Below, in pieces: positions 1-64,000 of a stretch of 64,000 nucleotides of DNA. The position numbers and the translations under genes were made by a program. The notes below the pieces were generated by a model. It searched no databases. It worked only from the letters and a program-made list of their open reading frames with translations, and was not told the DNA's origin. The DNA comes from Onthophagus taurus. Taxonomy: Eukaryota; Arthropoda; Insecta; Coleoptera; Scarabaeidae. Where the stretch lies: NCBI RefSeq assembly GCF_036711975.1, contig NC_091971.1:24001501-24065500 (forward strand), given 5' to 3'. The first letter of the stretch is position 1. The number at the start of each line of letters is the position of its first letter.

Positions 1-234
1 TTAATGTAGTTAACCCCAGTCACCCCTTAAAGTCGTATAGGGTTTATTTTACTGCGTAAATCTTAATTTACATCTAATTAATGGTTTTCTCCAAAATATT
101 GTTCAAAAGTGTAACAGTTTATCACATTATTCTTAAGGAAAGGGGTTATCTACCGTACCCCATAACTTTGCAGGGGATGATCAGAGGCAAATAAGAAAAA
201 ACACGTCATTAATATTTTTAAACGTACTATAAGG
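1..234. other. AT-rich sequence, no gene seen
   Basis: No open frame of note and no recognisable repeat boundary before the dispersed repeat that follows. Confidence 0.5.
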
Positions 235-575
235 ACACATAATATCGCCAAAATCGACAGGGTAGTTTTTAAAATATTCCAAAAAACTAGGGGTAGTTTA
301 CCTCCTGAAGCCCTCAGATATATGTGTGATATATCAATGGAAAGCTCTTTGAAAATGAGTATCAGTTTACATTTACCACATTTCGATAGTTGTTTTCGTT
401 TTCAGCCTATAAGCGAATATATATATTTTGCCCCGATTTCCAACCCTTATAACTCGCCCCAGGGGCTTTATTAGCACGTATAAAAAAATACGTAAACCTT
501 ATTTTTGGCCATACTATCGCTGTACCAAATTTCAATAAAATCGGTGAGGGACAGTTCTGATACTTCCCTTGTTAG
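235..575 (+). repeat. Dispersed repeat family R1, copy 1
   Basis: About 340 bp that matches 33886-34224 in the same orientation. Shared landmarks in order are a tract reading aggggtagtt, then gatatatgtgtgat, then ataactcgcccca, then ctgtaccaaattt, ending in acttccctt. No coding capacity is seen. Ends are approximate. It is probably part of a non-autonomous transposon, but no terminal repeat was found. Confidence 0.7.
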
Positions 576-2372
576 AAAGATAAAATTTAGCAAACAGTGC
601 AATGTTATCATGAGAAATCATTTAAGATAAATTTTGAAAATATGCAACCATGGGATCAATGCTATACAGGATGTTACAACACAAAGCTTATTTCCTTATT
701 ATGTTGTAAACACCTAAATTGTTTCTAAAAGTCTATTTCATTTTTAAATGATTTTCACTCTTAGAACTTTTTGGTTAGACGCATCGTTTTAGAGTAATTC
801 ACAAAAAGATACAACCTCATTTTTGAAATACTGTAATTATTATTCAACGGACAGTAAAATCTGGATTTTGTTAAGTACAATTATGAGCATTTCTCAAACT
901 AACGGTCATCAGTAAAAGGTGTTTGTTCTAAAAATATATATATGGTAAAACTGTACTCGCAACAAATTGTCGACAAGTTGTATGGATACAATTGCTGTTC
1001 GTGTGGGACACGCCAAGCCGTACTTTTGGATATTCGGAAATGTCTTCTAATATCAACAGTACTAGCAGTACTACGATCTGCAACAAAATCGAAAATGTTT
1101 TCTTCTAGTTCGAGTATACAAATTGATCTCTGATTCCCGTTATTTTCATACTTTTAGAAATGTTTTTTATCAGGTTGTTTGCTCTTGGGAATTTTTTGCA
1201 ATATCATCTCGCCGCTGCGTTAGCAGAACTTTGAAGGCCGGCCCATATCTTAGCCATTTTTGGGTTTAGACCAAAAATTTTTACAGGGATCGACATCATT
1301 TTGACACTAGTATTTGTGGCTAAAATTATACCACGACTTACAGAAACATCTGTATAGCATCCTCCTATCGGATTGTGGCAGTAGGAGCAATTTAGAAGTA
1401 GTGCAATGCTACCAAGACAAATTATAAACGAACATTTTCAATGCCCCTGGTATTGCAGAAATAGTTAATCAGGCCATTAGCGAAGCCATCCATAATGGTT
1501 TCAATGATGTAGAAGCCATCCAAATTCTCAATAATATGAACCAGATCAGAAAACTCAACAGGATCAGACTCTGTTTTGCTTGTTCTCTTTCCATGTATAT
1601 CGCCTTATTTCATGAGAATTCATCACTCGTAGTCATTGCTCATTATAATCCTAGGTTTAGATCCTTTCCTATTCCTATTTACATTCTGGTAAAATTTCCT
1701 CGTGTCCGACTGTGTTCTTAGTTTCTCTAATTAATGCCTCTCTCTTTTTCGGGCTGTGAGCGCTGTTTCCTTCCTTCCTCCATGCTCTGTACTTCTCCTC
1801 CGTTTCTTTGGTTCTATGCTACTGCACTCTTTTACGTACTCTTACAAAGTGACCTCTGATTCACGTTATTTACATACTTTTAGTAATATTTTTTTATTAG
1901 GTTGTCTTCGTTTGGGAAACTTTTTACCACTAACGGTAATAATTTGACAGTGCACTCCCGCTTTACTTACAATTTGCTTTCATAGGCTTTCATAGGCACC
2001 TGCGATTAATAAAAACATTTAAAAATCGAGGTTGTATCCCCTGTATATCACCCTGTATGTTATAAAAGCATAAATAAATGTTTGTAGTGCACTTATATTG
2101 CCTTTTTTCTTGTTGTTTTCATGACCAAGTTAACTAATCCGGAAAACTGAATTTCCTATTAAGAGACAACAAAGATGTGACAAAAAAATTCGGGCATTTT
2201 GGAACCGAAATCTGAAAAAAGATCGGTTCTTAAGTGATTAAAGATTGTGAGAGACAATGAAAGCAAAAATGGACTTGACTAGACTGTCTTTTGAGTAATT
2301 GAAGGATGAAGTATTGGCTTATTTTATTTCTCAATGTATTACACGATTAGAAAAGAATTCAATTTAATTAAT
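576..2372. repeat. Non-coding stretch with a diverged direct repeat pair
   Basis: No gene is recognised; the short frames here lack any family resemblance. Two diverged direct repeats of about 80 bp lie at roughly 1122-1200 and 1849-1928, sharing tgattc(c/a)cgttattt and atacttttag. They could be relics of a larger repeat. The 1380-1720 part looks like decayed coding sequence but no family could be named. Confidence 0.4.
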
Positions 2373-2928
2373 ACAGGGTCCTTTAAACATGCTTCCTTAA
2401 AAAGTTATACGCGAATTCCAAAATTATGCTTAATCAGTAACAATTATTATTAAAACAACAAGAACAAATTTCACATCGTTTATTTAAGAGTTTGCTATGA
2501 TTAGACGTTAGAGAAGTGCTGAAAACGTCCTTCTTCGACGAATCGGTGTAGAGTATACATGTTACTTTAGGTGACCCCATAAAAAAGTCTATCGGAGTGC
2601 AATATCGAGAATCATATCTTTTGAATGAAAATCACGTAAACAATTCACGTTTTATTTAGCTCATAAGAGCCAAATTACTGTTACCATTTGCCCATATATG
2701 AAATGTGTGTCTGTCATTCCTTCGTTAGTAAAATTCATATACTTTTCAAAATATAATACTATTTTTGTGTGACAATTAATTGTTAAGAAACAAAAAGGTA
2801 GAATCTAATTCGACAACAACGAACTTGATTAACGCGTATAAATAGTTGAAATAAGCCAAATATTAACTTCTAATTATTTTGAAATTCGCGTCTAACTTTT
2901 TAAAAAGCATTTTTAGACACATCATGTA
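2373..2928. mobile_element. TA-type MITE with about 55-bp terminal inverted repeats
   Basis: The left end (tacagggtcctttaaacatg, then aaaaagttatacgcgaatt) is repeated in inverted, diverged form at about 2870-2928. Ends start and stop at TA, the usual target of Tc1/mariner-type elements. There is no coding capacity. Confidence 0.55.
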
Positions 2929-2934
2929 AATAGG

Positions 2935-3103
2935 CAAGGTTTTTATATAAGAGGTTGTCTAGGTTTATACGCAGCCATACTGTGCATTACGTCATTGGCG
3001 GAAAATAATACCGGGAAATAATTCAAATTTTTAAAATAAAGTAATTAATTTTTTTAAATTGCGGTAGGAAAAAACCTAGACAACCTCTGATATAAAAACC
3101 TTG
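2935..3103. mobile_element. 169-bp MITE with perfect 9-bp target duplication
   Basis: Terminal inverted repeats of about 32 bp begin caaggtttttat and include gaggttgtctaggttt. The element is bounded on both sides by the direct repeat gtaaatagg (2926-2934 and 3104-3112). A 9-bp duplication fits Mutator- or Merlin-type transposases rather than mariner. It is non-coding. Confidence 0.85.
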
Positions 3104-3142
3104 GTAAATAGGTAGTTCTACAGTTTTGTTCCGATACATACT

Positions 3143-3562
3143 GTATACAGGTGTCCCGTATCTTCCGCATCAGAGCATTAACGGTTGAAGGATGCATTAT
3201 TCTGAAGCGATTTTTCTAATAAAATTTTTTCGAAATGTTTATAATAACCGCACGGGAACTGTTTAAAATTCTCCGCTTTTGTCCAATAACAGACGATTTT
3301 GATTCACGAAAAAAGTTTATTTCTCTTTGCGTGTCGAATCTATTGGCAAGTACACGTGAGACACGATTTTGATCGGCGCGGCGGTCCGGCCGAAGGTTGG
3401 CCCGACTACCTGAATCTGATTTACGATTTGCCATTGGACGTCGAAAAACAGTTCCCGTGCGGTTATTATAAACATTTCGAAAAAAATTTATTAGAAAAAT
3501 CGCTTCAGAATAATGTATCCTGCAACTATAATGCTCTGATGCGGAAGATACGGGACACGGTG
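3143..3562. mobile_element. 420-bp MITE with about 115-bp inverted arms
   Basis: The left arm (acaggtgtcccgtatcttcc onward to about 3265) is repeated inverted at about 3440-3562 and both ends lie at TA. Two opposing frames of about 95-120 codons run through it only because the arms are palindromic; they resemble no protein. Confidence 0.8.
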
Positions 3563-3925
3563 TATGCTGTGTGCAATACATAAAATGTATTGTTCATTCT
3601 GGTGTTTATGTTTGCGCCACGGTACTTTTATTTTATACTGTGTCTTACTGTGACCTTACTGTGTCTCCCTCAATTTCCGTCTTCACTCGTCCCTCTCATT
3701 ACTTCATTAGCCGTAGTTACTCACTTGCATTAGCCTTTTAGAGTCTACCTCTACTGCTTCCTCCCACCTTTACCTTAGCTTTCCTACTGGACGTTTTCCT
3801 TGCATTTCAATACAATATGTTGTTTTTCTTGGTAGACAATCTTCACTTATGCTGATTGCATTTCCTGCTCACTGCAGCTTCTGTATTTTCAAGAATTCAT
3901 GCCTCCTGATAGTCCTGATACTTTA
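3563..3925. other. Unassigned intergenic sequence
   Basis: Pyrimidine-rich, slightly less AT-rich than the surroundings. No gene or repeat boundary seen. Confidence 0.4.
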
Positions 3926-3929
3926 TTCT

Positions 3930-4660
3930 ATACAGAGTAATTCAAATTCGACCCCCACCATTGGGATCTCAGAAACCATACGAGATACAGAAATGGTTAA
4001 ATTGGGGCAAAGTTGCGTATCTTAGAGGTCATCATTTTTCAACTAAGTTTTTGGATCTAGTCGTTTTAGTTTTTAAAATATGGCCGAAAAACAAAAAAAT
4101 TACTTTTTTCTTTTTTACCTATAACTTCTTTATTTTTCGTTTTTCGTAAATCTGAAAAAACATTCTTAAGACAACTTTTTATGAAAAATGTCGTGACACA
4201 ACTAGAAATTTTCTCCGACATTTCGTTTTCGTAAAACTATTATCAGGTTTATTTTTTCTTATGAACGCCATATTTGATTTTCACACAAAAAAATGTGAAC
4301 ACAATGTATTTCCTTTAAAAAAACATTGAATTATTAAAAAAAAAACGAATATCTCATTAGGAAGCTGTAACTTGTGCGCTAAGTGTTTCCATAGAAACCA
4401 ATAAACTATACTTATGAAGAATACTTCGAAAGTGACATTATTCTTTGTCATTAGAATTAAAATAGTAGACTAATACTGATTTAAGATGGCTTTTACAAAC
4501 ATCTATTATTTAATTTTTTTCGGCCATATTTTAAAAACTAAAACGGCTAGGTCCAAAAACTTAGTTAAAAAATGATGAGCTCTAAGATACGCAACTTTGC
4601 CCCCATTTAACCATTTCTGTATCTCTTATGGTTTAAGTATAAAAAACAGTATACGGCGTG
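3930..4660. mobile_element. Foldback MITE, about 0.73 kb
   Basis: A segment at about 3970-4105 (agatacagaaatggttaaat, then gcaaagttgcgtatcttaga) recurs inverted at about 4510-4640 with around 90% identity by eye. The loop of about 400 bp is A/T-run-rich and non-coding. Confidence 0.7.
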
Positions 4661-5418
4661 ATTCAGAGTAAGCGCCTTATTTTTTTTAGCCACATTATGG
4701 GTACTACTTTCAAAATATTTGGCAGTAATATGTTTTAGGACATTCTCTACACGATGGTGATATCATATTTTCAATTGAACGAGTTATTTCAAAATATTAT
4801 TTGCGCCATTGTAAGTTTCACAAAAAAGTAGCTCAGGTTCGCGAAAGCCGCATCTTTCTATCTTTCATAATAACTAAGATACCCTGCAAACCCAGCGAAA
4901 TTTGGACACCTGTACATACATAAAGTAAGGTATCAATTCGATATAAATTCGGCGCATATTCTTCCGGAAAAAGGCTTGGACATCTATGTGATTTTTTTTA
5001 ACGCGCATTTTTTGAGATAATATTGAAATGTACAGTGTCCCAAAATGACAACAAATTGAGGATTAGACTTAATTTAGGAAATTCATTAACCAGTGCTAAT
5101 GACCCGATGTTACATGATGAAAATTTATGGTTCTTGCAAGATGGTGCACCACCCTTTATATAGTACAGGTTAGGCAATATCTCGATGAATAGATATCAAT
5201 TGAACAACCACCAAGACTCCCGGATCTACAAATTTAAACTTGAGTCGCTAGACGATTTAGTAAGGAATAATTATTAGGGTGCAGCATGAATTTGTCAATG
5301 ATTTGGGATTCTCCCAAGCACAAGAAGGGTTTCAGTTTTTAATTGAGTAGACAATGTTAAGATAAAACCATGTTATTTTTTATTGTTGTAAACATTATTT
5401 CTTTCCATTTTATTTTAA

Positions 5419-7989
5419 ATAAAGTAAAATACTTTTTCTGTCTGTACTTTTATTAATTATTTCGGTTTATTTACAAACCATCTTCAGGAACCTTCGAATC
5501 TCCTATTATAAAAGAACAACTCATTATATTTAATTATGTTAAAATCTAATATAAAAGTGTATGCATTGAAATGCTAATAAATGTCATTTAAATTATATGT
5601 TAAATTCTAATACACTTACGTCAATTTATTTTAAATCTTTCGTGATAATTAGCATCTTGAATTTTCTAGTAAACGTTTTTATTGAAATGAATCTGTGTCT
5701 TTATTATTGGTGAAATGTGTGTTGTGCTTGAACTTTCGGACAGGATTAGGTGTGCACGTGTTGGTCTTTGTTTTAGGTTAGAAAATCAGTTTAAAAGTTG
5801 CCTATACTAAAATTTAAATTTGAAATTTAAAACAAACTATTTTTAGTAATTAAAGTTAAAGAATGGGTAATTTTGGATAGATTTTAATGGGTTTTTTAGG
5901 AAATAGGTAGGATTATATAAGGATAATAGGAAATTTCGTTGGTAGCCAAGAACCCAGAATGTTGCGATACTCAAACTGCTACCGTGGTGTGAGATCCTCG
6001 TCCATCTGGGGGTTACTTATAGGAGGGGTGTATGGCAAATTTACAAATACGCCTAATGCGGCTTCTCGTTTGTCATTATTTGGTCGTTCTAACATGTAAG
6101 GTTCAAGTGGTTGTAATTGACTTATTGATTGGTCATTAGACGTTTCTGGGGTTCTGGCCAAAATAAAAATTTGAGAATTCAGACTTAAGTATTATCAATT
6201 ACGTTCTCTTCGTCTAAAATATTTTCAGATTTCTAGCACTCCGGTTATACCGGAAGTCGCCACCTACTTAATTTTTTTAAATGGAACACCCTGTATATTT
6301 TTACATATTTTTATTTGTCTGTTTTGAAGGTTTATAAATAACTTTACTTTTTGCAATTTGATTCGGCCGTTCTCGAGTTATTCGAATTTTTCTAGAAAAA
6401 TCTGCTCCAGCGGACATTTGTTCAAAAAATCATAGAACACTGGTTTTTTGAGATATCAATTTAGGATTCAGAACATGCTTAAACAACATTATGGAGTATG
6501 TTTTGGTGCCGAGAACGGCTGTCTAGATCGTTTGGTCACTTTTTTTTTTGGTCACATTAACTTTTCGAAATTTGGAAGTACCATAACTTAATTTTTTTAA
6601 ATGGCATCCCCCACATTTTAGTACTTAGTCGTCTTCGGCGTCTCATTTTACATCTTTTATACTCGAAATAATATAAAATAATATACGAGAAATAATTAGG
6701 GTTTTTTTGAAAAATGCTCACATATCATATCGATATTAACCTAGTATGCCATGGAAAACAAATGTTTAATGACTTATTGGCAAACGTCAAAGTCTGATTT
6801 ACGTTGTTTGATGCTTGTGAGTCTAAAACCAGTTAAAATGGATGTTAGTAACCTAAATAATGTTTATACAAATGAAGAAATCTATAATTTATTTTTTGTG
6901 CACGAAAAGTGCGACAAAGTTCTTAGTAGAACTTGCAGAATGTTTAATGAAAATTATCAACATTTACCTCCGACGACAAAAGGTAAATTTAGAAGAATAG
7001 AAGCAAATTTTTTGCATTTTGGACGAATTAATCACGTGTTAAACTGACCAAAAAATGTAGTAGATAATGCACCGGAAGAGATGAATACCTTGGCTTATTT
7101 CGAGCCCAGTCCCAACAACTCAATTCGAGCTGCCAAAGAAGATCTGGGAATCATACTACGAACTTTGTCGCGCTTTTCATGCATAAAAAATAAATTAACA
7201 ATTGCTTGATTTGTGTAAATATTACTTTCGTTATTGTTATCGATTTTAACTCTTTTCAGTACTAATATTAAGGGACCTAACAGATAATTATTAGCTCTCA
7301 TGGATCAAGTGACGTAAACAAGTGAGTCTTTGACAAGAACTCATTGAGAAGGCTTGTTTTTCATGGTACACTAGGCTGAATATCCATATGATATGTGAGC
7401 ATTTTTCAAAAAACCCTAATTATCTCCCAAACTATTAATGTTAGGTATGGGACATATGGGATATAAAAGACACCGAAGACGACTAAAGTAATAAAATATG
7501 GGGGGTTCCATTTAAAAAAATAAAGTAGGTGGCGACTTCCGGTATAACCGGAAGTGTAAGAAATCTGAAAATATTTTAGTCGAAGAGATCGTAATTAATA
7601 ATACTTAAGTCTGAATTCTCAAATTTTTATTTTCGCCAGAATCCCAGAAACGTCTAATGACCGGTCTCGCTGAGACACCTGTATAACATACAGAGAAAAT
7701 ACAAGATTATAAATTCAGGAATTTTGAAATATTTTTGAAAAAGATAGATCGAAGAATGGAGTATTTGGATAAGATTTTAGGGTGTTTATAAGGAATGGGT
7801 AGGATTTATGTGGGAAAATAGGAAATTGTATTAGATTTTAACATAATTAAGTATAATGAGTTGTTCTTTTATAATAGGAGATTGGAAGGTTCCTGAAGAC
7901 GGTTTGTAAATAAACCGAAACCGGTAGAATTTAAAACAGTGAATCCATTTTAATAAAAGTACAGACAGAAAAAAGTATTTTACTTTATG
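5419..7989. mobile_element. 2.6-kb imperfect palindrome inserted in the element above
   Basis: The ends (actttttctgtctgtacttt at 5431, inverse at about 7950) begin a diverged inverted repeat that can be followed through several blocks: 5425-5545 with 7840-7990, 6160-6300 with 7500-7640, and 6600-6760 with 7370-7500. The centre is near 7060. The whole could fold on itself; it may be two head-to-head copies of one element. Confidence 0.65.
6751..7047 (+). pseudogene. N-terminal fragment of a mariner-type (DUF4817) transposase
   Basis: A 98-codon frame whose middle reads VYTNEEIYNLFFVHEKCDKV and continues with a Tyr-containing segment ending in FRRIEANFLHFG. This matches the helix-turn-helix DUF4817 domain that begins many insect mariner-like transposases. 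A diverged, inverted copy of the same coding block is on the minus strand at 7095-7301, in the other palindrome arm. Neither arm keeps a catalytic domain. Confidence 0.5.
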
Positions 7990-8217
7990 TTATTTTTACC
8001 TGAAGTAATATAGTAATAGTATTTTTTAAGTCATTTTTCGTTTCTATTTAAAAATGTCGATATTGGGACCGTATCTCACTTTTGGGACACATGTACATTT
8101 CAAATTAATCTTAAAAAATGCGCGTTAAAAAAATTAACATAGATGTCCAGCCAATTTTCTATAAGAATATCCCCGAATTTTTATCGGATTGATTCCTTAC
8201 TTTATGTTTACAGTGTA

Positions 8218-8900
8218 TAGTAATTTCCAATGATGTTAGGTGAGTTACAGTTTAAAGTGTTTTAACGGTACTTTTACACTTATTAAGCAATTTCCTGTAA
8301 AGTGTCTTAAAATCCAAACATGTCCTGACCTTGCTTCGATTCATGTTATGGTGAATTTTAATTAATTTGAAACCGATTCGGATTTTAATAAGAAAAATAA
8401 AACTGAAAGTTAAAAAAGTGAAAGTTATACTATTTTCAATGTAGCATAAATACCACAAATAGCATAAATATCTTATCTTTTACTTGTCCGTTATTAATTT
8501 CACCATTAGAATTTAATTTTATCGTGGATTAATTGGAATTTTAAAAAATTTTATCGAATTATTGATATGTAATTCCAATTTATACACAACGTTCGAAAAT
8601 GCGCATATTATCATGTTTACGCGTTTTTTTTCTCTACCGATTCCATAAAAAGTTTCACCACATTTTTCTCGTTTTTTATCAAATATGTGGCTAATATGTT
8701 GGTGTTATGTAGATTATTGTAGAATTTTTTATGTGTTTTTAATATAACCTTGAATATTTCCACTCTATAATTACTTACATAATACATGATTTATACTTTT
8801 ATTTACATTTATTATTTTAAGTTTCTCGAATATACAAAATATATTTATTACACTTTTCAATTTTTTAAATGTAATTCTTTTATTTATTTCTTTATAATAG
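8218..8900. other. Probable intron of the ITM2 gene
   Basis: Very AT-rich sequence with no recognisable exon or repeat, ending in a pyrimidine-rich tract and the acceptor tttataatag at 8900. The missing N-terminal exon or exons of ITM2 must lie here or further upstream; I could not place them. Confidence 0.4.
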
Positions 8901-9722
8901 CCACCACCAACTTCAAATCAAGATGATTTAGAATCTGGTTCTCACGACCTCCAATTCGTCTTTTTAAGAGCTCGAGCTCAAAAAGTTTCAAGCTCAGCTG
9001 TTTTATGCGTATTTCTAACTGGATTGATGGTGGTAAGTTTGGGCATTATCTGCGGGTTCTACCTCTACAAACAACGTATTGAGGTCTTCAAAAAATGGTG
9101 TAAAATCCCGCTCGAACCGCACACCGCAATGTTAAACTCCGACGACCTCCGCATGCCATACAACAGCCTCACAGAAGAACTGGAATTAGATGTTTTACGC
9201 GGGGAATACGAAAAAATCACCGTTCCCGACTTTGAAGATGGTCGTAATGGACGATTCGTGCATGATTTTAATAATAATAAAACGGGAATTATTGACACAA
9301 CTGGACAAAGATGTTTTGTTATGCCATTAGATCGGGATAGTGTTCTTCCTCCGAAGTCACTTTTTGATTTAATTCATAAAATGTGGGATGGTTATTATAA
9401 AGTTGATACAGAGATTATTCGTAATACAATGAAAGTTATTGTTCCCCCGCTTGAAGATCCTAGAGATGCTGGGGATTACATTGCTAAGGAGTGTTATAAT
9501 TTACCGATTTATAAGTTGGAGAAATATGTTGGTGGAGGTGAGTTTTGTTAAATTAATTGAAACTTTAAGCTAATACATTTATTTGTTGCAGTGGTAAAAC
9601 GTTCAGCAGAACTACATACTCAAGCAAAATTCGCCCAATTTTCTGGTAAAGGTATAACGGAATTTGATTTAGTCAATTTCGACGATGTGCTGGCATATGA
9701 AGAGTCCCAGAAGAATCACTAG
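8901..9722 (+). CDS. ITM2: ITM2/BRICHOS type II membrane protein, last two exons
   Basis: Exons 8901-9537 and 9592-9722 (54-bp intron, gtgagt...tttgttgcag) encode 255 residues; the N-terminus is upstream. In order: a Pro-rich acidic cytosolic tail, one membrane segment at about residues 32-56 (ending GIICGFYLYK), a linker, and a BRICHOS domain whose two conserved cysteines are visible in TGQRCFVMP and AKECYNLPIY. The dibasic KR just after VGGVV lies where vertebrate ITM2 proteins are cut by furin to release a C-terminal peptide. ITM2 proteins are type II, Golgi and cell-surface proteins; BRICHOS is thought to chaperone aggregation-prone segments. A poly(A) signal aataaa lies at 9909. The start is not in view. 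Confidence 0.88.
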
Positions 9723-10448
9723 TTTTCTACGTCGTTGAAAATGTCACGCTATAGAAATACAATATAGATTTGCTATTTTTATTTTACTATTACATATAAA
9801 CGTATATTGTATAGAAAGATGACGAAAAAAAAGAGATAAGGGACGGAAATTTTTCCGTATTTAACTATAGTTCGAAATGATATTTGTTATTATATGGTGT
9901 TCCCCTCGAATAAAAAGAGAAAAACGTAAAATTGCATGATTGTAAACCCGTTTTCACATTGTTCTTGTAATATTATTGGGGGTTGGAACAACTTTGTTCA
10001 AAATCTGGCTTTACATTCGACGGTTAAAGCTCAAAAAAAATTTCACACATTCTCAAGGGAGATTGATTATCAAAAAAATTCCTTTTGTTTAAAAATTGTG
10101 GTAATAAATTTGATGGTTGAAAAAGGCTGAACAGAATTTATTCGGTAACCAATTTTCGTGTTTTTATTTTTAATTAATGATGGTGTTAATTATTTACATA
10201 TTTGTTTATATATTTAGGTAAATAATTATTTAGTTAATCGACTCTGCATGATGTTATTTATGTGCAATACATATCCAATTGCAAGTCGTGTATGATATAT
10301 GTAATCTTTTACAAAGCTGTATATTTATTTAAATAAATATAATCACCAAAAAAATTTGATTATTTATTTATTAATACATATTGTGGGAATTAAATTATAA
10401 TTATTAATTTATGAATGACTTGTTATTGACTATCATTGCCGTTTTTTA
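9723..10448 (+). other. 3' UTR and flank of ITM2
   Basis: Follows the ITM2 stop. An aataaa at 9909-9914 and another near 10330 could serve as alternative poly(A) signals. Otherwise AT-rich with no further gene. Confidence 0.5.
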
Positions 10449-10930
10449 TACAGGTGCCCATTATGTATGGAATATATAGTATACAGGTGTTTCATAATAT
10501 AGGCGCAGGACTTCAGGATGTGATAGCTTGTCCAAAAATTTGAAAAAAAGTTTCCATCAACTTATCCTCTAAAATAGGTACACCATTTTCGAGATATAGG
10601 GTGTTGAAATTTAATAAAAAAAATCGTTTCTTGAGAATTTCTCTGGAACAGTTTATCGTACAATAAACAGCGTTTGTAAGCATTTTCTACTCATAATAAG
10701 CTAAGTTTTCTGCGAGAAAAAACTTTTTTAAAGTCGTAATTGATGAAGATTTTGAAGGGGTGGTGGTTGTTTTTCTTCCCAACTTCTACGCCACTGGAAA
10801 AAGTACGGTTTTGAGACGACCATTTGAACCGTCAATGTTTTCTACACAAAAAAGGTACTATAGGCCAAGCTTCTTGATAGTTCGAGCCATTTTTCAAAAT
10901 GAAAATTTTCGCGAGCCGCAATTAAATATA

Positions 10931-12547
10931 CAGTATGTCCACGGAAAAGGTGTTGAATAGGAACAACTTTTTTATTTTTAATTTTATCGAAAAAAGTTAA
11001 TCTTGATAAAAAATTTTGCTAGTTCTTAGAGTAAGATTAGGATAGAAACATTTAACACATTTTATACGCGGTGTTCAAAAAATTGAAAAAATTTTAAATG
11101 GTACAAGAGTAAAGTGCATTTATTTGAAAAGATATGGAAATAAGTTACTAGGAAAAGTTGTTCAAAAGTAAAAAGTAGTCTCTAATACCAATTTTCAAAA
11201 AAAATCGACCTACTTTTATTTATTTGTGATCATTTTTGTACTAGTAGGCGTTGATAGTGACAAGCTTATTGACGCTTTTATACTTTATTAGCCGTAGTAT
11301 TGTCAGCTTAAAATGTTTACTTTACAGCAAAAAATGTACTTGGTGCAATGTTATGCGAAAGGCGAAAAATGTTATTCAGGAATTTAATGAAAAATTCCTC
11401 AATGTGTACGTTTCTGAGACTACTTGCCGTAAAATAATTTTAAAGTTTTTAAGCACTGGGTCATTGTTGCGAATACCCAGAGAAAAGAAGAGATACGATG
11501 AAAATGATGCAAGCACTTTGTTGGTATTACATTCAGCAGAGGTACACCCGAAATTATCATTAAGAAGAAGAGTTGAAAATCTCCAATTTGTTAAAAAGTC
11601 ACAAATTCAGAAGATATTAAAACACAACAAGATACATCCATACAAGCCAGTTTTTAATCGTGTTTTGGAAGTCGACGATGAAGCAAAACGCATATGTGGA
11701 AGAGTTTTGTACTCTTTAAGAACGTTTTGGAGTCTAACCAGAGCAATTCCAGACTTTTGTTTATAGCATGGCATCATTTTAGTGCGATTTCTGATATTTT
11801 CTTGAAATTTAGACTCGTCCAGAATAGTTCCCGACATTTGGTAATAGATTTATGTTTTTCCAGTATCATAACTAAAGATAAATGTAATGGAAATGTTGCT
11901 TACATGCAGTCTGGATCTTCAAATATCAAGTACCACATCATTTTATGGGGAAGAGTTTTGTACTCTTCAAGAACGTTTTGAAGTCTAACCAGAGCAATTC
12001 CAGACTTTTGTTTAGAGCATGGCATCAATTCAGTTCAATTTCTGATATTTTCTTGAAATTCAGGAAAGTTCCTGGCATTTGGTAATGATTTTACGTTTTT
12101 CCAGTATCATGATAAAACTTCTTCATGCAATCTAGAATCCTATCAGTATATTTACCGACTTTGTCTTACCGTTTTGAATTCGATTAACTTAATTTCTAAA
12201 ATGTTTGTGATGTTTAGACGTTGACTAAACCAATTTCAAACTCTTTTGGTGTTAGGTCCTTGTAGGTCCAGATTAGCTTTTTTAGTCTGAAGTCTAACCG
12301 GAACAATTCGGTATTAGAGACTACCTTTTACTTTTGAACAACTTTTCCTAGTAACTTATTTCCTTATCTTCTCAAATAAATGCACTTTACTCTTGTATCA
12401 TTTAAAGGTTTTTCAATTTTCTGAACACCGCTAAGAACTAATCTTACTCTAAGAACTAGCAAAACTTTTTATCAACATTAACTTTTTTCGATAAAATTAA
12501 AAATAAAAAGGTTTTTCCTATTCAACACCTTTTCCGTGGACATACTG
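10931..12547 (+). mobile_element. Mariner-like element, internally deleted
   Basis: Inverted ends cagtatgtccacggaaaagg at 10931 and ending at 12547, each flanked by TA. A second pair of matching blocks (10985-11200 with 12310-12500) shows the arms are long. Inside, 11251-11766 on + encodes a transposase N-terminus; the catalytic part is absent, replaced by two imperfect direct repeats of about 230 bp beginning ggaagagttttgtactct at 11698 and 11948. Confidence 0.75.
11251..11766 (+). pseudogene. N-terminal part of a mariner-like transposase
   Basis: The frame contains a FN-x-KF helix region, then TCRKIILKFLSTGSLLRIPR, then KLSLRRRVENLQ and QIQKILKHNKIHPYKP. This order (first helix-turn-helix, GSL linker, second helix-turn-helix, HPYK) is that of DUF4817-type insect mariner transposases. 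No DDE catalytic motif follows. The exact start is uncertain; the recognisable part begins at about 11320. Confidence 0.65.
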
Positions 12548-12553
12548 TATATA

Positions 12554-13190
12554 CAGGTGTCCTTAACCAAAAATATGATAATTTAACTAAACTTATCTAT
12601 ACACAAAATTGCTTAGTTTAGTCGCTAAAGGGCTTTGAAAATTCATGATGAATCAAAGATAAAAGGCAAAACGAAAAATGCGAATACTGCTGTCAAGTTT
12701 AAGTGACAAAATGTTTTTGTTTTTAAAATTAATTAAACCTAGCCAACTATTAAAACAAAAAAAACGTTATTAGTTACCTTGCATCACTCATTCGCGCTTG
12801 TGGGGATTTACAAAATATTTTTTGTGGCTAAACCGTTCAACCAACTGAAATTTTGTAAGAGAGATAATAGTTTCTAAATTAAAGTAACTATTCAGAAAAA
12901 TAAAATGGTAGCGTTTGTACAGGGAGTGAAAAAGATATGGATGCATAATTTATTGTTACAAAGTTTTTAAACACCCTATAATTTTCGAAATTAGAGTTTA
13001 TTCCACAAATAGCTGTAATCTACTGATACAAATGCATGACCAAAAAATGAATAAAATCCATCGAGGATTTTTCGACTTATTTAAAAAAAAATTAAAAAAC
13101 ATATTTTTAAAGCCCTCTAGCGGCTAAACTAAGCAATTTTGTATGTAGATAAGTTGAGTTAAATCATCATATTTTTGGTCAAGGTACTTG
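12554..13190. mobile_element. 0.64-kb MITE next to the preceding insertion
   Basis: The left end caggtgtccttaaccaaaaa and about 70 bp after it are repeated inverted at about 13115-13190 (caattttgtatgtagataag to caaggtacttg). The right TA has decayed to TG. Non-coding. Confidence 0.7.
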
Positions 13191-13209
13191 TGGTCTTGCG
13201 TTGTACACG

Positions 13210-13464
13210 TCATTTCCGAACATCCTGTATATTAAAAAGGTATGAAAAAAAGAAAATACCAAGATATTTTGCGGTGTCGGCGTAAGGGACTGCATTGCCA
13301 TTTATGTGTACTGGGACATAGTTTAGTTTCTTATAAGTAAAGTTTATGTATGTCAATTTATTTGTATTTAGTTTTATTAGCCATTGTTTGGCCCAGTTTT
13401 CTATTAAATTTAAAGCCAATTGTAATTTATTTGCTGTAACTACTTCATTTTCTTGCACAGCCAA
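13210..13464 (-). pseudogene. Jockey-like reverse transcriptase fragment
   Basis: A minus-strand frame with LNLIENWAKQWLIKLNTNK followed by NGNAVPYADTAKYLGI. This is the segment after the YADD box of Jockey-clade non-LTR reverse transcriptases (W-I-K-N-KT region and the KYLG motif). Only about 80 residues remain, inserted in the mariner-like element immediately before its transposase remnant. Confidence 0.7.
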
Positions 13465-14095
13465 GATCGCAAGACAATATAGCTCAAAATCCTGAGTTTG
13501 GAGCCAAAGTTCTGTTTACCGGTGAAGCATCTTTCTCCAAGGATGGTATTTTCTGTTTTCAGAATAACCACATATGGACAGAAGAAAATCCACATGAAAT
13601 TGCTGAACGCTACATCAGCTACAATTTTCCGTAAATGATTAGGCTGTCATCGTCGGTAATAATTTACCGAACAGATTAAACAGTGCGGATTATCGACAAT
13701 TTCTAGAAGAAGTACTGCTGGAAGATGTACCGCTTCAAGTAAGACAAAACATGTACTTATGCATGATGGAGCTCCGGTCCACTTTAGTTTTGTTGCTTGC
13801 CAATACTTGGACGACGAATACCCAGACCGTCGGATCGGTCGAGGAGGTCCGCACCCTTGGCCAACGCGATCTCACGAACTTAATTGTTTAGATTTTTTCT
13901 TTTGGGGCCATCTGTAAACCATAGTCTACGCTAGTCCAGTTGAAAATGTTGACCAATTAAGAGAGGGCATTGTTATATCTTGCGGCATAATTCGGAACAC
14001 TCCGAGAATTTTCCTGCGTGTTAGACAGTCAATGCGTCGAAGAATTGCTACGTGCATTGCAGCTAACGGCGGACATTTCCAACATCTAATTTAAC
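13463..14095 (+). pseudogene. Catalytic half of a mariner-like transposase, degenerate
   Basis: Read across frames, + encodes a FTGEASFSKDGIF block (first catalytic Asp replaced by Gly), then HDGAPVHFS (second Asp), then a segment corresponding to DFFFWG near 13890 and a C-terminal block ending in AANGGHFQHLI. These follow the order of mariner-type DDD transposases. Several frameshifts and stops make it non-functional. It belongs with the inverted arms at 10484-14375. Confidence 0.65.
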
Positions 14096-14707
14096 TGTGT
14101 ATGATTTGTAATTATGCAATTATGAAGTTAACGTTTGCTTTTGTTACTTGTTCTAAAACTTAGCTTATTATGAGTAGAAATTGCTTACAAACGCTGTTTT
14201 CTGTACGATAAACGGTTCCGGAGATATTCGCAAAAACGGATTTTTTTATTAAATTTCAACACCCTGTATCTCGAAAATGGTGTATTTTAAAGGGTAAGTT
14301 GATAGAAACTTTTTTCAAATTTTTGGACAAGCTATCACATCCTGAAGTCCTGCGCATATATTATGAAACATTCTGTATATCTTGGAAAATATCAACTTTA
14401 TAAAAAAACATTTCATACAAAAGTTGTTTAATATTTTATTTGCCATAATGAGACAGCATTCAACTGTTTTTATTTCAGAAAATAAATGAGTAACGAATAA
14501 CATTTGAAGTTTTTTAAATAGGAATGTACCCTTTTGTTAGGTTTATTTGATAGAGACATTTTTCTCTTACGATGACATAAAATTTTAGTACCTTTATATC
14601 AGAAAATTTTTGGAAAAAATGTAAAAATTGTTTATTAAGAAAATTTAACTAATAACGTTAATCTAGATATCCGAGATCGTCAAGTACCTCGAATTATTGG
14701 AGATGTA

Positions 14708-16194
14708 CAGGGTGGGCAAATTTGGGTGTTATTATAGGCTATCTTAGAAACTATAAGAAATACGAAAAAAGTAGGTGCCATGTCCCGGTCTCTTTTTTCG
14801 AGCATAATCTAATCCCGCAAACACCAAACCTCTATCTTCTTTTGTTTTCAAGTTATAGCCAAAAAGTTAAATTTTCGTGATTTGAAGAAATGCTCATATT
14901 TCGTTTATTTTTGAAATTAGAGAAATGGGGTTGATACGTTCTTAAGACACTTTTTTAAGTAGAATATACTACCGTTGAAAAATTTTGAACATACTTGATG
15001 ATTTTAGAAATACAGCACAAAGTTGTATTTTTTTAAATACAAACTATAGTTTATTATGATGTTCGGAAAAGAGCATATTTTTAGCTTTCCAATGATGTAT
15101 CGCATGTATGGTGTATTTGCAAAAAATAAGCGTTAATTTTCAATTCCAAAATAGTAAGCGGTAACATTCAAAATTTTGATTATAGTAGGCGGGTCCGGAC
15201 AGTAAATACTACCTGGTAGCTATATGGTTTTGCACGAATATGACAGAATAAAGTTGGTTTTTTGTACCATTATTCAGGATAAAGTTGGTTTTGTACCAAC
15301 GAATAAAAACTTTGAATAGTTAATTTAAATTCTTCAGCATCTCATTTATCATTTTTGAGAAAAATGGTTAGCAAGTAAAGTTGCATTAATTAATGAATAA
15401 TTAAATATGAACAACAACTTCAGGAACTAAACAGTCACAAACTGTCACCTTTTTCTACTAAACTTACTGGTTGTAGGGTTGTTCGGTATCAATGAATGAA
15501 ATCTTCGGTAGTATTTTCCCAGTTTTCCCCAAGCATGATGTTTAGAAGTTTTTTGATATCAGCAATCTTTTCTTTTGAAATTGGATGAGATAGAGGAAAA
15601 TTAGGGATCATAAACTGGGAGCGGACTTTCCATTGAAACACCGAAATGGGGATATGAATACTTATATATCATCTTCAAAGCGGACTCCAGTATATTCTAT
15701 ATTTAATTTTATCGTTTTATTTAAAGATAATGCGGAACTTCTTAAACGGGAAACTCGTTTCGCAAAAATCATGAATGAAATGACAAGTAAACTCACGTTG
15801 CTATAGTAACTAATTGTAAGTAGGATTTAGTGTTTTTCTCATTGTCACCTACTATAATTAAAAAATTGAATTCTAATTTTTAATATTTTAGAATTGAAAA
15901 ATAACGCGTATACAATTATTATCTGCAGATACATCATGCGTGCGATACATCATTGGAAAGCTAAAAATATGCTCTTTTCTGTAACATCATAATCAGCTAT
16001 AGTTTATATTTAAGAAAATACAACTTTATGTTATATCTCAAAAATTATCAGCTATGTTTAAAATTTTTCAACGGCAGTATATTCAAATGAAGTCTTAGTC
16101 TTGGAAAAAGAGACCGGAACATGGCATCTACTTTTTTCGTATCTCTTATAGTTTCTGACATAGCCTATAATAACACCCAAATTTGCCCACCCTG
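14708..16194. mobile_element. 1.49-kb non-coding TIR element
   Basis: The end cagggtgggcaaatttgggt at 14708 is repeated inverted at 16194, both flanked by TA. Inverted similarity continues for several hundred bases on each side (for example 15050-15120 with 15940-16010). No coding frame is seen. Confidence 0.8.
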
Positions 16195-16461
16195 TACACT
16201 AAGTTTTCGTTTATTTGTTTTATTTTCTATGTAAATTTAATTTACGGTAATAATTCGAGGTACTTAACGATCTCGGATATCTCGATCGATCGGACAATTT
16301 TTACATTTTTTTCAAAACTTTCTGATGTAAGGGTACAAAAATTTTACGTCATCGTAAAGAGAAAAGTATTCTCTATCAAATGAGCCTAATGAAATGATAC
16401 ATTGCTATTTAAAAAAATTCAAGTGTTATTCGTTACTCATTTGTTTTCTGAATTAAAAACA

Positions 16462-16560
16462 AAGCAAGAAATTTTAAAACAAAAAGGTGCAAGTGGAATA
16501 GCAAAGTATGGAGTTGGTATGGTAACAATTTCGAACATTAAAAGCTATAAGGATAAAATA
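16462..16560 (+). pseudogene. Pogo/Tigger-like DNA-binding domain fragment
   Basis: An about 33-codon stretch reads QEILKQKGASGIAKYGVGMV then TISNIKSYKDKI. This fits the CENP-B/psq-type helix-turn-helix at the start of pogo/Tigger transposases (AKEYGVG-x-TISDIKK). Nothing of the catalytic domain follows. Confidence 0.45.
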
Positions 16561-16639
16561 ATACTCCCTCCGTCCAGAAATAAGTGTCCGATATCGATTT
16601 CTTTTTGTCCAAAAATAAGTGTCAGATTTACTTAAACAT

Positions 16640-17235
16640 TAATTAATTGAAACTTCTATTTCCTACCTGGAGGAATGTATGTATAGTCACACCTTCGATT
16701 ACATTGAATCAATGTTGGATATGTCTTTGAATACCATAGTCCGGGGTGATTTTAATATTCCGTCACTTGATGATGCGAATGATGAGCGAGCCGCTACTCT
16801 TTTAAATTTTCTTAGTTATAATGACTTTCTGCAATTAAATAATGTAATGAATATCATTGATAGAATAGATATAAGCTAAGAACCAAAAAACTTTTGGCGT
16901 TTTGTGTTGTTTGATGAAAGTGTGTCTGATTTGCCAACAGTACTTAACTTATTTGCCGATCATTTTGAGGCTATGTATTGTTCTGCATCATTTGAACCTA
17001 CTTGTAACGATCACGCTGTTTATGATACTAATTTTATCACCTTTGGTATCTCCGAAATCAGTTGCGACGAAATGGTTGAATCTTTCTAAAAATTCAAGGC
17101 AAAGGCTACAATGTACCCAGATGGGATTCCTGCATTTTTAGTTAAGGACTGCATCCCTGCACTCTTACATCCGCTCTTACATATTTTCAACCCAACAATC
17201 AAAAACTCTAAATTTCCAAGCGAGCACGCGATGTT
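16640..17235 (+). pseudogene. Jockey-like element fragment: endonuclease and reverse transcriptase pieces
   Basis: 16679-16879 contains VRGDFNIPSLDDA, the catalytic GDFN motif of the APE-type endonuclease. After a deletion, 16902-17235 encodes the endonuclease-RT linker (VLNLFADHFEAMYCS) and, past a stop and frameshift, PDGIPAFLVKDC with LLHIFNPTIKNSKFPSEH, the first reverse transcriptase block. It resembles the minus-strand relic at 19018-21162. Confidence 0.7.
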
Positions 17236-17499
17236 CACAACATTGGGATTTTTTTATGCCTTTAATAAAACCACCCCCCCCCGTAAATTTTTTGTATAGA
17301 GGCTGCTCTAAGAGTGCTAAACTCAAATATGAATTTTAATTTGCGTTTCGAGTTGCAGAAATTGGTCATTTTTCGATTTTGGTAGAACTGTATACGCGCG
17401 CACGTAATAAAGCGCATATAAAGAAAATGAATCTCTATAAATTATTTTCTCTATTATGAAAACGCAAAAAAAGATGTGATAAAAAAATTAATTTTTTAG
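17236..17499. other. Unassigned sequence
   Basis: Contains a C8 run at 17274 and AT-rich sequence; no gene seen. Confidence 0.3.
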
Positions 17500-17681
17500 G
17501 TAGCTGCTTTACGAAAGAGTTTCAGAAAGTTGCCAATTCTAAAAAATCTGGGGCTGGTTTTAAGGATTTATATAAGCTAAACCTTTGGCATTGCAAACTG
17601 TTATTATTTTTAAAAGATCAGGAAGGACCAAGGAAGTCCATAGGATTTGAGAGATCGTGTTTCTTTGATGACAGTAGTGAT
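17500..17681 (+). pseudogene. MADF-domain exon fragment
   Basis: After an acceptor-like attttttag the sequence reads AALRKSFRK in one frame and KKSGAGFKDLYKLNLWHCKL, LLFLKDQEGPRKS in the next, ending at a strong donor gtaagt (17682). That is the second half of a MADF DNA-binding domain with a one-base frameshift in the middle. It may be a decayed copy, or part of a real gene with an error. Other exons were not found. Confidence 0.45.
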
Positions 17682-18334
17682 GTAAGTTTTCTTTTTTTTT
17701 TGTTATATGACCATATATATGATATATGTATACACATATACGTATACGTTATATGATATGTGTTATATGATCATATTGGCATGAAATTATTTGCAGAAAA
17801 ATTAATAGATGATTATTTATTTCAAGCTCATTAGGTACTTTAAACACCACACCAAATCTTCTCCTACACAATTTCGTTAAAACTGAAAAACTGAAGTGAA
17901 TAATGTATGGTGAAAACTGGCGTTCAGTTTTGCTCGAGAGCTTAACTGTACTTATTTACTCGCGGACTTGCCAAACATGAAAAAAAATCCCAAAAATATG
18001 GATTCTTTTCAGCTGAAGTAGATACTGATTCTGAAATTTCAACTGTAATCTCTTTTGAGCTATGTCTTCTAACCATATCATCAACGCTTTTTCCATTTTT
18101 CCATTGTAACATTTCTTATGTATGAAGTTATGCTCATACTTGTAGATGATCCAGCTGCTACAATTTGTCTAATAGTGTCTTCATCTTTTCTTATTGTATC
18201 TTTCATTCGTAGCGTAAAATTAAAAAAAGGCTGCAGATTTCTTGTCTTATTTTCAAACCCGTGTAAATATAGCACTGAACAATAGTTAAGTAGCGGATAT
18301 AGTAAAAATTCCAGAAACGGGTCTAAAAATTCAA
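17682..18334. other. AT-rich stretch with a TA-rich microsatellite-like tract
   Basis: A tract at about 17703-17780 is built from tatatgat, catatacg and similar alternating purine-pyrimidine words. A minus-strand 94-codon frame at 18081-18365 resembles nothing known and is not called. Confidence 0.4.
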
Positions 18335-18965
18335 ATTTATTACAATTTTTTTGTGTAGGTTTCAAATTCTTTCCGCCATTTTTAAACGAGTTATGACGTC
18401 GTCGATATTTTTCTCAAATGGCAATGCCCCATTTTTATTACGGAATATGAAAGAGGATTTTTTTCTGAATACAGTCAATATTAAAATTGGTTTTAAATTT
18501 AACTACTTCAAATTTGTGAACATGATAAGAATAGCAGTAGTCATGAGTAAGTTTGGTAACCAATTATTTTAAACAATTTCCTAAGTATCAAAAACTGATT
18601 TAGAAAAGCTTGTTGGAGTGTGGAGGTGCACCATCTTGTTGGAGTAGCCGCCGTTGGAATTGAGTTGGGTCAACATTATGATATCGTTTTAAAAAAATCT
18701 AAACATCTCTCCTTAGTTAAGGTTTCCTCAAAAAAGTAAGGACTGTGCGACTTTCTTGTACAACTGGATTTTGTGTTGGGTTGGGTCAATGTAAATGTTC
18801 CCTCTTAATTGCTCCTGAATTAGAATATAGAATAAAATTTTATGAACAGTTGATTTACTAATGTCCAAATTCGACACAACACCCCTTACAGTAACATGGG
18901 AGTTTTCTTGCCCAGCCAAAATCATGTTTTTATAGTAATAATTCACTTTAATGCACAACAACTAA
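18335..18965 (-). mobile_element. Mariner family B, truncated copy
   Basis: Matches 42780-43500 (same words aaacgagttatgacgtc and caatgccccatttttattac). The minus strand at 18728-18961 keeps a fragment of the transposase helix-turn-helix (HVTVRGVVSNLDISKSTVHK). The outer terminal repeats are missing. Confidence 0.65.
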
Positions 18966-19017
18966 CCCATAATCCAATTCACCTTGTACTAACTTCTGTC
19001 AAAACTTGATACACTGG

Positions 19018-21162
19018 TCATCTCTTCTCACGTCCAGTGCAGAAAAGTTGTGACGTTGCAGCAGGGATCCTCGGAATTCTTTTCAATAAATAATATATAA
19101 CAATAAGTCTATGACACACATATTGTGGTGACCAAATTACAGGACCATATTCCAATTTGGACAATACAAAGGTCAGAAACAGGGACTTGTACACACTGAT
19201 CTCATAAAAGGCACGCGAAGTGCGCAAAACGAAACCAAGCGTTCTCGCCACAGAAGATGCAATATCTTCAATGTGTGGTACAAAAGACAATTTGCGGTCA
19301 AAAGTAACTCCCAGATCCTTCCAAAGTTTAGGAAACGAACAAGTGGTTAAGGATAGGTTAATTTTGGGTTGCTGATTTCAAATATGCCGTCCATTTCTTT
19401 GTAACACGTCACGTTTTTTTTATTCCGGTTTCTCACGGCTGTGAGACTTAGGATTTTATAAGGAAACTATAGATACAATGGATTTTGATATTTGGTACCT
19501 TGATATAAGGTGAAGAGATCTATCTTTTACTGGTAGTGTCATATTTGTACTACCGGAAGTACGGTTAAACCGGAAAATTGTTTCTAACATCACTATGACA
19601 CTACCTTTAAAAGGTACATCATTGCATCTACAGTTGCATTATAAAATCCTATGTTCAGCAGCAGTGAGACACCTGAATAAAAAAAACGTGACGTGTTACA
19701 GAAAAATGGAAAGCATATTTGAAATCAGTAACCGAAAATTAACTAAAAACACTCAACTCATCAACTGTACAAAAATCTTGCAGCACAGTATTATTAAGCA
19801 ATCACGAATGAAATATGTATCATCACCAGCAGCAAATTTATTAGGTAACCTTTTTAGGAAATGAAGAACCTGTTCTTCAGTGACATCGGCAACAAATACT
19901 GGAGGATACGTAGAGTGTACATCAACCATGTTGTAAATAGAGACGTATACTCTAGACTAGAGAATTGATCTGCAAAAGCATTCACTATTTTTTCAGGATC
20001 GGTGTAGGTGGACTTATCACACATCATTTTGCCAGGAAGTCGAAAGGTCGTTGTTTTCTGTCTTATATAACTCCAAAAGTTACGAGGATCAGAACTAAGC
20101 GATTGTTCAACACTAATAATAAAGGAAGTATACGGATCAGAGATTTTCTGTTTATTCAAACACCTCAGTCTTTTATATTCCGCTGAATAGATACCACTAT
20201 TGCTTCTCCTCCACTTCTTCCTATAATACTCTTTCAACTTTAATAGCCGCTTAATTTCTGGGGTGTACCAAATAGGGTATGAGGATCTACACAATCTCTT
20301 AGGAACAAATAAATCTAAAATCTCATACAACTTTGAACTGCACATTTAGAAACGACCAATCCGTATAAAGTTGTTTATCATACAAGCCAGGGAAGTTGGG
20401 TCTTCGAAAATAATAACGACCACCCAATGACGCAAACCATCATTTGCCGCCAGGAATTTCATCGAAATTTGCATCGACAAGTAGTACTAAAGACTGAATA
20501 TCTGTAGAATCAACCAGTTCAACATTATGATAACTAGCTACAGCAAGGAGACTACTCCTTTGTTATGTCCAACCAAATCAAACTTACGATCAGCTCGTAC
20601 GATGCTGTACTTTAGTACCAAACCCTTTTCGCCAGACTCAGTTTTTGTTTTTAATTCAGTTTTCGCTTTCCTATAAAGATCAAGCTAGAAAGGAGTACGA
20701 TCATTCGCGACAGAGATGTTCTTGAATTTATTATGGGATTTCAAATTCCATATGTTATGAAAAATAAGCTTAAAAGAATTGATCCAACAATTTTACTCAT
20801 ATAAGCCTAAATCTCGCGCTATTAGAAGCGTCAAATTTACCACACAGAAAAGGCTGAAAATAGGTTCAGTAACCCCCAAATGCGTAAATAATTTAGTAGT
20901 TAGAAAGGCAACATCCGCATCACCTTGTTCCTTTCGTGATAAACCGTCTTATTCAGAAATATTATAAATTATCAGATTACTCGCGTTCCATCACTTCGTG
21001 TATAATTTTTTTGGAATCAAAATCAGTTAAAGAATGTGAATATGGCGGAGCAACATTTGATTGCAGAGCAGCGATATCCTTCTGAAGACAGATTATAACG
21101 GCTTTCAGACTATTTAAGCGATGTTGTTCGAACCGGCGATTACAATAGGTACATTTATCCAT
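19018..21162 (-). pseudogene. Jockey/CR1-like non-LTR retrotransposon, decayed
   Basis: Read on the minus strand from 21162 downward: a remnant of ORF1 (about 21162-20620, with a Cys pair CTYCNRRF, then ISVANDRTPF and LYRKAKTEL in changing frames); an endonuclease remnant near 20450; the endonuclease-RT linker at 20345-19950 (SYPIWYTPEIKRLLKLK, DPRNFWSYIRQK); a KFAAGDD reverse transcriptase motif near 19810; and the C-terminal RT end at 19380-19018 (LGVTFDRKLSFVPHIEDIA, SKLEYGPVIWSPQY). Much of the reverse transcriptase is missing and a MITE sits at 19376-19735. Confidence 0.75.
19376..19735. mobile_element. 360-bp MITE inserted in the Jockey-like relic
   Basis: About 55 bp at 19376-19430 (tgtaacacgtcacgtttttt) recur inverted at 19675-19735, and inner blocks tactggtagtgtcata and tatgacactacc also pair. 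Non-coding. Confidence 0.65.
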
Positions 21163-21640
21163 TAGGCGTGTGTTCAGGACGATCTAAAAGGAAGGGAAGG
21201 GATAACACTCTTCACACCTGTAGTGCCCGTTATGGTGACTGACAACACAGAAAAGCAGGCCCCAGAGAAAGAAAAAGGATAAAGAGAGAGTTAAAGATTA
21301 GATCGAAGGAGACAATATACCACCAAGAATGCGATAGCACGTTAATCCTGTTTCCCACAGAGAAACGAAATCGCTACGATAATCTCAATACCAACCAAAG
21401 CAAATAAACAAACTCAATAAACCAAGGATGTGCCTCTACACGTCAACAAAGATTGTCGACACTTTAGTGTAAACAACGCGTAGACAATGTAGACTACGTA
21501 ATCTATGTTGACAACGAGTAGACTACGTAGACAACGCGTAAAAACGGTGCGTTGTATATTTCAAACATTTTGTAGCTGCTCTTCACCCTGCGTATGCGTT
21601 GAAATTACCTAGCTGAACGGCTCTGTTAACAACATTACTA
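21163..21640. repeat. Sequence with repeated gtagac motifs
   Basis: Between 21455 and 21540 the words gtagac and tagacaa recur at least five times. Similar motifs recur at 24575-24680. They may be subterminal binding repeats of the hAT-like element whose transposase remnant lies between them. 21163-21450 shows no gene. Confidence 0.4.
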
Positions 21641-21659
21641 GATAAGGAATATGAACGTT

Positions 21660-22465
21660 GCGTTTATTTGTCAAAAAAAAATGATATATTTTCAATCTGT
21701 GCTATTGATCGATGGATGGAAAAACACAAGCAGCAATTCAAAAACTGTGGTAACGATGCTTCAAGGGAACGCAGGCATTTTTAAACGCGTCAGAAGATGC
21801 TAACAAATTTTCAGAAATTGTGATGGAATCAATAGATTTAGCAAAAACTTTATACAGCACTGATGTTTACGCTGTTGTTTCGGATAATGCTGCAACTATG
21901 ATAAAGATGGGAAAAAAAGTTTCTATTTGGCATAGTAATTGCAGTAGCCACACTGCAAATCTACTTACGACGTTATGAATGAAGAATTAACAAAAAAAGT
22001 GCACTCAATATTGAAAGAGTTCAAACATCCAGATTTTGGGCGAGCTCTGGTGAATAGAGGAGGCTCAAGAATAAAAACTGTGTGATACTCGTTGGTGCAC
22101 GTATCGAGATTCCTATTTGTGCTTAATCCAAAACATACATGACATGAAAACTCTTATTATAAATGACAATAATTAAAAAAAAAATTAAACAACCTGTAAA
22201 ATCTCTAATCTTTAATGATGATTTTTTGGATGAAGTTAAAGATAACATTAAGTTGTTTAACCCTATTTGCAACTTAATAAACATTGCGCAAAAATCAGAT
22301 TCATCCTCTGCAGAAGTAGCACATTTATGGGTTTGTTTGGAACTGCCTATTAAATTTCTGAATTTTCAAAATCGTTTGGAAAATCGAAAGAAAATAGCTC
22401 TTAATTTTTATGCTTTATGCGCATATTGTCTTCATCCAAAATATCATGAAGATCAATCTCAATAA
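21660..22465 (+). pseudogene. hAT-like transposase remnant (DUF659 type)
   Basis: Across frames, + encodes LLIDGWKN with SKTVVTMLQG, then SIDLAKTLYSTDVYAVVSDN with AATM, the diagnostic DUF659/hAT block, then CSSHTANLL, a segment with DTRWCTYRDS, and finally the 100-codon frame 22163-22465 (FNPICNLINIAQKSDSSSAE), matching the hAT region between catalytic blocks. Stops and frameshifts are frequent and the dimerisation domain is absent. Confidence 0.7.
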
Positions 22466-22466
22466 T

Positions 22467-22690
22467 TAACGCGTTCGCTTCGCTTCGCTCGCTCACGCGT
22501 TAAAATATCTCGATAATTAATCGCCTTCATTAATAGACTTGTTGGTTAAATAACTATAAATTAATTATTATTACTATTGTACTTGAGATACAAAAGTAGC
22601 AATAGCTTGTTGCATAAAACGCATTAAAAAAAACGCGAACAGAAAATAAGATATCAAAAATTAAACTTTTTTTTTAAACTTTAAGTTTAC
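22467..22690. other. Short CG-dense palindrome and AT-rich flank
   Basis: A 36-bp block at 22467-22502 reads taacgcg...cgcgtta around gttcgcttcgcttcgctcgc, strongly unlike the AT-rich surroundings. The rest shows nothing. Confidence 0.5.
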
Positions 22691-22699
22691 TAAAATAAC

Positions 22700-24347
22700 A
22701 TGAACTATAGAAAACAATAATCATCATTAATTCAAATGTTCAAATTGCTGCCCGTTAGCGGCAAGGCAATATCTTAATCGGGAGACAAATGCTTCTTGAA
22801 CGTTTTGAATCATATCCGGGCCGATTAATTGAATTTCTTCTCTAATTTTTTGCTTCAGATCTTCTAGGTTATCAGGCTTATTAAAATAAACTTTAGATTT
22901 TAAATAACCCCAAAGAAAATAATCTAAAGGGCCATTCAATAAGTCCGCGTCTGTAAATCCACCGATTGGGAAATTTTTGGTTGAGGTATTCTCATACAAC
23001 TAGAGCATAATGAGGAGGCGCGCCATCTTGCTGTAGCCAAATTCTGGGATGTAGTGAATTTGGATCTTCTGCATTTGGAAAAATTGCAAGTAAACTTGGA
23101 ATTAATTCTAATTGAAGGCCGCCTACTGTTCCGTTATTGAAATACGGTCCAATAATTCTGTTCTCCACTATTCCAGTCCACACAATCACCTTTTGGGGAT
23201 ACTGTCTACTTGCCTCGGCTTTCCAATGGGGATTTTCTACTGCCCAATAACGGCAGTTTTGCTTATGGACGGTGCCATTTAAACAAAATGTTGCTTCATC
23301 GGAGAATAGAATGTTTTTAATAAATTCCGTCATTGTTTCGCAGAATTGCACGCGTCGATCAAAATCGTCATCGGAAAGCTCATGCACCAAGTGTACTTTG
23401 TAGGGATGACATTTTTTTTCTTAAAAAATCTTGATATTGTGCTTCTAGATGTATTTAAATTTGCAGCAATATTGGAGATGTTTGAATGCGGATTTTCCTC
23501 TACACTTAACAGGACATCCAATTGACGGTCTTCATTTAAGGCCAATGGACGTCCGGTCTTAGGTTTATCTCGTACATGACCAAGTTCGCGAAATTTACTC
23601 TCAATTCGACTTATTGTCGATAGTGTTATTGGAGTACGGTTTGGATGTTTTTCGTTAAACAACGCACGGACTTCGTTATACGTTCGGACTCTATTTCCAA
23701 AAACCAATCATCATAATAATCTCGATTCTTTCAGTTTCAGTAAGCATCATTATTAATTTCTTACTTATCGAACAGTCAATAAATAAAAAATAACCAATAA
23801 TAGATAAACAATAAGATCAAATAACAACGAAAAAGTAACAACGAATAGCGATGAATAGCAACAAATAACAACGAATAACAATGAATAACAACAATTAACA
23901 CAAGAAACTCCACAATACTACTCAAAATAATCTCATTAACGTACAATACACTGTTTCAAATCGAATTTTGACATTTGGAAATTTTAAATCAAAACATTTG
24001 GTTGCCATGGTTACGCACGGCTACTACTATTTTTTATATTAATGGAATGGGAAATAATGAAACTTTAAATTAATTTTTCTCGAAAATTTTCTTATGAAAC
24101 CGATATTAATATTTATTGTACATAATTCAGAAAAAAAATCTCTTTCAAATTCCGATATAAAAAATGGGGTGTTCCATTTAAAAACGTCATATCTCGTTTA
24201 AAAATGGCGGAAAAAATATAAAATATACACAAAAATTGCAAAAAATTCAAATCTTTAGACCCGTTTCAGCGATTTTTTCATAAATTGTTTATAATAATTT
24301 TATCGAATTTATCCGTTACTTTTGAAACGCACTGTATATATCACACG
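22700..24347 (-). mobile_element. Mariner family B, longest copy
   Basis: The right boundary at 24347 ends in acgcactgta, matching the family B terminus (compare 43970-43987). The minus strand carries most of a transposase gene. The left terminal repeat is not recognisable, so the 22700 end is approximate. Confidence 0.65.
22727..23750 (-). pseudogene. Mariner-like DDD transposase with about three frameshifts
   Basis: The ATG is at 23750 (MMLTETERIEIIMMIGF). In order: DUF4817 helix-turn-helix with GHVRDKPKTGRP; second HTH ISNIAANLNTSRSTISRF; catalytic Asp blocks ILFSDEATF, WLQQDGAPPHY and PLDYFLWGYLKSK; C-terminal RLRYCLAANGQQFEHLN. All three Asp are present. Frame breaks near 23700, 23385 and 22995 make it inactive as it stands. 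It would bind the element ends and cut at TA. Family B deletion copies are at 18335, 24685 and 42707. Confidence 0.8.
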
Positions 24348-24684
24348 CATAAATCTACGGACAAAAATTGTTACATCTCATGACTACTAAATTTTTTTAT
24401 TTTTAATTTATTTTACTGATTGTAGATTTTGTTTAATAAATATTTTGAAAAGTAATCTAAAGTGTACTTTAAATTTGGCGCGTTCGTTTTTTTTATTTAA
24501 AAAAACTTAGACAGGTTAATCTTAAAAGTATATTCAAAAATATTTAATTGATTAAAGATTATCATAGTTTACATTGTCTACATCTCTACATTGTTTACAT
24601 GAAAAAGTTTGTGTAAACAATACGTATATTACTTGTAGACAATGGGAGTGAAGTAAACTTTATAGTCTACGGCACATCGCTGCA
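24348..24684. other. AT-rich flank with gtagac-like motifs
   Basis: No gene. Motifs tgtctac and tgtagac at 24575-24660 echo those at 21455-21540. Confidence 0.4.
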
Positions 24685-24930
24685 ATAAACGTTTTGATGA
24701 ACCTTCCCTGAAATATTTGGTCGGTCAGACTTCGAGAAATCTCGTAGATGCCCATGCTTTTTAAATTTAGTCACAGCTACACAGTTTAAAACTCGTTTAA
24801 AAATGATAGAAAAAATTTAAATCTACTCAAAAAAATTTAAATCTTTAGGCTCGCTTCAGGGACTTTTCCATGAACCGTTTATAATGATTTTATCGCCAAT
24901 ATGTGCTACTTTACGGACATACTGTATATA
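24685..24930. mobile_element. Mariner family B, right-end fragment
   Basis: Matches 43515-43987, with an internal deletion, and ends in the family terminus ttacggacatactgta. Confidence 0.7.
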
Positions 24931-25058
24931 AAAAATACTATGGTGTTTAGAAGATAGTCAATAAGAAGTAATTGTGTAATTAAAAATTGTAATTTAATTC
25001 AACTAAAATTATTAATAAAACAATTTGGGTACGACTATCCATCATGCCCCACACATTA

Positions 25059-26354
25059 TTAACATAAATCACTAAAAAAATCCGCATTATTCCTTCTTTG
25101 AGAAGATGGTAAATTATTTTTCATATCTTTCTTTTTATTATGCTTATTATGTTTCTTATCAACTTTCTCAAAGTCTTCAAAATATTGAATGTTCCAAAAT
25201 CGTATATCATTATTATGGCTGCTTGAAGCTATTAATGATCCATTATTTGAAATATCAACATTTTCAATTGACAAATTATGTTGCCCAACGATTCCTAAAT
25301 GCCGATGTGGGAATAAATGTGCTGCTCTCAAATTTCCATCTTCACAGGCAGTTACCACAATATTTTCTGTAATTGGAACAAGATCGTTTATGGCTGTTTT
25401 TGGACCAGCAAATTCATCACTGTGCAATCCAAATTCGTTCCAATTATACAAAAACATTTTACCCTTATTAGAACCAGCTAATAATTTCGTTTCAGTTCTA
25501 AATAAACCTAAACATGTTAGTTCTTCTTCATATTCTTCAGATTGCATAAAAAATTTCCTAAAAACATTTAATTCTAAAATTAATTAATTAACATAATCTT
25601 ATATTTACCTATTTTTTAAATCGACAGTTGTGAGTGATCCATCTCCACTTGAACACAACAAATATTTTTCTTCTTCATGCGTACAAATATCACTAATATA
25701 ATCCTCATTTTTCTTTATTGTAAAAACACAATTTGTATTTTTTTCTCTTAAATCCCATAATTTAACCCGACCATCATCATCGCCAGTTGCAAATAAATTC
25801 TCATTCAAAACCGATAAAGTGTATATAGGATTATCATGAGCATCATCAAAAAATTTTATTAATTTACAAGTTTCAACATCGCTTAACATAATTGATTTAT
25901 CTTTGGATGTTGAAAATAATAATTTCCCATCGTCACTAAACTCAATATCTCGACAAGCTTTCATATGCAATTCAAGCGTGTGTAATAAACTATTTTCTTC
26001 ATTAGTGTATTTATAAATAAAAACATCCCCTGTTATACTTCCAACTCCTATTAAATCTTCTTGAGGATGAAACGAAATATCAACAATATAGTCCTCACAT
26101 TGAATGATTGGAGGATGATCTCGTTGTTTTGTATTCGCCGCTTTTATAGCTTTTATTACTTCATCTTCTTCTTCTTCTTCTACCGTTTCAATTTGTTCAT
26201 CATTATCGTCATCTTCTGGAATAACATCCATTTGAGAATCATCTTGAGTTATTTCATTATCGGAATCGCTTGAATCTGAATCAGCAGAATCGAAATCTTC
26301 ATCGCTACTTGAATCCATATTATTTGCTTCTACACCCTTTTTATTATTACCCAT
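25059..26354 (-). CDS. WDR55: WD-repeat protein, WDR55 orthologue
   Basis: Two exons, 25609-26354 and 25059-25557, with a 51-bp intron (gtaaat...tttttag), encode 414 residues; the first ATG (MGNNKKG) is used. Residues 15-70 are very acidic (Asp/Ser/Glu runs). The rest is a seven-bladed WD40 propeller; visible blades include DDGKLLFSTSKDKSIML, ENLFATGDDDGRVKLWD, NIVVTACEDGNL and GSLIASSSHNNDIRFWN. A Lys/His-rich C-terminal tail follows. WDR55 is a nucleolar protein needed for rRNA processing and cell-cycle progression; the family is about 380-420 residues, so this copy looks full length. A palindromic tgacgtca site lies at 26448-26455, about 95 bp upstream. Confidence 0.88.
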
Positions 26355-26447
26355 ATTTTTAAATACAAAACAAATTTCTTGAATGATATTAAATCGCACG
26401 TGTTTTTGACAGTTGTATAACCTCAAATTTATGAAGGTTGTGTACCG

Positions 26448-26455
26448 TGACGTCA
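26448..26455. promoter_or_regulatory. CRE-like palindrome upstream of WDR55
   Basis: Perfect tgacgtca, the CREB/ATF consensus, 94 bp before the WDR55 start codon. Binding is inferred from sequence only. Confidence 0.4.
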
Positions 26456-26986
26456 CGACAATCCTGAATAAAATTATACAGGTTTGGTTAAAAGTATAGG
26501 GACGGCGATTTATTGTCGTTAATAGGTTCGTTCCAACCGCACAAATTTGACTCGTCGTGTACGCGTACCAACGCGTATACGACTAGTACAGGACTTTTTT
26601 CTGCGCATGTTCGTCCGTGGACACGTTCGTGTACGCGTACATTTCGTCAACGCTGTTGGAACGGTTTGGAATTTCTATGTACGTTTTATATCCAACCCTG
26701 ACGATAGTTAGCGCTGCAACCACAATTTACCATTTCAAACGAAATCCATGTACTCATTTTTTTAACAATAATGAACTAAAGTGGCATTAATTAGAAATGT
26801 AAACACAGCGTTATAACCTTTACTAGAAAAATGAAATAAAAACATGCATGTTTTTACACTTTTTTGATTAATTTGTCTATGAAACTTATCATAAAACATA
26901 CATATGAAATAAAAGTTCTTAAAAATTTGTTAAACAAAACACCAGAAACATGTAAAAGAGTAGAGAATAATCCAAATCCAAATGTA

Positions 26987-27678
26987 CAGGGTCTGTCACG
27001 ATGAGCTGAGTCTTATATGTATATAGCAAACCACTGGCACTATTTTTGTGAAAATTTGCATACGGGTTTACCCGAAGTGCTCGTTTCAGCTAAAATATTT
27101 TCAGATTTCTCCAATTTGCGGTTATACCGGAAATGGACCACAACTATGTTATTTTAACAATTTTTATTGAATTTTCGAGACCCCCAAATTAGGGTTGCCA
27201 TTTATTCTTTTCGAGATAGGGAAATTCGGGGAAAATTTCTGACCAATCAATATAATTTTTTAAAAAACTTTTCAAGGGTTATGTAAACTATGGATCCTCT
27301 CTGTGCAAACCCTGAGAATATTTGGCCGGACTCGAGTGTAATTTCGAAAAATTACTTTTATTGTGAAGGGTTGCATCTGCCATAACTTTCGAAAAAACTG
27401 AAATAATCCATAAATGGTGCACTCTAGACATATGATGACTTATATCAAATTATACTAAAATTTAGTGGGGATCTCGAAAATTCAATAAAAATCGGTACAT
27501 TTCATTTAAAATAACGAAGTTGGGGTCCATTTCCGGTATAACCGGAACTTGGAGAACACTGAAAATATTCTAGCTGAAACGAGCACCTCGGATAAACGCT
27601 ATATGCAAATTTTCAGAGAAATAGTGCCAGTAATTTGCCACATAGATATAGACTCAGCTCGTCTTGACAGACACGCTT
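26987..27678. mobile_element. 0.69-kb MITE
   Basis: The left end cagggtctgtcacgatgagc pairs with the decayed inverse at 27640-27678. About 200 bp of each arm match, including the shared word ggttataccgg. That same word occurs in elements at 6244, 7530 and 19573, suggesting a related family. Confidence 0.7.
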
Positions 27679-28700
27679 GATGGTAAAGATACCCATAAGA
27701 GATACAAACAGACCGGCTGCACAATTGGAAATGAGTTATGCGCTGTTATGCGCAAGCGCTAAAGAACGTGACAAACCGTACATCGTCGAAACCAGGTACG
27801 CATTTGACTTGTCGCCACAGAGTATACAGAGGCCGGACTCCGGCTAATAAAAGTGGCACTCCTATCTATCCTTGTTTAACTAATGAAAACTTCGTATGGT
27901 ACTTTCTCTCTCACATAAACTGAATCGATGTAGATGGCGGTAGTGTAGTGGATCGATAAATACGAGCGGGAATTTGAATGCTCGTTTGAATATAAATCTC
28001 ATTACTCTTTAAAATTTTTTTTAATAACAAGTTCCAAAATATCAAAAATTTTCATCTCAAAACTTGAACAAGTTGTAAGATGAAAATAGTGATTTTTTGA
28101 ACTTGTTATTAAAAAAAACTATAAAATATTATTAAATAAAAATGCAAACTTCAGAAGAACAAATCTATGTATATTTATAGACAAATATTTACATTTAATC
28201 GTTTTCATGGGGGCGTTTTTGTACAATGGTAAAGCATTTGCTTCAAGGCTAGAGGAAAACCCATGAAAAACTCTAATATACCATAAGTCAAATAAATTTC
28301 TAGACAAATTTAGGAATACAAATTGCAGTTGCAAACAACAGATTTAAGACAGCCAGAATAAAAAAATTCTACAAAGCGACTAAAATTAAAAGTATTACAG
28401 CGAAAACGAGCAGTAGACAGAATTAATGATAAAATGTTGTTTTACTTATAAAGTAATTATTGTTTTCAAATTAAGAATTTATATAAACTTTAATATTTCT
28501 TTTTATTTGTCTCTGTTCGTATCAATTAGAACAATATTTCAGCGACCAGAATAAATTATAACATAGCGACCAAGACGAGAATTAAAACAAAGCGAAAAGG
28601 AACAATATTTCAGTGAGTAGAATAAAGTAACAGAGCGACCAAGACAAGAATTAAAACAAAACAAAAAGGAACAAAATTAAGTCTTGAATGGCATTTGTAG

Positions 28701-29675
28701 TTAATACTTCTTCAGGCAGACACATTCTGGTGTGCTTAACATATCTCTCAGTGGTTCTAATGTGGTTTTATTTTCATAATTCTTTTTAAGTCTCCGGATC
28801 TGTTTCTCTTTCTTCTTTAAAATTCGTCGCAGTGATTTTTCTTTGATTGTTGCACTAGATTGGCTCTTCTTAAATACTGACTCTGTTGTTGGATTTGTAG
28901 CGGAGGAAGGTATGGCAGCGTCTTTTGTTATATTTAACTCCTATAAATATACAAAGTGTTATTTTATACACAAATCCGGTCGTTTTTGTTGATAATTTTA
29001 CAGTGATCATGATTTTATTTACTTAAATATATTTTTTTTTGGTTTGTTGCACTTTTGTTGCATCATCAATAAACATGTATTATTATTATTATTAAATGCC
29101 CACCTACATTACAAAGTAAAAAAACCTTCTTCAGTAAAAAGTGATAATGTATTAAAAAATAACAATAACGAGCACAGAAATTAATTAATATTTATTTCTG
29201 ATCCTATCAATGTTACTGATAAAGTGAAAATAAAAGTAAAACTTACTATGACAGAATCCGTTAAATTATCTTGCTCCAGTTCAGGCTGTCTAAGCGATTC
29301 ACTCGTTATAATGTAAATTGAATTCTAAAAGTAAATGGAAGCAATTAGAAGTAAGAAATTAGAATTTACATTCATGATCACTCTTAAAGGCTTTGCATCT
29401 CTTTTTAAGGTCAAGGGGGTCTTATTCAACATAAAGCTTTCCATTGTAAAATGATTGTTGCAAATTCTCATTCGTCTAGAATATGTGTTTTCTGCTGGTA
29501 CACCAAGACACTCATTCCATGATCGCTGTCTAAAATATCAAAGTAGATTTTCACTTAGTACAAAAAATCTATCTAACTTAAATTTATAAATTTACTTATT
29601 GATATTTAATGGAAAAGAAAATAATTTAACCACTTCCTCTACCGAACGTCCGCAAATGTAGCAATTCCTATCCAT
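28701..29675 (-). CDS. THAP-domain protein, probably transposon-borne
   Basis: Four exons (29596-29675, 29370-29529, 29247-29324, 28701-28940) with canonical GT-AG junctions and consistent phases give 185 residues. The N-terminal THAP zinc finger shows its C2CH set: CYIC at residues 5-8, the invariant Trp in RSWNECLGVP, and CNNHF near residue 50, then a decayed AVPT-like end (LKRDAKP). A basic coiled-coil (RRILKKKEKQIRRLKKNYEN) lies in the last exon. THAP domains bind DNA in P-, Kolobok- and some Harbinger-type transposases and in host regulators. The location inside inverted repeats suggests an accessory DNA-binding protein of the element or captured host sequence. The frame is intact. Confidence 0.75.
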
Positions 29676-30371
29676 TACAACTAAATTCTACTATAAAACT
29701 CGGCTAGGCCTTAAAAACTAACTAATTCTAAGATAACGAACTATGGTAATAAACTAATGAAAACTAAGGTATACAAACAAATAAACTACTAAACAAATTT
29801 ATGTAATAATAAACAGGCAAAACTACACAATAATTAAACAAGACACACATAAAAGATTGATGAAGTAGATACAAATTTTTAAATGGCTGAATAAGCAAGT
29901 CACGCAAATTCTGATAGAACTGGACCAACTGGACGTAGCTTTGGGATTTACAGATTTACGACTTGAAATACATGGCGCCATCTATTGCCTTCTTTAAACT
30001 CTACGAGTTTACGACTTAAAAATTTTGAAATAAATGGTGCCATCTATTGGTTTCTTTAAATACTACTGTAACGCGACCATTGCGCCATCTACATCGATTC
30101 AGTTTATGTGAGAGAGAAAGTATCATACGAAGTTTTCATTAGTTGAACAAGGATAGATAGGAGTGCCAATTTATTAGCCGGAGTCCGGCCTCTACATACT
30201 CTATGCTTGTCGCGGACGCGTACATGAACGCGTCCGACGGTCGTTGGAACTCATGACAACTTGTCGCCAGTCCGCGGCACGTCCACGGGTCGGATGGAAC
30301 AGCACTTTTCAACTGCGCAGGTTGGTGACTGTCAATTGACAGTCAAAAGTGCGGTTGGAACGAACCTAATA

Positions 30372-30900
30372 TTCATTTTAAGAAATTATGTTCAATACAA
30401 AAATTTGTTGTGTAATTTGTATCTACATTTGAGAATACTTCAATTTTGTTTTTGTTCAATTATTTTTGAGTTACTGCCCGCGTAATATTTTTAAATGGGA
30501 ATCTGTTAATGTTATTGTACCATTCGATAGAGTGTTTTTTTCTCTTTACCACCGTATTTTTGTTTTTTTTTAAATTGATTTTAATAACATTTTTACAAGA
30601 AAAAACCGGTTCAAGTATTTACGAATAATAGATAAGTAATTATTTGGGAGCACAAACAACCAGCGATGCCGACGGAACACTATAAAGTGCTAGGATGAAT
30701 GGCATATTGTAGAGGAAATCAACCAAGAATATGAATCAAATCTATAAGGGCCGATTTACACCAGACGAGCTCATTCTATATCCACTCTATCATATTCTGT
30801 TAGTGTAAACAGATGTATAGCATTCTTTCGTTGTTCTGTCTGTGTTCTCAAAGATTCTAGGGAATATTCACCGGCGAGACGATAGCAACAAACCGCTCAG
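30372..30900. other. Flank between two inverted-repeat elements
   Basis: AT-rich sequence with a t-run near 30560; no gene recognised. Confidence 0.4.
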
Positions 30901-33139
30901 CAACAAACTTTTTCCTTTATATTTCCACCTACTTCTAGGGCCCATATCTTCGTTATCTAGAAAGATAGCGAAAAACTAAGCACACGGTTGGAAAGCTTGG
31001 TCTTTTCTCTATCGTAAACCGATTTTCGTCCGCCGATATGTTGATAATAAGAGCAAGAAAAAATAAAAAAACGTCCCGCTGCATTCAAATTACCTCAAAA
31101 TTATCAAATTTCACGACCTTGTGCAGCCGTTGCCAGATGGAAATGCAACAAATGGTTTACATATTCGGAAAGAGCTGACCTTGGACTATCTTATTCCGAG
31201 TTTTCGTCCGTCAATATCTGTCGACGTCTGTAAAAAAAACGCTCCTGAAAAAGAGTCTACAGTTGGCAACAATCTTTACTTTTGTATTTCCATCTATCTA
31301 CTTTTCGGACGGATATCTTTGTTATTTATAAAGCTAGCGAAAAACTAAGTACACGGTTGGAAGGCTTGGTCTTTTCTCTATCTTAAACCGAGTTTTTGTC
31401 CGCCGATATGTTGATAATAAGAGTAAGAAAAAATAAGAAACGTCCCGCTGCATTCAAATTACCTCAAAATTATCAAACTTCACGACCTTGTGCAGCCGTT
31501 GCCAGATGGAAATTCAACGAATGGTTTACATATTCGGAAAGAGCTGACCTTGGACTATCTTATTCCGAGGTTTCGTCCGTCAATATCTGTCGGCGTCTGT
31601 AAAAAAAAACGCTCCTGAAAAAGTTTCTACAGTTGGCAACAAACTTTTTCTTTTGTATTTCCATCTATGTACTTTTCGGACGGATATCTTTGTTATTTAT
31701 AACGCTAGCGGAAAACTAAGCATACGGCTGGAAAGCTTGGTCGTTTTTCTATCTTAAACCTTCGTCCGCCGATATGTTGATAATGAAAGCAAGAAAAAAT
31801 AAGAAACGTCGCGCTGTCACGAATTTTTGCCGCGGTTAAACCACGCTTGGGTCAATAACTCTCTTATATGACGGGGAGGAAACTCTAGAACTATATTCAT
31901 CCTATGGGAAATTTTCTGCTCTTTTCATCTGTATATAACACATCTCAATCACACGTTTGCACAATCGTTTTTCAGCCCAGCAACAAACTTTTCCCTTGTA
32001 TTTCCGTCTACTTTTCGGGCCAATATTTTCGTTATCTAGAAAGATAGCGAAAAACTAAGGTTGGAAAGCTTGGTCTTTTCTATATCTTAAACAATGTTTT
32101 CGTCCGCCGATATATTAATAATAAGAGCAGAAAAAAATAAAAAACGACACACTACATTTAAATCACCTCAAAATTGCCCCACTTTAAGGCTTTGTGCAGC
32201 CGTTATCAGAAGGAAATTCAACAAATGGTTTACTATTACATATTCGAAAAGAGCTAACCTTGGCCTGTCTTATTTCGAGTTTTCGTCCGGCAATATCTGC
32301 CGGCGTCTGTAAAAGAAACACACCTGAAAGACGACCTACAGGTAGCAGAACGCAATCACTTCTTATCCTAACTTTCTTATTTGATGAAGGAAAAATTGGG
32401 ACAAAGTTTTACCTGAGGGCGAATCCTAACTTCATTTCATATTGGCAGATAATTTTTCATTCACTCTTAATTTATTTAAAACCGTTTAAAAACAAATACA
32501 TAAGTGCGAAGGCTAAGATGGCTACATAAGATGAATATAGTTCTAGAGTTTTTTCCCCTTCATATAAGAGAGTTATTGACCCAAGCGTGGTTTAACCACG
32601 GTAAAAATTCGTGGTTTAGGTAGTTCATAGTCAAAAAAGGGATTGTGCAAACGTGTGATCACGGTGTGTCACACATCGTTGGAAAGAGCAGGAAATTTCC
32701 CATAAGCTGAATATAGTTGTAGAGTTTTCTCCCTGTCAAATAGGAAAGTTATTAGTGCAAGAAATATTTGCGTGTTTTTGTCGGTAGGGGCTTTTTCAGG
32801 TGCGTTTTTCTTACAGACGCTGATAGATATTGGCGGACGAAAACTCGGAATAAGATAGTCCGAGGTCAGCTCTTTCCGAATATGTAAACCATTTATTGAA
32901 TTTCCATCTGGTAACGGCTGCACAAGGCCGTTTGGTAATTCTGAGGTAAATTGAATGCAGCGCGACGTTTCTTATTTTTTCTTGCTCTTATTATCAACAT
33001 ATCGGCGGACGAAAGCTCGGTTTAAGATAGAGAAAAGACCAAGCTTTCCAACCGTGTACTTAGTTTTTCGCTAGCGTTATAAATAACAAAGATATCCGTC
33101 CGAAAAGTAGATGGAAATATAAAGGAAAAAGTTTGTTAC
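30901..33139. mobile_element. Foldback-type element with tandemly repeated arms
   Basis: The left end caacaaactttttcctttat and the right end are inverse copies. The left arm holds tandem copies of an about 370-bp unit, starting near 30962, 31335 and 31705, with a more diverged fourth near 32040; landmark cggttggaaagcttggtctt, later tgtgcagccgtt. The right arm (32770-33130) holds one inverted unit. An inner inverted pair (cgcttgggtcaataactctc at 31847, inverse ending near 32615) sits between. Short frames in the units repeat in each copy but match no family. Confidence 0.75.
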
Positions 33140-33179
33140 AGAAGCATAACCACGCATACAGAAGGATGACTCTGTAAGT

Positions 33180-33625
33180 ACGACACCAGCCGGTTTTATC
33201 TGCCTTCCTTATGTTTCAGGTGTGACGGAGCAGGTTGCGAGGCGTCTGAAGAAGAATGATATCGTGGTACGATACGGTACGGTCAGCAAAATACAAAACT
33301 CTCTACCGATAGCCAAAGACAAACCAACCCCATTAAAGGGAGCGGGACTCTACCAGCTATCGTACAGTTGCGGGAAATAACACGTTGGCCAAACTGGACG
33401 TAACATCGAGTGCCGCGTCAAGGAACACAAGAGGGACGTTCGATTGAGGAAGATCCAACAATCTGTAGTTGTTGACATAGCATAGAGTTCGAGAAAACCA
33501 AAGTGCTGGCAAGAAATGGGAATAACATGAATATAGAAGATGGTTGGGAACTTAGCCGCACATGGAAGATGCTAGTGAACTGAACGAAGCCTTCTCCACC
33601 CGGATTTGACAAAAATAACTTAGTT
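33180..33625 (+). pseudogene. Penelope-like element, 3' end with GIY-YIG nuclease domain
   Basis: + encodes ICLPYVSGVTEQVARRLKKN, then IAKDKPTPLKGAGLYQLSYSCG, a stop, then HVGQTGRNIECRVKEHKRDVR. The PY-x-G and RRLKK motifs end the Penelope reverse transcriptase, and GLYQL...VGQTGR...EHKRD is its GIY-YIG endonuclease. Stops break the frame, and the reverse transcriptase core is missing. Confidence 0.75.
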
Positions 33626-33759
33626 GACAATTATTGTCTGTTTCATGTAATTATTATCAAATTTACACCGAATTCGTCACTTCGAACTTGTTTCTGAAGA
33701 AGGTTGCAACATGGCATTCGAAACGTCATACATTTTTTCAAAAAACGCACGGCTTAACC

Positions 33760-33880
33760 CGAAAGTTTCTAGTTCTAGTGTTAGTTCTAGTGATAGTGTT
33801 AGTTTTAGTTTAATTAACACCGGCCGTGAAAGCCTTCGTACTTATAACACTTAACTAATATTTTTGAATGCACTACAAGT
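33760..33880. repeat. ctagttctagtg short tandem tract
   Basis: Variants of tagttctagtg repeat at 33768-33815. A similar tract is at about 49548-49615. Non-coding. Confidence 0.5.
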
Positions 33881-33885
33881 ATATT

Positions 33886-34224
33886 TCACATCATCAAAAT
33901 CGATAAAATCGGGTGGTTTTTAAATAAACCCGAAAAAATAGGGGTAGTTCGCCCCCTTTTAACCCTCTGATATATGTGTGATACACCAAAAGAAAGCTCT
34001 TTTAAAATGAATATCATCTACAATTCACGAAATTTTGATAGCACTTTTCGTTTTCAAAATATAAGTGAAAACGTACTTTTTCTCCAAACTTTCAACTCCT
34101 ATAACTCGCCCCACGGGCTTTTACCGTACCTATAAAAAAATGTACGAACCTTATTTTGGCCCATTCTATGACTGTACCAAATTTGATCGAAATCGGTGAC
34201 ACAGTCGTGACACTTCCCTTGTGA
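33886..34224 (+). repeat. Dispersed repeat family R1, copy 2
   Basis: Same family and orientation as 235-575. The family boundary at acttccctt is directly followed by a mariner fragment. Confidence 0.7.
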
Positions 34225-34249
34225 GAGGGTATGGTGCATTGAAAGATGT

Positions 34250-34505
34250 TCGAGAAGAACAGTATGATCAACAAAGAACTCTATATTGCTCAGATGTACC
34301 CGATCCACAAGGTCCAAATCATATTGCTTCATGACAACGCCAGGCCCCATGTTGCAAAAATCAACGGATTACCATCTTTTCCGCTCCCAGTCAAACCAAA
34401 TGAGAGGCGTTACCTTCGACAACAAAGAGCACCTCAAAAGCTGGCTTAACAACTTCTTCGATACCAGGCTGGACGATTTCTGGCAAAACAGGTCGGTTTT
34501 ATAAA
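34250..34505 (+). pseudogene. Mariner transposase C-terminal fragment
   Basis: Two overlapping frames encode LLHDNARPHVAKI (second catalytic Asp of classic mariners) and DYHLFRSQSNQMRGVTFDNK (third Asp region), joined by a deletion that removes the intervening PYSPDLAPS-like segment. Continues to a FFDTRLDDFW end. This is a different lineage from family B. Confidence 0.75.
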
Positions 34506-34938
34506 CAAGCAAAGGAACTTAGGCCCCAACCCAATATTTAGTTATAAAATACAATTCGCAGATCAGAAAATAATACAAGGTAGTTAAAGAAAGAGTTCAC
34601 AAAAAGAAGCCAAATCATGGGAATTTCTGCATTGATTGAAAACACATAAGCTGCCCCCTTAATTTCGTTTATTAATAATAAATAAAAGGATTATAAAATA
34701 AAATATAGTACATGACATAATTAACTTTACAAAATTAAGTAACAACACTTTCTTAAGAAAGTTTAAAAAGTAGTATGAAGAAATTTAAAAACCCCCTAAT
34801 TACTATTGTATAATTTGAATCACGATATTTTTAGGATTAAAACAACAAATTTGAATAAAAAGAATTTTTAATGACAATTATGTAGCATAAATAAAGACTA
34901 AAAACACATTCTAATAATTACACATACTTAAGCCATAA
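34506..34938. other. 3' flank of POLD3
   Basis: AT-rich; likely holds the POLD3 3' UTR (minus strand). No other gene seen. Confidence 0.4.
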
Positions 34939-36533
34939 TTACTTCTTATTAAAAAAGCTTGTAATCGACTTTTGATTTTGGGCAAGTTTTTGAATTTTTC
35001 CTTTTCCATTTTTCACTGTTCTAGGTGGAGAAACATTTTTGTTTTTAACCACATTATCTTGAACTTTACCTTTAATTTCTTTATTCTCATCATTTTGGTT
35101 ATTTTGCTTTTCATCCTGTTCTTCATCTGATGCACTTTCATAAGTAAATGTATTAACAGTTTCTGTAAGAAAAAATCATGATAGTGTGTATATAAAAAGT
35201 AAATATGTTTGAATTACTAAAGTATCCATCACCATCTTCTACTAATTCAGTAACAGCTTTTCTAACTTTTCTTTTTGAGGGTACCACTAGTTTTGGTGGA
35301 GGAGCTTCTTGATCAGATGTTATTATATCTTCTTCTTCACTCATTTTTTCATCATCACATGCAAACATATCTAGAGAAGTAAGATAATATTAAAAGAAAT
35401 CTTTACCTAGATTAAAAATTTAGAACTAATTTACCATCACTGTCTGAGTCTTGCATAATAATCCTTCTCCTTTTATTTTCTTGGTTCCCTTTATCTTTAG
35501 CATTTCTTTTCTTTCGTTTTTGTTTTGGGGTTTTGGTTTTTGGTATCTTTGACACTGGAACTTCTTCATCACTATCAGTATCGATTAATTTATGTTTTTT
35601 ATTTAACTCGGTGGTGGTATTCTTTTTTAAAAGATTACTTTCATTCACTTGATGTAAGATATCAGGCTTCTTTTCTCTTGCATCTTGAATCGTGTTTTCT
35701 GGCTGTTTAATGTTTGGTTTGCTGGGTTGTTTACTAAGAAAACTAGCTATCAGATTTTTAGGTTTTGCCTAAAAATAATCATTTTAGTTTAATTATTAAA
35801 AATTAAAAAATTAATCAATACTTTTGGAGGAATTGGTGGTTTTACAGCTGACTTGTTCGTATCTTTTACAATAAAATTTGATAAACCACCATTTTTCTGA
35901 ATTCCTTTATTACCCCTAGATTGTTCTTCATCTTTTTTAACTTCTTTTAATACTTCTTTTCTTGGAATATCTTTGGTTAACTTAGCTTTAAAATTTCGTT
36001 TAGCAGCATTTCTACTTACAATAGAACCCAATCTAAACAAAACATACTGTAGTTTTAATCGCAATATAAAAATTCTCATGCAATGACTCACAAAGGCTTA
36101 TCTCTCATAGAAAATGCTCCAATAGGTTCCAATATGGCTAAAGCATTCAATTCAATATCTTTACTTTTTTGTATACTATTAATAAATTCAGAAATAACAT
36201 TTTTCAATAATTTTTTCTTCCCAATTAATTCATTTTCCTTAACAACTTCAAAACATACATTTCCAGCTGTATTTGTTCCAATTAAGACGTAGGTTGCAGC
36301 TAGATCATCCCCTTTTGATTTTCTGGTGTCTTTTACATACTGTTCAATTAAAGATCGAGCATCGCTTACATTTATATCCCATTTAGCGCTTAATAATGTT
36401 GGAGTAATCTTTAAAGGGAATTAAAAGTTTTAATGGAAACATTTATGATTGCAACTGTACTTACTATATCTCCATGGTCATAAACAAGTTCTTCGATTTT
36501 TTGTAAATATAAAGTAGTGTCTGAAGGATCCAT
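34939..36533 (-). CDS. POLD3: DNA polymerase delta subunit 3 (Pol32/p66)
   Basis: Six exons: 36465-36533, 36092-36408, 35822-36032, 35435-35768, 35218-35370, 34939-35162, all with GT-AG junctions and matching phases, give 435 residues (human about 466). Residues 1-130 form the winged-helix domain that binds the second subunit (starts MDPSDTTLYLQKIEELV). The middle is a disordered, Lys/Ser/Asp-rich region with basic clusters (KQKRKKRNAK). The C-terminus ends in a PCNA-binding PIP box, QKSITSFF at residues 425-432. It supports polymerase delta processivity and break-induced replication in the nucleus. The gene diverges from PDCD10, 429 bp away. Splice boundaries were assigned by eye. Confidence 0.9.
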
Positions 36534-36962
36534 GTTCTATTCGTATTAATTTTTAACAAGATCTAGGTTTTTATCACCGAATGTCACATTCATCATAAAC
36601 GAATTTTGGCGTTTTAAGCGGGAGGGGTAAAAGTGAGGTTAAATTAGGTGAAATGAACCAAAATTTATTTATGCTAATAAAACATTTCACAAATTAAATC
36701 TTTCCACGTTTATTTCCACAAATATACGAACCAATTATCAATAAATTTATACCAAAGATTAATTTTAAATTTGTTTCTTTACTAAATTAGGTCGAATAAC
36801 CGGTTCCATCTGTTTATGACATTATTGACATTTACCATTCATTTGACGTTTATTTTTGACGTTTACGATAAATTTCTAATCTTAAATTTTTCATTGTAAA
36901 TTATCTTTATCTAATCAATTATCGAAATATATTCGTAAAGTCGTTATTTCACAAAATTAAAT
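36534..36962. promoter_or_regulatory. Shared divergent promoter of POLD3 and PDCD10
   Basis: The two start codons are 429 bp apart on opposite strands with no repeat between them. No TATA box is obvious; the repeated word tttgacgttta/ttgacgtttacg near 36841-36866 may be a factor site. Bidirectional activity is inferred from layout. Confidence 0.5.
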
Positions 36963-37756
36963 ATGACAATGGGCGATGAAACTCCAGTAACTTCTTTAAT
37001 TTTACCCGTTTTAATACGACCAATTTTATCACAGGTGAGAAATGAAAGATCTATTTTATAGCTTTTTAATATGTTGTTTTATAAAACAGTTAGAAAGACG
37101 TGATGTATCAGCTTCTCAAACGTTACGTGCTGCTCTATGGAAAGCGGAAACTTCATATCCTGGACTCACCTATGATCTTATCATGGGAATTATGGAAAAG
37201 GGAGACTTAAATGTTAATATGAATGAAAGTATATTGAGATTACAAGGATCGTTATCAGATGCTGATGTTGTTGAATACAGATTAAATAGATCTGAGGATG
37301 CTTTTCAAGAGTTAAATCGAAAATCTGCCACTTTAAAAAAGATTTTGAGTAGAATTCCTGATGAAATAACAGATAGAAAGACATTTTTAGAAATTATAAA
37401 GTAATTTGGAAATGTTTTAATATAAACAAAGTTATCATTTATATTTTAGGGAAATAGCAAGTGCCATCAAAAAACTTTTAGATGCTGTTAATGAAGTAAA
37501 TGCATTTATTCCTGGACCAGCAGGAAAGCAAGCTTTAGAACAAAGAAAAAGGGAATTTGTGAAATATAGTAAACGTTTTAGTAATACATTAAAGGAGTAT
37601 TTTAAAGAAGGACAGTAAGTTTATAAAATATTAAAATAATTTTTTTATTTATTTATATTAACTTTTTTAAGGGCAAATTCAGTGTTTGTAAGTGCACTTT
37701 ATTTAATTCATCAAACCAACATGATTATTTCAACGGTTAAGAATAAATGTGAATAA
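36963..37756 (+). CDS. PDCD10: Programmed cell death 10 / CCM3
   Basis: Four exons (36963-37034, 37090-37400, 37450-37614, 37672-37756) give 210 residues, against 212 in human. Introns are 55, 49 and 57 bp. The N-terminal dimerisation helices include SASQTLRAALWKAETSYPGL. The C-terminal FAT-homology bundle includes KKILSRIPDEITDRKTFLE, EFVKYSKRFSNTLKEYF and ends LIHQTNMIISTVKNK. PDCD10 is a scaffold joining GCK-III kinases (MST4/STK24/25) to CCM2 or STRIPAK at the Golgi and junctions. A second Met at codon 3 is an alternative start. All landmark residues appear intact. Confidence 0.93.
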
Positions 37757-38145
37757 CTTGAGTTCAAAAAAGATAACTTTATGATTATTTCAAACCTATT
37801 ATTATTGTTAATTTTTTAATGAAATTATATTATTCTATTTATAAGATTATTAATTGGAAGTGTAGAAATTTCTTTCTTTGGGATATTCTCTTTAGGAGTA
37901 CAAATGTAAAAAGAATTTCAAAAGAAAATGAACTATTTTTTAGTATATAGAGAGCCTATACTAATAATTATAATACAATTATTGTATACTTAATGGATGA
38001 AAGTAATTATTATTATAAATTTATTTGAATTGAACTGGAAAATATATCTATTGATGAAAATCTAAGCTTTTTCTTGTTTTTCAATGATTAAAATTCTCTA
38101 ATTCTTATAATTATTGAAATAATTAAAGATTAAGACTAAGTAAGT
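37757..38145. other. 3' flank of PDCD10
   Basis: Very AT-rich and non-coding. Confidence 0.4.
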
Positions 38146-38560
38146 CTAATAGAATAAAAGTTCATAAGTTGAATCGATTTATAAATTTCTTTACTAAATC
38201 AGTGCTAATGTTTCGAATCTAATGATTCTTCTTCTTTGGCACGACGTCAAAAATTAGGTTGTCCGATGGAATTGAACATTCAAAACCGTTTGTAAACATT
38301 ATTTAAAACGCGATTAATACCTATCGCGTTTTAACCCTCGATGTGATACCTGTTTTCTTCGTAAGATTGTCGCGTTGTGATTTTATTAAGAATTAAATGT
38401 TTTACAAACTGTTTTAAATGTTCAATTCCATCAGACAACCTAATTTTTGACGTCGTGCCAAAGAAGAAGAATCATTAGATTCGAAACATATGTAGCACTG
38501 ATTTAATAAAGAAATTTATACATCGATTCAACTTATGAACTTTTATTCTATGATTTATAC
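38146..38560. mobile_element. 410-bp palindromic MITE
   Basis: Arms of about 165 bp (atagaataaaagttcataag and its inverse at 38540-38560) match closely, sharing gattcttcttctttggcacg and gacgtcaaaaattaggttgt. Non-coding; no clear target duplication seen. Confidence 0.8.
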
Positions 38561-38980
38561 GATGTATCTGAAATCCACTATATATAAAAGTAAGTCTAAG
38601 ACTAAGTAATTAATAAATTTAAAACCAGTAAAAAGTACAGATTGATTAATTATTTCAATTATCAAAAACTGGTCGATCATGGATCAAATAAACCCTTATG
38701 CTTTAATCTTATAATTATATTATTCTATTCTAAGTCTTGTTTTTTAAACTATTTTAGTCATTACTAAATTGGTTACTAAATGCAAGTTTAAAATAAATTT
38801 ATAAGGTATTGAATACATAAAAGAAGGGTGAGATAATTATCTGATTTGGTAGAATAATGGTAGCAAAATAATTTAAAAAGGGTGTAAAGAGAAAGTTGGT
38901 ATAAAAAGGAAAATATCATTTCAGACAATAATTTAAATTAACACTAGATTGGACTGAAGAAATTACAGAATTCTTCCAAA
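38561..38980. other. AT-rich sequence left of the Phantom-like element
   Basis: No gene. The left terminal repeat of the Phantom-like element is not recognised here. Confidence 0.3.
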
Positions 38981-38984
38981 CTTT

Positions 38985-40733
38985 TCTTCGTTTAAAAAAA
39001 TCGATTTTTTTTTGCTTAAAAGTGTTCTTTATACTGTCTAGAACATAGATAACTACAATGAGAATCCATTGACAGAAAACATTTGCGGAATGTTTTTCTG
39101 CCTAAAAAATTGATTTTTGTAACACCTCACCGGAAATTCTAAAATTTCTGTAACCACTTTTTGTTTCATTTTTTATCCATTGTATATGCAGGTATTTTGA
39201 TATCATTTTTCAAAAACGCTATTGAAGGAAAAATGGAAGTGAACTCCGTCGTAGAGATGTTTCAACGATCCGAAAAAAAACATAATTTGAAGTACTGTTT
39301 TTACGTAGCAGACGGAGACAGCAAAACCTTCCAAAGTATTATGGTCGCTCAGCCCTATGACAGTGTAATAGTAACCAAAAAAGAATGCGTCGATCACGTT
39401 CTGAAACGAATGGGCACACGGTTACGAAATCTAAAAAGAAACACCCGCGGATTAGGAGGCAAAGGAAAATTAACAGGAAAATTAATTGATGAACTTTCCT
39501 TATATTATGGATTGGCTATTCGCAGAAATTGCGATTCCGTGAAGGACATGAAAAAAGAGATCTGGGCTACTTTGTATCATAAAATTTCAACAGATGAAAC
39601 TCCAAAGCATGACAATTGTCCACTTGGTGCTGAGTCGTGGTGTTCCTGGCAAAAGGCGTACGCTTTGTCAGAAATCGATGAGTACACTCACAAGCCAGCA
39701 ATCGGCAATGATGTTTTCAACGCAGTGAAACCTGTGTACGAAGAACTATCAAGGGAAGATCTTTTGACAAGATGTTTAGGGGGATATACGCAAAACAGCA
39801 ATGAAAGTTACAACGCCGCGTTATGGTCTATCGTACCAAAAACTATTCATAGTGGCAAGAAAGTGGTTGACATTGCGTCTTATATAGCTGCTTGCAATTT
39901 TAATGACGGTCTTACAAGCATTATGGAAATAATGCAAGCACTGAAATTAACAACCGGAAGATCGTGCTTCGACTTTTGTCATGAAACGGATTTAAATCGC
40001 ATTGCTCGCGCTGAGCGCTCCATGACTGCTGAGGCTAAAGAAGCTTGTAGAAGCCTACTGTCAGATAGAAAAGCTGCAGAAGATGAAAATAAGCTTCAGG
40101 AAGGACAGCTGTATGGTGCAGGAATCGCTGATTAGATGTATCTAGAAAAAATATGCAATTTTTTACATTCGAAAACTTTAAACGCGTTTTTCTGGAAACT
40201 ACATTTTTCAAATCTGTGCACACGATAACTTCCACATTTTTCAACGGATTTTCAAGATTTTTTTTTCAAATGTTTGTATTATCTTATTCTAGGTAAGTAC
40301 GTAGCCGTTTTTCGATATGTCTCAGATTCTCTGTTTTACAACCATTTTTATGTACGTTTTTTATCGATAAATACGACATTTCTTGTAAAATCGTTACCAT
40401 TTCGTCAAAAATGAATATTTTTTAAAAATCCTACGTAGTTCCCTAGTTTTTGAGTTTACTAAAGTAATCGTATTCAAGTTTTAATTATTCGACTTACGCG
40501 TTAGGAGAAATCCTGCGCACAGTATGACCCTGCACGATTTGCAAGCTAACATTACCGACATCTAGCGAGTGCAATTTTAATAACTGTTAATAAATAAAAT
40601 ATGTATTTAAAACTACAAAAGTGGCTTATTCACACCCTGCAACCCGTTTTTAGAAAACTTCTTTCGTCTGATTGCAAAAAAATTTAAAAAATATCTATTA
40701 TTTTTGGGTCTTCAAGGTGGCATACCCCCTTAA
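38985..40733 (+). mobile_element. Phantom-like Mutator element
   Basis: The right terminus taaggg-ggtatgccaccttga (inverse of 40713-40733) recurs at 47646, marking the end of a deleted sister copy. The 5' leader (actgtctagaacatag, gagaatccattgac) also matches that copy. It encloses one transposase frame. The left tip is uncertain. Confidence 0.6.
39161..40135 (+). CDS. Mutator-like (Phantom type) transposase, N-terminally truncated
   Basis: An open frame of 324 codons. YVADGDSKTF carries the second catalytic Asp, followed by KKECVDHVLKRMGTRLRNLK, GGKGKLTGKLIDELSLYYGLAIRRN, the Cys/Trp block CPLGAESWCSWQ, and GYTQNSNESYNAALWSIVPK, which holds the Glu. This order is that of the insect Mutator-like transposase family related to Phantom. 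Family members normally have an upstream SxDGTW-type segment with the first Asp; here the frame starts just after it and the DNA before 39161 is leader sequence. So it is probably a deletion product, though the remaining frame is intact. The ATG used is only the first in frame. Confidence 0.75.
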   Translation: MFHFLSIVYAGILISFFKNAIEGKMEVNSVVEMFQRSEKKHNLKYCFYVADGDSKTFQSIMVAQPYDSVIVTKKECVDHVLKRMGTRLRNLKRNTRGLGGKGKLTGKLIDELSLYYGLAIRRNCDSVKDMKKEIWATLYHKISTDETPKHDNCPLGAESWCSWQKAYALSEIDEYTHKPAIGNDVFNAVKPVYEELSREDLLTRCLGGYTQNSNESYNAALWSIVPKTIHSGKKVVDIASYIAACNFNDGLTSIMEIMQALKLTTGRSCFDFCHETDLNRIARAERSMTAEAKEACRSLLSDRKAAEDENKLQEGQLYGAGIAD

Positions 40734-41035
40734 TAGAGGACCAGTTCCAACTAATATAACAAAAAATCCAATCAAAATTTATTTTGGGGTCCAGCATTAA
40801 TATAAATAAAGTTCAATATCAATAACAAATCCTTAACCTTTTTGGCCCTGCCAGTGGCATTTGCCATCATAACATTTACATCGCTCTACTTACTGTGTCT
40901 GTCCATATTTTTGCATTTAATTGAAAAAAGATATCAACACAAATGTGGAAGAAATTTTGCTATGCATATATTCATGGTAATTTTTGTTGATAATAGCAGA
41001 AAGATTACAGAACATTAACAAATAGTGATGTACAA
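40734..41035. other. Unassigned spacer
   Basis: No gene or repeat recognised. Confidence 0.3.
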
Positions 41036-41385
41036 TCAAAGTGCGAAGTATGCACCGTTCACCTTCACACAAGCCCACAGACCCTTGGAGAACGCAACCA
41101 CTGTGGCAGGCAGGTACTCGACGTCGATACCGTCCTATGCTTTCTGAAGGGCGTACGTTAAACAGTCTAGATTCTTGTGGGATGTAGCACAGGCCTTGCT
41201 CTGAAGAACCGACCGCATAGAAAAGTCGAGGAGATTCAAATCAGGCTGGAAAATACTACTACTGAACCACCTTAGCCTTATGCGCGGACGGTAAGCTCTG
41301 TTGGAATGTCCAGGTGTGTATGTTGACTGGCTTTAAGGTAGCGCTTCCTTTATCAGAATTTATCAGAATCACATCAAGATAGTTC
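41036..41385 (-). pseudogene. Tc1/mariner transposase C-terminal fragment
   Basis: The minus strand reads PVNIHTWTFQQSLPSAHKAK, then PDLNLLDFSMRSVLQSKACA, then LTYALQKA, a stop (TAG where Trp is expected), DGIDVEYLPATVVAFSKGL. This is the QQD-x-APAHKAK ... PDLNPLDY end of a Tc1/mariner lineage distinct from family B. The second catalytic Asp is lost. Confidence 0.7.
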
Positions 41386-41410
41386 TGGGAGTTGGTCTAG
41401 ACCCCCTGAT

Positions 41411-41635
41411 TCACAAAAATAAGCGATATCTGTTATCTTTCGACCTCTTCCTCCAGAGTTCGACTCCATACAATAGCGCAGGCACCACCATTCTCTCTAC
41501 ACTTATCCTTTTCATTCTACCATTCGCCCCCCAATCCTTGCCTGCGATTACTGCCATTTTCGCCATCCTGCCGACTATCTTACCTCTGGCAAATCTCAAA
41601 TGTTCTACGAACAAAAGACCTAAGTCATTGACCAC
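41411..41635 (-). pseudogene. Non-LTR retrotransposon reverse transcriptase, C-terminal fragment
   Basis: The frame reads GRMAKMAVIAGKDWG, then RISVERMVVPALLYGVELWR. The PALLYGxExW motif lies after the reverse transcriptase domain of several non-LTR clades. Nothing upstream is preserved. Confidence 0.5.
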
Positions 41636-41924
41636 ACCTAAGTATTTAAGTGAGGTGACAATTTTTACTGTTCTGTGTTACACTAGATTAACACACCTTA
41701 CACTCCTCTGCCCATTCCTCTCAAGCTTTCCACGCTTTCTCCCATTTCCTCTCAATTTTTGTCACAGACTAGGTCAACTTCGTCGTCCAGTGCTGTGCTG
41801 ACTCTCCTAAATCATAATTCATCGCGCACAACCACAATACCGACCCCAAGCTGGATCCCCGCGGACGTTCAAAAAATCGTAAACTAAGACTTGAAAGGGT
41901 TAATCTTGAAGTTACGATTGAAGA

Positions 41925-42255
41925 CATATAGCTCAATAAGTATGGAACCGGCTTAATATCTCCAAAAGTACTTGTCGGATCAACATGAAATTTTAAATGT
42001 GAAGAAATTGAAGCAAAATCAAAAATGTTTTTATAAACGTAATTACACTCTCGAATGCAGAATAAAATAAGCTTTCGAATGATGTCAATTTTGACAATTT
42101 GATCTGTCAAGTTGGCGCTGCACCTTGAAAAGTTGACAGCTAAACAGGTGAAAATTTTGTAAACAAAACATTTTGATTAGTCAAATTCACATTTCAAATT
42201 TCATGTTGATCCGACAAGTACTTTTGGAGATATTTAGCTCTATCTGCTCTATATA
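41925..42255. mobile_element. Short MITE, about 330 bp
   Basis: The block atctccaaaagtacttgtcg at 41959 recurs inverted at about 42215-42235, with flanking similarity. Non-coding. Confidence 0.55.
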
Positions 42256-42279
42256 GATATTTAGCTCTATATGAATCCT

Positions 42280-44330
42280 AATGAACACCTTGTGTATTTC
42301 CAAATGCTTCACAAGGATGTAATATCACCCCTATGCTATTCAAGATATATGTGTTTAAAACGCCCCTAACAAAATGGCGGTAAAAGAGTCAAAATATGGG
42401 GATCCAAACAGACATGACAAACTGTTTACACTGCACTTTGCGAACGACCAAGTTATATTAGCTTCGGAATATAACAAATTTCGGAAAAACGGAATATTTG
42501 ATCATAGGAGGAAATAGAACCGACTTGTCAATCGAGGAAATTAAAACCTCAAAAACCTACAAGTATATTAAAATTAAAATATTGAATAGCAGCGAAGATA
42601 ATGATGAAATTGTAAGTAAAATTGGGCAAATGAAAGCTGCTATCAGACAATTAAATGGTGTTTTATGGAGTCAATTAATAACCAAGCGAACTAAAATCTG
42701 AATATACAGTGTGTCCGTAAAGTAACGGATATAGGCGATAAAATCATAATAAACGGTTTATGGAAAAATCCCTGAAACGGGTCTAAAGATTTAAATTTTG
42801 TCCGCCATTTTTAAACCAGTTATGACGTCATCGATATTTTTTTCAAATGGCAATCCCCACTTTTTATTACGGAATATAAAGGGGATTTTTTTCGGAATCT
42901 ATTACAGTCAATATTAATATTGATTACATAAGAAAATTTACGAGAAAAATTACTTTAAAGTTTAATTACTTCAAATGTGTATAATGATAAAGATAGCAGT
43001 AGCCATGAGTAACTATGGTAACCAATTATTTTAAACAATTCCCTGAGTGTCAAAAACTGATTTAGTAAAGCTTTTTGACGTGTGGTGGCGCGCCATTCTG
43101 TTGGAATAACTGATGTTGGAATTGAGTTGTGTCAACATTATCGGGATGGAAGGAATGACATCGCTTTGAAAAAATTTAAATATCTCTTTCCAGTTAAGGT
43201 TTCCTCAAATCTTTTGCGGATATTGGGTGTGCGACTTTCTTGGCTAATTTGGATTTTGGGTACCGCAATACCGATAAATTTTTCTATTTACTTGTCCATT
43301 CAATGTAAATTATGTTTTTGACAAAGTCTTCGTCATCGTTGCAAAATTGTTGTTGCAAAAACTACGATTCATTGCTCGTGAATCAGGTTTACTTTACGGG
43401 AATGATATTTTACGGCTTTTAAAATTTTTTGAACCGTTGTTTTACTAATGTCCAAATTGGACCCAATACTCCTTACAGTAACATGAGGGTATTCTTGCCC
43501 AGCCAAAAATACGACTTGTTGAACTTCCCCTGAAACATTTAGTAGGCCAGACTTCGAGAAATGCTTCGAGAGATGGCCATGCTGTTTAAATTTAGTAACA
43601 GCTAGGCTCAACATACTTTGGCTAATGAGTTGACGATCAGGATATGTTGTATTAAAGAGGTCAACTACTTACTAAATCAGTTTTTGACACTTAGAAAATT
43701 GTTTAAAATCATTGGTTACCATAGTTACTCATGGCTACTGCTATTTTCATCATGTCAACAAATCTGAAATATTATTAGTATTGACTGTTTAGAAAAAAGT
43801 CTTCTATCATATTCCGTAATAAAAATGGGGGATTGCCATTTGAAGAAAATACCGATGACGTCATAACTCACTTAAAAATGACCAAATTGCAAAAAATTTA
43901 AATCTTTAGACCCGTTTCAGGGATTTTTCCATAAACCGTTTATAATGATTTTATCGCCTATATCCGTTACTTTACGGACACACTGTATAAGACGGGAGCG
44001 GAAAGTATAGGCACGTGTGGATCGAACTATGAACCATGAATAAAAGTAGCAAATCAAGAATAAACGCCGCTGAAACTGCCAGAAAACTGAGATGGATCGT
44101 GTGAATACCGATATCATAAAGGAAATGGGAGTACATACCGATTAGCACATTGGAAACCATAGAAGTAAAGAGATTATGATGGTTCGGACATGTTCAACGA
44201 ATGAAGGGTGAAAGATGACTAAGGAAAATGATAAACTGGATACCGCCAAAGGGAAGAAAATGAGGAAGACCAAGGGGGTCGTGGAAAGTGGAAGTTGGGG
44301 ATAATATGGAATCGAAACGAATTAGACAAG
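42280..44330 (+). pseudogene. RTE-like non-LTR reverse transcriptase split by a mariner insertion
   Basis: 42280-42704 encodes QGCNITPMLFKIYV and, past frameshifts, a DDQVILAS active-site variant, LIIGGNRTDLSIEE, and KIGQMKAAIRQLNGVLWSQL. After the mariner insertion (42707-43985) the sequence resumes with MDRVRN, DIIKEMGV and LWWFGHVQRMKGER, the GHV-x-RM end typical of these elements. Many stops; dead. Confidence 0.65.
42707..43985. mobile_element. Mariner family B, internally deleted copy with both ends
   Basis: The ends cagtgtgtccgtaaagtaac and its inverse, each flanked by TA, define 1279 bp inside an RTE-like relic. The minus strand at 43369-43614 keeps an HTH piece (HVTVRSIGSNLDISKTTVQK) and 43082-43110 keeps the reverse of the QQ-x-GAPPH motif. 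The catalytic region is mostly lost. Confidence 0.85.
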
Positions 44331-44339
44331 GGGAGAGGT

Positions 44340-45637
44340 TACTTATGACGCGTACTGTATATTTCACATACAATAAAAATACTATTGTACTATAAAATAA
44401 TATTAAATTGTTTAGAAAAATTGTAATTAATAATAAACCAAGGTTTAATTAGAGTTTTGTCAATTTAAATTACATTTGTATAATAAAACAAAACGAGGAA
44501 AGCTATAACACGTGTTAAGCTTCGTTTAGGTTGCCATAGAAATAATTCTTCTTGAACAAAAATGATAAATAAACTACTTGAGAAAATGTATGTAGGATTT
44601 TTCTCTATCTGCTTCAATTTTTTGTTTCAGAAATATTTTGATAATTTCTATAATATTTATATCCAATATACATATTTGGTTATTAATTTAGTAACTATAC
44701 ATAAACGTGTTTTTTGCAGAAAAACAGGCAATATTATTCTTTATGGAAAGAAAAATGGTAAGTGTTGTACCATTTTGGAAACTTGACTAAACAGGTTATC
44801 TTTTAAAATAATTTGCCAAGGGTATTGTGCTACTCCTTTTTTAGAAATCGTGTGTCAAACTTAATAGACTTAAATTCTTTCAACCTTAACTCAATCAAAT
44901 TAATATTTTTTTTTTGCAAAGCTAACGACTTTTAAAATATGATGTAGGTAAAAGTAAAAACGACTTTTGTTGTTTGATTTGTGACTTCTATAGTAGCATT
45001 GTTCACAAGGAATACATTATTAAAAACATCACTATTAAATTGCGAACATTTCGGACAGTAGTACCTAAAGGTAGGATGTACGGAAACGATTTCTAACATT
45101 TTCAAAAATATGTCTGTTACCACTTAACTAAGAGACATAGAATTTTGTTCTTATTTTTACCAGAACAGGTGTGAGTTGGCCTCTCACCCGGTGCCCGCTT
45201 GACGTTGAGTTTCGGGACACCTGTATATTTGGTTAGTCTTTTAACATAGCCATGTTAATATGAATGTTCATATCTTATGTAAAACCTTTAAATATTTATA
45301 TATGAGACTAGTTTTTTCCACAATCACAATACTTTAATTTGTAATATTTCCTGTATGCGAGAATGTAAAAATGACTATTTATCGATCTAAAAGAAATTTA
45401 AAAAAAACGTTAACCTTTGTTGTAGATATTTAAGAATAAACGATGACCTTTTCACGCTAAAATTACGGTTACAAGTTCCAACCGTGAGTTTCAACCTTGG
45501 TGGTTTTCTAATATTTCACACAGAAATGAATAAAAAGTAAATTATGAATCCGGACGATATACAACCTCAACATTTTCTTTTAATTCTATTTTCATTCATA
45601 CATTCATTGCTCTCTTCTAAATTATCTTTTTACTTAA
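44340..45637. other. AT-rich intergenic sequence
   Basis: No secure gene. A + frame at 44562-44786 includes splice-like signals around KTGNIILYGKKN but matches no family I recognise. It could be the first exon of a small gene. Confidence 0.3.
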
Positions 45638-46594
45638 TTATTTCTTCTTTTTGCCACCTTTCTTATCTTTTCCTTTCCCTTTACCTTTCCCTTTTCCTTT
45701 ATCCGGTTTCATATCAGGTTCAAGAACATATTCCAATTCAAAACCAAAATTCGGTAAAGTTAACATTCTTACTAAGGGTAAATGACGAAGATAAAGCCGA
45801 AAGAAAAATTTTAACACTACTTCTCCTTCTTCGGGGGTAAAGAGATTCAAATGTGTTGGAGGAAACTGTATAAACAAAAAAAACGTTTAAATGGAATATT
45901 TTAATAAAAGTTTCTTACAAATAAGACGTGGAACACTAAGAATTGTCTAAAGTAATTAAAAACGTCTTCAGGACAAACAAATAAATTGCTTGTAAAAAAT
46001 TTATGAGTCCAATACAACATTGATATGATACTTCCACATTGTTCAGTATTAAATGTTGATCTACGACAAAAATTTGTTGCATCCAAAAGAAATTCCACTG
46101 CTATTAGTTTACTAAAACCAGTTGGAGATTTTCCTAATCTTTGCTCTAAAAATAATTTTATTTTTACTTTATTACTAGGTATCCTTTAATTATTTTTAAT
46201 AAAATGTTTTGACCACCTAATTAATATTAATACCTAATATTTCCCTTAATTTTCCTCTATTATTAATCGACAAAAACTGTTCTAAATCTTCTTTTCCCAT
46301 AAAATCCCAAATACACATTTGTGGCTCATAAATATCTTCAGTTTCTTGATACACTTTTAGTGACGCCAATTCTTTATTAATAACTGGAATAGTTTCTTCT
46401 TCTTCAACTGTTTCATCACCTTTTTTATCATCAGTTTTCTCATCTACTTTCTCTTCATCTTCTTTTACTTCAGCAATAACAAGTTTTTTAACAACTTTCT
46501 TCACCAGAGGCTGTAGGGAACATGTCTCAATGATAGTTTCTAGTTGATTTATATATTTCGCTAGAAATATAACAGAATCGACGGTTTTACTCAT
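45638..46594 (-). CDS. CFAP119: CFAP119/CCDC189-like axonemal protein
   Basis: Exons 46234-46594, 45919-46145 and 45638-45865 (GT-AG, phases 1 and 0) give 271 residues. After a Glu/Lys/Asp-rich stretch (about residues 40-80) come MCIWDFMGKEDLEQFLSIN, then ILLDA-like FLLDATNFCRRSTFNTEQ, EDVFNYFRQFLVFHVLF and PPTHLNLFTPEEGEVVLKFF. That order fits the DUF4464 family (CFAP119), a ciliary/flagellar protein of the central apparatus. The C-terminus is a run of Gly-Lys pairs (KGKGKGKGKDKKGGKKKK). Expression in testis would be expected, by inference. Family assignment is by motif order and less certain than for PDCD10. Confidence 0.68.
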
Positions 46595-47645
46595 TTTTAT
46601 CTAATTATTTTATAAATATTTTCGTTTAATTAAAATTTTTTTAAAACATTTCGTGTTTTCGAATGCAAATCATAAAAATGGTCTTATAAAATTGATTTTG
46701 AAATAATTTTTGACATTTTGCGAATAAATTTAAATGATAGTTAAAAGTGCGCCATCTAGGGATCACATATTCTAAATTATTTTATATGTCAAAATTTAAA
46801 AATTACTTTTATTATTATTAATGTATTATGTTTAACCTTCTAACACTAGACCTAGAACCTAAAATTTTCAGAAAAATTTTTATTTTTTCATTCGGGTACG
46901 CTGTCTGAAAAGACACGCAGCTAAACGACGAAATATGAGTTGGCTCACCATTGTTCTGGCAAAAATATACAAAACGATTTGATAGAATTAATGGTATCGC
47001 AAGTTAAATCCACAATATTAGCATTAAAGAATACATATTTCATTCAAATTTTGGAAATTTGTGATACAACTGGTGCACAGTGATCACGCCCTCAATATTA
47101 ACCATTACAGGGAACAGGGTTATGAGAATGGCGGCAACATGAAAGGAAAAAACAAGGTCTTGCAAAAGAGAACCATGTGGATGTCACAATTATAATTTAG
47201 TCTTTTAATGTTTATTCGGTATCCTTTAAAAATATTTACTTTATTAGCAGCAATAGTAAATAGATGGAAAATTTTAAGGCAGCATTTGAAAATCTGCACC
47301 CTTAAAAAATTAAGCGATACTCGCTGGGAATTCCGAATTGAAAGCGTTAAGGCGGTTATTAAGATATCAACTTTGTAACGTTCATGGTGAACCAAACGAT
47401 CCTACGACATCACATGAAGCAACAACACTTGCAGAATAACTGAAAGACTTTAACTTTATAATTTCTCTTGTAACATGGTACGATGTTCTTTTTCAAATCA
47501 ATGTTGTGAGCAAATCAAGTCAATCTTGATACCTAATATCGACTTCGTTCGTTTTACAAAAATGCTTAAAGAATGTTATTCATAAATAGCATCAGAACTA
47601 AATGTACAGCTAATTTTTAAACCCTAAAAGCAACTAAAACGCATT
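46595..47645. other. Intergenic sequence, no gene seen
   Basis: AT-rich upstream region of the CFAP119-like gene. A minus-strand 91-codon frame at 47120-47395 matches nothing known. Confidence 0.3.
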
Positions 47646-47789
47646 AAGGGGGTATACCATCTTGGAGACGCGAAAATAAAGATAATTTTAAGATTTTTTT
47701 TGCAATGCTTTAAGTTTTAATAAGCAGCTTTTCTAATTTTAAACACATATTGTGTTTATTAATAGTTATTCAAATTGCACCCGCTAGAT

Positions 47790-49083
47790 CAGTGCTGGCG
47801 CTAGCAAATGAAGCGCCAGGGTGCGGGAACCGGAGTGGCGCCCCCCCAAGCATTTTGTAATATTATAATAAATATAATCAAAGAAATATAAATAAACTTA
47901 AAAAAAGACTGGAATAATCATAATCCATACTTCAGCAAAAATGGTGAAAAACCAATCTTAAGGGAATAGTCGGGAATACTCTGGTCAGAAGGTTAATTTG
48001 CATGAAAAAGTCTGAAATTGCAATAGTTATAAACTAGACTTCAGCAAAAAACAGGAATTACATTGTTCAAAGTCCACATGAAGTCTGAAATTACTGTTCA
48101 GAGAAAACAAAAAATTGATTATAAACCAAACATGATTTTTCATGGCAATACTTATGTATTCAATAAAAGAATGGGAAGAATATGAACAAGAAACCAATGG
48201 ACTTGTCTTGTTATTGCACAGGACAGGAAATCACCAATACGGAAACTTTGCCAATGCAGGATAAGCACAAAAGCAAAGTAACAGCTGCAGAAATGAGGTA
48301 CCGGGTGCTACAAAATCCGTATAGATAATAAGAGACTCCCAAGAAGATCTACTGCTTTCTGACGACTAGATACTGCTCTGGAAGATTAAATACTGCTTTC
48401 TGAAGACTAGATACTGCCGACAGGTCTAAATACAGCATCTGAAACACTAAATACTGCTTTTTTAAAGACTAAAATTGCTTTGTGGAGACTAAATACTGCT
48501 TTTTTAAAGACTAAAATTGCTTTGTGGAGACTAAATACTGCTTTCTAAAGAGTAGATACTGCTGACAGGTCTAAATACTGCAAAAGAAAGATAAAATATT
48601 TTGGAGAAAACATACATAACTTTGGCAGAAGACTAGATACTGCTTCTAGAAGACTGAATACTGCTTTCTGAAGACTAGATACTTCCGACAGGTCTAAATA
48701 CAGCGTCTGGAACACTAAATACTACCTTCTAAAGACTAAAATTTCTTTGTGGAGACTAAATACTGCTTTCTGAAGACTAGATACTGCTAACAGGTCTAAA
48801 TACTGCAAAAGAAAGATAAAATATTTTGGAGAAAACATACATAACTTTGGCAGAAGACTAGATACTGCTTCTAGAAGACTAGATACTGCTTCTAGAAGAC
48901 TAGATACTGCTTCTAGAAGACTAAATACTGCTTTCTGAAGACTAGCGACTGTTGACAGGTCTAAATACTGCAAAAGACAGATAAGGTATTGTTGGAGAAA
49001 ACATTAAAAAGGCACCGACGCCCCCTCTTAGGCGGCGCCCGGGTGCAGTGCACCCCTTGCAGCCCCCGGTAGTGCCGCCTCTG
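47790..49083. mobile_element. 1.29-kb hAT-type MITE with 8-bp target duplication
   Basis: Bounded by the exact direct repeat cgctagat (47782-47789, 49084-49091). The tips cagtgctggcgc and (inverse) cagaggcggcac fit the hAT CAGxGGCG pattern. The ends are G/C-rich (ggcggcgcccgggtgcagtg) in an AT-rich genome. The interior is a minisatellite (next entry). Confidence 0.9.
48335..48975. repeat. Minisatellite inside the hAT MITE
   Basis: Variants of gaagactagatactgcttct and aagactaaatactgctttct repeat about 20 bp apart for 640 bp. A longer unit of about 245 bp, including gaaaacatacataactttgg, is duplicated (48590 and 48830). Confidence 0.85.
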
Positions 49084-50142
49084 CGCTAGATATCTGCAAT
49101 GTTAGGCTTGCAAACTGTGCAGGGTCAATTGGTGTGTAGGATCTCCTAAACCAAAAATCGAACAATCAAATTTCGAGTACGATTACTTTTCTAAACCCAA
49201 AAACTAGGGAACTTCGTAGGATTTTTAAAAATATAGATTTTTGACGAAATGATGCCGATTTTACAAGAAATGTCATATTTCTAAAACAGACAACTTTAGA
49301 TACATCGAAAAACGGCTACGTACTTTCCTAGAGTAAGATAAAAGACTTAAGAAAAAAATTTTTTTTTAATTCCGTTGAAAAATGAGGGACTTATTATGCG
49401 CAAAGTTTGCAAAAATGTAGTTTTTAGAAAAAAACGTTTAAGGTTGACAGGAACGCGTTACAAAAATGAAGTCGTCAATGGAATCTCTTTCTAGAATTCT
49501 AGACAGTCTAAAATACACTTTAAACGAAATAAACCCTAAGGCACTAGCTGATTAACAACTAAAACTACAACTAACTCTAGTACTAGAATTAATACTAGAT
49601 CTAGAACTAGAAACGCGGCTAAAAGCTTTTATTTAATTGAATCTGCTCTATCTTTCCTAGTTTCTGGGCTTTTTCAGGAGAATTAAATAAACATGAATGT
49701 ATGGATTTTTTTTAGAAAAGTACTGTAACTTATACTAATTGTGTTTGTGTTTAATTTCTTATAAGTTACTAAGGAATTACCATAACACCGCAATATGATA
49801 GGTACTGGTCGGCCCTATCTATACCTTTCATATATTTGTTACAGTCGTTAATGCAATTTGATTTACTAATATCTCTTCCATCTCTAGTCTTTTTATCAAT
49901 GACTATCATGCTGGGCATCATGAATTGAGGATATCATATGAACTTCCCTCTTATCTTTCCATATTTGTAATAAGATATCACCTTTTCGCAGGTATACATA
50001 TAGTTTCACCTTTTTTAATATTCTTTGATTTATCTCTCAACTATAAAGGAAGGCCTCGATTTTGACGAATAGTTCCACGAACTTTCTTTGTAAGAAGGTG
50101 TTCTGCTATATGTACACTAAGTAAATTCGAAAATTAATTATA

Positions 50143-50499
50143 CAGGGTGTCACACAAAAAAACGCCCCTGCGCACTACAGTATAACACAAGTGACTTTAA
50201 GAGAATGTTCGGAAACTATTTTAATGTTTTTCTATGCTACAATTACAATTAATGTTGATGTATCGTACATTAGTGGATTGAGAAAAAGAATTTCTATCTA
50301 ATAGCGTGAAGAAAAACATACCGAGCAATTTGAAAATGAAACTTGATAATCGCTAGAAATTGAAGATGGCGTTGGAAAAAGTTTATTTGTAGCATGAATC
50401 ATAGTATTCATCAAACCTTTTCATTTGATACCTCGCTCATGAAAATCGGAAGGTAAATGACAGAGTTACAGCTTGGGGCTTTTTTTGTGTGACACCCTG
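50143..50499. mobile_element. 357-bp MITE in the piggyBac relic
   Basis: Ends cagggtgtcacacaaaaaa and its inverse at 50499, flanked by TA on both sides. Non-coding. Confidence 0.85.
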
Positions 50500-51439
50500 T
50501 ATAACCAGTTTGACTCTCACAAAGCATTCTAACAAGTAGGCCGTATTTATTATGTTTATTAGGGTTATAAGTTCTAAAACGCAGTCTTCCCCTCCATGGG
50601 ATTACACCTATATCTATTGAAATCTATTGATTTGGTTTATAAACGGTTTTAAATTTTTCAAGGAATTAATTTTGAATTGGTTCTATTTTATGAAGTCTGG
50701 TGGAGTTTTCATTTAAAAGTGAGTTATCATTAAAATGCAAAAACTGTATGATTTGCAGAAATCGATCTCTACTCATTACTTTTGAAAAAAATAGGCATTT
50801 CTTCCAAAGGATCGTTTCAACAGTAATCTTTCAAAGTATTTTTCATAGTATGGTCCATTAAAAGTATAATTTTTTTCATTTCATCACTTGTAATTACGGT
50901 ATTTTTTTTAAATTTTGCCGAACATTGGTATTTGTGTTTGGTTTGTGCATAATACAAATTTCTCTGCCATCATTGCAAACAAATTGTCTTTTATAAATAA
51001 TCCAACGTACTCAGAAATAGACTTTGGATTACTGGGTATTTTTTGTAGGTACACCAGTAGAACCAAGAAAAGGTTCAAGAGACATTAACTTGTCTTGAGG
51101 TGCCCATCTTATTTAAATCATTATCATCAAATTCACGCTCTGAAGAAGGTAATCTACGCGCAATTTTTTTCATGTCGTTGAAGTTAGCAACGGATTCAGA
51201 AACGAAATTCACATTTTTACAGCGGACCAAACAAATAGTGTACTCTATCTATAATTTCGTATTTATTAGTGATAACAACCAAAAAAACATCAAAATTAGC
51301 ATTAAAGAGAGTAAAATAGATAACCCCTCTAAAACTTTCAAGTAAAATTCATTATTATTAAATAAAAATCACCCTTTCATTATGTGAAAAACTCCAATTT
51401 GCATTGAAAAAGCTTGATGATCCATTAAGTCAACCCCAA

Positions 51440-53545
51440 ATATCAAAATCACTATTCCGAATAACATATCTAAGCACCACCCGGAAATTCAGGGGATAAA
51501 GGGTCGAAATCACCCCCGAAATACGTAAAAAATTCATAACTTTCTTGAAAAATTTTGTGACACCACCAAACTCAGTCCAAAGATCGAAAATAAGGTTTCG
51601 AATAACATATCCGCGAGATTCGCGGAAATTCAGGGGATAAGGGGTCGAAATCACCCCCGAAATACGTAAAAAATTCATAACTTTCTTGACAAATTTTGTG
51701 ACACCACCAAACTCAGTCCAAAGATCGAAAATAAGGTTTCGAATAACATATCCGCGAGATTCGCGGAAATTCAGGGGATAAGGGGTCGAAATCACCCCCG
51801 AAATACGTAAAAAATTCATAACTTTCTTGACAAATTTTGTGACACCACCAAACTCTGTCCAAAGATCGAAAATAAGGTTTCGAATAACATATCCGCGAGA
51901 TTCGCGGAAATTCAGGGGATAAGGGGTCGAAATCACCCCCGAAATACGTAAAAAATTCATAACTTTCTTGATAAATTTTGTGACACCACCAAACTCTGTC
52001 CAAAGATCGAAAATAAGGTTTCGAATAACATATCCGCGAGATTCGCTGAAATTCAGGGGATAAGGGGTCGAAATCACCCCCGAAATACGTAAAAAATTCA
52101 TAACTTTCTTGATAAATTTTGTGACACCACCAAACTCTGTCCAATGATCGAAAATAAGGTTTCGAATAACATATCCGCGAGATTCGCCGAAATTCAGGGG
52201 ATAAGGGGTCGAAATCACCCCCGAAATACGTAAAAAATTCATAACTTTCTTGACAAATTTTGTGACACCACCAAACTCTGTCCAAAGATCGAAAATAAGG
52301 TTTCGAATAACATATCCGCGAGATTCGCGGAAATTCAGGGGATAAGGGGTCGAAATCACCCCCGAAATACGTAAAAAATTCATAACTTTCTTGACAAATT
52401 TTGTGACACCACCAAACTCTGTCCAAAGATCTAAAATAAGGTTTCGAATAACATATCCGGGAGATTCGCCGAAATTCAGGGGATAAGGGGTCGAAATCAC
52501 CCCCGAAATACGTAAAAAATTCATAACTTTCTTGACAAATTTTGTGACACCACCAAACTCAGTCCAAAGATCGAAAATAAGGTTTCGAATAACATATCCG
52601 CGAGATTCGCGGAAATTCAGGGGATAAGGGGTCGAAATCACCCCCGAAATACGTAAAAAATTCATAACTTTCTTGACAAATTTTGTGACACCACCAAACT
52701 CAGTCCAAAGATCGAAAATAAGGTTTCGAATAACATATCCGCGAGATTCGCGGAAATTCAGGGGATAAGGGGTCGAAATCACCCCCGAAATACGTAAAAA
52801 ATTCATAACTTTCTTGAAAAATTTTGTGACACCACCAAACTCAGTCCAAAGATCGAAAATAAGGTTTCGAATAACATATCCGCGAGATTCGCGGAAATTC
52901 AGGGGATAAGGGGTCGAAATCACCCCCGAAATACGTAAAAAATTCATAACTTTCTTGACAAATTTTGTGACACCACCAAACTCTGTCCAAAGATCGAAAA
53001 TAAGGTTTCGAATAACATATCCGCGAGATTCGCGGAAATTCAGGGGATAAAGGGTCGAAATCACCCCCGAAATACGTAAAAAATTCATAACTTTCTTGAT
53101 AAATCTTGTGACACCACCAAACTCTGTCCAAAGATCGAAAATAAGGTTTCGAATAACATATCCGCGAGATTCGCCGAAATTCAGGGGATAAGGGGTCGAA
53201 ATCACCCCCGAAATACGTAAAAAATTCATAACTTTCTTGATAAATTTTGTGACACCACCAAACTCTGTCCAATGATCGAAAATAAGGTTTCGAATAACAT
53301 ATCCGCGAGATTCGCCGAAATTCAGGGGATAAGGGGTCGAAATCACCCCCGAAATACGTAAAAAATTCATAACTTTCTTGACAAATTTTGTGACACCACC
53401 AAACTCTGTCCAAAGATCGAAAATAAGGTTTCGAATAACATATCCGCGAGATTCGCCGAAATTCAGGGGATAAGGGGTCGAAATCACCCCCGAAATACGT
53501 AAAAAATTCATAACTTTCTTGACAAATTTTGTGACACCACCAAAT
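51440..53545 (-). repeat. Left array of the 141-bp unit, 15 copies
   Basis: The marker gtgacaccacc occurs 15 times from 51557 to 53531 at exact 141-bp steps. Units differ at few positions. The variant ccaatgatcg recurs at 52141 and 53269, eight units apart, and neighbouring variants repeat in the same order, showing an 8-unit duplication. Because 141 is 47 codons, a 716-codon frame runs through the array; it is not called as a gene. Confidence 0.95.
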
Positions 53546-54657
53546 TTTTTTTCTACAAAAATCCCGTATAATGGCCGCATTTAAATATTTACGGCCTCAT
53601 AACTTTCTTATATAATATGGAGATAACTCTGGGACCATATGAACCCTATAGGAAATTTTCCGCTCTTTCCAGCGAAAATACTACGATAATAATTAAAAAA
53701 AAATTGTTTTTAAACAATATGAGAACAGTTGACGAAAGTATAACCAAACAATCACTAAACCATATCTTCAAGGGAAACATCAATTGAAAATGAATTTTAT
53801 GTAAAAGCACGTATTTTTGTCTCGCTTATACTCTTAACACCTCCACGGTACGGTCCGTTGTCGTAGACGGTGACGCTAACGCGACGCGACAGGCGTCGGT
53901 CGGCTGTTGCAGTGGCGACGCCGACGTAACTGCCCAAATGTCTTTTCGTTGTTTTTTAGTTTATTCACGTTTAGTCGACTGCAATCACTGGTAGAAGTTG
54001 TTTCGCTAGATCAACGTTTTATTTTTGGGCTAGTTCGATTTCCTTGATATTTCTTGAGCTGTTTTTTCTTTGTTTTTTAATATTATTATTAATTAATAAT
54101 ATTAATTAATATTGTCTTGCATTCAGAAGTTTGGGTTGTTTAGGTGTTTGTATATTTATAATCATTTCGTCTTTAGTTTGTATTATTATAATCATTATAA
54201 TCATTTGAATAAGGTTTATTTTTATTTTTTTCCTCGGAAGGTATAATTTGGTGGTTGTTGCGTTATAGTAATTCTGTAATTTGTTATTTTTGCTTGTTTT
54301 GCTCTTTGTTTTTCTGACCTTGTTGCTAGTTTAAGTGTTCGGTTTGTTTTGTTTTCATTTTATTCTTCCCTTTTTATTGTTAGTTTAAGTGTTCGATTTA
54401 TTTTCTTTTTCATTTTACTTTCCTGTTTTCTTTGGGAGTTTTGCGACTGTTTTATTTCATTGTAATATTGCTGCATAGATTTTCGTTGTGACTTCAGTAG
54501 GAAAAATAAAATAAACTTTTATTTTTTTTATATCATTTTAAGTGACAATTATAGTAGTTTATCTTTGTTTGTTTTCATTCCTTATTTTAAATACTTCCTG
54601 CTAGGAGAAGGCAATAAATAAGTTTCTTTGACAATTCGTTACCTTTATAATATTAAT
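53546..54657 (+). promoter_or_regulatory. Leader of the 8.8-kb element
   Basis: 53585-53665 resembles 31853-31925 of the other foldback element (aggaaattttccgctctttcc). A CpG-rich island of about 100 bp at 53840-53940 (gacgctaacgcgacgcgaca) stands out from AT-rich surroundings and could be the promoter. 54040-54600 is T-rich, like a 5' UTR or small introns. Confidence 0.4.
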
Positions 54658-57600
54658 ATGGACGGTCCAGGAAGGCCAGTTAAACAAAGTAAGCAGTTAA
54701 GGTTACAGAAGATTGCAAATTTTCTTAGTAAATATAATATTGATACGACTGTTTTAAGAGAATGCTCTGTTCGATCAGAAATATCACATCTATCAGATCT
54801 CTGTGTATATGTTGATATTAAAGATAATTTAAAAAATAGAAAGATGTTGCTAATGAACATCAAAAGAGATGCTGATGAAATTGAAAAGTACATCAATTCC
54901 TCTACTGACGTCGATAATTCCCTTGAGGTTGATGGCCACTTGATAGATAATGCAAACACAGCAGTACATGAAGCAATGCAACATGCACGAGAAAAAATAG
55001 AAATATCCCAGAGTATATCCAAAAGAGATACTGATGAAATTGAAAAATACATCAATTCCTCTACTGACGTCGATAATTCCCTTGAGGTTGATGCTGTTGA
55101 TGGCCACTTGATAGATAATGCAAACACAGCAGTACATGAAGCAATGCAACATGCACGAGAAAAAATAGAAATATCCCAGAGTATATCCAAAAGAGATACT
55201 GATGAAATTGAAAAATACATCAATTCCTCTACTTACGTCGATGATTCCCTTGAGGTTGATGCTGTTGATGACCACTTGGTAGATAATGCAAACACAGTAG
55301 TACATGAAGCATTGCAACATGCACAAGAAAAGATAGAAATGCCCCAGACTATATCGAGTCCAATCAATAAGTTAAAATTTAACTTTTTTAAAACATTTAA
55401 AATTAACCGCTATGTAGATAACCACGACATATCCTATAAGTCCGAAGTTAGACATCAGTATTGGCGACAGCAAATAAGTCTATATGGCATTTCTTGTCTT
55501 CTAATTTTCAAAGGAAGTCGTATAAACAAAAAAAAGCAGCAAACGGCTTGTCAGATAGTCGAGTATGCAATTTGTAAACATACATCTTGTAGAGAATTTA
55601 AATTTATATACAATATTTTAGAGGATTTGATAGATGTAAGAATATGCTACAAAGGTCCTCACGTGGAAAATCACCACGAAGAGCATGCTTATCAACTGAA
55701 AGGTAGAGAAAGGGCGGAGGTAAAGAAAGAACTGCTTTTTAGTTTGCCCAGCACCTATCGCAGCGAAGAAATAAAAAAGGTTGATAGAGATTTAATTTAT
55801 GAAGGTAATTGGCAAGGCTTGCGCTCGCTTTCCGTTTACCAAAAAGCTAGGTCGGAGGCAATGGGCGAACAGGACTTTCATTCGGATCCTTTACTAGATA
55901 TACTACTAATGTCACTAACTCAGGATGATGACAGTACATACGTTCAATTTCCTAGCGGAAAAACGTTGGTGTATTTATATTCCAAAGAGAACATTAAAAC
56001 CTTAATTAAGAAAGGTAAAAAAATGATAGGGTACTTTGATGCGACAGGCTCCGTCGTTAGACCGACTGTGTATGATAGGGGTCGCAGGGTTCTATACTAT
56101 GCGTTGGTTGTGAAAGTAAACGACATTGTGGTACCTATCGCTGAATTAATATCTTCACATCATGATTCGGCAACAATAATGGCTTTTATTTTGCATTTTA
56201 AACATTTTATACGTACGAAATGCAAGAAAACATGGCCGATCTTTAACGTTGTTGTAACAGATTGGAGTTTTTCGCTTGTGATGGCTATTTGTCAAGGGTT
56301 AAACGATGTCACTTTATATACTTACCTCCAAATTTGTTATAAATATGTTACAAATAAGGACGACCATCGATTTTTTAGTTTAATAAAATTAAAACTATGT
56401 TGTGGACATTTCGTTAAAATGATTTGCAACAGACTTTCTCGTACTAAGAAAAAACCGAATATAAGGGATGGAATTGTTAATGCAATAGCAGTATTAGTTC
56501 AATGTAGATCCTTGGAAGAGTTAATTATTCGATTTGAAAATGTCGCTTTTCTCTTATTAACATCGTCATATAATAACAACGTCAAAAATGCAATAGCACA
56601 CCTATCGTCTAGTGACTATGAAACCTACAATCATTTGTTATCTACAAGGCAAGATATTTCATGTGAATTGGACGTCGACATAGATGAAGAAGTTGTGAGA
56701 GGAGAATATACTAGCTCTCCTTTTTTTATTTGTTTTTTTAGAGTTTATGACAAGGTTTTAAAAGAGTTAGATGAAAGTGTAAGCTCAGCAACGGAACGCA
56801 ACCCTTACAAACACGAGGAATTTTTTACGTATTTATTGAATTATGTAATGCCTTTCGCTCCAATGTGGTCCAACATACTTGAAAGTGATCGTTACAGTAA
56901 TTCACTTGTGGAAACATGGTTTAAAATTGTCAAGTAAGAAATACTAGAAAACAAAACCAATTTGAAAGTAGGGCGATTTGTAAACCTGCTTAATTCACGA
57001 ATTATAAGTAACATAAAAGCTATAGATTTAGAAATTGGTAAAAAGCCGAAGAGGAAAAAAATAACCTCAACAAAATCAGATGCACGACATGAAATTGATA
57101 ACCCGGATGCTCAAGAAACGTGGACAAAATCAAAAAAACGAAAACGGTATTTTCATAATGTTTACTTAACGGACAAAATTAATGTAAATGATGAAAATAA
57201 CAAAATAGATGATGAAGTGGAAATGAATTTAGTCGTACAACCAGAAAAGGTTGAAGAGGAGATCATAAGGGGGACCCAGCCAACCCAACCAGAAAAATGT
57301 TATGAGAGGGGGTTAAAGTCAAACCAACCACAACCAGAACAAGTTGATGAGGGAGATATACAGTATTGTTCTTTGAACGGTATCCTTGATCAGCCAGATC
57401 AACGAGCCCTTTCAAATGGTCTGTTCTTTGATCATGATTTTTATATGTCCGCAGCTTTCCAAACTGATTTTATCTTGGGACAATATTCATATAATGGACA
57501 AACGATTTCATTAAGTAGCTCTGACTTTAGAACGTTAATATCAACCGAAAACGGGGGTTGTAATAATCTGCAACCCATGGGTTCATGGGTTGCAGATTAT

Positions 57601-58755
57601 TGCATAGATTCTCTGGCATTTACTTTTTTTAAAGACCGCGAAGACATTTATTACATCGACACAATATCCGTCCAAATTTTGCTTTCAGATCAGATAAAGA
57701 ATCTGTCTAAATTTTTACCTTTTACAAAATCACTTAAAGGAGTCCGTTTTATTCTGTTGCCCCACAATTGTAACAACAATCACTGGATATTAATTATATT
57801 AGATTTGACTACTAACTTTATTTGTATTTTGAATCCTGGTAAATATTATCGTATATCACACGAGGAAATTGTAAAAAAGGTTAAAAGACTATTTTCCACT
57901 AGAGACCGTCTATACCTACACGAAGACAAACTAAATGCTAGGAAGTGGAAACTAACAACAATAGCATATCCTACCCAAGAGACTGAAGATTCAATCAATT
58001 GTGGAGTCTATGTTATATGGTATATGATGGTTTTGCAAAAAAATGAAACACTGCAATATTTGTCAACATCATTATTACAAAGTAATTTTAATCCTGACCT
58101 TTTCAGAATTTCTTTACAAAATGTTTTATTACTGTCATCTGACGTTATGTATGATAAATGTTTTAAATGTGGTATAGGATCACAGGAAAACTATGTAGGC
58201 TGCAACTTATGTAACAGATGGTTACATATAGATCGTTGCTCGAACATATCTAATCTAATTTCTATAGATACCATTAAACTTCGCAACTTTGTTTATAGTT
58301 GCCCATTATGTCAACACTATAAACCAGGTTTATTCAACACATCAAGTACAATTAAAAATGTTGCGTTGGATAATATGTCTCTAAAATATTTTGTGATTCA
58401 TTACAAAAACGAATTACAAGAAATATACAATACGAGGGACACAAACGATTTTTGTGAGCGGTACCGCTCTGTTAATAAACCAGAGTACCATTTGAAATGG
58501 GATATGTCAACTCCGTTTATATCATTTAGTGCGGCAGTCTATATATGTAGAAAGATAATGTCAACAACCAATATACCAGACAAGACATTTGTAAAATATG
58601 TTCTTCTGGGATTTCTGAATTTAAAAATTATACGTAAATATTACGGAATGAACGATGAAGCAAGCTTCTTTGAGCAATATAAAACGCTTTATGATATTAC
58701 GGATAGGGATCATGTTTATCCAGATCACTACACATTAGACCAAATTCAGTTTTAA
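54658..58755 (+). CDS. Transposase-Ulp1-PHD fusion frame with one internal stop
   Basis: The first good ATG is at 54658 (MDGPGRPVKQ, AT-hook-like). The frame runs to TAA at 56935-56937 and continues, same frame, to 58755 (1365 codons). Residues 69-229 hold three copies of a 53-57-residue acidic module (KRDTDEIEKYINSS...). A DDE core follows: Asp461 (GYFDATGSVV), Asp535 (VVVTDWSF), a CCGH motif with His584, Glu752 (NSLVETWFKIVK). After the stop come a basic linker, a Ulp1-like protease (GSWVADYCID near 975-985; His1042, Asn1059, Gln1107, Cys1115) and a PHD finger at 1168-1218 (CFKC, CNLC, WLH, CPLC). Residue numbers count the stop as one position. The transposase would act on the inverted repeats; the protease could process SUMO-like conjugates, both inferred. 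Confidence 0.75.
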
Positions 58756-58848
58756 GTACAATAATTATTTATATATACAATTATTATTATACACCCTTTA
58801 TCAACATAATTTCCGCGCGTCTCATAGATAATATATGTTATTGGAATT

Positions 58849-59705
58849 CGATCTCTGGGCTGAGTTTGGTGGTGTCACAAAATTTTTCAAGAAAGTTATG
58901 AATTTTTTACGTATTTCGGGGGTGATTTCGACCCCTTATCCCCTGAATTTCCGCGAATCTCGCGGATATGTTATTCGAAACCTTATTTTCGATCTTTGGA
59001 CTGAGTTTGGTGGTGTCACAAAATTTTTCAAGAAAGTTATGAATTTTTTACGTATTTCGGGGGTGATTTCGACCCCTTATCCCCTGAATTTCCGCGAATC
59101 TCGCGGATATGTTATTCGAAACCTTATTTTCGATCTTTGGACTGAGTTTGGTGGTGTCACAAAATTTTTCAAGAAAGTTATGAATTTTTTACGTATTTCG
59201 GGGGTGATTTCGACCCCTTATCCCCTGAATTTCGGCGAATCTCGCGGATATGTTATTCGAAACCTTATTTTCGATCTTTGGACTGAGTTTGGTGGTGTCA
59301 CAAAATTTTTCAAGAAAGTTATGAATTTTTTACGTATTTCGGGGGTGATTTCGACCCCTTATCCCCTGAATTTCCGCGAATCTCGCGGATATGTTATTCG
59401 AAACCTTATTTTCGATCTTTGGACTGAGTTTGGTGGTGTCACAAAATTTTTCAAGAAAGTTATGAATTTTTTACGTATTTCGGGGGTGATTTCGACCCCT
59501 TATCCCCTGAATTTCCGCGAATCTCGCGGATATGTTATTCGAAACCTTATTTTCGATCTTTGGACTGAGTTTGGTGGTGTCACAAAATTTTTCAAGAAAG
59601 TTATGAATTTTTTACGTATTTCGGGGGTGATTTCGACCCTTTATCCCCTGAATTTCCGGGTGGTGCTTAGATATGTTATTCGAAATAGTGATTTTGATAT
59701 TTGGG
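58849..59705 (+). repeat. Right array of the 141-bp unit, 6 copies
   Basis: The marker gagtttggtggtgtcac begins at 58862 and recurs every 141 bp to 59567. The orientation is opposite to the left array. The outermost unit carries the same variant end (gaatttccgggtggtgctt) as the outermost unit on the left. Confidence 0.95.
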
Positions 59706-60112
59706 GTTGACTTAATGGATCATCAAGCTTTTTCAATGCAAATTGGACTTTCACATAATGAAAGGGTGATTTTTATTTAATAATAATGAATTTTACTTGA
59801 AAGTTTTAGAGGGGTTATCTATTTTACTCTCTTTAATGCTAATTTTGATGTTTTTTTGGTTATTATCACTAATAAATACGAAATTATAGATAGAGTACAC
59901 TATTTGTTTGGTCCGCTGTAAAAATGTGAATTTCGTTTCTGAATCCGTTGCTAACTTCAACGACATATATTTTTCCTGAGAGAAAAACATTCACTGTCAT
60001 CACTTGAAACTTCACTTTCCTCATCCAGGTTCTCAAACTCAGCATCACTTCCGGATAAGTTATCCGTATAAATTGTCTCAGCTTCCGCAGAAAAGTCTTT
60101 GCTGCTTGTCAT

Positions 60113-60735
60113 TTTTATGGTTATAAAATTATTTAGAAATATTTCCTAAAATTAAAACTACGCCGGAGGATCAACAAGCAGATAGTGCTATAACTATCAA
60201 GAAAAAATAACAATGTGCATAAAAGAGAACCCTAATGCAGCAAACTAAAAATTTATGCAAAAACGTAGATCTATTTATCCCAAAAAATCGTCGATTTTTA
60301 GGTGACCCTGTTATTCGTGAATTATTCCTTATTATTTATTAGAATTGTTATTATTGCCTGTCAACAATGTCGAATATTTATATCCATTTAAATATAGTCA
60401 GTTGAAACGGCTAGTCAACAAAAGATGGCGATAGTGCGCAATTAGAAATTTAAATGGCATGAACTGATAGTCCGCGTGCGTGTATTGAAAGATTAATAAA
60501 TAACATTTGTTTCTAACGTCTTTTGCTAATTTTTTGTTGAATCAAAACTGTATGCATCAAAATTTTCATTTTGAAATGAAAATGACATAATCGATTTCGT
60601 GACATTTTAGCGGCTAAATTCAAATGACAATTAGCGCGTGCGCCCTCTCACAATCGACCGCTTTTTTCTCCACACCGACTTGACGTTTCGCGTGCATTTT
60701 ATTATCCGAGACCAGTCTCTTCGTTCGAAGTGAAA
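60113..60735 (+). promoter_or_regulatory. piggyBac flank and upstream region of the next exon
   Basis: 60113-60400 is likely the 5' end of the piggyBac element. 60630-60735 is less AT-rich, with gcgcgtgcgccc and several CpGs, and could be the promoter and 5' UTR of the exon at 60736. Confidence 0.4.
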
Positions 60736-60806
60736 ATGGCAGATGTGCTTGACGATTTAAGAATGGATTGTACCAATAAAGATGAAATAATCGCCAATCC
60801 AGAAGA
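60736..60806 (+). CDS. First coding exon of an unassigned gene
   Basis: ATG in context gaaaATGGC starts MADVLDDLRMDCTNKDEII and continues ANPE(E/D), ending at a strong donor, aga|gtaagt (phase 2). The peptide is acidic and in good codon usage. The remaining exons are not found in the next 3.2 kb, so either the first intron is long or this is an isolated piece. I do not recognise the family. Confidence 0.5.
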
Positions 60807-62874
60807 GTAAGTAAAATATAATTTTAAAAACGTTTTACATAAACCGATTTCATTTTTAAACAAGGTAGGTAAATTACGTCTTAGAAAGTTCTAGAATACA
60901 TGCTTTATGTACCGTTGTATTTAGGGTTTGTTTGGAGCTTTAAAATTAAAGTTTTAAACATGTCAACCGAGATACATAATTTAATTAAGTCGATTTATGT
61001 TGTAGTTACGTTAATATTGAATTTTTCAGTTAGTTTTTTTTTTTTCAAGTATCGTTCTAAGAATTTACGCGATTGAAAAGGTTGTGAAACGAAACCGATT
61101 CAATTAATACCTGTTTAAATGATGCAAGATTAGACGTTCTTTTTGAGATGTTTAGTAATATTATTATAATATAATAGTGTCAATTCTTGAAATTAAGAAC
61201 ATGTAAAATCCAGATAACGTGAGGTGTCATTGATTGTTAAGGTCAATATTCTCGTTTTGCAATGTCGTCCACGTGTAATTCTTTTGTATATGCCTTTAAA
61301 AACACAAGTTTTCTCGCAAATAACTTCACTACATTTCATTTTAAAAGAAATAATTTCGACGTTTGTAAAAACGTTGTTTGGAGTACTTTGATTATTCTAA
61401 TCTCTTTATTTCAAGGTTTTTTAATCAGATAATATAGACCTTGCAATAATATTTATGTTCGCCTGGTAGGTTTACTAAAATATTTATTATTAGGAAATGA
61501 TTTTTAAACTATTAATAAGGTTATGAAAAGAAAATGTCTTTGTAATAAAAATTTTTATTTTTTTAGTGTTTAGAAATATGACTTTACAATGTGTTGGAAG
61601 ATTCAGGTAATGTGAGATCTTATTGGTTAATGTAAAGGTCAATATTCTCATTTTCCATTGTCGCCCACATGTGATGTTCTTTTGTGTATGTAAAGGTTGC
61701 TGTCTTCTCCAAATAAAAGATTTTTTAATCGCTATATTCATAAAGAGGGTATGTAGAGATTGTAAAGTGAATAAATTTTTATAATACAGCAATGTATTTT
61801 TATCTTAAAATTTAAAAAACAGATAAATGATGTTAATTGAATCTTCTTAAAAACTTGTTTTCTAATTACACCGAGTTATTGAATTAAACAGGAGAACCTG
61901 GTCAAGGATCTTCAATATGATACCGGTTTATTACAAAAATAATTTTTATTAGGTTGTTTATTACACTTATTAGTCATACTTATTACATACTTAATTGGTT
62001 CAGGACCAGCAACACATATACGTAAAATAAAAGAGTATGTACATGGTGTCCCAAATTCATTGTCCAAAATTAAAAGCGATAGAAAAAAAGTAAGTTACAT
62101 GTCATGATTTCGTTTTTCAAGAAACAGCTAATGCTGAAATAATATTTATAAATACTTTACCTGTATTTATAGTAATCAAAATATTAATCAGTCTTAATAA
62201 TCAAGGGTAATCCAACATTCCATTTAAAATACATATTAAAAGATGTAGAGAACTTAGCGATGACATAGGAAATATTGATGATATGAATAAGATTTTGTAT
62301 GGAAATAGCTTGGAGAGTTGTTTGAGTTGCAATATTCTTCTCTTTGCAAATTTCTTTATAACAGCCATAAGCATACGCTAGATTTACATTAAATTCTTTC
62401 AAAGTTAATGTCATGCTTTTCAAAAAGTGCTGTTGTTTTGCGAAGCTGCTCAAATGCTTGTAAAATAACCAGTTTTTAAGCCATTGAAAGAATTAGGGCT
62501 ACCGAAATGAAGAAAGCTTTGCAATTAAATATTCTAAATTGGCATTACAATTTTTTTATCATGAGTCAAACAACCTCATAGTGTACTCACCTATATGATT
62601 GGTAATTTTATTGCACTATATTATTTAATGTGGTTATTATCTGAAATTGCACACTGCAAGTATTCGTTCAAATGGAGTCGGAAAATCAACATTACTTGAG
62701 AAAATCAAAATTTGATAATATGCTGTTATACCAGGTGAGGCATTTAAATTGAGACGACCTTATAACTCATAAACCGCAAACTGTATAAAAAAAGTTTCAA
62801 TTAAAATTCCTTATATGTTGGGGGAAAATATTTTGTATAGGTTTTGTTAAGTCAGTTTTTTTAATGGATACATA
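60807..62874. other. Probable long intron with a direct repeat pair
   Basis: AT-rich. About 95 bp at 61201-61295 (ggtcaatattctcgttttgc) recurs in diverged form at 61595-61700. A frame at 62655-62715 reads RSNGVGKSTLLEKIKI, like an ABC-type Walker A loop, and the overlapping frame reads MESENQHYLRKSK ending in cag|gtgagg; neither is called as a gene. Confidence 0.4.
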
Positions 62875-63651
62875 CAGGCTGCCCATTATGTATGGAATAT
62901 AGTATGTATCTTGGTAGGTATCAACTTTATAAAAAAACATTTTATACATAAGTTGTTTAATATTTTATTTGCCATAATAAGACAGCATTCAATTGTTTTT
63001 ATTTCAGAAAATAAATGAGCAACGAATAACACTTGAAGTTGTTTAAATGGTAATGTACCCTTTCGTTAGGGTTATTTGATAGGGATTTCTTTTCTCTTTA
63101 CGATGACGTAAAATTTTAGTACCCTTATATCAGAAAAGTTTTGAAAAAAAAGGTAATTGTTTATTAAGAAAATTTAACTAATAACATTAACCTAGATATC
63201 CAAGATCGTCAAGTACCTCGAATTATTGGAGATGTACACTAATTTTTCGTTTATTTGTTTTATTTTGTGTGTAAATTTAATTTACGGTAATATGTCGAGA
63301 TACTTGACGATTTCGGATATCTAGATTAATGTTATTGATTCATTTTTATTAATAAACAATTTTTACATTTCTCTCAAAAATTTTCTAATGTAATGGTACA
63401 AAAATTTTACGCCATCGTAAAGAAAAAAGTAATCTCTATCAAGTGAGCCTAACGAAAGAATACATTGCCATTTAAAAAAATTTAAGAATCATTCGTTACT
63501 CATTTGTTTTCTGAATTAAAAACAATTGAATGCAGTCTTATTATAAATAAGAAAGCAAATAAAATATTAAACAGCTTTTGTATAAAATGTTTCTTTATAA
63601 AGTTGATACCTACCAAGATATATGCTATATTCCATACATAATGGGCACCTG
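62875..63651. mobile_element. Intact 777-bp TA-type MITE (reference copy)
   Basis: Ends caggctgcccattatgtatg and caggtgcccattatgtatgg (inverse), flanked by TA at 62873-62874 and 63652-63653. Arms of about 350 bp pair throughout, so the whole element is one large hairpin. Its broken sister frames the nest at 10449-16460. Confidence 0.9.
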
Positions 63652-63653
63652 TA

Positions 63654-64000
63654 TACTTTTCCATCACTATGCTATTTTATGACAAAATAAATAACTTTTA
63701 TTTGAAATTTCTTTTTACTTAATGAATATTACGCATAATAAAAATTGTGCGGCTTTTTTAGTGCAAGCTTTGAGGTTTGGAAAAATTAAGGCGGCCATAA
63801 CAGGTTGTAGTTGTTTCAGTACTCATATGTATCTGTCAAAATTTCCCTTAGTAATAAATTAATTCGTTACGTTTCATTAAGCATTAAAACACATACGATC
63901 GTTTCTGGACAAGCAGCCAGAGATATCAATGTTGCTATGATTACTTAACTTCCATGACAAAATAACGACTTTTATTTCAAACATTTTGCTATTTATCGTG
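63654..64000. other. AT-rich sequence to the window end
   Basis: No gene or repeat boundary seen. Confidence 0.3.

Follow-up and report, generated by a model that had tools for sequence, protein, structure and literature searches.

The Rehavkus group of DNA transposons, known from arthropods and annelids, is described as combining a 9-bp target duplication, terminal repeats of 26 to 400 bp, a single frame, a PHD finger and a minisatellite (PMC6446971). One member, Rehavkus-1_TC from Tribolium castaneum (Repbase), is reported to be 9.5 kb long and to have inverted termini with tandem 164-bp units, mostly five and eight in number, with several copies about 95% identical (PMC10218199). Terminal inverted repeats whose tandem units vary in number are likewise described for the Foldback-like elements Tetris, of which its authors found no copy with a transposase (PMC4079207), and Tm1, whose transposase is Phantom-like (PMC3169594). 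At the protein level, a C-terminal Ulp1 domain fused to a DDE-type transposase is described for Ginger1 and Mutator, and one listed Ginger1 family has Ulp1 together with PHD (PMC2836005).

Here, we analyzed a 64,000-nucleotide stretch of the Onthophagus taurus genome (the window), in which positions 51172 to 59966 are a single discrete insertion and a genuine mobile element. We read it, with a probability of roughly 0.9, as a cut-and-paste DNA transposon of the Rehavkus type, a recent copy that lies within an old piggyBac gene and whose transposase frame now holds a stop codon (Table 1). An earlier interpretation made without database searches (the sequence-only reading) had described near-identical outer inverted repeats, two inverted arrays of one 141-bp unit, and a piggyBac gene split by the insertion. 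All three descriptions hold: the terminal repeats match at 217 of 218 positions (99.54%), the arrays comprise 14.6 and 5.8 copies of the unit, and both flanks belong to a decayed piggyBac gene. On the left side, two flank pieces match DDE_Tnp_1_7 in Pfam (E=8e-7 and 1e-6), the N-terminal flank piece across the junction gives no Pfam family match, and joining the flanks in silico yields an open 77-codon frame that spans the junction. An empty site in the piggyBac target, which the same reading had suggested looking for, did not turn up in a genome search with the joined flanks. Besides its own two halves, this query matched two partial places (query positions 38 to 278 and 1 to 61), both of which stop short of the junction at query position 300; at the better one, similarity does not resume within 1.5 kb beyond the match.

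Table 1. Features of the insertion and its target, in window coordinates
Feature	Position	Strand	Remark
Target left of the insertion: part of decayed piggyBac transposase gene	50400..51171	-	
Left 9-bp target-site duplication	51163..51171	+	ATTTTTTTC; matches right copy at 8/9
Left terminal inverted repeat	51172..51389	+	218 bp
Left array	51482..53544	-	141-bp unit x14.6, 98% matches
Spacer, left array to coding frame	53545..54657	.	97-100% identical over full length in 6 other copies
Transposase frame, first part	54658..56934	+	759 codons from ATG; ended by TAA 56935-56937
168-bp (56-codon) repeats, N-terminal part of frame	54861..55355	+	3.0 copies (TRF)
Catalytic region	56038..56913	+	D461 (FDATG), D535 (TDWS), C581-x2-H584, E752 (SNSxVExWF)
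Frame, second part	56938..58755	+	605 codons: Ulp1-like domain, PHD-like finger, C-terminal tail
Ulp1 (Peptidase C48)-like match	57709..58044	+	
Ulp1-like residues	His 57781-57783, Asn 57832-57834, Cys 58000-58002	+	Asn at presumed Asp position
PHD-like C4HC3 zinc finger	58159..58311	+	eight ligands conserved in 3/3 aligned sequences
Right array	58847..59658	+	141-bp unit x5.8, 99% matches; inverted vs left array
Right terminal inverted repeat	59749..59966	-	218 bp
Right 9-bp target-site duplication	59967..59975	+	ATATTTTTC
Target right of the insertion: start (ATG side) of same piggyBac frame	59976..60112	-	

Searching the 290.8-Mb genome with the left end gave 46 matches, 19 of them at least 98% identical; these 19 are both ends of nine copies and one end of a tenth. 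Thus, further copies with the same ends, as anticipated from the window alone, were found, and the element is present as ten near-identical copies, all with arrays on both sides. In one copy, C7c, the left terminal repeat is absent in the stretch read. The 9-bp target duplications of the nine two-ended copies agree at all positions in four, at 8/9 in two (including the window copy), and at 5/9, 1/9 and 0/9 in the remaining three. The claim of recent movement stands insofar as it can be based on the long core blocks of the other copies, which are about 96 to 99.6% identical to those in the window, and on the perfect target duplications elsewhere. It does not stand as originally argued from the likeness of the ends: counted within the outer 330 bp, mismatches between an element's two ends number 0 to 13 (7 in the window), compared with a mean of 6.0 between elements, so that end likeness alone is no sign of age.

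Between the arms, the element is predicted to encode a single large, conserved protein with DDE-type, Ulp1-like and PHD-like domains. These domains had been proposed to lie in one long frame; the domains are borne out, whereas the unbroken frame is not, since a TAA codon splits the coding frame (54658-58755) of the window copy into 759 and 605 residues, making this copy probably nonautonomous. The frame is open in four of the eight copies that keep the coding core (C3a, C1b, C1a and C15b; 1,324 to 1,436 codons from stop to stop) and broken in the other four, the window copy among them. All eight carry the catalytic motif words, and D461, D535, the CxxH motif and E752 are invariant in the relative L067, whose transposase is 36% identical over 541 aligned positions. 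Ratios of the dN/dS type for the catalytic stretch ranged from 0.07 to 1.77 where they could be formed among the ten pairs of five copies (three of the eight were left out because both marker words could not be located in one frame), and one pair showed four amino acid changes and zero silent ones; with so few changes between copies, purifying selection cannot be shown.

Transposases of the MULE superfamily have a DD-E catalytic triad with a CxxH motif between the second D and the E. The window protein has this DD-(CxxH)-E layout, and in an alignment of three host MULE proteins similar motifs were readable in two, the third being without the His. The Pfam MULE family PF10551 matched neither the window transposase nor L067, and an hhalign comparison of two sequences against three MULEs, both very thin profiles, gave a probability of 0.5%. 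A search of solved structures with the catalytic profile found no match up to E=5, an NCBIfam search with three proteins found none, and three pattern matches in viral contigs led to no confirmed relative.

For the Ulp1-like segment, the assignment made by the sequence-only reading is supported by a match to PF02902 that passes the curated cutoff (E=1e-4). Two relatives match the same family at E=2e-11 and 2e-14, and a three-sequence profile of the segment recovers SENP5 (2.7e-8) and yeast Ulp1 (5.4e-5). From the His-Asp-Cys triad of active C48 proteases, His and Cys are present and Asn takes what is presumably the place of Asp; the Asn-bearing motif word occurs in eight of eight copies, while the relatives L067 and L068 have Asp, which renders protease activity of the domain doubtful. 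The PHD segment likewise agrees with its earlier description in that all eight C4HC3 ligands are invariant in the window protein and two relatives, although the Pfam PHD match is weak, with E values of 0.2 for the window and 0.23 and 0.0057 for the relatives, all below the curated cutoff.

The same genome contains a diverged second family (C11:12819300-12828700; L072, L067 and L071) with the same protein layout and likewise with inverted arms, yet these are built of an unrelated 162-bp unit. The best local score between the 141-bp and 162-bp units was equaled in 27 of 200 and 64 of 200 shuffles for the two strands, so that no relation between them is shown.

Judged by published descriptions, the element fits as a further member of a known, little-studied kind. 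The Rehavkus assignment proposed earlier is supported by its testable features, namely, the 9-bp duplication, terminal repeats whose 218 bp lie inside the range given for the group (table in PMC6446971), the PHD-type finger, the single frame that is open in some copies, and the minisatellite. Compared by description, Rehavkus-1_TC (PMC10218199) resembles the window element in its size of about 9.5 kb and in the satellite-sized unit of its inverted termini, but its unit is longer than the 141 bp seen here, where arrays reach 41.6 units. Moreover, the minisatellite of Rehavkus is placed before the 3' terminal repeat, whereas arrays stand at both ends here, and the main text on Rehavkus does not mention Ulp1 (PMC6446971), of which the window protein has a related domain. 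The Ginger1 core is described as Gypsy-integrase-like and without mention of array arms (PMC2836005), unlike the element studied here.

The likeness to Foldback elements noted in the sequence-only reading is right for shape, that is, for long inverted arms with tandem units varying in number. It is therefore worth weighing whether the element is a Foldback (FB/NOF) or Phantom-type MULE that resembles Rehavkus in shape only, which we consider quite improbable. Composite tandem-repeat arms are indeed known from Tetris (unit of ~220 bp; PMC4079207) and Tm1 (~14 bp; PMC3169594), and both have duplications of 8 to 10 bp, as is common to Foldback and Phantom elements; in aphid Phantom elements, a minisatellite follows the transposase (table in PMC6446971). 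However, the same table ascribes a PHD finger to Rehavkus only and gives none, FLYWCH or SWIM for Phantom. In the genome, PF10551 matches 16 places, the window element not among them, and FB4 is described as nonautonomous and moved by an unknown transposase. Hardly credible is an assembly artifact in which two halves of a piggyBac region were joined via a collapsed repeat. The mismatch at one of nine target bases and the missing empty site would suit it, but the same ends and arrays recur at ten places, four with perfect 9-bp duplications, which speaks against both chance and an assembly join, and, C7b and C7c aside, no two copies share similarity in their flanks.

The arms themselves invite another explanation: the 141-bp unit is open in one frame as 47 codons, and each arm might encode a repeat protein. 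Several copies do have long frames in one arm or in both, the longest open stretch reaching 1,985 codons (C1b). Of the spacings between units, 266 in all, 264 measure 141 bp and the other two 144 bp, without a single frame shift. Nevertheless, the types of change among 264 units number 53 missense (49.0 expected), 15 silent (17.5) and 1 nonsense (2.5); these changes look neutral in the open frame, leaving array genes unsupported and this explanation very improbable. The arrays are short of indels relative to substitution types (0:69, against 5:19 in the adjoining spacer; Fisher p=0.0008; spacer counted in seven copies, omitting C15a and C7a, which are broken there, and C3b, which has no spacer match). 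The 162-bp arrays show the same shortage (0:26; p=0.02), with 29 units free of indels despite stops in all six frames, so that the lack of indels is not taken as a sign of coding. Indels do occur in the latter unit at C5, where two-unit matches are spaced 322 to 323 bp apart.

For a Rehavkus-type transposon, the transposase would bind the 218-bp ends, perhaps array sites as well, excise the element and join it to the target with a 9-bp stagger. Host proteins that bear SUMO or ubiquitin, along with chromatin, may be what the Ulp1-like and PHD-like domains act on. The window copy would either have acquired its stop after moving or have been mobilized in trans by an intact copy. Arm length, which varies from 2.0 to 41.6 units across copies, may shift through replication slippage or unequal exchange. 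The two arms of an element gave no sign of special exchange with each other, their units differing about as much (mean, 2.78; median, 2.54) as those of different elements (2.85 and 2.39); within an arm, the mean is 2.05 and the median 1.93. A bolder idea, which we hold improbable, is that the arms might be a working part kept as a layout and not as a sequence. Each Rehavkus lineage would then grow its own array of about nucleosome length on both ends, and nucleosomes next to the cut sites would thereby be phased for a transposase with a putative histone-reading PHD-like finger; the unit lengths behind this idea number three (141 and 162 bp in this genome and 164 bp in Tribolium). Ten near-identical copies, four of them with open frames, arms that have between 2 and 42 units, and a second family built on another unit make this genome a good setting for studying how a satellite arises in a transposon and travels with it, and also for asking if movement depends on array length and what roles the Ulp1-like and PHD-like domains play. 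Repeat number varies inside the coding frame as well: the 168-bp in-frame repeats are present in 2.0 to 4.0 copies in the seven other element copies with a TRF report.

The element at 51172-59966 of the window is a genuine and clean finding, of a kind already known, and its limits are exactly those drawn by the sequence-only reading. Its outer inverted repeats are 218 bp long and alike at 217 of 218 positions (blastn), and the two arrays of a 141-bp unit lie at 51482-53544 and 58847-59658, inverted relative to each other. A spacer of 1.1 kb separates the left array from the coding frame, which has its ATG at 54658. The same reading had placed one long frame between the arms; this is slightly inaccurate for the window copy, in which a TAA at 56935-56937, eight codons beyond the catalytic Glu, interrupts it, although the same frame resumes and runs up to 58755. 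Elsewhere in the window, tandem arrays lie at 30900-31816 (2.5 copies of a 369-bp unit) and at 48350-48944 (a 21-bp unit with a longer period of 225 bp).

A left-end query against the 33 contigs of the host, 290.8 Mb in all, returned 46 matches, 19 of them at 98% identity or above, which correspond to both ends of nine copies and the single end of a tenth. The nine two-ended copies range from 3,865 to 13,341 bp, and the coding core is largely gone from two of them, C3b and C7a. Perfect 9-bp target duplications flank four of the nine, and the window copy and C3b match at eight of nine positions; the duplications are poor in C1a (5/9), C7b (1/9), and C15a (0/9). Together with the ends, these duplications support a cut-and-paste mode of movement, with a DDE-type transposase cutting at a 9-bp stagger. 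The right flanks of C7b and C7c are 100% identical over the 277 bp that could be compared, and the two are probably one insertion, later duplicated. At one copy lacking the 9-bp duplication (C15:1613376-1621266, L047), the right flank starts with 40 bp found again 149 bp beyond the left end, indicating that the insertion site was rearranged. A 57-bp piece of the family's end also occurs at eight places on contig C11 (8.49-9.59 Mb) and two on C20 (0.09-0.20 Mb), most of them with degenerate Ulp1-PHD pieces nearby, as if these lay within a long segmental repeat.

The number of units per arm is hypervariable among the ten copies, an extreme spread that is surprising given that the copies are near-identical. 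When two units were searched against the host genome, 193 matches resulted; among those listed, only C8:16189694 and C11:5048314 fall outside the ten copies, and none represents a free satellite of the unit.

Units of 141 bp in the arms of the window copy and its nine siblings (frame orientation)
Copy	Left arm	Right arm	Remark
Window	14.6	5.8	
C3a	11.6	20.8	
C1b	41.6	8.8	
C1a	39.6	11.7	
C15b	22.6	28.8	
C15a	2.6	3.8	
C3b	8.4	4.8	
C7b	8.6	11.8	
C7c	7.4	20.8	left terminal repeat missing
C7a	6.6	2.0	

Among the eight copies with a retained coding core, four carry a single open frame, measuring 1,324, 1,380, 1,382, and 1,436 codons between stops. The C15a frame contains a stop, and in C7b and C7c the frame is broken between the Ulp1-like and PHD-like parts. 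Protein length differs partly because the N-terminal part of the transposase holds from 2.0 to 4.0 copies of an in-frame 168-bp repeat; in the window this is a second, coding minisatellite (54861-55355). The best genome match outside the family is L067, a diverged relative whose identity is 36% across 541 aligned positions in the first part and 27% across 472 in the second, and against which D461, D535, C581-x2-H584, and E752 are conserved. The catalytic motif words are present in all eight copies, and over the catalytic stretch, compared in five of them, changes are too few to reveal selection. Three of the host's own MULE proteins can be read as having a comparable series of D, D, CxxH, and E, except that one of them is missing the His. 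Since profile tests found no link to MULE transposases, membership in that superfamily rests on motif layout and the literature.

The second half of the protein matches Peptidase C48 (E=1e-4; 2e-11 and 2e-14 for two relatives), and a three-sequence profile detects SENP5 (2.7e-8) and yeast Ulp1 (5.4e-5). Both His and Cys are present in this domain. Position His+17, which we take from the alignment and from Ulp1 structure to be the third of the triad, is Asn in this family (57832-57834; the motif word occurs in 8/8 copies) and Asp in the two aligned relatives. In each of the three sequences aligned, the PHD-like finger retains the full set of eight C4HC3 ligands.

Compared by description, the element agrees with the following published accounts. 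Rehavkus is described as having a 9-bp duplication, terminal repeats of 26-400 bp, one frame, a PHD finger, and a minisatellite, with arthropod and annelid hosts and a position near MULEs (PMC6446971); elsewhere it is placed inside the MULE superfamily and used as an outgroup (PMC13359780). The 9.5-kb Rehavkus-1_TC carries 164-bp units in its inverted termini, mostly five and eight (PMC10218199). For Ginger1 and Mutator transposases, an alignment of their Ulp1 and PHD domains is given in PMC2836005.

L067, together with L072 and L071 (C11:12819300-12828700), belongs to a second Rehavkus-type family. Within the 9.4 kb read, it lies between inverted arrays of a 162-bp unit, one with 13.0 copies and the other with 17.6, counts that cover this stretch only, as the arrays extend past both its ends. 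The unit also forms arrays at ten further genome places, nine with matches in both orientations, and occurs once more as a short fragment; Ulp1-PHD matches accompany five of the ten (C7:39.23, C1:22.62, C14:0.08, C3:7.93, and C6:22.63 Mb). Sequence comparison recognised no kinship between the 162-bp and 141-bp units. The layout is thus common to families whose proteins are far apart and whose repeat sequences are no longer recognisably alike; it is surprising to find a sister family with the same layout rebuilt from an unrelated unit.

Could the arrays themselves be genes? Their open stretches reach 1,985 codons, but this follows from a unit length divisible by three and a unit open in one frame. 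Substitutions among 264 units of 141 bp fall into 69 distinct types; the counts of 53 missense, 15 silent, and 1 nonsense lie near the neutral expectation (49.0, 17.5, and 2.5), with no coding selection apparent. Frame-shifting indels are absent, 264 of 266 unit spacings in the ten copies being 141 bp and two 144 bp, a scarcity significant against the neighbouring spacer (p=0.0008) even though substitutions are common. The 162-bp arrays read are equally free of indels, although each of the six frames of their unit contains stops. Coding is therefore a less likely cause than homogenisation or a constraint on length, and the reading of the arrays as genes is not supported.

In the likeliest mechanism, the DDE-type transposase cuts the element out and pastes it with a 9-bp stagger, and the Ulp1-like and PHD-like domains might have some role. 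In Galileo, as cited in PMC4079207, the tandem repeats at the termini carry additional binding sites for the transposase, and purely by this analogy putative binding sites are suggested within the arrays. No perfect short inverted repeat with arms of at least 6 bases occurs in the 162-bp unit examined; the 141-bp unit has one, TCCGCGA-3-TCGCGGA, a candidate binding site.
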